Source: Patescibacteria group bacterium | GTDB lineage: Bacteria > Patescibacteriota > Saccharimonadia > UBA4664 | Assembly: GCA_028288925.1 (NCBI GenBank) | Contig: JAQGHG010000009.1 | Location: 1-33,950 of the forward strand | Reading direction: 5' to 3' | Length of the DNA stretch: 33,950 bases | Shown: positions 1-33,950 of the stretch, piece after piece | Layout: every line of letters begins with the position of its first letter | How positions within the stretch are numbered: position 1 is the first letter of the stretch | The notes under the pieces: model-generated | What the model saw: only the letters and a program-made list of their open reading frames with translations | Told to the model about the DNA's origin: nothing | Databases searched by the model: none | Made by a program: the position numbers and the translations under genes

Positions 1-51
1 GAGCTCTCGGCTACCAAGCCTGCTTCCAAGAAACGCAAGAAGCGGCGGTAA
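1..51 (+). CDS. 3' end of an unidentified gene, Lys/Arg-rich C-terminus
   Basis: Only the last 16 codons are in the window. They encode a very basic tail (ATKPASKKRKKRR) and end in TAA at 49-51. The stop shares its last A with the ATG of the next gene (TAATG), so the two genes are probably translationally coupled. Basic tails of this kind occur on nucleic-acid-binding proteins, but the family cannot be recognised from this fragment. Confidence 0.6.
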   Translation, partial: ELSATKPASKKRKKRR

Positions 52-848
52 TGGGCTCACGTCATCTGAATGCTTTTATTGACGGTGATGGCATAGTGAC
101 GCAATGGCCTACCAAGTCTGACGCACGGGTACAGATCTTGGCTTATTTGGCCCATAAGTTCGAGCTTACGAGAGTATATTCTGAGCCTGAAGTAAATGAA
201 GTATTGAAGCGCTGGCATACCTTTGGTGATTGGCCGCTCCTGCGGCGTGAGCTGGTGGAACACGGGTATCTGGAGCGCGATCGGGCGGGCCGGGAGTACC
301 GGGTAGGGAATTTTTTTGACCAGCTTCGGCCACGATCGTATGCAGAGGCTGTTTTGAAATGGGCCCAATCGGGTACGGCGCTGGAGATTGGTGCTTATCT
401 GGGCAATAATGCCGTGTTTTTGGCCGATCATGGGTTTAAGGTGACGGCAATTGAGCCGGAACGGAAGTGGCTAGAGGACCACCGGTCGCTGTTGCGCGGC
501 CGGGACGACATAGAGGTGGTGCAGGCAGATATGTTGTCGTACACGCCGGACCGGCAGTTTGATGTGGTGGTATGTACGATGGTCCTGCATTTTTTGGAAG
601 CCGAGGAGATCGACGACGCTCTCGCCAAGCTGCGCGCATTGGTGGCGCCTGGCGGGTGCTTGGTAGTAGCTTCGTATGTAGACGGGCAGAAGCTGCCGGA
701 AGGGTATAGGTACCAATTCCCGGCCGGAGCGCTTAGGGAGCGGTTTGAGGATTGGGACGTAATGTACTACGACGAATTGGCGCCGCACCGGCCAGCTGGC
801 GTTACGGTGTACAAAAGCGCCCGGTTGATTGCGCGGAGGCTTCTCTGA
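51..848 (+). CDS. DUF2087 domain fused to a TehB-like SAM-dependent methyltransferase
   Basis: The 265-residue protein has two parts. Residues ~1-90 resemble the DUF2087 domain (FIDGDGIVTQWP near the start, then VNEVLKRWH, then RRELVEHGYLERD), a small wHTH-like module usually found with transcription regulators. Residues ~105-235 form a class I methyltransferase. The SAM-binding motif is LEIGAYLGNNAVFLADHG, the acidic end of strand 2 is AIEPE, and the VLHFLEAEEI segment is typical of TehB-type enzymes. The substrate cannot be told from the sequence. The start ATG overlaps the stop of the preceding gene (TAATG). The fold assignments are good. The link between the two domains suggests a nucleic-acid-targeted or regulatory methyltransferase, which is inference. 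Confidence 0.8.
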   Translation: MGSRHLNAFIDGDGIVTQWPTKSDARVQILAYLAHKFELTRVYSEPEVNEVLKRWHTFGDWPLLRRELVEHGYLERDRAGREYRVGNFFDQLRPRSYAEAVLKWAQSGTALEIGAYLGNNAVFLADHGFKVTAIEPERKWLEDHRSLLRGRDDIEVVQADMLSYTPDRQFDVVVCTMVLHFLEAEEIDDALAKLRALVAPGGCLVVASYVDGQKLPEGYRYQFPAGALRERFEDWDVMYYDELAPHRPAGVTVYKSARLIARRLL

Positions 849-876
849 GGAGCGTGGAATCTAAATGTCTGATCAG

Positions 877-2097
877 CTACTCAGGTATATCGAGCTTAAT
901 GGTAGTGGTATTTAAGCCTGAGCCAACAGCGGAAGCTCTGTCTTGTTCTGCCTGGTGTGTTCGGTGCTTAGAGCTCTGAATGCGATTATCTACCCACTCT
1001 TCATTCGAATAGTTTTCGATGAGTTCCTGGGTAGCCTCGATCTGTTGGTTAATTTCCCCGGCAGCCAGCTCGCCTACTTCGCCCGATACCGTCTCTCTGC
1101 AGGACGCCTGGAACTCGATGAGGAGTGGAAGAGAAACGGCGAGCATATCTCGAGATGAGGCAAAATCTTCTTTAGTCGTAGGGAGCGAGCTGGGTATGCC
1201 TGCCTGACTGATGACGTGAGCGGCGTTCCTGAGTGAGCTTACTAAGTTCTGGTCTGCCGATAGCGTAGTATCTCGAAGGTTACTATCTATGACGCCAAAG
1301 CCTTGGTCTTTATCGTAAAATATATTCGAAGTTTTTGGGTCGAGATGTAGACCGGCATTGTTTAGTGCCTCTATAGTGCCGATTAATTCGCTTAGTTGAT
1401 CAGGCGTGATTTGTCCTAGATCGTTCGTCCCCAGGTTGCCTAGCTCGACTCCAGGCATGCGTTCGGATACTGTTACGCCGGTTTCGTACGAGGCCGCAAC
1501 CATTTGTTCGGTATGCGGGATACCGATGCACTGGATCGCAACGCGCATATATTTATCAATTGCTTGGGGGTTTAGGTTTGGTCCGCTGGGCAGTCTCACG
1601 ACATATTCCTGGTCTTGATGGGGGATGAGGAATGCTTGAGAGATTGTTCCGGACCCAATGTACCTGTCATTCAAGCGCCGGGAAGTGGGGTCGCGGAGAT
1701 CTTCGAGAAGGGGCTGCACGATGGGTTCAAAGTCTGTTTTGTAGCGCGTGAGTAATTGAGCGCGTCGTGAGATTTCTTCGCTAGCAGAGCCGCCAACTTC
1801 GCGGAGATAGTCGGCGTATTGTCCTATTGTGGCAATGGTACGGTCGGTGCCGGGGGAGATTTTTGATGGTTCTCCGTCTTGGGTGGGGTATTCATTTTCC
1901 GTTGTCATGCGGACTAGGCTAGTGGGTTGAGAATTGGCAATTGAGCTCATATTGTCAAAGACATGTTTTTCATCGGGACCGTGAGCCAATCGTTCGGCGG
2001 CAAAGGCGGCTACCTGGGCCTGTAATAGCTCCTCCGGCTTGGGGGTGGGGCTGTAATCTTCTCGTAAGGGACGATCTTCGGATGAGGGTTGTTCCAT
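877..2097 (-). CDS. kinase-fold (APH/protein-kinase-like) protein
   Basis: The protein is 406 residues from the chosen ATG. The reading frame is open further upstream, but ATGs before this one have no ribosome site. Residues ~1-130 are polar and look disordered or helical. Residues ~145-290 carry a recognisable kinase-like core: a glycine-rich loop (YIGSGTISQAF, ~147-157), a beta-3-like YVVRLP, a catalytic-loop-like HLDPKTSNIF (~251-260), and a metal-site-like GVIDSN (~268-273). The HxD...N and late D residues are all kept, so it may be active. The usual beta-3 lysine appears to be Arg, as in some aminoglycoside-phosphotransferase relatives. The last ~130 residues are helical and charged. It is transcribed divergently from murD. 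Substrate unknown; the kinase call rests on motifs only. Confidence 0.6.
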   Translation of the reverse strand: MEQPSSEDRPLREDYSPTPKPEELLQAQVAAFAAERLAHGPDEKHVFDNMSSIANSQPTSLVRMTTENEYPTQDGEPSKISPGTDRTIATIGQYADYLREVGGSASEEISRRAQLLTRYKTDFEPIVQPLLEDLRDPTSRRLNDRYIGSGTISQAFLIPHQDQEYVVRLPSGPNLNPQAIDKYMRVAIQCIGIPHTEQMVAASYETGVTVSERMPGVELGNLGTNDLGQITPDQLSELIGTIEALNNAGLHLDPKTSNIFYDKDQGFGVIDSNLRDTTLSADQNLVSSLRNAAHVISQAGIPSSLPTTKEDFASSRDMLAVSLPLLIEFQASCRETVSGEVGELAAGEINQQIEATQELIENYSNEEWVDNRIQSSKHRTHQAEQDRASAVGSGLNTTTIKLDIPE

Positions 2098-2135
2098 AGT
2101 GTAGTGATAACAAGAAGGACCCATTTTGCTATGCC

Positions 2136-2150
2136 TGATACAATAGGGCA
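2136..2150 (+). promoter_or_regulatory. extended -10 promoter for leaderless murD
   Basis: TACAAT at 2139-2144 is preceded by TGA, giving an extended -10 (TGn). It ends 6 nt before the murD ATG, so transcription should begin at or next to the start codon. No Shine-Dalgarno and no good -35 are seen. Confidence 0.6.
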
Positions 2151-3431
2151 ATGAAGATTGCGATTATTGGCTTTGGGACCGAAGGCGAGGCAGCCTACCG
2201 GTATTGGAAGGCGCAGGGCGCGGATATTGCCGTGCATGATGTGAACCCGGACACGCGATTGCCGGCGGATGTAGACGGAGTGCTGGGGCCGGATTACTTG
2301 CAAAAGCTGGATGGCTACGATCTGATCGTGCGGTCGCCGGGAACGCGCCCGGACACCATCCACGGCGACGCGCCGGTGACGTCGGTGACGAGAGAGTTTA
2401 TGAAGCAGTGCCCGGCGCCGATCATTGGCGTGACGGGTACGAAGGGCAAGGGGACAACCGCGTCTTTGGTGAGCGAGATTTTGAAGCAGGCCGGCAAGCA
2501 GGTCTGGGTGGGGGGCAACATCGGCGTGCCGCCACTGGATTTTTTGGCCCAGGTGAAGCCGGAGGATGTGGTAGTGCTGGAGCTGTCGAGCTTTCAGCTG
2601 ATGGACGTGGAGACAAGCCCGCATATCGCCGTGTGTTTGATGATCGTGCCGGAGCATATGAATTGGCACCCGAATATGGCCGAATATGTGGCGGCAAAGG
2701 GCAATTTGTTTCGTTTTCAGCAGGCGGGTGATATGGCGGTGTATCATCCGGGAAATGAATATTCGGCAAAGCTGGCGGAGCTCTCGCCGGGCAAGCGGGT
2801 GCCATATCTGAGGGCGCCTGGCGCGGAGGTGCGTGACGGCCAGATTGTAATTGATGACGAAGTTATTTGCGGTAGTGATGAAGTAGGCTTGGTGGGGCCG
2901 CACAACTTGGAGAATATCTGCGCGGCGGTAACTGCCACCTGGGAGCTAGCGGGGTGCGATCCGGAACCTGTGCGGCGGGCTGTGAAGGCGTTTAAGGGCC
3001 TGGAACACCGGCTGGAGCCGGCCGGCGAGGTGGATGGCGTGCGCTATTATGACGATTCGTTTTCTACGACACCCGAGACGGCTGTGGCGGCGATCGCGTC
3101 ATTTGCTGGGCCGAAGGTGCTGATCTTGGGCGGCTCAGACAAGCAGTCGGAGTATGGTGAGCTGGCCCGGGCGGTAGCGCGGGGCAACGTGCGGCGGGTG
3201 ATTTTGATCGGCGACATGGCGCCGCGCCTCCGGCACGACTTGGAGGCGGCTGGTTTTACCGATATTACGATGGGTCCGCGAACGATGCCAGAAATAGCGA
3301 AGATAGCCCGGGAGGCAGCCCAGAAGGGCGACGTAGTTTTGCTGTCGCCGGCGTGCGCGTCGTTTGGTCTATTTACTAATTATAAAGAGCGTGGAGATCA
3401 ATTTAAGGCAGCGGTGGCGGCTTGGTCGTAA
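2151..3431 (+). CDS. murD: UDP-N-acetylmuramoyl-L-alanine--D-glutamate ligase
   Basis: MurD adds D-glutamate to UDP-MurNAc-L-Ala in the cytoplasmic phase of peptidoglycan synthesis. The 426-residue length is normal. The N-terminal Rossmann-type domain (IGFGTEGEA) binds the uridine nucleotide. The ATP loop is GVTGTKGKGTT (P-loop residues ~96-102), where most homologues read GTNGKST/GTKGKST. Further family motifs are GGNIGVPPLD, ELSSFQL, EHMNWH, GLEHRLE, DDSFSTTPE and the C-terminal LSPACASFGLFTNYKERGDQF-type block. The start fits a leaderless mRNA. It is separated from the main dcw block by the peptidase and surface-protein genes. The M16 gene begins 12 bp downstream and is probably cotranscribed. 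Confidence 0.93.
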   Translation: MKIAIIGFGTEGEAAYRYWKAQGADIAVHDVNPDTRLPADVDGVLGPDYLQKLDGYDLIVRSPGTRPDTIHGDAPVTSVTREFMKQCPAPIIGVTGTKGKGTTASLVSEILKQAGKQVWVGGNIGVPPLDFLAQVKPEDVVVLELSSFQLMDVETSPHIAVCLMIVPEHMNWHPNMAEYVAAKGNLFRFQQAGDMAVYHPGNEYSAKLAELSPGKRVPYLRAPGAEVRDGQIVIDDEVICGSDEVGLVGPHNLENICAAVTATWELAGCDPEPVRRAVKAFKGLEHRLEPAGEVDGVRYYDDSFSTTPETAVAAIASFAGPKVLILGGSDKQSEYGELARAVARGNVRRVILIGDMAPRLRHDLEAAGFTDITMGPRTMPEIAKIAREAAQKGDVVLLSPACASFGLFTNYKERGDQFKAAVAAWS

Positions 3432-3443
3432 TAGGAGGCAAGA

Positions 3444-4727
3444 ATGAAACATAGCGTAGCCGAACATCATGTAGCGGGCGGTGCATCTGGACTGGTGGTG
3501 CACGTGCCTGGGAGCGATGTGGTGAATTTGCAGGTTCGGTTTAACTCCGGGTTTCAGTTTACCGACCGGAAGACGTATGAACTCCCCCACGTGTTGGAGC
3601 ATTTGCTGGCGACGGTGACCAAGAAACATCCGGGGCCCAATGAATTTCATATCGAGGCCCAGAAGAATGGCGCGTATGTGAACGCGCTTACGAGCACTGA
3701 TGTGAATGGCTACGTGTATGAATGCGCGGATTTTGAGCTCGACCGGATTCTGGATTTGGTGGAGGAACAAGTAACCGAGCCGTTGTTTGCCGCGGAGCCG
3801 CTCAAGGCGGAGCTGGGCAACGTGCGGGAGGAGCTGTCGCGTAATACGACTCAGCATGCTAATGTGTGCTCGATTTTGCTGGGCGAAAAGGCTTTTCCGC
3901 ATTTATTGATGGACTATGATGAGCGGATCGCTCAATTGCCGGACATCCGGCTGGCGGCGGTGCGGGAGCACTATGAGGCTACGCACACCGCGTCGAACGG
4001 GCGGTTTTTTGTGGCCGGCGATTTCGCGGATGGGGGAGTGGATGTGGTGAAGCGGCTGGACCGGATCTTCCGGCGGCTGGCGGTGGGGGAGCGGCGGGTG
4101 CGTAGCCGCGAGATTGGCCGCGGCCTACCCGAGCCGATCGTGACCGCGCGCGATATCCAACAGCTTTACTACCGCGCGATGCTGTATTTCGGCGAGCTGA
4201 CAGAGCCCGAGCGGCGCGCGATGCTGTTGCTGCGAATGGTGCTGACCGGCGGCATGGGGGCGCGGGTGTATGGCGAGGCGCGCCGGCGGGGCTTGGCCTA
4301 TGCCGTGGGCGGCGCCGGCCATACCGAGCCGGGCAACAGCTCTTTTGGGTTTGTGGGCTATGTGACGCCCGGCAACGCCCAGCCGCTGTTTGAACTGATG
4401 GCGCGGGAGTTCATGGCGGTGCGCGAAGACGGCGTCACCGAAGCCGAGCTGAACGCGGCCAAAGATTTGGTGATTGGCTCGATCAAGCGCTCTACCCAGA
4501 CGGCCAGTGATATCCTGGGCTGGTATACCGAACCCTACGATGAAGCCGGTGAGGTGCGGGACTTTGATAAGAGCCTGGAACTCTTGCGCGAAGTGCGGCC
4601 CGACGAAGTGCGGGCGATCGCCCAGAAGGCGACAATTGGCGGGCGGTCAGGTTTGAGCTTCTTGGGGGCGGTGACGCCGAAGCTGGCAGGGGAATATGAG
4701 AAGGCGCTTAAGCCGATGTGGCGGTAG
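3444..4727 (+). CDS. M16 family zinc metallopeptidase
   Basis: This 427-residue protein belongs to the pitrilysin/insulinase clan. The inverted zinc site HVLEH is at residues 49-53, and the third ligand is a Glu about 77 residues later in NVREELSRN (129-130), the expected distance. The C-terminal half has the repeat fold typical of the family (for example LVIGSIKRSTQ). A clear ribosome site (TAGGAGG) lies 7 bp before the ATG. It follows murD by 12 bp, so an operon is likely. No signal peptide is visible, so cytoplasmic or loosely membrane-associated processing of peptides is the best guess. The natural substrate is unknown. Confidence 0.85.
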   Translation: MKHSVAEHHVAGGASGLVVHVPGSDVVNLQVRFNSGFQFTDRKTYELPHVLEHLLATVTKKHPGPNEFHIEAQKNGAYVNALTSTDVNGYVYECADFELDRILDLVEEQVTEPLFAAEPLKAELGNVREELSRNTTQHANVCSILLGEKAFPHLLMDYDERIAQLPDIRLAAVREHYEATHTASNGRFFVAGDFADGGVDVVKRLDRIFRRLAVGERRVRSREIGRGLPEPIVTARDIQQLYYRAMLYFGELTEPERRAMLLLRMVLTGGMGARVYGEARRRGLAYAVGGAGHTEPGNSSFGFVGYVTPGNAQPLFELMAREFMAVREDGVTEAELNAAKDLVIGSIKRSTQTASDILGWYTEPYDEAGEVRDFDKSLELLREVRPDEVRAIAQKATIGGRSGLSFLGAVTPKLAGEYEKALKPMWR

Positions 4728-4767
4728 GCGCGGGCCCTGGCAGTTTCGGAGTGGTTCAACGAGAAGG

Positions 4768-4796
4768 TTGACTTCGTAGCGCTTTTGTGTTAGTAT
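4768..4796 (+). promoter_or_regulatory. sigma-70-type promoter for the LPxTG surface protein
   Basis: The -35 box is TTGACT (4768-4773), the spacer is 17 bp, and the -10 is TAGTAT (4791-4796) preceded by TGT, an extended -10. The predicted start near 4803 gives a 5' UTR of about 105 nt, unusually long for this window. The UTR contains a small GGATT/AATCC hairpin and ends in a strong AAGGAGA ribosome site. Confidence 0.7.
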
Positions 4797-4907
4797 TTTA
4801 CCTTAATATCCGAGGCCGGCCGTAGCAGGGGACTCGCGATCTGGTTATGCTTGCAAGGATTGCGAAATAATCCATACTATTAGTCAAGATTCGAAGGAGA
4901 TACGAGA

Positions 4908-5972
4908 ATGTCATTAATAATCCGGATGCGCAAAAGTTGGAATAAGCTAGCGGCTGTAGCTATTATGCTTGGCAGTTTGCTGACGCCCGCTTTGGCAATG
5001 GGCGCTAGCTCGCGCGATAGCGACGCCAACTCCATCATTTGGGGCGGCTGCTACACGAAGAGTGAGTGCCTCCAAAATATTAATAATGGTGATGGTCACC
5101 ACAGTTCGGCCAATCTCAAGCAGATTTATTACCACGAAGGCCGCGGTATTACTGAGGCGAACTTTAACTCTAGCTCAACGAAAGACGGCAGTGTTACTAA
5201 GGACGGCAGAGTTATTGTCGGCGGTAAGACCGTGGCGACCGGCGCGCAAAGCACTGGGCGTGACTTTATGGCTGGTTCGCACAAAGACGGCAGCGTATAT
5301 GAGCGGCCAACCTCGGTGAGCTTCCGCTCGGATTCTATCCCGGCGTTCGTGAACATGGAGGGCGGCGTGTTCCATTATGCGGTTATTAAGTCGTGTGGTA
5401 ATACGGTACGGGCGAAGGTGGTTTCTCAGCCCACCCCCAAGCCGACGCCTACTCCCAAGCCTACCCCAACCCCCACGCCGACCCCTACCCCCAAACCTAC
5501 GCCGACCCCTGGCTCCTTCAGCTGTATCGAGCTGATTCCGTCGCAGCCCGATAAGATTAACCATCCTAACAGGTTCCGTTTTACGGTATCGCCCAATGTT
5601 TCGGGCAATGTGAAGCTGACCGGCTTCCGTTTCAGCTTTAGCGACAACGCAGCGGTGAGTGACACGGCGGCGAGCCTGCCATATACCGACCGTGATGTTG
5701 CTTCTGGCAGCTTGACGGTGCACGGTCAGGTCAAGACGACCGCCGGCGTCACGGCTATCAGCGATGCTTGTAGTGCTACCGTGAACGTTAACCAGCCGAG
5801 TCCTACGCCGACGCCGGCTTCTACCGGCCACGTGCTGGGCGTGAGCCTGCCGGCGACGGGTCCCGAAGCGGCTTTGGGCGGCATTGCCGGCCTGTCGGCC
5901 ATCGGTGTGGCTTCGCGCTACTACCTGCGGTCGCGCAAGTCGCTGCTGGACGCTCTGCGGCGCAAGCGCTAG
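4908..5972 (+). CDS. secreted cell-wall-anchored protein with Pro-Thr stalk and LPATG sortase signal
   Basis: This 354-residue protein has a signal peptide (basic start, hydrophobic residues ~14-28, ALA cleavage site near 30). A Cys-containing domain (C48, C54, C163) is followed by a Pro-Thr/Pro-Lys stalk at residues 175-201. A second, Ig-like or beta-rich domain covers ~205-295. A short second PTP spacer leads to LPATG at 314-318, a hydrophobic stretch and an RRKR tail. This is the full layout of a sortase substrate attached to peptidoglycan. No sortase gene is in the window. It has its own promoter and terminator and is a single-gene unit. A role in surface contact is inference; the domains themselves are not recognised. 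Confidence 0.82.
   Translation: MSLIIRMRKSWNKLAAVAIMLGSLLTPALAMGASSRDSDANSIIWGGCYTKSECLQNINNGDGHHSSANLKQIYYHEGRGITEANFNSSSTKDGSVTKDGRVIVGGKTVATGAQSTGRDFMAGSHKDGSVYERPTSVSFRSDSIPAFVNMEGGVFHYAVIKSCGNTVRAKVVSQPTPKPTPTPKPTPTPTPTPTPKPTPTPGSFSCIELIPSQPDKINHPNRFRFTVSPNVSGNVKLTGFRFSFSDNAAVSDTAASLPYTDRDVASGSLTVHGQVKTTAGVTAISDACSATVNVNQPSPTPTPASTGHVLGVSLPATGPEAALGGIAGLSAIGVASRYYLRSRKSLLDALRRKR
5430..5510 (+). repeat. C-rich PTP/PKP coding repeat
   Basis: Degenerate repeats of CCNACNCCNAAG/ACN encode the Pro-Thr-Pro-Lys stalk of the surface protein. Length variation between strains would be expected here because the tract is low-complexity. Confidence 0.8.
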
Positions 5973-5983
5973 AGAGCCCGCGG

Positions 5984-5999
5984 CGGGGCTTCGGCCCCG
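5984..5999 (+). other. UUCG tetraloop hairpin after the surface-protein gene
   Basis: CGGGGC-TTCG-GCCCCG is a perfect 6-bp stem with a UUCG loop, 11 bp after the stop codon. No T-run follows. It is probably a 3' end stabiliser or a weak first terminator ahead of the one at 6045. Confidence 0.5.
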
Positions 6000-6044
6000 T
6001 AACGTAATTGGCGCCTGTCGCAATTTATTGTGAGAGCAACAGAG

Positions 6045-6070
6045 AGATCCTCCTTCGTGGGGGTCTTTTT
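6045..6070 (+). terminator. Rho-independent terminator
   Basis: The stem AGATCCTC / GGGGGTCT (two G-U pairs) closes a short loop and is followed directly by TTTTTGTTT. It ends the surface-protein transcript and isolates the mraZ regulatory region. Confidence 0.7.
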
Positions 6071-6077
6071 GTTTCTT

Positions 6078-6217
6078 ATGGGGGTCTACCTTTTTCGAAC
6101 TAGCTGCGGAAGTATGTTCCCGCCTGGCTCACGAACGCTATCCCCCTGCTAATTTCTGCGCGTGACAGGACCGGCGCTCGCTAAGGCGGGAATATGCTTC
6201 CTTCGCTCTACCCGCAT
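6078..6217 (+). ncRNA. structured element A (dcw-associated), upstream of mraZ promoter
   Basis: The 140-nt element folds as nested stems. An outer pairing joins 6078-6085 with 6210-6217 (one mismatch). AGC (6102-6104) pairs with GCT (6205-6207), followed by a 3x3 internal loop. A 17-bp stem joins 6108-6124 with 6185-6201; its only imperfections are G-U pairs. The 60-nt apical part contains CGAACGCTATCC (6132-6143) and ACCGGC (6170-6175). Both are identical in a second copy at 10297-10423, where the upper stem has different bases but still pairs. It lies between a terminator and the mraZ promoter. It could be an independent RNA, a DNA hairpin or a dispersed repeat. The strand of any RNA is not certain. 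Confidence 0.5.
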
Positions 6218-6255
6218 GGGTAAAACACGCCTAGAAACTGTGGATAATAAAACAC

Positions 6256-6285
6256 TAGACAGTGGGTAAGTGTGGGTATTATACT
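6256..6285 (+). promoter_or_regulatory. mraZ operon promoter
   Basis: The -35 box is TAGACA (6256-6261), the spacer is 18 bp, and the -10 is TATACT (6280-6285). The predicted start is near 6292. Two GTGGG boxes lie inside the spacer and two lie just downstream of the start, so MraZ binding would cover the promoter. Confidence 0.6.
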
Positions 6286-6307
6286 GGCTTCAGTGGGTTG
6301 CAGTGGG
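6262..6307 (+). promoter_or_regulatory. MraZ operator: four GTGGG repeats
   Basis: GTGGG(T) occurs at 6262, 6272, 6293 and 6303. Each pair has a 10-bp period and the two pairs are 21 bp apart, so the repeats face the same side of the helix. MraZ in other bacteria binds direct TGGGN repeats separated by 5 nt upstream of its own gene, and this site matches that rule. A degenerate fifth box (GTGGA) is at 6240. Autoregulation of the dcw operon is therefore likely. Confidence 0.85.
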
Positions 6308-6334
6308 TAGCAAACCACAGTAGAGATTACAAAT

Positions 6335-6691
6335 ATGGACTTCTTTGAACGAAAACTTGACGATAAGAACCGGCTTACGATTCCCGCGGAGCTGCGTCAC
6401 GAATTCGAGGGAGGCCAGGTAATCATTACTCGAGGTTTTGCTAACTACCTGCACTTGTACACTGACAAAGTTTGGAACGAAGAGATGGAACCGGCACTCA
6501 AGGGTGATATACTTGACGAGCGCACGGCCGACCTCAACGTTCAATTCCGAATGGGTAAATCGGCCAGTGCAATGGATGCCAAGCAAGGCCGGATTACCAT
6601 AGAACAGCATCTCCTCGATTACGCTGGTATTGGCAAAGAGGTGGTGGCCGTGAGAGCCGGGAACTACTGGCGCCTGACGGCAAAATCTTAA
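6335..6691 (+). CDS. mraZ: transcriptional regulator MraZ
   Basis: MraZ is the ring-forming regulator at the head of dcw operons. The protein has two SpoVT/AbrB-like half-domains. Each carries the DxxxR-type DNA-binding signature: DDKNRLTIPAELR near residue 10 and DAKQGRITIEQ near residue 80. At 118 residues it is shorter than the usual ~140-150, mostly through loss of the C-terminal tail. The start ATG follows the four-box operator. There is no convincing ribosome site, so initiation may be SD-independent. Confidence 0.92.
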   Translation: MDFFERKLDDKNRLTIPAELRHEFEGGQVIITRGFANYLHLYTDKVWNEEMEPALKGDILDERTADLNVQFRMGKSASAMDAKQGRITIEQHLLDYAGIGKEVVAVRAGNYWRLTAKS

Positions 6692-6962
6692 CTTAGTTTT
6701 CATTCCAAAACGAAAAGCACTTTCAAAACCAAAAACAAACATTTTAAAGGCAACTATTTGGCAGTCAGCGAAACGGCCCATAGGCTACCGTTAACAGCCT
6801 CGAACCTAAATCTCGTAAAACTCCACCTCACAACACTCTTTTTAGGAATTATCAACTCGATAATTCCTTACCACACAAAACTCCATTTTTCGCCCTGAAC
6901 CGGCGAAACAAAAACAAAAATGTGCAAACAAAAAGCTGGCTGCTGAATAGGTGACCTTGAAA
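6692..6962 (+). other. 271-bp mraZ-rsmH spacer, A/C-rich, with palindrome
   Basis: No gene of normal length is present. The coding strand is strikingly poor in G, with stretches such as AAACAAAAACAAAAATG. A perfect 10-bp inverted repeat lies at 6844-6853/6859-6868 (AGGAATTATC-AACTC-GATAATTCCT) without a T-run, so it looks like an operator or RNA hairpin rather than a terminator. An 8-codon ORF (6920-6946, ending TGCTGA) sits 16 bp before rsmH; its significance is unknown. Confidence 0.55.
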
Positions 6963-7895
6963 ATGAATATGACTTCGCAACACCAACCAGTATTAATCAC
7001 CCAAGTTATTGAAATGCTCCAACCCCAGAAGGGGGAGGCGTATCTCGACGCTACGGCTGGTTATGGCGGTCACGCCGCGGCGATTCTGCAAAGGATCGGC
7101 GACGACGGGCGAACCATACTGGTAGACCGCGACGCGCGCGCCACACAGGCGCTCGGCGAGCGGTTTGGAGACCGGGTAGAGATCATACACAGGAGCTTTC
7201 TGGAAGCGGCTGAACAGCTGCTCGAGGACGGAACACTGGTAGATATGATCCTGCTAGATCTGGGAGTCTCGTCACCACAACTTGACAATACAGAGCGAGG
7301 ATTCAGCTTTCGGACCGATGTGCCGCTAGATATGCGGATGGATCAATCCCAGTCTATGACGGCGGCCGAGGTAGTAAACCATACGTCCGTTCGCGAATTA
7401 GAGCGAATCATCCGGGAGTATGGCGAAGAGCCACGGGCACGGGCAGTCGCGCAAGCGATTGTAGCGGCCCGGCCTATCGCCACCACCGGTAGCTTGGCCA
7501 AAGTAGTGCGAAAATCAGCACTGCAGACCAAGGATATCGATGCGGCTACCCGGACGTTTCAGGCCATTCGGATCGAAGTGAATGCCGAGCTAGAACAGCT
7601 CAAGGACGCGCTACCGATACTAACAAAACTTTTAGTACCGGGCGGCCGGATGGCTGTCATTAGCTTTCATTCCCTCGAAGACCGTATCGTTAAGCAGTTC
7701 TTTGACCGTGAATCGCGTGATTGCATTTGCCCACCAAAACAGCCAATATGTACCTGTGGGCATGTAGCTTCCTTGCGGAAGCTGACCAGTAAGCCGATCA
7801 TGGCGACCACTGATGAATTAGTTATCAACCCGCGAGCCAGGAGTGCGAAGCTCCGCGCCGCCGAAAAAATAAACAAAAACAAAAGGAGGGACTAA
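6963..7895 (+). CDS. rsmH: 16S rRNA (cytosine(1402)-N(4))-methyltransferase RsmH
   Basis: RsmH methylates the exocyclic N4 of C1402 in the 16S rRNA decoding centre. From the chosen ATG it has 310 residues, the normal size. Characteristic parts are HQPVLITQVIEML, the SAM motif DATAGYGGHAAAIL, LLDLGVSSPQLD, ERGFSFRTDVPLDMRMDQ and the late VISFHSLEDRIVKQFF. The frame is open from a GTG at 6951. The ATG at 6963 has AGGTGA 8 bp upstream, while the GTG would lie inside that site, so 6963 is preferred. The A-rich 3' end also forms the leader of the next micro-ORF. It is the second gene of the dcw block. Confidence 0.94.
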   Translation: MNMTSQHQPVLITQVIEMLQPQKGEAYLDATAGYGGHAAAILQRIGDDGRTILVDRDARATQALGERFGDRVEIIHRSFLEAAEQLLEDGTLVDMILLDLGVSSPQLDNTERGFSFRTDVPLDMRMDQSQSMTAAEVVNHTSVRELERIIREYGEEPRARAVAQAIVAARPIATTGSLAKVVRKSALQTKDIDAATRTFQAIRIEVNAELEQLKDALPILTKLLVPGGRMAVISFHSLEDRIVKQFFDRESRDCICPPKQPICTCGHVASLRKLTSKPIMATTDELVINPRARSAKLRAAEKINKNKRRD

Positions 7896-7896
7896 A

Positions 7897-7968
7897 ATGT
7901 CCATCAAGGTAAAAAACCTATCCAAAGGCCGCAAGGCAATCGCGATTCGCGTAAACGTGAAGCGCTAA
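7897..7968 (+). CDS. 23-residue basic micro-ORF between rsmH and ftsL
   Basis: The ORF starts one base after the rsmH stop. The near-perfect ribosome site AAGGAGGG lies 6 bp upstream, within the last rsmH codons. The peptide begins MSIKVKNLSKGRK and has nine Lys/Arg and no acidic residue. It alternates with short hydrophobic runs and ends VNVKR. No family is recognised. The strong, well-spaced ribosome site, which is better than those of its neighbours, argues for translation. It could be a functional small protein (RNA, ribosome or membrane binding) or a translated leader coupled to ftsL. It is followed by a large inverted repeat. Confidence 0.55.
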   Translation: MSIKVKNLSKGRKAIAIRVNVKR

Positions 7969-7983
7969 CTGTTCCTCGTCCCC

Positions 7984-8022
7984 GGGCAGCGTGTCCCACA
8001 AAAAAACCGGGCCACGCTGCCC
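7984..8022 (+). other. 10-bp perfect inverted repeat between the micro-ORF and ftsL
   Basis: GGGCAGCGTG (7984-7993) pairs perfectly with CACGCTGCCC (8013-8022) around a 19-nt loop containing seven A residues. No T-run follows; instead the sequence is A-rich up to the ftsL ribosome site. It may be an mRNA processing or attenuation structure that sets ftsL expression relative to rsmH. Confidence 0.55.
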
Positions 8023-8072
8023 ACCAAAAAAATTCTAAAAAACACAAAAACAAAACAAGGGAGGTATGCGCC

Positions 8073-8393
8073 ATGTCTACCGCTACTCTTACGGCGCGCC
8101 GTAATCAAAATCTATATCGTCAACCGACTAAATTACAGCTCGGGCCAACTTCGGCGACGTTTGTAGTAATCGCACTTATTAGCGTGCTCGCGCTGTTATA
8201 TTTGAATCAAATTACGAAAACCGGCACATTTGGCTACAAGGTGACGGATCTGACAGGTAAGCGCAACCAGGTGCTGGCCGAGAAGCAAGAACTGGGTGTA
8301 GAAGCGGCTCGTTTGCAGTCGATCGCCGCGACCAAAGCTTCGGCGACGGTGGCCCGCATGGTCCCGACCGGCCAAGTCTCATACGCAAAATAG
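8073..8393 (+). CDS. ftsL: FtsL/DivIC-like cell division protein
   Basis: This 106-residue bitopic protein has a short basic cytoplasmic N-terminus, one membrane segment (TFVVIALISVLALLYLNQI, ~29-48) and a coiled-coil-like outside part (LTGKRNQVLAEKQELGVEAARLQ). This is the FtsL/DivIC layout, and it lies in the standard ftsL place between rsmH and the division transpeptidase. FtsL sequences diverge widely, so the call rests on topology and position. The ribosome site AAGGGAGG is 8 bp before the ATG. FtsL would pair with the FtsQ-like protein encoded downstream and activate FtsWI. Confidence 0.75.
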   Translation: MSTATLTARRNQNLYRQPTKLQLGPTSATFVVIALISVLALLYLNQITKTGTFGYKVTDLTGKRNQVLAEKQELGVEAARLQSIAATKASATVARMVPTGQVSYAK

Positions 8394-8405
8394 GAGCTAA
8401 GACGG

Positions 8406-8531
8406 ATGCACATACCATCATTGGTGCTGAGTTTTTCCTTTACGCTCCGGCCTTGCGAGATTTGGCTGCATTCGAGCGTTTTGCCTTGGGCTTTGGCCTG
8501 GGGGAGTACAATGCGGGAATGGGTAGGATAG
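8406..8531 (+). CDS. possible 41-residue Trp-rich ORF between ftsL and ftsI
   Basis: The ORF has AGGAG at 8392-8396, overlapping the ftsL stop, 9 bp before the ATG. The peptide is hydrophobic with four tryptophans (EIWLHSSVLPWALAW). No family is recognised. It ends 7 bp before the ftsI start. It may be chance; a weak TACAAT box at 8507-8512 inside it could instead belong to an ftsI promoter. Confidence 0.25.
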   Translation: MHIPSLVLSFSFTLRPCEIWLHSSVLPWALAWGSTMREWVG

Positions 8532-8538
8532 GAATGGC

Positions 8539-10290
8539 GTGATACGACCAAGCGATACCATATTACAACGACGGCGGCTAAGGTACTTCACGGTACTCTT
8601 GGTGGTTTTTGGTATGGCACTGGTGGCCCGATTATTTTACTTGCAGGTAGTGAGGCACGAAGCGTATTTGGCGCAGGCCTCCAACGAACACACACGTAAG
8701 TACGAGGTTCCGGCGCGGCGCGGGGAATTGTACGTGCGCGACGGTGACGGTACCTCGCCGGTGGCTTTGAATCAGACGCTTAAACTGCTGTATGCGGACC
8801 CGCGCTATGTGGGCGACAAAGCCGAGGCGGCCCGGCGGCTGGCGGCGGTGACGGGTGGTTCGGCGGCTAGTTATCAGAAACGGCTGGAGCAGGGTATCGA
8901 GTACGCCGTGTTGGCCGAGCGGATACCTTCGGATGTGGCGGACAGAGTGAAAGCGCTGAATCTGGCCGGCATTGGCCTGGCCGACCGCGATTACCGGACG
9001 TATCCAGAAGGTCAGCTGGCGGCCCAGGTGCTGGGCTTTGTGAACGCCGACGGTCTAGGCCAATATGGCGTGGAGGGGTATCTCAATGACCAGCTGTCCG
9101 GGAAGGCTGGAAGGCTGGCGGCCAAGACCGACACCCACGGCATTCCGATTGCTACAGCCAGCAATGTGGTGGCGCCGCCGGTGGATGGGGTCAATTATTT
9201 GCTGACGATCGACCGCAATATCCAGGCGATGGCGGAGATGGAGCTTAAGGACCAGATCGACAAAGTAAAAGCCAAATCAGGCAGCATTGTGGTGTTGGAC
9301 CCGTCGACCGGAGCGGTGCGGGCGATGGCGAATTACCCAACGTATGATCCTAATCAATACGGGAACGTGAATGACTACAACGTATTCGTGAATCAAGCGG
9401 TTACGAGTCAGTTTGAGCCCGGTTCGGGTATGAAGGCGTTTACCATGGCGGCGGGGTTGGATCAGGGCAAGGTGAAGCCGGGCACTACGTACGACGACCC
9501 GGGCTCCATCAAGGTGGCGGATAAGGTAATTAATAATGCCCAGGGCGACAAGCCGGGTAAAAATAAGACGATGACCATGGTGCTGCGCGATTCGCTGAAC
9601 ACCGGCGTGGTGTTTGTGCTGAGAATGCTGGGAGGAGATCCGGACAAGATTACTTCGAACGGCAAGAAGATATTGTACGATTATTTCACTAAGCACTTTG
9701 GTTTTGGGCTTCGCACGGGGATCGAGCAGGCCGGCGAGGCGGCTGGTTCGGTGCCCCCGCCCAATACTAACGATGTGTCGTATGCCAATATGACCTTCGG
9801 CCAGGGTATGAGTGTGACGATGATCCAGATGGCGGCGGCGATGGCGGCGATCGCCAACGGCGGCAAGCTGTACCAACCGCACTTGGTGGAGGCGGCGATG
9901 AAGCTCGACGGCAGCTTGCAGCCGGTGGCGCCGAAGTTGGTGAGCGACCACGTAATGAGCCCGGCGGCGGTGGCCGACCTGAACCAGATGCTTCAGGTGG
10001 TGGTGCAACACGGCTCAGGTTATATCGCCGGGGGTATGAACCCGGGCTACAAGATCGCCGGCAAGACGGGTACGGCGCAGATTCCGCGGCCGGATGGCCA
10101 GGGCTATATCGACGGGGCGAATATCGGCTCATTCGTGGGGTTCGCGCCGGCCGATAACCCTAAGTTTGTGGTGATCGTGCGCATTAATGAGCCGGGCGTA
10201 AACGGCTATGCCGAGACGACGACGGTGCCGGTGTTTGGCGATGTATGCCGGTGGTTGTTTAAATATTATGGGATACCGCCGAGCTCATGA
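8539..10290 (+). CDS. ftsI: division-type class B penicillin-binding protein (FtsI/PBP transpeptidase)
   Basis: This monofunctional DD-transpeptidase cross-links septal peptidoglycan together with FtsW. It has 583 residues, one N-terminal membrane anchor (~15-36), a PBP dimerisation region with RRGELYVRDG (~60-70), and the transpeptidase domain. The active motifs are SGMK (S296-K299, usually STFK), SLN (352-354, usually SSN) and KTGT (509-512). All catalytic residues are kept although the surrounding positions differ. No PASTA domain follows. The GTG start at 8539 is chosen because the membrane anchor needs it and AGGA sites lie 5-10 bp upstream. Element B begins 7 bp after the stop. Confidence 0.9.
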   Translation: MIRPSDTILQRRRLRYFTVLLVVFGMALVARLFYLQVVRHEAYLAQASNEHTRKYEVPARRGELYVRDGDGTSPVALNQTLKLLYADPRYVGDKAEAARRLAAVTGGSAASYQKRLEQGIEYAVLAERIPSDVADRVKALNLAGIGLADRDYRTYPEGQLAAQVLGFVNADGLGQYGVEGYLNDQLSGKAGRLAAKTDTHGIPIATASNVVAPPVDGVNYLLTIDRNIQAMAEMELKDQIDKVKAKSGSIVVLDPSTGAVRAMANYPTYDPNQYGNVNDYNVFVNQAVTSQFEPGSGMKAFTMAAGLDQGKVKPGTTYDDPGSIKVADKVINNAQGDKPGKNKTMTMVLRDSLNTGVVFVLRMLGGDPDKITSNGKKILYDYFTKHFGFGLRTGIEQAGEAAGSVPPPNTNDVSYANMTFGQGMSVTMIQMAAAMAAIANGGKLYQPHLVEAAMKLDGSLQPVAPKLVSDHVMSPAAVADLNQMLQVVVQHGSGYIAGGMNPGYKIAGKTGTAQIPRPDGQGYIDGANIGSFVGFAPADNPKFVVIVRINEPGVNGYAETTTVPVFGDVCRWLFKYYGIPPSS

Positions 10291-10296
10291 TGCATA

Positions 10297-10423
10297 ACGG
10301 GTTCTGGCAGCTGCGGAATATTCCTTCTCTGGCCGGCGAACGCTATCCTTCTCTTTTCATGTATCCGGTATCAGAACCTGCACCGGCTTTATCGAGAAGG
10401 TATATTCCTGTGCTGCCACCCGT
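10297..10423 (+). ncRNA. structured element B (dcw-associated), between ftsI and mraY
   Basis: This is the second copy of the element at 6078-6217. The pairings are ACGGG/CCCGT (10297-10301/10419-10423), TGGCAGC/GCTGCCA (10305-10311/10412-10418), a 3x3 internal loop (TGC/TGT), a 15-bp stem with one U-U mismatch (10315-10329/10394-10408), and GCCGG/CCGGC (10332-10336/10383-10387). The apical CGAACGCTATCC (10337-10348) and ACCGGC (10382-10387) match element A exactly. The distal upper stem is CCTTCTC/GAGAAGG here and CCCGCC/GGCGGG in A, so both sides changed together. It may be a 3' element of the ftsI transcript or an independent RNA. Confidence 0.55.
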
Positions 10424-10455
10424 AGGCTTTGGGGCGTCAGCTAATCCTCCAGATA

Positions 10456-10464
10456 TGGTAAAAT
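10456..10464 (+). promoter_or_regulatory. extended -10 promoter for mraY
   Basis: TGG-TAAAAT (10456-10464) ends 15 nt before the mraY ATG, so the 5' UTR should be about 8 nt and has no ribosome site. This points to a second transcription start inside the dcw block. Confidence 0.55.
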
Positions 10465-10479
10465 AACACGAGCAGTATT

Positions 10480-11541
10480 ATGACATTTCTACCAACTATC
10501 AACTTTATTCACGCCCAAGAGATTACCTCGCTGTCGCGCATCGGGATCTTGGCGTTTGGCGCGTTTTTGCTCTCGATGGTATTGGTGCCGTATTACACCA
10601 AGCTAGGCTTTAAATACAAGCTGTGGAAGCAACCCAGCGCCGACGCGATAACCGGCGAGAAAGCGCCGATTTATACCAAGCTGCACGCGGCTAAGCATAA
10701 GCGCAATATCCCAACGATGGGCGGCGTGGTGTTCATCGTGGCGGTCGCGGTGATCACGTTGCTGTTTAATTTGTCGCGCAGCCAGACGTATCTGCCGCTG
10801 TTTGTCTTGATAGCCGCGGGTATTGTGGGGATGTTCGACGACTATCTGAACGTGCGGGCTACGGGGCTAGGCTTGGGCGTGGCGGGGATGCGGGCCAAGA
10901 TTAAGTTTTCGTTGATTTTGGGCATCGCGGTGATGGGCGCGTTGTACTTCTCGCTCAAGCTGGGCTACAACCTCATCCATGTGCCGGCGGTGGGCGATTT
11001 TAGCATTGGCTGGCTGTATATACCGCTGTTTATCGCGGTGGTGGTGTCTACGGCCAATGCCGTGAACATCACCGACGGCATGGACGGGTTGTCCGGCGGG
11101 CTTTTGGCGACGGCTTTCGGGGTGTACGCGGTGATCGCGTATTTCCAGGGCAACTTTGGTATCGCGGGCTTTTGCGCCACGATCGTGGGGGCATTTTTGA
11201 CCTACACTTGGTTTAGTATTTATCCGGCGCGGTTCTTTATGGGCGATAGCGGGTCGTTCGCGTTTGGGACGACGCTGGGCGTGATCGCGATGCTGACCAA
11301 TACGGTCTTTGTGCTGCCGATCATCGCGGCGGTGTTCGTGGTAGAAGGCGGTTCGAGCGCGCTGCAGATTCTCTCGAAGAAGATCTTTCATCGCAAGATT
11401 TTCCTATCGGCGCCGCTGCACCACCACCTGGAAGCCATCGGCTGGCCCGAGACCAAGGTAACGATGCGGCTATGGGTGATAGGCCAGGTGGTGGGAGCGC
11501 TGGGACTGGTGCTGGCGCTGCTAGGGAACAAGGTTACATGA
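10480..11541 (+). CDS. mraY: phospho-N-acetylmuramoyl-pentapeptide-transferase
   Basis: MraY transfers phospho-MurNAc-pentapeptide from UDP to undecaprenyl phosphate, making lipid I at the inner face of the membrane. The 353-residue polytopic protein has the family signatures IPTMGGV, the Asp pair GMFDDYLN, NAVNITDGMDGLSGG, FMGDSGSFAFG and the PLHHHLEAIGW loop, with about ten membrane segments. It lies directly upstream of ftsW, whereas murF and murE, its usual upstream neighbours, are missing. Initiation appears nearly leaderless. Confidence 0.95.
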   Translation: MTFLPTINFIHAQEITSLSRIGILAFGAFLLSMVLVPYYTKLGFKYKLWKQPSADAITGEKAPIYTKLHAAKHKRNIPTMGGVVFIVAVAVITLLFNLSRSQTYLPLFVLIAAGIVGMFDDYLNVRATGLGLGVAGMRAKIKFSLILGIAVMGALYFSLKLGYNLIHVPAVGDFSIGWLYIPLFIAVVVSTANAVNITDGMDGLSGGLLATAFGVYAVIAYFQGNFGIAGFCATIVGAFLTYTWFSIYPARFFMGDSGSFAFGTTLGVIAMLTNTVFVLPIIAAVFVVEGGSSALQILSKKIFHRKIFLSAPLHHHLEAIGWPETKVTMRLWVIGQVVGALGLVLALLGNKVT

Positions 11542-11575
11542 GAAGGCCCGCATGAACACCGCCGGAGGGAAAACT

Positions 11576-12784
11576 ATGCGGGCGCACCACCCAGACTATG
11601 TTATTGCTCTCGTGATCGCCATATTGCTGGCGGTGGGAGCGGTGCTGATGTATTCGATTAGCCCTATACTGAGCCATAAACTGGTTGGTAATACTGACCG
11701 GAATTATTACTTTGTGAACCAGATCAAATATGTCGTTTTGGGCATAGGGGTATGGATCGCGGCGAGCTCGATTCCGTTTCCCGTGTGGCGCAAGTGGGCG
11801 CCGCGCTTGCTGATGGTGTCGATCGTGAGCTTGCTGGCGTTGCTGGTGCCGGCTCTGTCGCATAGTTCGCATGGTGCTACGCGTTGGCTGGATTTGGGGC
11901 CGATTTCGGTGCAGCCTGCCGAGATCCTCAAGATTTCGCTCATTTTGTATCTGGCGGTGTGGCTGGAGAAGCGGCAGAGTGAGCTGCGCTCCTGGATGGA
12001 CGGCGTGGTGCCGTTCGTGATTATGGTGGGGGCGGCTTGTTTTGTGATTGTGGTGCTGCAGCGAGACATGGGTACGATGATGGTGCTGGCGCTGGCCGCG
12101 TTGGGAATGTATTTCGCGGCGGGCATGCGGTGGCATCATATGCTGATGGTGCTGGCCGGCGGGGGTGTGGCGGCGTGGGCGGCGATCGCGCTGTTTCCGC
12201 ACCGGCTGAGCCGCCTGACGACGTTTCTAAACCCGCGGTGCGACGATCCGCAGTATGCCATGAACGCTTCGCTGCATGTTTGCCAGGCGCTGCTGGGCGT
12301 GGGTTCGGGCGGGTTGTTGGGCCTGGGACTAGGACATAGCATCCAAGTGTATGGCTACTTGCCCGAGGCCGCCAACGATTCGATTTTTTCGATCATCGCC
12401 GAGGAATTTGGGATGATCGGTTCGCTGGCGGTGATCGGTTTGTTTGGGTTCCTGGTATATCGGGGCTTGGCGGTGGCTAGGGCCGCGCCCGATACGTTTT
12501 CGCGCCTAGCGGCGACCGGGATTTCGCTGTGGTTTTTGTTTCAGGCGATCATTAATGTCGGGGCGATGCTCTCGCTCGTGCCCTTGACGGGAATTCCGCT
12601 GCCATTCATTTCGTATGGCGGGACGAGCCTGATAATTTCCCTGTTTGGGGCTGGTATTTTGCTTAATATTTCCAAGTACACTATAAGAGAGGTAAACGAT
12701 GCGAGTAGTCGTGAGCGGCGGGGGGACAGCCGGCCATATTTCCCCAACTCTGGCAACCAGCGACGCGTTAAAGTCGCTCGATAA
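11576..12784 (+). CDS. ftsW: SEDS peptidoglycan glycosyltransferase FtsW
   Basis: FtsW polymerises lipid II at the septum with the partner transpeptidase. From the chosen ATG it has 402 residues and about ten membrane segments. SEDS motifs include GATRWLDLGPISVQPAE, VLQRDMGT, the extracellular loop YLPEAANDSIFSIIAEEFG, and GIPLPFISYGGTS near the end. An ATG at 11552 is in frame, but GGAGGG 6 bp before 11576 favours the later one. The last 86 bp overlap the start of murG. The overlapping tail (~28 residues, SRERRGDSRPYF...) is hydrophilic and not conserved in the family. Confidence 0.93.
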   Translation: MRAHHPDYVIALVIAILLAVGAVLMYSISPILSHKLVGNTDRNYYFVNQIKYVVLGIGVWIAASSIPFPVWRKWAPRLLMVSIVSLLALLVPALSHSSHGATRWLDLGPISVQPAEILKISLILYLAVWLEKRQSELRSWMDGVVPFVIMVGAACFVIVVLQRDMGTMMVLALAALGMYFAAGMRWHHMLMVLAGGGVAAWAAIALFPHRLSRLTTFLNPRCDDPQYAMNASLHVCQALLGVGSGGLLGLGLGHSIQVYGYLPEAANDSIFSIIAEEFGMIGSLAVIGLFGFLVYRGLAVARAAPDTFSRLAATGISLWFLFQAIINVGAMLSLVPLTGIPLPFISYGGTSLIISLFGAGILLNISKYTIREVNDASSRERRGDSRPYFPNSGNQRRVKVAR

Positions 12785-13856
12785 GTCTATCGAGCTGCTA
12801 TACGTGGGGCAGACTGACGGCATGGAGGCCAAGATCGTGGCGGCTTCGGGCTGGAAATTCGCGGCGATCCAGGCTGGGAAATTTCGGCGGTATCATTCGA
12901 CAAATGCCTTGGCCAAGGTGCTGAATCTACGGACCATCGGGCCCAATATTCGCGATGGCGGCCGGGCGGTGGCGGGGTTGGTCGGAGCATTGCGGATTTT
13001 GCGCCGGTTTAAGCCGGATGTGGTGTTTTTGAAAGGCGGATTCGTGTGTGTGCCGGTGGGGCTGGCGGCTCGGATTTTGCGTATTCCCTATGTGATTCAT
13101 GAGTCGGACGTGAGCCCCGGCTTGGCCAACCGTGTTCTGGGGCGGTGGGCCGAGCGGATTGCCGTGGGTTTTCCGGTGCGCAGTTATCATGATTTCGATA
13201 AGAGCCGGTTGGTGTTTACCGGCAATCCGGTGCGGGCTGAGTTGGGAAAGGTGCACCGGCTGGAGGGCTTGGCCAAGTTTAAACTCGACAGCGATCTGCC
13301 GGTGGTTTTTGTGACGGGCGGTTCGCAGGGATCGGCGCAGATTAACGACGCGATACTCGAGGCGCTACCGCAGCTGCTAGAGCATTGCCAAGTGCTGCAC
13401 CTGACGGGCGAGCGCGAGTATCAGCGGGTGCAGTTTGCCCTGCGCCGGATGGGCAAGGTGCCCAATATTGAGCGGTATCATTCGTATGGATTTTTGATGG
13501 CCGAGATGCCGGCGGCGATGGCTGTGGCTGATGTGGTCATTACCCGGGCGGGCGCTAGCGCGATCGCCGAGCTGGCATTCTTGAGCAAGCCGACCGTACT
13601 AATACCGAACTACGAAATGGCGGGCCATCAGGTAGAGAATGCCCGGGTACTGTCTCGGGCGGGCGCGGTGCGCGTGCTGGATGGGTCAAAATTGACTACC
13701 GAGCGGCTAGTAGGGGAGGTGAGCCGGCTAGTAGGGGACCAAGACGAGCGTGAAAGACTGGGGAAGGCGCTCAGCCAGTTTAGCCGGCCCGACGCGGCGC
13801 AGGACTTGGCCAAACTTATTCTGGAAGTGGGGAGAGTAGGGGAGGAGCAGTCTTGA
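12699..13856 (+). CDS. murG: UDP-N-acetylglucosamine--N-acetylmuramyl-(pentapeptide) transferase MurG
   Basis: MurG adds GlcNAc to lipid I to make lipid II on the cytoplasmic membrane face. The 385-residue GT28 protein shows the N-terminal SGGGTAGHISP loop (residues 6-16), FLKGGFVCVPVG, HESDVSPGLANR, VTGGSQGSAQIN at the start of the second Rossmann domain and the donor-binding block TRAGASAIAELAFLSKP ... MAGHQVENA. AGAGAGG-type ribosome site lies just before the ATG, inside ftsW. Its stop overlaps the TTG start of ftsQ (TTGA). Confidence 0.95.
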   Translation: MRVVVSGGGTAGHISPTLATSDALKSLDKSIELLYVGQTDGMEAKIVAASGWKFAAIQAGKFRRYHSTNALAKVLNLRTIGPNIRDGGRAVAGLVGALRILRRFKPDVVFLKGGFVCVPVGLAARILRIPYVIHESDVSPGLANRVLGRWAERIAVGFPVRSYHDFDKSRLVFTGNPVRAELGKVHRLEGLAKFKLDSDLPVVFVTGGSQGSAQINDAILEALPQLLEHCQVLHLTGEREYQRVQFALRRMGKVPNIERYHSYGFLMAEMPAAMAVADVVITRAGASAIAELAFLSKPTVLIPNYEMAGHQVENARVLSRAGAVRVLDGSKLTTERLVGEVSRLVGDQDERERLGKALSQFSRPDAAQDLAKLILEVGRVGEEQS

Positions 13857-14662
13857 ACGAGCGGAGGGTGCGTGTGCCGGGAGGCCGGCAAACTTATGGC
13901 CGTCAGCAGCCAACGCCACGGCCGGGCCGGCGGCGGGCGGCGCGGCGGATCGGCTTGGGGCTGATTCCGCGGCGGTTGGTGTTGCTGATATTGCTGTTGG
14001 CCGCGGCAGGCTACGGCTTGTGGCAAGCTTTCGCGATCACTACCGTGAGCGTCAAGAATACCGCCCGGAGGGAGGAGATCAGGCAGGAGACACTGAAGCT
14101 GGTCGGTGGTTCGTGGCGGATAGGGAACTTGCTGACATTCAACGAAGAAGAGCTGGTGTCAAAACTACAACAAGACGATCCGTTGTTGCGGAGCGTGACC
14201 GTGAAACGAAGACTGTTTCACACGATTGAGATTACGGCCGTGATGAAGCAACCAAGCATGGGTTGGTCGAGCGGCAACCAAGGTTTTTTGCTTGATCGTG
14301 ACGGGACGGCTATCGGCGTCTTTCCGCCCGGCTCGCAGCTTCCCCTGGTGGTAGACGGCAGTAACTTGCCGGTACAGGTGGGCGCTCGTGTTACCTCGGG
14401 GCGGTTCGTGGGCTTCGTGACTGAGCTCGTACCAGCGTTGGCGGCCGAGGGGATCGGTGTGAGGGGGTTCAACGTGAAGGAGACCACCCTGGATCTGGAT
14501 GTGGTTACTAATAGGGGCTACCGCTTGATATTCGATACGAGTAGGGGCGTGGCCGAGGAGATGGTGGACCTGAGGGCGGTGCAAAAGCTGCTCGCGACGC
14601 AAAAGAAGGCTCCGGCTGAGTATGTCGACCTGCGAGTTGGTGGCAAGGCCTATTACAAATAG
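13853..14662 (+). CDS. ftsQ: FtsQ/DivIB-like cell division protein
   Basis: This 269-residue bitopic protein has a basic cytoplasmic N-terminus, one membrane segment (~44-62), a POTRA-like region (ITTVSVKNTARRE ... LLRSVTVKRRLFHTIEI) and a beta domain (GFLLDRDGTAIGVF). This is the FtsQ/DivIB layout. The TTG start at 13853 overlaps the murG stop and has GGAGGAG 6 bp upstream; there is no better start. It is the last gene of the cluster. ftsA and ftsZ, which normally follow, are absent here. Confidence 0.87.
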   Translation: MNERRVRVPGGRQTYGRQQPTPRPGRRRAARRIGLGLIPRRLVLLILLLAAAGYGLWQAFAITTVSVKNTARREEIRQETLKLVGGSWRIGNLLTFNEEELVSKLQQDDPLLRSVTVKRRLFHTIEITAVMKQPSMGWSSGNQGFLLDRDGTAIGVFPPGSQLPLVVDGSNLPVQVGARVTSGRFVGFVTELVPALAAEGIGVRGFNVKETTLDLDVVTNRGYRLIFDTSRGVAEEMVDLRAVQKLLATQKKAPAEYVDLRVGGKAYYK

Positions 14663-14667
14663 GCCTT
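14645..14667 (+). terminator. perfect 10-bp hairpin across the ftsQ stop codon
   Basis: AAGGCCTATT-ACA-AATAGGCCTT includes the TAG stop. It is followed by CTCCCC rather than a T-run, so intrinsic termination is uncertain. Position at the end of the dcw block suggests a 3' end or stabilising function. Confidence 0.45.
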
Positions 14668-15095
14668 CTCCCCTGCTTAAAGTTCGGTTTTTGTATGCGA
14701 GATTTGAATGGGCTTTATTTAAGCGAATCGTTAATACACGTTAAGGAAGGTCGCTTCTACCTGTAGAGGGGGAAGTGGTCCAAAATGAGGGTTTGGATTC
14801 AAATTTGGTTTTGGGCCTAAATCGGGTGTTTTAGAGCGTTTTAGCATGATTGAGTCGCAAAATATACAATGTGCGACACTGAGCATTGCAGCAATGAGAT
14901 GCCCTACTATGCAGCTTTTGGGTGTTTTGGATGTTGGGTATAGCCATGCTTCTGTTAAGCCGGCGTTTGTGATAGCGCTTGTGCCCTACTTTGCTAGACT
15001 CTGGGTGCCGGGTTCTTTGTCTTGGGAAAATGGATAGTTACCCGTTTACCGAAAACGGTAACCAGGAGCTTGCGAATAAATAGGGGAGTCGCGGT
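14668..15095. other. 428-bp gene-free gap between convergent ftsQ and the VirD4-like gene
   Basis: No convincing gene is seen. A 62-codon frame at 14846-15034 lacks a ribosome site and looks like chance. Several weak inverted repeats are present: AAGCGA/TCGCTT (14720-14757 region), GTCGC/GCGAC around 14854-14877, GTTAC/GTAAC with a bulge at 15037-15062, and GAGTC/GACTC enclosing TAGC-GTAA-GCTA at the 3' end of the next gene. The base composition is more AT-rich than its neighbours. Confidence 0.5.
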
Positions 15096-17942
15096 CTAGC
15101 GTAAGCTAATTGACTCGCCGGGCTGGACCGGCTGCACGTTTGAATGCGCGGGGGACGGTGCTGGTGCGGGCCGCGGGGCCACGGCCGGCGCAGGGTGTGG
15201 CGCCGGATGATGTACGGGCGCCGGAGCAGCGGCGGCAGGCTGGGATGGGGCGGCCGCGATTATGTGATGCCGGGCCGGGTAGGGGCCGGAGGCTTGGTTG
15301 TGGCTGTTACTCCCCTGCGCTTTGTGCGGGCGCTCGCGTTCGCGGTCGGCATTCGCGTTGCGGTCTCCCCCGCTGGGACGGGTGCTCTCTCCCCTGCTTC
15401 GGTCTGCCGGGCGGGGTGCCACTGGTGGCAGGCCGGGGTTCTTGAGCACGCCGAGGAGTTCTTTGTTCGGTTTTCGTTCTTCTACCAGGAGGCCGGCGGC
15501 ACGGGCGCCTTCGTCTTCGCCGGTGGAGGTACGGGTGCGGATATCGGCTTCGGCGGCTTCGCGGGTGGTGGCGTAGCGTTCGCGGGAGAAGGTCACGATA
15601 CGGTCGGTGAGGTCGTTTTCGGGATCGGGCATGCGCAGGGTGCTGGCCGAGAAGGGGGCGGCTTTTTCGCCATTGATGATCATTGATATGAAGATGTTTT
15701 GGTTATGCAGGCGGGTAATGTCGGCGGCCTCGAAGACGGGCTCAAAATACTTGCCGAGCACTACGGAGTCGCCGGGGCCGATGCGGAAGCTGATCATGGT
15801 ACCGACGTTGCCGAAGACGGCGTCGCGCACCACCTCGGGCATCTGGGAAACGTACTGGTTGGCGACGGTCAGGTTGAGGCCGTACTTACGCGCCTCAGAC
15901 AGGATGACGGCGAATGAGTCGGTGGCGAAGTTTTGGAATTCGTCGACGTAGAGGTAGAAGGGGCGGCGTTGGTCGAGCGGCATGTCGGCGCGTCCCATGG
16001 CGGCCAGCTGGATCTTGGTGACCATGAGGGCGCCGAGGATGGCGGCGTTGTCCTCCCCTACTTGGCCGCGGCTGAGGTTGACGATGAGGATTTTGCCTTC
16101 GTCCATGATTTGGCGGATGTTGAAAGCGCTCTTCTGCTGGCCGACGATGTTGCGGACGAGCGGGTTGGCTACGAAGGCGCCGACTTTGTTGAGCACTGGC
16201 GCGACGGCTTCGGAGGCGAATTTCTCGTTCCAGGAGGCAAATTCTGTGACCCAGAAGGTGCGGACCACGGGGTCTTTGACCTCGCGGATGACCTTTTTGC
16301 GGAAGTCCTTCTCGGTGAGCATGCGGGTGATGTCGAGCATGGTGGAGCCGGGGTAATCGAGGAGGGCCAAGGCGGTGTAACGCAGAATGTACTCTAGGCG
16401 CGGTCCCCAGGAGTTCTCGAACATGCGCTTGAGCACACCGACGAGTTCGGAGGCGATATGGTTGCGCAGGTTTTCGTCGATGACTTCGAGCGGGTTGAAG
16501 GCCATGGGGTGGTGCGTGTCGGTGGCGTTGAAGTAGATGACGTCCTTGATGCGGTGTTCGGGGATGTACTTCATGATATCGGTGGCGTAGTCGCCGTGGG
16601 GGTCGATGATGGCGAAGCCTTGGTCCTGGTAGACGTCAGACAGCGTGAGGAGCTGCAGGAGCATGGATTTGCCGGCGCCGGTTTGGCCGATGATGTAGGC
16701 ATGCCGGCCACGGTCGCGGCGCTTGATGCCAAATTTGAGGTGGCGGCCACGGAAGTTGGTGAGGCCGAATAAACTGACCTCGCTGGCTTCGGCGATGCCT
16801 TCGGACGGAAGGTTGGCCGGTGGTTCGCTGGTCTTGGTGGTGGTCCAAGCCATGTTGGGGGTCTCGACGGATTTGTGCGGCAGGTGGTAGAGCGAGGCGA
16901 GCTCTTCGATGTTGAGGATGTAGCCTTGGTCGAAGAAGAGGCGGGCCTGGTAGTCTTGGAGAAATTCGGGTGAATTGAAGGTTTTGAGGGTGGTAAAGCC
17001 GTTGAGGTTGGTGGTATTGAATTGTTTGAAGCCGCCCACGATGGCCTGCAGGCGCTGGCGGCCCGAGGCCTCGTCGGGTCCGAGGTAGGCGATGCGGATT
17101 TTGACCTGATAACCGAGCTTGGTGATCTTTTCTTCGACAGCCTTGATGATGGTTTGCTGCCCGGTGCTAACTTCTTTTTTCTCGGCCGGTTTCTTTTCGG
17201 CCGAAGGGGGCGGGGCAAAGAGTGCCAGCACGAAATTCGAGAAGATATAGATGGGGACTTGCAGGAAGATATTGGTGAGGTTGGCACCCCAGTCGAGCTT
17301 GGGGCCGTTCTTGACACCGTCGACGTAGGCTTTGCCCTGGTTTTGCCAGGCGTCGTCGATCGGGCGGGCTAGGATTTGGATCCAGCACTCCTCCCCTAGC
17401 TGCTCGAGCTTGGCGAGGACGCCGGTGATGCCGGCCATCGGGTCGACTTCAAACGAAGCGAAGGTCTTGATGGGCATCACCATATCTTTGGTGAGGCCGA
17501 GCTCGACGCCGTAGATGGTCCGGCCGGCTACGGGCGTGCGCGAGTAGTCGTCGGGGCCTTCTTTGATCTGGACGGTCGGGTATTGGGCGTAGATCTGACT
17601 TTCGACGAAATCTTTGAGGTGCTTGGGCGTCCAGACGTAAAATTGAATCGAATTTTGGCGCGCTACGATCTCGAATGAGATGTGTTCCTGGAGTGAACCT
17701 TCTTTGACGAGCTCGCTGTGAGGGCGCAGGATGCCGTGTAGCGAGGCAAACATTTGCTCGGCCGAGAGCTCTTTCTTTTCGTTGTCGCGCGGGACTTCGA
17801 TGAGCAGCAGAAGATTGTCGGTGGAGCCGACCCATTCTTCGCGCCGGCGGTTTTGCCAAATGAGGTAGCCGAGCACAGCCACAACCACGACCCAGCCGTA
17901 GAATTTAAACAGCACGAGGCCGATGATTTGGAGAATGGCCAT
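15096..17942 (-). CDS. VirD4/TraG-like (HerA-FtsK superfamily) membrane-anchored ATPase
   Basis: The 948-residue protein has one N-terminal membrane segment (~5-28). A large ~350-residue alpha/beta region follows, with a second hydrophobic patch near 228-243. The RecA-like motor has Walker A GQTGAGKS (419-426), FAIIDPHGDY (~443-452) and Walker B FYLYVDEFQNF (662-672). The sequence RKYGLNLTVANQYVSQMP is typical of TraG/TraD coupling-protein C domains. The tail from ~845 is rich in Pro, Ala and His and probably disordered. Such proteins couple DNA or protein substrates to type IV secretion or pili; no other T4SS gene is present here. The ATG has no ribosome site, whereas GGAGGG lies ~45 nt further upstream in frame with a hydrophobic extension but no canonical start. 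Confidence 0.82.
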   Translation of the reverse strand: MAILQIIGLVLFKFYGWVVVVAVLGYLIWQNRRREEWVGSTDNLLLLIEVPRDNEKKELSAEQMFASLHGILRPHSELVKEGSLQEHISFEIVARQNSIQFYVWTPKHLKDFVESQIYAQYPTVQIKEGPDDYSRTPVAGRTIYGVELGLTKDMVMPIKTFASFEVDPMAGITGVLAKLEQLGEECWIQILARPIDDAWQNQGKAYVDGVKNGPKLDWGANLTNIFLQVPIYIFSNFVLALFAPPPSAEKKPAEKKEVSTGQQTIIKAVEEKITKLGYQVKIRIAYLGPDEASGRQRLQAIVGGFKQFNTTNLNGFTTLKTFNSPEFLQDYQARLFFDQGYILNIEELASLYHLPHKSVETPNMAWTTTKTSEPPANLPSEGIAEASEVSLFGLTNFRGRHLKFGIKRRDRGRHAYIIGQTGAGKSMLLQLLTLSDVYQDQGFAIIDPHGDYATDIMKYIPEHRIKDVIYFNATDTHHPMAFNPLEVIDENLRNHIASELVGVLKRMFENSWGPRLEYILRYTALALLDYPGSTMLDITRMLTEKDFRKKVIREVKDPVVRTFWVTEFASWNEKFASEAVAPVLNKVGAFVANPLVRNIVGQQKSAFNIRQIMDEGKILIVNLSRGQVGEDNAAILGALMVTKIQLAAMGRADMPLDQRRPFYLYVDEFQNFATDSFAVILSEARKYGLNLTVANQYVSQMPEVVRDAVFGNVGTMISFRIGPGDSVVLGKYFEPVFEAADITRLHNQNIFISMIINGEKAAPFSASTLRMPDPENDLTDRIVTFSRERYATTREAAEADIRTRTSTGEDEGARAAGLLVEERKPNKELLGVLKNPGLPPVAPRPADRSRGESTRPSGGDRNANADRERERPHKAQGSNSHNQASGPYPARHHIIAAAPSQPAAAAPAPVHHPAPHPAPAVAPRPAPAPSPAHSNVQPVQPGESISLR

Positions 17943-18009
17943 GATGGGGGCGAGAATGCCCTGGATTTGTTCGACTTTTTTAACCCTCCGTAACTCTCAT
18001 TGTAGACTG

Positions 18010-19044
18010 TTAGTCTTTGAGTTTGTAGGTGGCTTTGGCGGTACGCTGAAATTGCTCTTTTTCTTGCAGGTTGAGAATGATGGTAGTGGTTTTAACCTGG
18101 CGCTTCATGAGCACGCGGCGGACGATTTCGTCCTTGTGGAGTGGCTGCTCTTCGCGCAAGACGCTCGCGATAATCTCGGCGACGGTGCCGGGAGTGTAGC
18201 CCCACTCGGCAAGCGCGTAGATGCCGCGGCCGATCAGGATGAAGCGGAGATCTTTGATGAGCTCGTTGTGGACGGCCTGGATGGTAACATCGCGTTTGGA
18301 GGCGCCGAGGTTGCGGACGTGTCCGGCGATCTCGGAGAAGTGCAGGGGCCGGCCGTGGCGGGACAGCACGAGATAGGTTTTGTCGCGAATACTCTTGGGA
18401 TTGACCTCGGGCCAGGTAACCAGGCCCCACTTGCCGTCGAAGTGAGCCAGGTGCTTGGAAGCACGCATGAGTTGCTCGAGCGTAGTGGCGTCGAGCTCGG
18501 AGGGCAGTTTGGCCTTGAGTTTGGCGAGGGTAATGGGCTTGGCGTAATCGGTGATGGTCTTGATGATCTCGGTGAGTAGCTGAGTGGTTTGGCTACGCGA
18601 GTAGATGGGGGCCAAGCTGACGGCCTGTCGCAGGTGGTCGTCTTCGTCGATGAGGTCGACGCTGGGCGCGAGGAGCGCTAGGAAGACCACGTAGGCTACG
18701 TCATTGGCGGCGGCGCCAAGGATGGCGGTGATTTCGGTGGTGAGGGCGATCCCGCCTTGGTCGGCTACGATGTTGCGCAATAGTTCGTTGGCGCGGGCGA
18801 TTTCGGCCGATTCGTTGGCGCGCATCTTGGCAATAGCGGCCTTCTCGATCTGGCGAACCCGCTCGCGGGTAATATCAAAGTCGTTGCCAATCTTCTCGAG
18901 CGTCTGGCGGCGGCTCAAGCCAAAGCCAAAACGGCGAGCAATAATCTGACGGTCGCGATCGCGGCGCAACTCTTTCAGGATTTGTTCAACCGCTTGTTTG
19001 TAGTCGTAAGTTGTGTCTGCTTTGGTGGTCATAATGTTGGTCAT
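18010..19044 (-). CDS. sigma-70 region 4-like HTH plus HARE-HTH regulator
   Basis: This 344-residue protein begins with a sigma-region-4-like helix-turn-helix (IIARRFGF ... TLEKIGNDFDITRERVRQIE ... A, residues ~38-80), as in RpoD -35 recognition. The middle is helical. The segment at ~225-300 (YLVLSRHGRPLHFSEIAGHV ... LIGRGIYALAEWGY) matches the HARE-HTH/RpoE-delta winged-helix type. There is no sigma region 2, so it cannot melt promoters alone; a promoter-binding accessory factor is the likely role. It has a consensus, leaderless promoter and lies 67 bp upstream of the VirD4-like gene on the same strand, so the two may be coexpressed. Confidence 0.78.
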   Translation of the reverse strand: MTNIMTTKADTTYDYKQAVEQILKELRRDRDRQIIARRFGFGLSRRQTLEKIGNDFDITRERVRQIEKAAIAKMRANESAEIARANELLRNIVADQGGIALTTEITAILGAAANDVAYVVFLALLAPSVDLIDEDDHLRQAVSLAPIYSRSQTTQLLTEIIKTITDYAKPITLAKLKAKLPSELDATTLEQLMRASKHLAHFDGKWGLVTWPEVNPKSIRDKTYLVLSRHGRPLHFSEIAGHVRNLGASKRDVTIQAVHNELIKDLRFILIGRGIYALAEWGYTPGTVAEIIASVLREEQPLHKDEIVRRVLMKRQVKTTTIILNLQEKEQFQRTAKATYKLKD

Positions 19045-19052
19045 TACTTAGA

Positions 19053-19081
19053 ATTATAAAATATCAGGTTTGTGGTGTCAA
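19053..19081 (-). promoter_or_regulatory. perfect consensus promoter of the sigma-like regulator
   Basis: On the minus strand TTGACA (19076-19081), a 17-bp spacer and TATAAT (19053-19058) are all exact consensus. The -10 ends 8 nt before the ATG, so the mRNA should be leaderless or carry about 2 nt. This is the best promoter in the window. Confidence 0.85.
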
Positions 19082-19141
19082 CGACTTCAGCTATCTGCGG
19101 TTTCCCCGGGGCGTCACTCGAATGGTTATGTAATATTATAA

Positions 19142-19159
19142 CAAAACGTCGATTTTGTA
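19142..19159. other. small palindrome between galU and the sigma-like gene
   Basis: ACAAAA-CGTCGA-TTTTGT forms a 6-bp stem, 61 bp upstream of the consensus promoter and after the galU stop. It could be an operator or an end-of-transcript hairpin. Confidence 0.35.
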
Positions 19160-19176
19160 AATAGCTAAGCGAAACA

Positions 19177-20058
19177 TCAGCTTTTTTGGGGAGGAACGGT
19201 GGTTTGGAGGATGGAATGGAGGTCGGACCGGGCGGCGGCGACGGTTAGATTGGCTTCGAGCCAGCCGGCGGTGTTTCCGGCGTCGAGAAATTTGCCGCTG
19301 GCGCGGTGAACGGCAATGGCTTGCTGCTTGGCTGCTGCCAAAATAGCGTCGGTAATGTAGTATTCGCCGGATTTGACGTCGGGCTTAACCTTGGCTACAA
19401 AGTCCATCATCTGGGGCGTCAGGATGTATTTGGAGATATTGATGAGGTTGGAGGGGGCTTCGCCGGGGGCGGGTTTTTCGACAAAGTCTTGCAGGTACTC
19501 ACTCCCCTGCCGGGTTTCCACGCTCAATACTCCGTAACGCGAGAGTTCCGCATCGGGGCGCTCGAGGGCCATCATGGCGCCGGCAGCTTGGGTTTTGGCA
19601 AAGGTGGCGACGAGCTCGGTCATGTCGGAGCCGCCGTCGGTACGCCAGAGGAAATCGTCGCCGCCGCAGACGATGAAGGCTTCGTCCTTGGGCAGATGAG
19701 GCGCGGCGATCTGGAGCGGCACGGCGGTGCCGTAGCCGGCCGTCTCGGGCTGCTCGACGAAGCTGAAGGTGGCCCGGTGGTGGGTTTCTTCGAGCTTGGC
19801 AAGGGCTTCGTGCTTGCCAAAGCGTTTGAGGTGGGCCTGAAGCCCGGAGTTGCCTACGTAGTAATCCTGCAAAGCGTGCGAATTGGGCCGGATCACGAAG
19901 ATGACATCGGTGACACCAGCGGCTACGCAGTCGGCCACGACGTAGTCGATGATAGGGCGGTTAAGGATGGGCAGTAGCTCCTTTTGCACCGCGGCGGTGA
20001 CGGGAAGCATACGGCTGCCGAAGCCCGAAGCAAAGATAACTGCGGTAGTAACATTCAT
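19177..20058 (-). CDS. galU: UTP--glucose-1-phosphate uridylyltransferase (GalU-like)
   Basis: GalU makes UDP-glucose from UTP and glucose-1-phosphate for glycan synthesis. The 293-residue length is typical. The nucleotide-binding signature is FASGFGSRMLPVTAAVQKELLPI, with a Gly-Ser-Arg instead of Gly-Thr-Arg. Further motifs are GYGTAVPLQ, VCGGDDFLW, FVEKPAPGEAPSNLI and the sugar-site GEYYITDAI. It is the last gene of the glyS operon; its ATG overlaps the HAD gene by 4 bp. Confidence 0.9.
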   Translation of the reverse strand: MNVTTAVIFASGFGSRMLPVTAAVQKELLPILNRPIIDYVVADCVAAGVTDVIFVIRPNSHALQDYYVGNSGLQAHLKRFGKHEALAKLEETHHRATFSFVEQPETAGYGTAVPLQIAAPHLPKDEAFIVCGGDDFLWRTDGGSDMTELVATFAKTQAAGAMMALERPDAELSRYGVLSVETRQGSEYLQDFVEKPAPGEAPSNLINISKYILTPQMMDFVAKVKPDVKSGEYYITDAILAAAKQQAIAVHRASGKFLDAGNTAGWLEANLTVAAARSDLHSILQTTVPPQKS

Positions 20059-20696
20059 GGAAGGTCTCCGAAATTGGTGATTTGTTGGGCGCTGGGCGGG
20101 GTTGGAATGTGTCTGTACTTGCCATCGGGACGGACTATGCGGAGCCCTTTGACTCCGTTGATCTTGCCCAGCCCGGTAAAGGTCTCTGGGCTGTCGTCGA
20201 CGAGATAGACGCGGTCGTACAGGTTCAATGTGAGATTGAGATCGCCGATTTCCGGCTGGTCCAGAATGTGCTCGCGGATGAGCTCGCCTTTGTTCTTGGG
20301 CACGATGATTTTGCGGAGGCCGTCGATGGCTTTGGCGTAATTGAACTTGAGCTGCTGGAAAGGGGGCCGGCCTACGGTCATTATGATGACCGTGTCGGTG
20401 AGCGGATCGCGGGTAGCTAGCCAGGCCGCCGAATCCGGATATAGGTAGTCGCGGTCGCGGAGCTGACTCGTTATGAGCTGGTCGAGGTCGTGCTGGCCGA
20501 TTCCGGCAAGCGATTCGATGTGGCCGTGGAAATTATAGTACTTGGTGTTGGGTTCAATATAAAGGTTCTGGGTGGCGTCAAAGTCTCTAGCTGATATGCC
20601 GAGGGCGTGACGAAAGAGAATTTTGGTATCAGCAATAAAACAGTCGGTATCGAAAACTGTGCGATCGAAATCTAAGATGTAGAGGCGGCGGGTCAT
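20055..20696 (-). CDS. HAD-superfamily hydrolase
   Basis: The 213-residue protein shows HAD motif I as LDFDRTVFDTD (nucleophile D9, acid D11), a motif II-like IIMTVG, a conserved Lys region (VPKNKGEL) and motif IV YLVDDSPETF. Phosphatase activity on a small metabolite is likely. It lies between yvcK and galU, overlapping both (TAATG with yvcK), so a sugar-phosphate or nucleotide substrate is plausible but unproven. Confidence 0.8.
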   Translation of the reverse strand: MTRRLYILDFDRTVFDTDCFIADTKILFRHALGISARDFDATQNLYIEPNTKYYNFHGHIESLAGIGQHDLDQLITSQLRDRDYLYPDSAAWLATRDPLTDTVIIMTVGRPPFQQLKFNYAKAIDGLRKIIVPKNKGELIREHILDQPEIGDLNLTLNLYDRVYLVDDSPETFTGLGKINGVKGLRIVRPDGKYRHIPTPPSAQQITNFGDLP

Positions 20697-21712
20697 TAGC
20701 TAAAATATATCCGCATGATGAGGCGCGCGAGCTTGTCGGAGTCGTGGCGGATGAGGGTGCGTTTGAGGAGAGTATCATTGGCGTTACTCGGAGGGATGCT
20801 GTGAGCGATGAGGTGGTCCCCTATCGCCCGATAGGTCTGGCGGCTGAGGATTTCTTGGTCGAAGTTAACGGGCTCCTCGCCCCCCAAAGCGTAGCGTCTG
20901 AGGAGTGACGCGGCGGGATGCTCGGTGTTGTAGATGACGTAATCTAGGAATGGGCCGCCGTTGTAACGTTCGAGCTCGGCCGCGAAGTCCTGTACGCTGA
21001 ATCCGGCGGTTTGGGTCGGGCGGGTCATAAGATTGCAGACATAGACTTTTTTGGCGCGGGCTTCGCGAAGTGCTTCGCTCATGCCGCCGATCAGGAAGGA
21101 TGGAATGATCGAAGAATACAATTTACCTGGCGTGATGACGATAAGATCGGCCTTGGCGATGGCTTGCTTAGCTTTGAGGTTGAGGGTGGCTTTGGGCTCT
21201 AGATAGAGGTGATGAGGCTCCCCTTTCACGAATAGCTGATCGTCGATCGGCCCCTCGCCTATCCGATCTTCGCCGCGGATGACGCGTCCACTATTGGTCT
21301 CGAGCACGAGGCGGGCGTCGTCGGTGGAGGCGGGCAGGACTTTGCCCTGGATGGATAGGACTTTGCTTGCTACCTCTACGGCTTCGGCGAATGAGCCGGT
21401 AACTTTCTCGAGAGCTGTCAGAAAGAGGTTGCCAAAAGCGTGGCCGGCAAAGGTGCCTTCGGGAAATCGGTAGTTGAAGAGCTCGCGGAGTTCGCGGGAC
21501 GAGGAAGACAGCGCCACCAGAGACTGACGGACGTCGCCGGGCGGCAGGACGCCGAGTTCGTCGCGCAGAATGCCGGTAGAGCCGCCGTCGTCAATCATGT
21601 TGACGACGGCGGTGATGTCTTGAGCGTAGTGTTTGAGCGATGTGAGGACCGTAAAGGTGCCCGTGCCTCCGCCGATGACGACGATCTTAGGACCGGTGGG
21701 GGTGGATTTCAT
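20696..21712 (-). CDS. yvcK: YvcK/GlmR-type CofD-like protein
   Basis: The 338-residue protein belongs to the CofD-like family, YvcK branch. It begins with PKIVVIGGGTGTFTVLTSLK, followed by NMIDDGGSTGILRDELGVLPPGDVRQSLVAL and GHAFGNLFLTALE. YvcK proteins bind UDP-GlcNAc and control carbon flow into cell wall precursors in Firmicutes and actinobacteria. Its operon partner GalU also handles UDP-sugars, which fits that role. It starts immediately next to the glyS stop and overlaps the HAD start. Confidence 0.92.
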   Translation of the reverse strand: MKSTPTGPKIVVIGGGTGTFTVLTSLKHYAQDITAVVNMIDDGGSTGILRDELGVLPPGDVRQSLVALSSSSRELRELFNYRFPEGTFAGHAFGNLFLTALEKVTGSFAEAVEVASKVLSIQGKVLPASTDDARLVLETNSGRVIRGEDRIGEGPIDDQLFVKGEPHHLYLEPKATLNLKAKQAIAKADLIVITPGKLYSSIIPSFLIGGMSEALREARAKKVYVCNLMTRPTQTAGFSVQDFAAELERYNGGPFLDYVIYNTEHPAASLLRRYALGGEEPVNFDQEILSRQTYRAIGDHLIAHSIPPSNANDTLLKRTLIRHDSDKLARLIMRIYFS

Positions 21713-23086
21713 TTAAAATTCGCTGAGCTGCTGCTTGAGGGCGGCCGGCAGGCCGGCGATCTTGACGCGCGTCTGCTCCATGGTGTCGCGGTGACGGACG
21801 GTGACGGCTTTGTCTTCGAGCGATTCGAAGTCAATGGTGACGCACAGCGGCGTGCCGATCTCGTCTTGGCGGCGGTAGCGCCGGCCGATGGACTGGGTCT
21901 CGTCGTATTCGGTGCGGAAGGTGCCGGCGAGTGAGGCGTAGATTTCGCGGGCGACGGACGTGAGCTCGGGTTTTTTGCTCAGGGGCAGTACGGCGATCTT
22001 GATGGGGGCGATAGCGGGCTTAAATTTGAGCACGACGCGGGTTTCGTCGTTGACCTTCTCCTCGGTGTAGGCTTCGGTGAGGGCGGCCACGAACAGGCGG
22101 CCGACGCCCATGGACGATTCGATGACGTTGGGGATGAAGCGTTCGCGCGTTTCTTCGTCGAAGTAGGACAGGTCTTTTTTGCTGTGCTCAATGTGGGCTT
22201 TGAGGTCGAAATCGGTGCGGTTGTGGACGCCCAGGAGCTCCTTGAAACCGTGTGGGAAGCGGTAGTAGATGTCGTGGGCAGCGGCGGCGTAGTGAGCCCG
22301 CTCCCCTTCTTGGTGCTCGTGCCACTTGATGTTGTCTTCCGAGAGGCCGACGTAGTTGAGTAAGAAATCGCGGGTAAAGGTGCGCCAGTTTTCGTATTCT
22401 TTGTCGCGGGTTTTGGGGTCTACGAAGTATTGCATTTCCATCTGCTCGAGCTCGCGCACGCGGAAAATGAAGTCTTTGGGAGTGATCTCGTTGCGGAAGG
22501 CTTTGCCGATTTGACCGATACCAAAGGGAATTTTGGAACGCGTGGTCTCGCGGACGTTGTCGTAGTTTACAAAGATGCCGCCGGCGGTTTCGGGGCGGAG
22601 GTAGGCTTTGGTGGTGTCTTCTTCGACCGGGCCGATGTGGGTGGTGAGCATCATGTTGAACTGGCGCGGCTCGGTGAAGGTGCCGTGCTTGCCACAATTT
22701 GGGCAGGCTTTGTCCTTGAGGGCGGCGGCTAGCTCCTGGAGGTCGCCGGTGTCGAGGTCGGCGATGTGGTCGGCGCGGAAGCGGTGCTTGCAGGCTTTGC
22801 AGTCGATCATGGGGTCGACGAAGCCGGCCACGTGGCCGCTAGCCTCCCAGAGCTTGGGGCTCTGAATGATGGCGCTGTCGATGCCGAAGGTGTTGATGGG
22901 CTCTTCGACAAAGGCCTTCCACCAGGCGGCTTTGAGGTTGTTGGCGAGTTCTACACCGTAGGGACCATAATCCCAGAATCCGGCGATGCCACCGTAGATC
23001 TCGGAGGCTTGGAACACGAAGCCCCGGCGCTTGGTGAGCGATACGATGGTTTCCATGGAAGGGGTGTTGGCGGATTCTTTGGTCAT
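21713..23086 (-). CDS. glyS: glycyl-tRNA synthetase, single-chain dimeric type
   Basis: This class II aminoacyl-tRNA synthetase is of the alpha2 (eukaryote/archaea/Gram-positive-like) type, 457 residues. Visible blocks are the N-terminal RRGFVFQASEIYGGIAGFWDYGP, zinc-binding pairs CKAC and CPNC, LRPETAGGIFVNY (motif region), IPFGIGQIGKAFRNEITP (motif 2), EQMEMQYF, and the motif 3 region ESSMGVGRLF. The C-terminal anticodon-binding domain ends at LKQQLSEF. It is the second gene of an operon led by a small ORF. Confidence 0.95.
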   Translation of the reverse strand: MTKESANTPSMETIVSLTKRRGFVFQASEIYGGIAGFWDYGPYGVELANNLKAAWWKAFVEEPINTFGIDSAIIQSPKLWEASGHVAGFVDPMIDCKACKHRFRADHIADLDTGDLQELAAALKDKACPNCGKHGTFTEPRQFNMMLTTHIGPVEEDTTKAYLRPETAGGIFVNYDNVRETTRSKIPFGIGQIGKAFRNEITPKDFIFRVRELEQMEMQYFVDPKTRDKEYENWRTFTRDFLLNYVGLSEDNIKWHEHQEGERAHYAAAAHDIYYRFPHGFKELLGVHNRTDFDLKAHIEHSKKDLSYFDEETRERFIPNVIESSMGVGRLFVAALTEAYTEEKVNDETRVVLKFKPAIAPIKIAVLPLSKKPELTSVAREIYASLAGTFRTEYDETQSIGRRYRRQDEIGTPLCVTIDFESLEDKAVTVRHRDTMEQTRVKIAGLPAALKQQLSEF

Positions 23087-23094
23087 GGTCTTTC

Positions 23095-23400
23095 CTAAAA
23101 GTGTAAGTTATCGGAGCGAATTAGCTCATTATAGTCGTCTTGCTCAATTCGGCCAAGGCTGGCGAGGTAGGCGAGGTCGGCGTGGTAGTTGCCGCGGATC
23201 TCGTCGTAGCGCGGTGATTTGTGGTCGGCCAGGATGCGCAGGGTGGCGATGGAGTCTTTGATGAAGTCTTGGATTTCGTCGTCGAGCATCATCTCGCCTT
23301 CGGTGCTTTCGGGGTTGGAAATACAGCGGGCCGGCGGCTCGGTTTCGGCGGCGAGGTAGTCGGCCAACTTCCAGGATAATTCGGAGATGGGTGTTTTCAT
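23095..23400 (-). CDS. hypothetical 101-residue protein heading the glyS operon
   Basis: The family is not recognised. The protein is acidic and mostly helical (LSWKLADYLAAE, DDEIQDFIKDSIATLRILAD, ADLAYLASLGRIEQDDY). Neither membrane segment nor signal peptide is present. It ends 8 bp before the glyS ATG. The promoter on its ATG makes it the leader cistron of the glyS-yvcK-HAD-galU operon. The codon pattern and conserved-looking spacing suggest it is real. Confidence 0.7.
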   Translation of the reverse strand: MKTPISELSWKLADYLAAETEPPARCISNPESTEGEMMLDDEIQDFIKDSIATLRILADHKSPRYDEIRGNYHADLAYLASLGRIEQDDYNELIRSDNLHF

Positions 23401-23407
23401 GGGGGAT

Positions 23408-23416
23408 ATTGTACCA
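23408..23416 (-). promoter_or_regulatory. extended -10 promoter for the leaderless glyS operon
   Basis: On the minus strand TGG-TACAAT (23408-23416) ends 7 nt before the ATG at 23400, so the operon mRNA should begin at the start codon. There is no ribosome site. Confidence 0.6.
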
Positions 23417-23432
23417 TCTTCGGATATGCCTT

Positions 23433-23457
23433 GGCCCCAGGATGGATTCCTGGGGCC
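23433..23457. other. 9-bp GC hairpin upstream of the glyS operon
   Basis: GGCCCCAGG-ATGGATT-CCTGGGGCC is perfect. No T-run on either strand. It sits between the small membrane-protein gene and the glyS operon promoter and could separate the two transcripts. Confidence 0.45.
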
Positions 23458-23500
23458 GGCTGGTCGGTGAGAGTCGGTCTCGGGGCGTTGATTCGAGGGG

Positions 23501-23824
23501 TCACGCTGACCAAGTACTGTGTATGAGCAGTCCGGTTAGCGTGGCGCCGACAGCGAAGTATGTCAGAAGAAATGCAAGAGGGTAGGTTCGAGAGCCGTTC
23601 TCGCTGCGGTTAGGGATGAATCGCCCGAAGAGCAAACTGCTGAGAACCAGTATGATGCCGACTGATGTTCCGGCCAAAAGGGGGTGGCCGAAGATGTACT
23701 TGTCTATTGTCCCCATGGGCATAGACGAGGCTACGCTTATGCTTGCAACTATAAAGTAGATCAATGTCGGCCCCATAGCCCAATCCGATACAGTCTTTCG
23801 GCTAGCGAGCAGACTTTTCATCAC
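23501..23824 (-). CDS. small three-TM membrane protein
   Basis: The family is not recognised. The 107-residue protein has three hydrophobic segments: MGPTLIYFIVASISVASS, GTSVGIILVLSSLLFG and LAFLLTYFAVGATLTGLL. The GTG at 23824 has AAGGGAG 7 bp upstream; the ATG directly after it is an alternative. It lies alone upstream of the glyS operon on the same strand. Confidence 0.6.
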   Translation of the reverse strand: MMKSLLASRKTVSDWAMGPTLIYFIVASISVASSMPMGTIDKYIFGHPLLAGTSVGIILVLSSLLFGRFIPNRSENGSRTYPLAFLLTYFAVGATLTGLLIHSTWSA

Positions 23825-23968
23825 CGGGGAACTCCCTTGTCGGGTAGATTTGGGTTAACTTATTAAACATTATTTTAAAACAAAAGGGAAGGGTCTAGAT
23901 TTGACCTGGGCTCGAACGAGCGGCTGTGGAGGGGTGACCAGTACGGCAGAATGTACTGCGGTTGAGGC

Positions 23969-23997
23969 TTGTCAGGCACGTCCGAGGCAGGTAAAAT
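23969..23997 (+). promoter_or_regulatory. promoter of the PhyH-family gene
   Basis: TTGTCA (23969-23974), a 17-bp spacer and TAAAAT (23992-23997). The predicted start is near 24004, leaving a ~20-nt leader with an AAGGA ribosome site. This supports the ATG at 24024 as the real start. Confidence 0.65.
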
Positions 23998-24023
23998 ACG
24001 ACCACTTCAATAAGGAAGATCCT

Positions 24024-24758
24024 ATGCTGGATGTGACTGACAGGCGACTACAATTAGACAACGAAGGATATTGTACTGTAGCGGGGGTTTTGTCTGAGCC
24101 GATGTTGCACACTCTACAGAAGCGTTTTGACGCTTTCGAGCTGCAGAAGACTTCCCGGAGTAATTTTGGTGAGTCGGGAGGGTTTGTAGAGCTGAGCTAC
24201 GAAGATCCGACTATTGCCGAAGTGCTAAGCTGGCCAATTACGCTCGAAGCTCTGGCGGCTCTTGATTTCCCTCATCCAAAATTGCACAGCTTTTATGTAT
24301 CAGCGAAGCCGCCGAAATCCGAGGCGCTAGCGTGGCATTCGGATTTATTTTATGACTATAATGCGGTTAATCCGGCAGAGCTTTTTCTGATTTATTATTT
24401 GCAAGATACGGCGCCAGGAAATGGTTGTTTGCGGGTGGTACCGGGCTCGCATTTAGATCCCAAAACAAAACAAGAACCGGTTGATGTGCCGCTGAAAGCT
24501 GGCGACCTCTTCATTGGTGATCGTCGCATCCTTCATGCGACCTACGCTAACGCTTCTGATGAGTGGCGTACCTGCATTACCATTGCTTATGCCCCGGTAT
24601 TTGATGAGCTGCCCGAATCAGTCCAGGCAATGATTGTAAATAATAGGTGTCTGCCGCCCAAGGGTTGGGACGTGGATCCAAAAGTGCAAATTAATCCGCG
24701 GCTGGCGGCCATTTTGCCAATTTATCGTGGTACGGCGAAACTCATTAACGAGCAATAG
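24024..24758 (+). CDS. phytanoyl-CoA dioxygenase (PhyH) family Fe(II)/2-oxoglutarate oxygenase
   Basis: From the chosen ATG the protein has 244 residues. The frame is open upstream, but the promoter lies inside that extension. The iron site is HSD (H105, D107 in ALAWHSDLFYDY) with the distal His H171 (RILHATYA), and the 2-oxoglutarate Arg is probably R182. GNGCLRVVPGSHL is a classical PhyH block. These enzymes hydroxylate small molecules, including lipids and natural products; the substrate here is unknown. Accessory oxygenases are uncommon in reduced CPR genomes, so transfer is possible. Confidence 0.85.
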   Translation: MLDVTDRRLQLDNEGYCTVAGVLSEPMLHTLQKRFDAFELQKTSRSNFGESGGFVELSYEDPTIAEVLSWPITLEALAALDFPHPKLHSFYVSAKPPKSEALAWHSDLFYDYNAVNPAELFLIYYLQDTAPGNGCLRVVPGSHLDPKTKQEPVDVPLKAGDLFIGDRRILHATYANASDEWRTCITIAYAPVFDELPESVQAMIVNNRCLPPKGWDVDPKVQINPRLAAILPIYRGTAKLINEQ

Positions 24759-24805
24759 ACACGAGGAAAGGCCGATCGAGGTATCGATTTAGCATATAAT
24801 GTCGA

Positions 24806-25528
24806 CTATTCGATTATTGGCCGGAAGGCCCGACCGAGGTGATGTTCATAGAAAGCATCGCAGAGCGGGAGGGTGTCGGCGGCGAGAGTGGGCGCGTCGG
24901 TGATTTGATGGACGGTGGCATAGGGATAATCGGTGAGGAGGCGCCAGAATTTGATAGCGGCGTGGCTGAAGGGCTGGGCGCCGGGTTCGGCGTCGGCGGC
25001 GCAGGCAAGGCCGCCGCGAGCGGGATCGAAGACGTAGGTGGTGCCGGGGTCGCGGCGGCCGCAGACGATGCAGGCTGCTAGCTCCGGCCGGTAACCGAGG
25101 GTCTCGAGTAGCCGCAGCTTGAACCAGAGTTCCGGCAAGGCGCCGCTGGCACCGGCGTCGACGGCCCGCAGTCCTTCGCGCAGGACGGTGTAGAGCTGGG
25201 GGTGGGCTTGGCCCGGCTCGGTGAGCCGGTCGATGGCCGTTGCCATGGCAAAGGCTAGCCCGAGGCGCTCGTAGGCGGCGACGAGCTCGTGCGGATACCA
25301 CACGAGACGGGCCGAGGTGACGACGTCGAGGTTGCGGCCGTTGGCGAGCATGAGGTTAACTTCGCCGAAGAGCTCGAGGTGGCCGGCGGCCCGGCTCTTG
25401 ATGCGCCGCACACCCTTGGCTACGGCGCTAATCTTGCCGTGTTCGGCCGTGAGAAACCGCACTACCCTATCGGCTTCGCCAAAATTGGTGCGGCCGATGA
25501 CGATACCGGTGGTTTGATAGCTGGGCAT
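24806..25528 (-). CDS. recO: DNA repair protein RecO
   Basis: RecO loads RecA with RecF/RecR and anneals single strands. The 240-residue protein begins with the OB fold (YQTTGIVIGRTNFGEADRVVRFLTAEHGKISAVAKGVRR) and has a helical C-terminal domain with a zinc-site-like CIVCGRRD ... GGLACAADA. The last two ligands are not a clean CxxC, so zinc binding may be altered. It lies 7 bp after the response regulator gene. Confidence 0.92.
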   Translation of the reverse strand: MPSYQTTGIVIGRTNFGEADRVVRFLTAEHGKISAVAKGVRRIKSRAAGHLELFGEVNLMLANGRNLDVVTSARLVWYPHELVAAYERLGLAFAMATAIDRLTEPGQAHPQLYTVLREGLRAVDAGASGALPELWFKLRLLETLGYRPELAACIVCGRRDPGTTYVFDPARGGLACAADAEPGAQPFSHAAIKFWRLLTDYPYATVHQITDAPTLAADTLPLCDAFYEHHLGRAFRPIIE

Positions 25529-25535
25529 GGGCCCC

Positions 25536-25958
25536 TTATTTTTCGGGCTTTTCGGGGTTGGTGGTCGCGTCGGAGTGACCGGCGGCTTTGAGTACTTTGA
25601 CGGCTTTGGCGACGACTTCGTCCGGCGTATGGTGGCTCTTGATGAGATAGTCGTTTACGCCCAGCGCCTTGGCGAGTTCCTGATTCATATCAACTTCAGC
25701 TTGGCCGAGATTGGTGAGTAGGATTACGGGTATTTGGCGCAGGTCCGGCTGCTTCTTGATCTCTTTGAGAACATGAAAACCATTGAGCTTGGGCATCAGG
25801 ATGTCCAAGAGAATGAGTTCGGGCTGAAACTCCTTGAGGACCGCGAGGCATTCTTCGCCATTGGTGGCGACGCGGACTTCATGACCTTCGAGTTCGAATT
25901 TTGCCTGGTACATTTCAACTAATATGGTGTCGTCTTCGACCAGTAAAATCTTTGCCAT
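25536..25958 (-). CDS. single-domain response regulator
   Basis: The 140-residue protein consists of a receiver domain plus a short charged tail with no output domain. The phosphoacceptor is D52 (LILLDILMPKLNG), the acidic pocket D9/D10, with T82 and K107 in place. It is probably phosphorylated by the upstream histidine kinase, whose gene lies 71 bp away. It would act by protein contact like CheY/DivK-type regulators. A ribosome site AAGGAGAG is present. Confidence 0.9.
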   Translation of the reverse strand: MAKILLVEDDTILVEMYQAKFELEGHEVRVATNGEECLAVLKEFQPELILLDILMPKLNGFHVLKEIKKQPDLRQIPVILLTNLGQAEVDMNQELAKALGVNDYLIKSHHTPDEVVAKAVKVLKAAGHSDATTNPEKPEK

Positions 25959-25978
25959 GAATCTCTCCTTGTTTTGTT

Positions 25979-26007
25979 AGTCTAACAGATAGGGTTTACT
26001 CCGCCAA
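25979..26007 (-). promoter_or_regulatory. promoter of the response regulator
   Basis: On the minus strand TTGGCG (26002-26007), 17 bp, then TAGACT (25979-25984) preceded by TGT. This gives a ~20-nt leader with a ribosome site, so the regulator and recO can be transcribed apart from the kinase. Confidence 0.55.
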
Positions 26008-26029
26008 CACCGATAGCGGCAACGGCTTC

Positions 26030-29000
26030 TTAGGCTAGTAGGGGTAGTTGTTTGGCGATGGGTAGCGAAAAATGAAACTTACTCCCTTTTCCTTCTTGGC
26101 TGGTGACCCAAATGCGGCCGTTGTGGGACTCTACGAGGTTTTTGACAATGTAGAGGCCAAGCCCGGTGCCGCCGGCCTGGACGCTTAAGGGGTTGAAGAT
26201 ACGGCCGAATTTGGTGAAGAGCCGGTCGATTTGGTTTTTGCTGATGCCGACGCCATGGTCCGCGACGGTGGTAATGAGCTCGTCGCCTTGGATCTTGAAA
26301 TCGATCTCTACCTCGGTGCCCGGCATTGAATATTTGATGGCGTTGTCGACCAGATTGAGGACGATTTGGTGGAGGCGGGTTTCGTCGGCGAGCACAAGCG
26401 GCAGGCGCTGGCGGCGGCGGACGTTGATCATGATCTGGTTGGCGGCGCCCTTGGCGGCGAGCTCGGAGACGACCTCGCTGATGACCGATTCCATGGCGAC
26501 CGGGCTGATGGCTAGGTTGATCTTGCCGGATTCGATGTAGGTAGCGTCCATGAGGTCCTCGACGAGGTCGATCATGCGTTGGTTGGATTGGTAGACCCGG
26601 CTGAGGTAGTGGTATTGCTTCCCGGCCAGGGCGCCAAAATCGCCCTTGAGCGTCATGGACAGGAAGCCCTTGATGGCGGTCAGCGGAGTGCGCAGCTCGT
26701 GCGAGACGATGCTGATGAAGTCGCTCTTGATCTCTTCGACCTCGCGGTCTTTGGAGGTGTTGCGGATAATGGCGATGCCCGAGGTGACACGGCCGGTGTC
26801 GTCGAAGATCGGCGAGTAACTGACCTCGGTCCAAATACGGCTGCCGGTACGGCTTTCGATGAGCTGCTCGCTCTTGGCGATGGTAATCCCCTCCCCCAGC
26901 ACGCGCTCGAGCGGCGCCAGACCGGCGCCGGCGCCTTCGGGGCCGATGGTTTTGATGATTCTGGCGAACGGCTGACCAATGGCTTCGGCGGCGTTGTACT
27001 GGGTAATTTCGGTGGAGGCGGGGTTGAAGCCGACGATGGTGCCGGAGCGGTCGAAAATCACAATCCCCTCTTCGGTGAAGCGGAAGACCGCCTCCCAGCG
27101 CTCGCGCCGGGCGTTGACGTCGTGGTAAAGATTGGCGTTTTCGACCAACACGGCTAGGCGGGTGGCTACGAGGCGGGCTAGCTTGGCATCGTGCTCGCTA
27201 AACGGCCGGTCTGAGCGCCCTACCAGCAGTACGCCCAGCGTCTTGGAATGATGAGTGATAGGGATGGCCAGGAGGTGTGCGGGGTTGTGCGACTGGGTGT
27301 TGGTGGCGCGGCGGGTCATGAAGGCTTGGGTGACCGGATGGTCGGTGTCGAGGCTGACGGTTTCGGTATCGGCCTTGCTGGGATTAAGGGTCTCGCGCCG
27401 CACGAGGTGCTGTTCGACCGGATTGTAGAGATAGATGCTCACCGATGTTGAGTTGAGCAGGGCGGCTGTCTTCGAGAGGTATTTTTGGTAGATATTGGCT
27501 ACATTGAACCCGACGATGCCGGAGAGCTCCGCTAGTTGGGAGAGTTCGCGAAGGTGACGCTGGGCTTTGGCGGCCATCTCGTTGGCTTCCACGGTTTTTT
27601 CGATAAGCGGCGTGATGTCGCGGGCGGTGGCCACCGCGCCGGTGACACATCCGGCCGCGGTAATGGGGCTGAGGGATATTTGGATGTGTTGGGCTTTGGT
27701 TTGAGAGCGTCCATAGCATATTAGACGTCTGCCTTGAAGTACTTCTTTGATGAGCTCGGCGGGGTCTTGATCGCAGACGAAGTCTTTGCGGGCGCCCATC
27801 ATGGCGAAGAACGGTTTGCCCGTAAGGTCTTCCTTGATATCGAAGAGGCGTTGCCATTCTTGGTTGTATTCGATGGTCGCACCCTTGGCATCGACCATGA
27901 TGAGCCCATCGGAGATATTGTCCTGGATGGTACGCAGCTTTTCTTTTTCCCGGTAGAGCGAGGTAACGTTGCGAATATTCATAAGCACTCCTACGGGATC
28001 GCCCTTGGTGTCGCGGTAGGGCGAATAAATGGCTTCGTAGTGGCCTGGTTTGCCTCCTTCCAGGGAGAAGTTGGTGTTTCCGGCTTGGCCCTGTGAAGCA
28101 TTGACGATGGCGGTGTGAAGCTGGGCGAGGTCGATTTTGAGCTCGCCCTGATCCACTAGCGGCGCGAGGGAAAGAGGATGCATGAGGGTCTTGGAGTTTA
28201 ACTTAAGGAGCGAACCGGCGGCCGCGTTGAAGTACCGTAGGCGATGTTGCAGGTCGAAGACGAGCAGGCCGTCGCGCATGAGGTTGCGGGTTTGCTCGAT
28301 CTCGTTGGAGACTTTTTGGAGATTGGCGTGGAGATTGGCGTTGGCAAAGGCGATGCCGGCTTGCTCGGCTAGGCTCTGGGCAAATCGGAGCTCGGAATAT
28401 ACAAAATGCCGAGGGCGCTTGGAGATGAGCCCAAGCGCGCCAACCGGCTTGCCGCCCGAAAAGATCGGCGTAAGGAGGAGCGATTTGATGCCCTCCCGGC
28501 GGGTAAGCTCGGGACGGTTGGAGATCGGAGCGTTGCTTACGTCGTAGTATTCCGTGGGGCTGGCGTTTTTGATGAGTTGGCGGGCGATGTCGGAGTCGTG
28601 TGGTACGCGCAGCGCCCGCATATACTCCTCGGAGAGGCCGATGGCTTGGTCGACATAGAATTCGTGGTCTTTGGGGTTGGAGAGCGCCAGAGCTACGGCG
28701 TCGACCTGAAAAAGCTTGTGGGCGTGCTTGAGGAGTGTGGAGGCGACCTGATCGAAGTCGAGCGAGCGCGTGATAGCTTGAGTGATGCGTTGAAGCGCCA
28801 TTGATTCGGCTAAGTTGTTGTTGACCTCCTGGTGCATCTTGAGGCGCTGCAGTGTGCCGGCGGCTTCGCGCAGGATGAGCTCGACAAGATCGGCGGCGGC
28901 TTTGGCCGGAGCGCCCCAGATGACTGCACCTCCGAGGGCTTCGCCGCGGTACTCTAGCCAATACAGCCCGGGTTGTTTGGCATTTAGCTGGGCGGCGAGC

Positions 29001-29311
29001 TGTTGGATTTGAGGCTGGCGGCTCCAGGCGGCGGGGCCCATGGTGGGCCGGTGGTCGCCGCCGATGAGCTCTGGATAGGATACCGTGTCTCGGAGGGCGG
29101 TGGGCAGGGTCTGCTCGTCGAGGTGATCGCAGAAACCAGTGGGGCCATAGGCGAATGTACTTACGGGCAGGCTGGTGGTGAGGTGGAGCAGTTTGGCCAG
29201 ATTTCGCACGAGCCGGCTCGTGGTGTCGGCGGCGGCGAGCTCAGCCAGGAGTGGGTTGAGCTTCGCGAGCGTGAGTGTTTGTTCAGCTACGCCGGGCTTT
29301 GAGAGTGCCAT
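26030..29311 (-). CDS. multi-sensor cytoplasmic histidine kinase (GAF/PAS)
   Basis: The 1093-residue protein has no membrane segment. Order from the N-terminus: a GAF-like region (~1-170), a clear GAF (~190-340), PAS (~345-470), PAS (~480-600), GAF (~615-750), PAS (~760-870), HisKA and HATPase. The phosphoacceptor His is ~871 in SIVSHELRTPLTAIKG. The N box is HQIVLNLVDNAIKYS (~981-995), and the G boxes are DHGVGI and GTGLGLYIVKN (~1048). It senses internal signals, possibly redox, gas or small ligands; none can be named. The adjacent response regulator is the likely partner. So many stacked sensors are unusual in a reduced genome. Confidence 0.92.
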   Translation of the reverse strand: MALSKPGVAEQTLTLAKLNPLLAELAAADTTSRLVRNLAKLLHLTTSLPVSTFAYGPTGFCDHLDEQTLPTALRDTVSYPELIGGDHRPTMGPAAWSRQPQIQQLAAQLNAKQPGLYWLEYRGEALGGAVIWGAPAKAAADLVELILREAAGTLQRLKMHQEVNNNLAESMALQRITQAITRSLDFDQVASTLLKHAHKLFQVDAVALALSNPKDHEFYVDQAIGLSEEYMRALRVPHDSDIARQLIKNASPTEYYDVSNAPISNRPELTRREGIKSLLLTPIFSGGKPVGALGLISKRPRHFVYSELRFAQSLAEQAGIAFANANLHANLQKVSNEIEQTRNLMRDGLLVFDLQHRLRYFNAAAGSLLKLNSKTLMHPLSLAPLVDQGELKIDLAQLHTAIVNASQGQAGNTNFSLEGGKPGHYEAIYSPYRDTKGDPVGVLMNIRNVTSLYREKEKLRTIQDNISDGLIMVDAKGATIEYNQEWQRLFDIKEDLTGKPFFAMMGARKDFVCDQDPAELIKEVLQGRRLICYGRSQTKAQHIQISLSPITAAGCVTGAVATARDITPLIEKTVEANEMAAKAQRHLRELSQLAELSGIVGFNVANIYQKYLSKTAALLNSTSVSIYLYNPVEQHLVRRETLNPSKADTETVSLDTDHPVTQAFMTRRATNTQSHNPAHLLAIPITHHSKTLGVLLVGRSDRPFSEHDAKLARLVATRLAVLVENANLYHDVNARRERWEAVFRFTEEGIVIFDRSGTIVGFNPASTEITQYNAAEAIGQPFARIIKTIGPEGAGAGLAPLERVLGEGITIAKSEQLIESRTGSRIWTEVSYSPIFDDTGRVTSGIAIIRNTSKDREVEEIKSDFISIVSHELRTPLTAIKGFLSMTLKGDFGALAGKQYHYLSRVYQSNQRMIDLVEDLMDATYIESGKINLAISPVAMESVISEVVSELAAKGAANQIMINVRRRQRLPLVLADETRLHQIVLNLVDNAIKYSMPGTEVEIDFKIQGDELITTVADHGVGISKNQIDRLFTKFGRIFNPLSVQAGGTGLGLYIVKNLVESHNGRIWVTSQEGKGSKFHFSLPIAKQLPLLA

Positions 29312-29393
29312 ACCACTTGAGCCACCTTTCTTGCTCTTAACGGTAGCATTTAGTACGGGTCACACTCAAGCATGAGACGGATTAAATGCGCTG

Positions 29394-30095
29394 TTAAGGG
29401 ATAATCTTGGACTGGGCAAGAATTTGATTAAATTCGGTCGAATACCGGTTGTTTTCGTTGATGAACACCAAGACCTTGTCGCGCACAGGTATGACAACTT
29501 CGCGGGTGGTGCGGCGGTCTTGGAATTGGCCGTTGAGGTCGTAGGCATGTTGGCCGGACACGGTGATGTCGGTTTGCTTGAGCGCGCCGCGCTTGATTTG
29601 GCTGGAGAAGGCAGCCATGAATGTTTCGGCGCTGGTTTCCTGGAGTAGGACGCGCGCGGCCGATAGCTCATCGGTGGCGTTGATGCGGCGTACAAAGTCG
29701 GGGTTGAGGATGAGGTCGATTTGCTTACCGGATTTTTCTTGGTCGATGAAGCTGCTCCAGTTTTTTGGGAATTTGATTTCGAAGGAGCCGTACTCTACCG
29801 GCGCCACGTAGGAGCGGAAGGGTGATTCGTTGGCGATGGTGTTGGCGAAGTCGTCGGCTTTTTTCTGTTCGATCTTGGCCTTGGCGGCGGCGGTTTCTTT
29901 TTGGGCGTTGACGGTCTTGGTGGCGGTGGAAGCGTTGCCGTAGGCTACGACCGCAAGGATGGCGAACGTTACCGCGCCGATACCCAGAATGACGATGAGG
30001 ATAAATAACAGCGGATTACTGCTGCTGCCGCCGGAATTGAATGGGCCGGGGCTGGTGGGCATAACGGGCATGGGAGATGGTTGGTTGGGTGGCAT
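29394..30095 (-). CDS. single-TM hypothetical protein
   Basis: The 233-residue protein has a Pro/Ser-rich N-terminus, one membrane segment (~29-50, LLFILIVILGIGAVTFAILAVV), a charged coiled-coil-like stretch (~55-90), and an outside domain of ~130 residues (FEIKFPKNWSSFI ... VVIPVRDKVLVFI). It resembles PsbP-like or lipoprotein-type folds in patterning, but no family is recognised. It has its own promoter, overlapping the 3' end of the upstream methyltransferase. Confidence 0.7.
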   Translation of the reverse strand: MPPNQPSPMPVMPTSPGPFNSGGSSSNPLLFILIVILGIGAVTFAILAVVAYGNASTATKTVNAQKETAAAKAKIEQKKADDFANTIANESPFRSYVAPVEYGSFEIKFPKNWSSFIDQEKSGKQIDLILNPDFVRRINATDELSAARVLLQETSAETFMAAFSSQIKRGALKQTDITVSGQHAYDLNGQFQDRRTTREVVIPVRDKVLVFINENNRYSTEFNQILAQSKIIP

Positions 30096-30105
30096 ATTAA
30101 TGCTT

Positions 30106-30134
30106 ATGCTACAACGTCACGACGAGTTCTTCAA
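30106..30134 (-). promoter_or_regulatory. promoter for the single-TM protein, near-leaderless
   Basis: On the minus strand TTGAAG (30129-30134), 17 bp, TAGCAT (30106-30111). The -10 ends 10 nt before the ATG at 30095, giving a leader of about 3 nt. No ribosome site. Confidence 0.5.
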
Positions 30135-30634
30135 GCTTTACGGGTCCTGGCGGCTTCGTATTCATAAATGTAGGTGTTGGCGTTGTGGCGGGCGGGGGTG
30201 CGGCCCGGGATCGCGAAGACAAATGAGATGACTCGGGTAGGCTGGGTGAGCTCGGCCGTGAGTTTGCGGTCGAGACGAGCCATGTAGCGGTCGATGAGGA
30301 ATACATAAATGATATCGGCTGGTGGGAGCTTGACGTGCCAGAAGTTGGCGAGGTGGATGGTAATGAGCCGGCGGTAGCGCCAGCAGACAATGCGCGAAAT
30401 AAGCACGAGGAACGGATTGATCTCGTAGCCGATGCACCGGATGTCTTGGGCCGCGGCGGCGCGCAAGAGACGGCCGTCGCCGGAGCCGAGGTCGATGAGC
30501 GTCTGGCCGGGTTTGAGCTCGGCCAGGGCGAGGAGGCCTCGGGTTTCGCGGCGCATGATGGGCAGATACGGCGCACCGAGCAAGGCGCCTAACGCGAAGG
30601 CGCCGACGACAACGAGGAGTATCAGTAGGAGCAT
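30131..30634 (-). CDS. membrane-anchored class I SAM-dependent methyltransferase
   Basis: The 167-residue protein starts with a membrane segment (LLLILLVVVGAFALGALLG, 2-20). A methyltransferase core follows: LKPGQTLIDLGSGDGRLL for SAM binding, GYEINP at strand 2, and ADIIYVFLI at strand 4. The pattern resembles small protein-lysine methyltransferases; the target is unknown. It lies 3 bp after xseB. Confidence 0.8.
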   Translation of the reverse strand: MLLLILLVVVGAFALGALLGAPYLPIMRRETRGLLALAELKPGQTLIDLGSGDGRLLRAAAAQDIRCIGYEINPFLVLISRIVCWRYRRLITIHLANFWHVKLPPADIIYVFLIDRYMARLDRKLTAELTQPTRVISFVFAIPGRTPARHNANTYIYEYEAARTRKA

Positions 30635-30637
30635 GGG

Positions 30638-30898
30638 CTAGGCTCCGAAGAGACCGGCTTGGCTGTCGGGGCCGGGCTGCGCGGTCTCGCCGGTGGTGGT
30701 GGCACTGAAGCGCTGCTTGATTTTTTCGACGCGGTTTTCGACCGTGACGAGGTGGGCTTTGAGCTGGCTGGCGAGCTCCATGCCGCGTTCAAACTTATCA
30801 AGGCCTTGGTCGAGGTCGACATCGGTGGATTCAAACCAAGTGGTGATGTCCTCAAGCTCCTTGAGGGCTTTTTCGAATTCGAAAGGCTTGTCTGTCAT
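30638..30898 (-). CDS. xseB: exodeoxyribonuclease VII small subunit
   Basis: XseB is the small helical subunit of exonuclease VII. The 86-residue length is typical, and the FEKALKELEDITTWFE ... LDQGLDKFERGMELASQLK block is the family signature. It overlaps the 3' end of xseA by 4 bp, so the subunits are coupled. Confidence 0.93.
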   Translation of the reverse strand: MTDKPFEFEKALKELEDITTWFESTDVDLDQGLDKFERGMELASQLKAHLVTVENRVEKIKQRFSATTTGETAQPGPDSQAGLFGA

Positions 30899-32163
30899 GG
30901 GGCAATTGTATCATGGGGGTGTAGCGGTTTGGTGACTTGAGCGCCGAGTTTGCCCTGGGCCAGCTGGATGGTAATGGCTTCGCCGGGTTTGGTCTGGGCC
31001 GGGTCGCGCAGGATGGTGCCGCCGTGGCGCACGATGGCGTAGCCGCGGCCCAGGACGGCGGTGGGATCGAGGCCGCGCAGCACGCGCTCGAGGCCGGCCA
31101 GGCGGGTGCGGCGCTCCCCTATCAGGAGCTGGCCGGAGCTGCCGAGCCGGTGCCGCAGGGTGGTGGTGCGCTCTTGGTCGGCGGCGAGGCGGTGCGATAG
31201 CCGGTCGAGGCCGCGCCAGAGTTTGGTTTCGTCGGCCTGTACGCGCTCGCGAGGGTGGCGCAGGTAGGCCTCCAGGCGTCCGAGCGCGCGGTCGACGGCC
31301 AGCTGACGGCGGTCGAGCTGCTGGCTGAGGCCGGCGTCGAGGCGGCGATTCAGGTGCTGCACGCGCGCGCCGACCTCTTGCCGGTCCGGTACCACTAGGC
31401 GCGCGGCGTCGGTGGGGGTGGCGGCGCGCAGGTCGGCGGCGTGGTCGGCCAGCGAGGTGTCGATTTCGTGGCCCACTCCCACCACGATGGGCGTGCGGCT
31501 AGCGGCCACGGCGCGCGTTACCGGCTCGGTCGAGAAGGCGATGAGGTCCTCGAGCGAGCCGCCGCCGCGGATCAGCACGAGCACGTCGGCCGGATCACTG
31601 AGTTGGTTGAAGTACTCAAGCGCGCCGATGATCTGATCCGGCGCGGTGGCCCCCTGTACCGTCACATCGGCTAGCAGCACTTCTACGCCGCTCCAGCGGG
31701 CGTTGAGAATCTTGATGAAGTCGCTGTAGGCCGCCGATGTGGCCGACGTGATGAGGCCGATGCGCCGTGGAAACGGTGGCAGCGGGCGTTTGCGTGTGGG
31801 ATCAAACAGCCCCTCCCCCGCTAGCTTCTTCTTGAGCAGCTCCAGAGCGCGGCGCAACTCCCCTTCTCCGGCCAGCTGGATATCGCGCACGGTGAGGCTG
31901 AAACGCGAACTCTTCGGGAAGACTTTGGGTGAGCCTGTTACCCGCACTTTCATACCGTCTTCGATGGGTAGTTTGAGGTCGCGGGCCATCATGAAGCAAT
32001 TTAGAACGCCATTCTCATCTTTGAGGTCAAAAAAGACGAATTTTCCCTGATTGATCTTAAAACTCGATACTTCCCCTTCGACCGTTACTTGTGGGTAGGC
32101 AAATCCGAGAGTTTCATTAATGATCTTAATAAATTCGCTGACAGAGATGACTTGGGGATTCAT
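30895..32163 (-). CDS. xseA: exodeoxyribonuclease VII large subunit
   Basis: XseA is the catalytic subunit that degrades single-stranded DNA into oligonucleotides. From the chosen ATG it has 422 residues. The N-terminal OB fold (VTVEGEVSSFKINQGKFVFFDLKDENGVLNCFM type) leads to the catalytic core with RIGLITSATSAAYSDF, LIRGGGSLEDLIAFS and GVGHEIDTSLADHAADLRAATPTDAA, followed by a long coiled coil. An upstream in-frame start (32241) would place a terminator and promoter inside the gene, so 32163 is chosen. Confidence 0.94.
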   Translation of the reverse strand: MNPQVISVSEFIKIINETLGFAYPQVTVEGEVSSFKINQGKFVFFDLKDENGVLNCFMMARDLKLPIEDGMKVRVTGSPKVFPKSSRFSLTVRDIQLAGEGELRRALELLKKKLAGEGLFDPTRKRPLPPFPRRIGLITSATSAAYSDFIKILNARWSGVEVLLADVTVQGATAPDQIIGALEYFNQLSDPADVLVLIRGGGSLEDLIAFSTEPVTRAVAASRTPIVVGVGHEIDTSLADHAADLRAATPTDAARLVVPDRQEVGARVQHLNRRLDAGLSQQLDRRQLAVDRALGRLEAYLRHPRERVQADETKLWRGLDRLSHRLAADQERTTTLRHRLGSSGQLLIGERRTRLAGLERVLRGLDPTAVLGRGYAIVRHGGTILRDPAQTKPGEAITIQLAQGKLGAQVTKPLHPHDTIAP

Positions 32164-32171
32164 GTGGTCTA

Positions 32172-32177
32172 AGTATA
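32172..32177 (-). promoter_or_regulatory. -10 box for leaderless xseA
   Basis: TATACT on the minus strand ends 8 nt before the xseA ATG. It directly follows the terminator of the upstream gene. No convincing -35. Confidence 0.5.
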
Positions 32178-32185
32178 ACTGACCC

Positions 32186-32208
32186 AAAAGAAAACCGCCC
32201 GGAGGCGG
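32186..32208 (-). terminator. Rho-independent terminator of the nuclease-like gene
   Basis: On the minus strand CCGCC-TCCG-GGCGG is followed by TTTTCTTTT. It lies 8 bp after the stop of the gene at 32216-32701. Confidence 0.8.
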
Positions 32209-32215
32209 AGTTCCT

Positions 32216-32701
32216 CTAGGCGGTGGTGATACGTTGATCAATCCAGCGGGAGAGCAGGCGGGGGTTTTTCTTGAGGAGCTCCCAGTCCTGAACGTCCAGA
32301 AGGAGGAACGGAATCCGATGGTGGGCCATCATTCGTTCCAGATGACGGTATTTTTTGGCCCAGCCCTGCTCGGAATAGCCGCTGTAGATTTCTATAATGA
32401 TGCCACGTTCTGGCAGGTAGAAATCGTTGCACAGGATGTGGCGGGGCCGCCGCCGTTTGATACGTGGGTCGGGCAGGCTGGTGGGGCGTCGGATGGGCAC
32501 CCAGAGGGATTCGTAGACCCAGATAAGGCTGGCTTCGGTTAGTAGGCCGGCCACGAATTGCTCATACCCCGACATGGGTATTCTCTTGCGATCTGGTTTC
32601 CATATCGGCTGCCATTTGCCGCCGGTGCGCGGATGCGTTTGGCGGTTGCGGGGGTCGAAGGCCCAGGTGGGACAGAGCTGAGTACCGGCGCTCGCGGTCA
32701 C
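32216..32701 (-). CDS. putative PD-(D/E)XK-type nuclease-like protein
   Basis: The 161-residue protein has a C-terminal half resembling small endonuclease-fold proteins: CNDFYLPERGIIIEIYSG (Asp, then Glu on the next strand), then a helix (WAKKYRHLERMMAHHRIPFLLL). The classical ExK is ExY here, so catalysis may use a migrated Lys or be lost. The GTG start at 32701 has GAGAGG 6 bp upstream. An ATG at 32575 is the alternative and would keep the nuclease-like part. A terminator follows directly. No restriction or methylation partner is adjacent. Confidence 0.5.
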   Translation of the reverse strand: MTASAGTQLCPTWAFDPRNRQTHPRTGGKWQPIWKPDRKRIPMSGYEQFVAGLLTEASLIWVYESLWVPIRRPTSLPDPRIKRRRPRHILCNDFYLPERGIIIEIYSGYSEQGWAKKYRHLERMMAHHRIPFLLLDVQDWELLKKNPRLLSRWIDQRITTA

Positions 32702-32737
32702 GGCTGACCTCTCTGGGTGCGGGAGGAAGGATGGAGC

Positions 32738-32766
32738 GGATGGGGCCGCGTGGCGCGGCCCCATCC
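32738..32766 (-). other. perfect 13-bp GC hairpin upstream of the nuclease-like gene
   Basis: GGATGGGGCCGCG and CGCGGCCCCATCC enclose a 3-nt loop. On the minus strand a TATATT box (32768-32773) lies directly upstream, so an mRNA starting there would carry this hairpin at its 5' end, about 37 nt before the GTG. No T-run follows, so it is not a terminator. Confidence 0.5.
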
Positions 32767-33148
32767 GAATATATATCCTCCAGGGGGTGAGGAGGTGGGT
32801 GTCGCCTTTCAGCAACCAGCTGAACGTTCCCGGCGTCGCTCAGCTGACCCTTATCGCAGGGCGGGCGAGATGGTGGACTCTAGCTCCGAGGAGTTAGGCC
32901 CTGGGGCCTCCCCTCTCTCGTCCCACGACCATCGGTGCCATCAGCGCTCGCTCCATGAGTTCCTCTTCTCGGAGGGTGGTCTAGCTCGAAGCTGTTACTC
33001 GGGAGCGCTCGCCGCTCTTGACGTGGCCCTCGACCCGGTAAGTGATCAGCTCTTGGAACCGCTTGCGGCGGAGGTGGTGGGGCTGTGGGCCCATCGCCGG
33101 CGAGCTTCGGTCCTTTTTCGGTTCATTGCTCTCCTGGGGCAGGATGTC
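32767..33148 (-). other. gene-poor, hairpin-rich stretch with tiny ORFs
   Basis: No gene of usual size is convincing. A 180-codon plus-strand frame (32717-33256) reads like non-coding sequence. On the minus strand there is a 26-codon ORF (33046-33126) with an AGGAG site 5 bp upstream and a 20-codon ORF near 32957 with AGAGG. GC hairpins include AGGCCC-TG-GGGCCT (about 32896-32909). It may be an untranslated leader, an unrecognised RNA or a decayed gene. Confidence 0.35.
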
Positions 33149-33172
33149 AAAAAATCGCCCGGTGGGCGATTT
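33149..33172 (-). terminator. strong Rho-independent terminator
   Basis: On the minus strand AAATCGCCC-ACC-GGGCGATTT is a perfect 9-bp stem ending in TTTTTT. It stops the short transcript that begins near 33246. Confidence 0.85.
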
Positions 33173-33246
33173 CAGGTCATGCAGAAGGGTGTGGTCTGTC
33201 CGGTAGGTCCGAAGACTTCTCGAATTGATGTGACACCCCTCATGCT
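33149..33246 (-). ncRNA. candidate ~100-nt small RNA (or leader with 23-codon ORF)
   Basis: It is bounded by a consensus-like promoter and a strong terminator. The RNA can fold with GGGTGT/ACACCC closing GTCT/AGAC and CGG/CCG, followed by the terminator hairpin. It also contains a 23-codon ORF (33172-33243, MRGVTSIREVFG...) whose ATG lies about 3 nt from the expected start and whose TGA touches the terminator. It does not match SRP, tmRNA, RNase P or 6S RNA by conserved segments. It could be a regulatory RNA, a leaderless micro-gene or an attenuated leader. Confidence 0.5.
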
Positions 33247-33252
33247 CTCTAT

Positions 33253-33280
33253 CTTATAAAGTGGTTATGTATGTTGTCAA
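33253..33280 (-). promoter_or_regulatory. promoter of the candidate small RNA
   Basis: On the minus strand TTGACA (33275-33280), a 16-bp spacer and TATAAG (33253-33258). The expected start is near 33246. Confidence 0.75.
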
Positions 33281-33343
33281 CGGTTAGTGGCTCTGTGGGT
33301 ATTTTCATGATTGTATCGAGAGCTGGTAATTGAGCGTAAGTCT

Positions 33344-33352
33344 TGATATAAT
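33344..33352 (+). promoter_or_regulatory. extended -10 promoter for a leaderless methyltransferase gene
   Basis: TGA-TATAAT (33344-33352) ends 9 nt before the ATG at 33362, leaving about 2-3 nt of leader. There is no ribosome site. Confidence 0.65.
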
Positions 33353-33361
33353 GTTGGAATT

Positions 33362-33950
33362 ATGTCCTCGTTTAATCACATCGCAATATTAGGTCGGCAG
33401 CCGGAGCTGGGCCTGGTGGAGTTGGAATCTTTGCTGGGCGCGGAGCGCGTACAGCCGTTTGGACGGCTGGCGGCTTTGATTGCCGATGAGGTCTCCGTCG
33501 ACCGGCTAGGCGGCGCTCAGAAGATTGGCCGCGTGCTGTATGACGGGCCGGTGGTCGATCTGAGGCCTTTGCCGATTGATATGGCGGCTTTGCTGACGGG
33601 TGACGGCAAGACGCCCTTCGCGATCAGCGTGTACGGCCTCAAGGCGACGCGGCGGTTTGTGGAAGCGGCGGGGTTGGCGCTCAAGAAGGAGTTGCGGCAG
33701 CGGGGCGCTTCGGTGCGGCTGATCGCGCCGAGCGACGGCTTGGCGGTGACGGCAGCGCAATTGCGTCATAACGGCGTGCTGGAGCGCGGCTTTGAGCTGT
33801 TGGTGGTAGTGAGCGGCCAGCGCATGATCGTGGCGCGTACCACCGGCGTGCAGGATATTGATTGGTATTCTCGGCGCGATTATGGCCGGCCGGCCCGCAG
33901 CGCGGTGGTAGGCATGCTGCCGCCGAAGCTCGCGCAGATATTGGTAAACA
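33362..33950 (+). CDS. Trm11-like RNA (guanine-N2) methyltransferase, N-terminal part
   Basis: The frame is open from ATG 33362 to the end of the window (196 codons, no stop), so this is a 5' fragment. The N-terminal ~170 residues look like the THUMP-containing region of Trm11-type enzymes (HIAILGRQPELGLVELESLLG; later SGQRMIVARTTGVQDIDWY). The segment SRRDYGRPARSAVVGMLPPKLAQI is the characteristic linker just before the catalytic domain, where a DPFCGSG-type SAM motif would be expected next. These enzymes methylate tRNA guanosine N2; the exact site is unknown. Confidence 0.8.
   Translation, partial: MSSFNHIAILGRQPELGLVELESLLGAERVQPFGRLAALIADEVSVDRLGGAQKIGRVLYDGPVVDLRPLPIDMAALLTGDGKTPFAISVYGLKATRRFVEAAGLALKKELRQRGASVRLIAPSDGLAVTAAQLRHNGVLERGFELLVVVSGQRMIVARTTGVQDIDWYSRRDYGRPARSAVVGMLPPKLAQILVN

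Follow-up and report, generated by a model that had tools for sequence, protein, structure and literature searches.

Hairpins upstream of mraZ and mraY as very probable copies of a lineage-restricted, dispersed REP/RPE-like palindromic DNA repeat

Among the described systems that resemble the elements reported here, the Rickettsia palindromic elements (RPEs) are dispersed palindromes of 100-150 bp that insert in frame into the ORFs of functional proteins. GTAG REPs carry a GTAG tag, form dimers and also occur inside genes for UvrABC, UvrD and DNA ligase (PMC3733652). Here we describe two hairpins, copy A upstream of mraZ and copy B upstream of mraY, in a 33,950-nucleotide stretch of a Patescibacteria genome (the window). 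A and B are very probably copies of a lineage-restricted, dispersed and non-autonomous palindromic DNA repeat of the REP/RPE kind, about 111-127 nt in length, and the repeat is probably mobile. Its link to mraZ and mraY, and any effect on the expression of either gene, is incidental.

A and B are homologous hairpins: their base is constant, their upper stem of 15-18 bp differs in sequence yet stays paired, and their apex is conserved. Folding bore out the shape originally proposed for both: an AGC/GCT base helix, a 3x3 internal loop, an upper stem and an apical part of about 60 nt. Watson-Crick pairs occupy 16/18 positions of the upper stem in A (6108-6125 with 6184-6201) and 14/15 in B (10315-10329 with 10394-10408), and each fold (z -3.65 for A, -4.26 for B) beats 200/200 dinucleotide shuffles. 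While the extent predicted for B, 10297-10423, stands, the start of A had been placed at 6078 and so took in unrelated sequence; the homologous unit spans 6102-6215 in A and 10309-10423 in B, or from 10297 if the ACGGGT end is counted. The features are as follows.

6102-6215, plus strand: copy A, class-2-like palindromic element upstream of mraZ, 114 nt (match to covariance model R1, 81.2 bits, E 2.7e-19 in the window)
6102-6104, plus strand: 5' side of the A base helix, AGC, paired with GCT at 6205-6207 (sequence and fold)
6108-6125, plus strand: variable upper stem of A, 5' arm (inverted repeat I1, 89% complementary)
6126-6183, plus strand: conserved apical domain of A, with CGAACGCTATCC (alignment of copies)
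6184-6201, plus strand: variable upper stem of A, 3' arm (inverted repeat I1)
6208-6211, minus strand: GTAG tag of A (CTAC on the plus strand), directly adjoining the base helix (tag count across copies)
6335-6691, plus strand: mraZ, neighbour outside element A (NCBIfam TIGR00242, score below its cut-off)
10297-10423, plus strand: copy B, class 1 element upstream of mraY (R1 match at 10309-10423, 101.4 bits, E 1.4e-24)
10297-10302 and 10418-10423, plus strand: terminal ends of B, ACGGGT and ACCCGT (sharp ends common to class 1)
10315-10329, plus strand: variable upper stem of B, 5' arm (fold)
10330-10393, plus strand: conserved apical domain of B (alignment of copies)
10394-10408, plus strand: variable upper stem of B, 3' arm (fold)
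10480-11541, plus strand: mraY, neighbour outside element B (NCBIfam TIGR00445, score above its cut-off)

A coding role for B, considered for a GERYPSL frame that it has in common with another copy (L004), was rejected, as the frame is broken in other copies. Elsewhere in the window, GTGGGT repeats at 6260-6320, before mraZ, are kept in relatives and look like MraZ-binding repeats, and the region 4908-5972 ends in LPATGPE, then a hydrophobic stretch and RRKR, resembling a sortase-type sorting signal.

The resemblance between A and B is not due to chance, since the genome contains five instances of the 12-mer CGAACGCTATCC and none of the reversed pattern, and since R1, built from seven copies (five from this genome and two from a relative), yields, at E below 1e-4, about 30 copies in this genome, some 25 of them beyond its seed. 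R1 also finds copies in the relatives G005, G006 and G003. A second covariance model gives, at E up to 0.05, 33 matches in this 1.2-Mb genome, 20 in G005, 9 in G006 and 2 in G003, while the other seven genomes from the order have no match. Under stricter filters, a class-wide model search of 393 genomes returned matches only in this genome, G003, G005 and G006 and none in the 389 others, and the repeat is restricted to one family-level lineage among the genomes examined. The exact core pattern had two matches in all GTDB r220 contigs, both without the fold and set aside as chance, and none in viral contigs; single-pattern matches in other genomes of the class lacked the hairpin and were likewise dismissed. 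A literature search with limited terms, which is no proof of absence, found no account of such repeats in Patescibacteria or Saccharibacteria.

The copies include subfamilies of near-identical members. Those of class 1, B included, have in common the sharp ends ACGGGT...ACCCGT, inverted over 6-7 nt, while class 2 copies have a different stem that is common within their class; the inverted ends are absent from class 2 and from most single copies. Four tail-to-tail dimers of a class 2 and a class 1 unit, with spacers of 21-27 nt, are present in this genome, and others occur in G005 and G006. Read on the other strand, GTAG lies beside the base helix in 23/50 non-class-1 matches against a background of 3.5%, GTGG does so in 16/16 class 1 matches, and 18 matches have neither; by this tally, most copies end in GTAG/GTGG rather than CGTC. 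At one locus (L036, G000:C19:94440-94553), ACGGGTGACAGGACCCGT downstream looks as if a class 1 partner had lost its hairpin.

Where the copies lie does not fit the original prediction of a functional RNA tied to the promoters of cell-wall genes, since nearly all of the roughly 33 dispersed copies are beside unrelated genes. Many intergenic copies begin a few to about 50 nt 3' of a stop codon, with genes called by a simple longest-ORF rule. Other copies lie in frame within unrelated essential genes, namely ligA (this genome), pcrA (this genome, G005 and G006), lepA (this genome and G005), and uvrC and rplV (G005), mostly on the strand opposite to the one transcribed at A and B; in this usual frame, the element's minus strand encodes a hydrophilic peptide around GSDTGSxEExDSVR. 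The pcrA copy of G006 occupies the same site in reverse orientation. In addition, orthologous sites without the element are found: ligA has no insert in G001, G003, G005 and G006 (RINKLTPGATTELFADTK at the site), nor does lepA in G002, G004 and G006. Upstream of mraY in G001, G005 and G006, the stop codon leads straight to a promoter-like stretch whose sequence is kept, B being absent, and A is missing before mraZ in G001, G004 and G006. G005 has its own hairpin copy upstream of mraZ with an unrelated stem (G005:C93:416440). In the G004 spacer upstream of mraY (L069), another hairpin, GGAGTGCT/AGCACTCC, may be a copy that has decayed or may be of a different nature. The pcrA gene of this genome (L023, G000:C19, around 100353-100464) holds, besides the palindromic insert, one that looks intein-like by eye, located just before SIYSWRGANFQ and ending in ...VHNYIASELVVHN.

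Some sites are occupied in several genomes. In this genome, G005 and G006, nrdJ, the gene for a B12-dependent ribonucleotide reductase, has a copy 20-37 nt behind it (L020, L051 and L049), the stems differing, and the pcrA and lepA sites are occupied in more than one genus, again with unrelated stems. Such shared sites (the nrdJ 3' end and pcrA, in three genomes each) could mean that a function is retained and count against the repeat reading. Apical similarity does not separate vertical inheritance from re-insertion at these sites. The same pattern was described for RPEs in a study of R. japonica, which left open whether it reflects hotspots or deep divergence (PMC3767692). The sole strong copy in G003 (L050) is directly before an nrdB-like gene.

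The upper stem is mostly 13-17 bp long in an element of 111-127 nt, and the 66 matches fall into 52 clusters of stem sequence, many with 13-17 perfect pairs. Both features that had been taken for marks of a functional RNA hold across the copies: changes on both sides of a pair fill 519 cells of the structure, against 163 in shuffles and 56-105 with a slid partner, and the apical part carries 0.94 bits per column, against 0.26-0.34 in the stem. Taken alone, covariation and a conserved apex would suggest RNA. However, an RNA made from one strand should favour G.T mismatches, and the stems contain 19 G.T and 21 A.C, compared with 13 and 0 in a tRNA control from the same genome. The test lumps together copies that lie in either orientation to transcription, which could blur the signal, and the subsets are too small to be split. 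Since the mismatches are strand-symmetric, stem pairing appears to be maintained at the DNA level and not in one RNA strand.

It is therefore improbable that the copies are a cis-acting structured regulatory RNA, be it a leader or a 3' element, with A and B as its representatives at cell-wall genes. The strength of the covariation, the conserved apical domain, the many copies that come after a stop codon and share the sense of the gene before it, and the several sites common to different genera would suit such an RNA, but unrelated ORFs contain copies in frame, most of them on the other strand, one of these copies is inverted at the same pcrA site, A and B are missing from orthologous sites, and stem mismatches show no G.U excess. 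The absence of a described RNA family holds as predicted, no Rfam family matching at gathering score in the window. Dispersed copies, lineage restriction, empty sites at mraY, mraZ, ligA and lepA, and in-frame insertions argue instead for a REP/RPE-like repeat, as do sharp ends, dimers, the GTAG/GTGG tag, strand-symmetric mismatches and a variable stem next to a conserved apex. A dispersed repeat or DNA hairpin, which the original prediction kept as an alternative, is backed by the evidence. Short inverted ends occur in one subclass. Neither target duplications nor a transposition event were seen among the copies compared, which counts against the repeat reading.

How such a repeat moves can be framed in several ways. 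The REP/RPE-like repeat may spread by way of an intermediate, either a single-stranded hairpin or a cruciform, of which the base and the apical domain are recognised, while the stem arms drift and stay complementary by arm-to-arm copying (template switching), by a need for the DNA hairpin, or by both. Template switching between inverted-repeat arms keeps arms complementary and can even invert the loop (PMC8794818, PMC8604942), and we infer that it may act in these hairpins. A RAYT enzyme as mobiliser was rejected for lack of linkage to the copies: the genome has two Y1 (RAYT-like) genes with no copy nearer than 11.9 kb, G005 has none despite its 20 copies, and G004 has three despite having no copy. 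The distance of at least 11.9 kb and the lack of a Y1 gene in G005 count against the repeat reading itself. Short palindromes, AGGAGCCTCCT, upstream of a Y1 transposase gene (L065, 1975-2036) are unrelated to the element. There is a small chance that the copies are a hairpin-DNA mobile element of undescribed type, of which a putative enzyme would recognise base and apex and whose arms would be re-made by arm-to-arm copying at or after each move, so that almost all old copies have fully paired stems of their own; its in-frame copies would add conserved acidic loops (GSDTGSxEExDSVR) to DNA-repair and translation proteins. The 6-7 nt inverted ends ACGGGT/ACCCGT of class 1 and its recent near-identical copies recall a MITE-like element that derives from a classical insertion sequence and is moved by the transposase of that sequence acting in trans, but we hold this for highly improbable, as the ends are very short and missing from class 2 and from the majority of single copies, a parental element was not found and target duplication was not shown. 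Integron attC sites keep their structure while the stem sequence varies. The hairpins have this in common with them, but the notion of a similar folded-strand recombination site is very remote, given that there are no cassette arrays, that copies are single or dimeric and in frame in core genes, and that B has no match in phage or plasmid records.

The repeat reading places RPE-like, gene-invading palindromes in a small-genome lineage for which none is named in the literature searched, and the same kinds of gene are struck as in known systems (DNA ligase, PcrA/UvrD and UvrC). It also cautions that strong stem covariation with conserved loops can arise from a DNA repeat, which is more easily told from RNA when G.T and A.C mismatches are counted, and the many unique, fully paired stems within one genome make arm-to-arm copying testable there.

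Compared with known systems, the repeat resembles Rfam cis-regulatory RNAs in its conserved loop and covarying stem, but differs in matching no family, in strand-symmetric mismatches, in-frame ORF copies and orthologous sites without the element. Like MITEs, class 1 copies are small non-coding repeats with inverted ends, although these measure 6-7 nt, whereas MITEs are recognised by ends of 15-30 bp and a target duplication, and no parental insertion sequence was found. Features in common with GTAG REPs and BIMEs are a GTAG/GTGG tag beside a hairpin, dimers in opposite orientation, often of two different units, a position 3' of genes, and intragenic copies in genes of the UvrABC, UvrD and DNA ligase type. 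However, the repeat is longer (about 111-127 nt with a stem of mostly 13-17 bp, against 20-40 bp and 6-13 bp), has a complex 60-nt apical domain, and lacks the tag or has it degenerate in many copies; nor is a RAYT gene flanked by repeats seen, the two Y1 genes here having no adjacent copies. With RPEs and the Wolbachia palindromic elements the comparison is one of behaviour and not of sequence. The repeat shares with RPEs the dispersed palindromes of that size and the in-frame insertion into ORFs of functional proteins, here ligA, pcrA, lepA, uvrC and rplV with empty orthologues. It differs from RPEs in that its host lineage lies outside the class searched for them, and in that its apical domain is constant while the stem is individual to almost every old copy.

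Follow-up and report, generated by a model that had tools for sequence, protein, structure and literature searches.

Our bioinformatics analyses indicate that the microORF lying between rsmH and an ftsL-like gene in a Saccharimonadia genome is almost certainly a real gene, belonging to a class-wide family of microproteins whose amino-acid sequence is under strong purifying selection. As for function, we lean, tentatively and on sequence evidence, toward a trans-acting beta-hairpin microprotein that is most likely ribosome-associated, a role as a division factor being less likely. The source genome is a 1.2 Mb MAG of the class Saccharimonadia (CPR), with Candidatus Saccharibacteria as its nearest named relatives. 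The window (the whole stretch of DNA analysed, 33,950 nucleotides) carries, in this order, mraZ, rsmH, the microORF, the ftsL-like gene, a transpeptidase PBP gene and mraY, and the features on which the argument draws are as follows.

6335..6691, plus strand: mraZ (PF02381, 1.1e-15)
6951..7895, plus strand: rsmH, for the 16S rRNA C1402 N4-methyltransferase, upstream neighbour of the microORF (PF01795, 4.2e-102)
7883..7890, plus strand: Shine-Dalgarno sequence AAGGAGGG of the microORF, within the last rsmH codons (from sequence)
7897..7968, plus strand: microORF, 23 aa MSIKVKNLSKGRKAIAIRVNVKR, member of the class-wide microprotein family (from sequence, conservation and selection)
7984..8022, plus strand: hairpin with a 10-bp perfect stem and a 19-nt loop with three further pairs (from sequence and folding)
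8023..8072, plus strand: A-rich leader and Shine-Dalgarno sequence (AAGGGAGG) of the ftsL-like gene (from sequence)
8073..8393, plus strand: ftsL-like gene, 106 aa, single transmembrane segment, downstream neighbour (from its position between rsmH and PBP)
8539-10290: PBP (transpeptidase; PF00905)

The microORF runs from an ATG at 7897 to a TAA at 7966-7968, the rsmH stop occupies 7893-7895, and the Shine-Dalgarno sequence ends six bases 5' of the ATG, which bears out the coordinates of the initial annotation, where a 23-codon ORF with a ribosome site 6 bp upstream had been placed between rsmH and ftsL. That annotation was also right that the peptide is without Asp or Glu, but its count of nine Lys/Arg has to be corrected to eight (5 K, 3 R). 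The same layout recurs across the class: an ATG starts 129 of the 131 distinct microORFs, and a ribosome-site-like word is present within 18 nt upstream of every one of them (131/131). The distance from rsmH to the start ranges from overlap to about 50 nt, and the microORFs of relatives often lie in another frame or at another distance after rsmH, with peptides such as MPIQVKSSSRAYKVRVKVL, MPKQIVVANKSRAQKVKVHFR and MSIKVKDQSPRARKLKVRIVK. Downstream, the next gene encodes a membrane-spanning protein in 125/127 loci by a hydrophobicity test and is mostly recognisably FtsL-like; the ftsL-like gene of the window gave no Pfam match and is named from its position and single transmembrane segment.

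The family occupies the same place in the operon throughout the class, with members of 19-31 residues, mostly 19-23. Its profile matched 267 of 295 class genomes (E <= 1), with the position confirmed for only part of the few weakest among them (E 0.1-0.8). Inspection of the 28 unmatched genomes revealed the ORF in four (L004, L096, L105 and L150) and in 18 more, the remainder being five genomes without a detectable rsmH and one with rsmH cut at a contig end. In total, 289/295 class genomes carry the microORF and rsmH was detected in 289/295; every profile-unmatched genome with an intact rsmH 3' end has it as well. Most members scored 20-47 bits and the more diverged ones 5.5-20, against control maxima of 6.4 bits on the opposite strand and 6.6 in Clostridia loci. 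The microORF lies on the same strand and at most 400 nt after rsmH in 169/175 loci. Among the exceptions, L098 is an rsmH contig of a contaminated assembly that ends shortly after rsmH, L021 and L062 are probably outside the class, L145 and L250 have the peptide with rsmH beyond the examined stretch or at a contig end, and L238 is an extra, prophage-like copy. Among genomes drawn from across the phylum, profile matches were found in 7/8 genomes of the same class and 2/108 others (E <= 0.1), both of these weakly and partially, and no such ORF followed rsmH in 29 CPR loci checked from other classes; the family is therefore class-specific as far as tested. The initial annotation had taken loss of the frame and start between rsmH and ftsL in relatives as the outcome that would speak against it, and comparison of these regions found both retained. 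Its central suggestion, that a conserved small protein had escaped both description and annotation, is thus strongly supported, the frame, start and ribosome site being kept class-wide.

The selection pattern points the same way. Over 38 independent, non-overlapping pairs of related microORFs, 213 synonymous changes at 511 sites stand against 111 non-synonymous changes at 1643 sites, giving a pN/pS of 0.16, whereas the two other frames of the same DNA give 1.5 and 2.3. This dN/dS-type comparison, put forward with the initial annotation as a check, amounts to strong purifying selection, and because it is the amino-acid sequence that is selected, the pattern implies that the microORF is translated and that its product matters. 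The position of the ribosome site of the window within the last rsmH codons might suggest a chance ORF arising from the A-rich, ribosome-site-like end of rsmH. This explanation is hardly credible given the pN/pS of 0.16, the conservation of the ATG and peptide pattern across the class despite variable distances from rsmH, and the lack of any such ORF after rsmH in the loci checked from other CPR classes; in our view, the data on selection and conservation have already refuted it.

The peptides share a pattern of two strands, M-[PSTA]-I-x-[VI] ... [VI]-x-V-[RK], in which the second residue is P, S, T or A in 133 of 138 distinct peptides and [VIL]-x-[VIL] recurs near both the N-terminus and the C-terminus in 137/138. 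The stretch after V-x-V-R, the second strand, ranges from 1 to 13 residues and is variable in sequence. Net charge spans -1 to +8, with a median of +5: of the 138 peptides, 125 are at +2 or more and 13 (about 9%) at +1 or less, including three at -1. The basic character stressed in the initial annotation is therefore typical but neither universal nor defining, since those 13 peptides lie between -1 and +1. Such alternation points to a beta-hairpin, and the microprotein probably folds in this way, as a minimal hairpin whose first strand, I-x-V, lies close to the N-terminus and is joined through a turn around N/S-x-S to the second, K-V-x-V-R. In the only AlphaFold model, that of a longer phage protein with a similar N-terminus, the pLDDT over this segment is near 36, which weighs against this reading. 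The initiator Met would probably be removed, the second residue being small.

Family members of at least 20 residues had no match in Pfam or NCBIfam, an Rfam scan of window positions 6600-8600 returned nothing meaningful, and our literature searches, in the collections covered, found no mention of the gene. Comparison of the peptide and the profile with PDB chains gave no meaningful E-value and no similarity to solved ribosomal proteins; weak matches to 6-phosphogluconate dehydrogenase and eL38 (E > 1) were taken as chance. A global small-protein catalogue has been built with ORF prediction from 30 nt (PMC11364881), and resources of this kind may contain the raw sequence.

The microORF of the window is followed by a perfect 10-bp inverted repeat (7984-7993, GGGCAGCGTG; 8013-8022, CACGCTGCCC) with a 19-nt loop, just as initially described, and with three further C-G pairs inside the loop (folding z -2.6). 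An A-rich stretch without a U tract follows, and the stem excludes the ftsL ribosome site. Across the class, folding of the 70 nt that follow the stop gave a median z of -4.2, and 78% of the 131 microORFs fall below -2, compared with 28% of sequences upstream of rsmH, 9% of rsmH 3' coding regions and 21% of the stretches after rsmH in other CPR classes. When 110 nt were folded, the median distance from the stop to the start of the stem was 15 nt (5-95% range 7-56 nt). The sequence of the hairpin varies between members, and the 12 nt behind it contain, on average, 6.1 A and 1.7 T, which is not the layout of an intrinsic terminator or attenuator. In some members (L043, L220 and L248) the gap between the microORF and ftsL is long, G-rich and heavily structured; in L043, 150 nt fold at about -63 kcal/mol. 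Upstream of rsmH, at about 6890-6922 of the window, a short hairpin (TTTCGCC...GGCGAAA) is followed by CAAAAACAAAAA, a hairpin and A-rich layout resembling that before ftsL.

A short ORF ahead of ftsL, with a stable hairpin behind it more often than in any control, is what might be expected of a translated leader that gates ftsL together with the hairpin by attenuation or as an arrest peptide, as the initial annotation had considered. The comparative data disfavour this, and we regard it as very unlikely. Family f6 keeps the peptide but has no hairpin, and the stem offset is variable elsewhere; the hairpin is thus a separate, optional mRNA element that the peptide does not need. The C-terminal residues vary in number and kind, so that the peptide would not sit in a fixed register in the peptidyl-transferase centre, and together with the missing hairpin of f6 this makes a leader arresting at its stop unlikely. 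The absence of a U tract, the ftsL ribosome site left outside the stem in the window and the occurrence of a second copy in an unrelated operon also speak against it. The hairpin could perhaps protect or separate mRNA segments.

A place immediately ahead of an ftsL-like gene, as seen at nearly all loci, would also suit a division microprotein, co-expressed with ftsL and acting on the divisome through FtsL, the septal PBP or cytoplasmic FtsZ/SepF, and the prophage-like copy likewise directly precedes a gene for a small single-span membrane protein. On the other hand, peptide charge and the charge of the FtsL cytoplasmic tail are uncorrelated (Spearman -0.01, n=126) and both partners are basic (median tail +5), making simple electrostatic pairing with FtsL unlikely, and other CPR classes have rsmH-ftsL without the microORF. 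We judge a division role rather unlikely.

The prophage-like copy is a second homologue of 26 aa, MKIKIKNLSKTQKINVSFKKGANHEE, in genome G252, 17 kb from the normal copy. It is the first gene of an operon that also contains small ORFs and a Rad52-like gene (the Rad52 match being below the Pfam cut-off), and it overlaps the start of the gene for the small membrane protein. In viral contigs with a related gene, the same operon begins with proteins of about 125 aa, the first ~20 residues of which resemble the microprotein at 12-13 bits only.

L238 1081-1158, G252:C3:14101-14157, minus strand: second microprotein copy, first gene of the prophage-like operon
L258 3387-3761, L259 3391-3762, plus strand: ~125-aa viral proteins at the operon start, with N-termini MKIKVKDLSKGVEKVPVRI... 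and MKIKVTDKSTGATEVAVRV...

Another viral ORF, MKIKVDYIETPAQKVKVSFKEAGRRGG..., at L258 6597-6767 (plus strand) and also in L257 and L259, has a similar two-strand start. A DNA-pattern search of the viral contigs revealed no convincing microORF. A search with the longer, modelled phage protein in 195 class genomes gave weak partial matches only, so that viral homology is a lead rather than a finding. The second copy and the viral N-termini, along with the nearly constant adjacency to rsmH, could fit an RsmH co-factor, or a small peptide that binds RNA or RNA polymerase and that phages also exploit. The viral similarities are low and may be coincidental, and to our knowledge RsmH functions without such a peptide in other bacteria, which counts against the co-factor; we hold this explanation to be distinctly unlikely.

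Returning to the ribosome-associated beta-hairpin, the microprotein would be translated as part of the mraZ-rsmH-microORF-ftsL-pbp operon, using a strong ribosome site of its own, and, because a soluble peptide of 19-23 residues is unlikely to be stable alone, would dock in trans on a larger partner. The ribosome would be the likeliest partner, or else a late step of 30S assembly next to RsmH, with a divisome complex as the next choice. A ribosomal or 30S-assembly partner is favoured by the size, usual charge and universality of the peptide, by the rsmH neighbour and by the precedents of bL37, bS22 and bL38. Against it stand the near-neutral or slightly acidic members, which would be unusual for a peptide buried in rRNA, and the lack of similarity to any solved ribosomal protein. 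A literature query for a Saccharibacteria ribosome structure found none in the collection searched. A more speculative and rather doubtful extension is that a beta-hairpin of 19-23 residues, universal in Saccharimonadia, might be an essential component, unique to them, of the ribosome or divisome, and that some of their phages would carry a version of it as an early gene.

Few bacterial operons have been studied as closely as the dcw cluster, yet a whole CPR class has an apparently universal extra gene there, invisible to annotation because of its length. The microprotein offers a sharp, small target for what sets the ribosomes or cell division of Saccharibacteria apart, and these bacteria are now genetically manipulable (PMC10633639).

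Gene order in the window is that of the dcw operon (mraZ-rsmH-ftsL-pbp) of other bacteria and CPR classes; unlike in Saccharimonadia, the rsmH-ftsL gap of other CPR classes has no microORF (29 loci). Leader and arrest peptides such as TnaC, SecM and the Erm leaders are encoded by short ORFs that precede another gene and have an mRNA hairpin close by, and the microORF resembles them in both respects. Unlike these leaders, the microprotein is conserved at the amino-acid level over its whole length with a variable C-terminal register, and its hairpin is dispensable, forms no terminator and sequesters no ribosome site; neither invariant C-terminal residues spaced constantly from an arrest point nor an RNA structure controlling the next gene in all members was found. 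Lineage-specific ribosomal micropeptides are a second point of comparison, one being bTHX of Thermus. No sequence similarity to peptides of the bL37, bS22 and bTHX kind was found. The microprotein has a two-strand pattern, unlike the short helix and loop of bL37, and some members are near neutral, unlike Borrelia bS22 with 61% Lys/Arg, so that strong basicity is not common to all members; universality in the lineage combined with purifying selection is what the family does display (289/295; pN/pS 0.16). The 24-aa bL37 of mycobacteria (PMC5876184) and bS22 and bL38 of Borrelia (PMC10618245) are lineage-specific ribosomal peptides of similar size that were overlooked until cryo-EM, and the microprotein is like them in being very short, mostly basic, lineage-restricted and missed by annotation (PMC5876184, PMC10618245).
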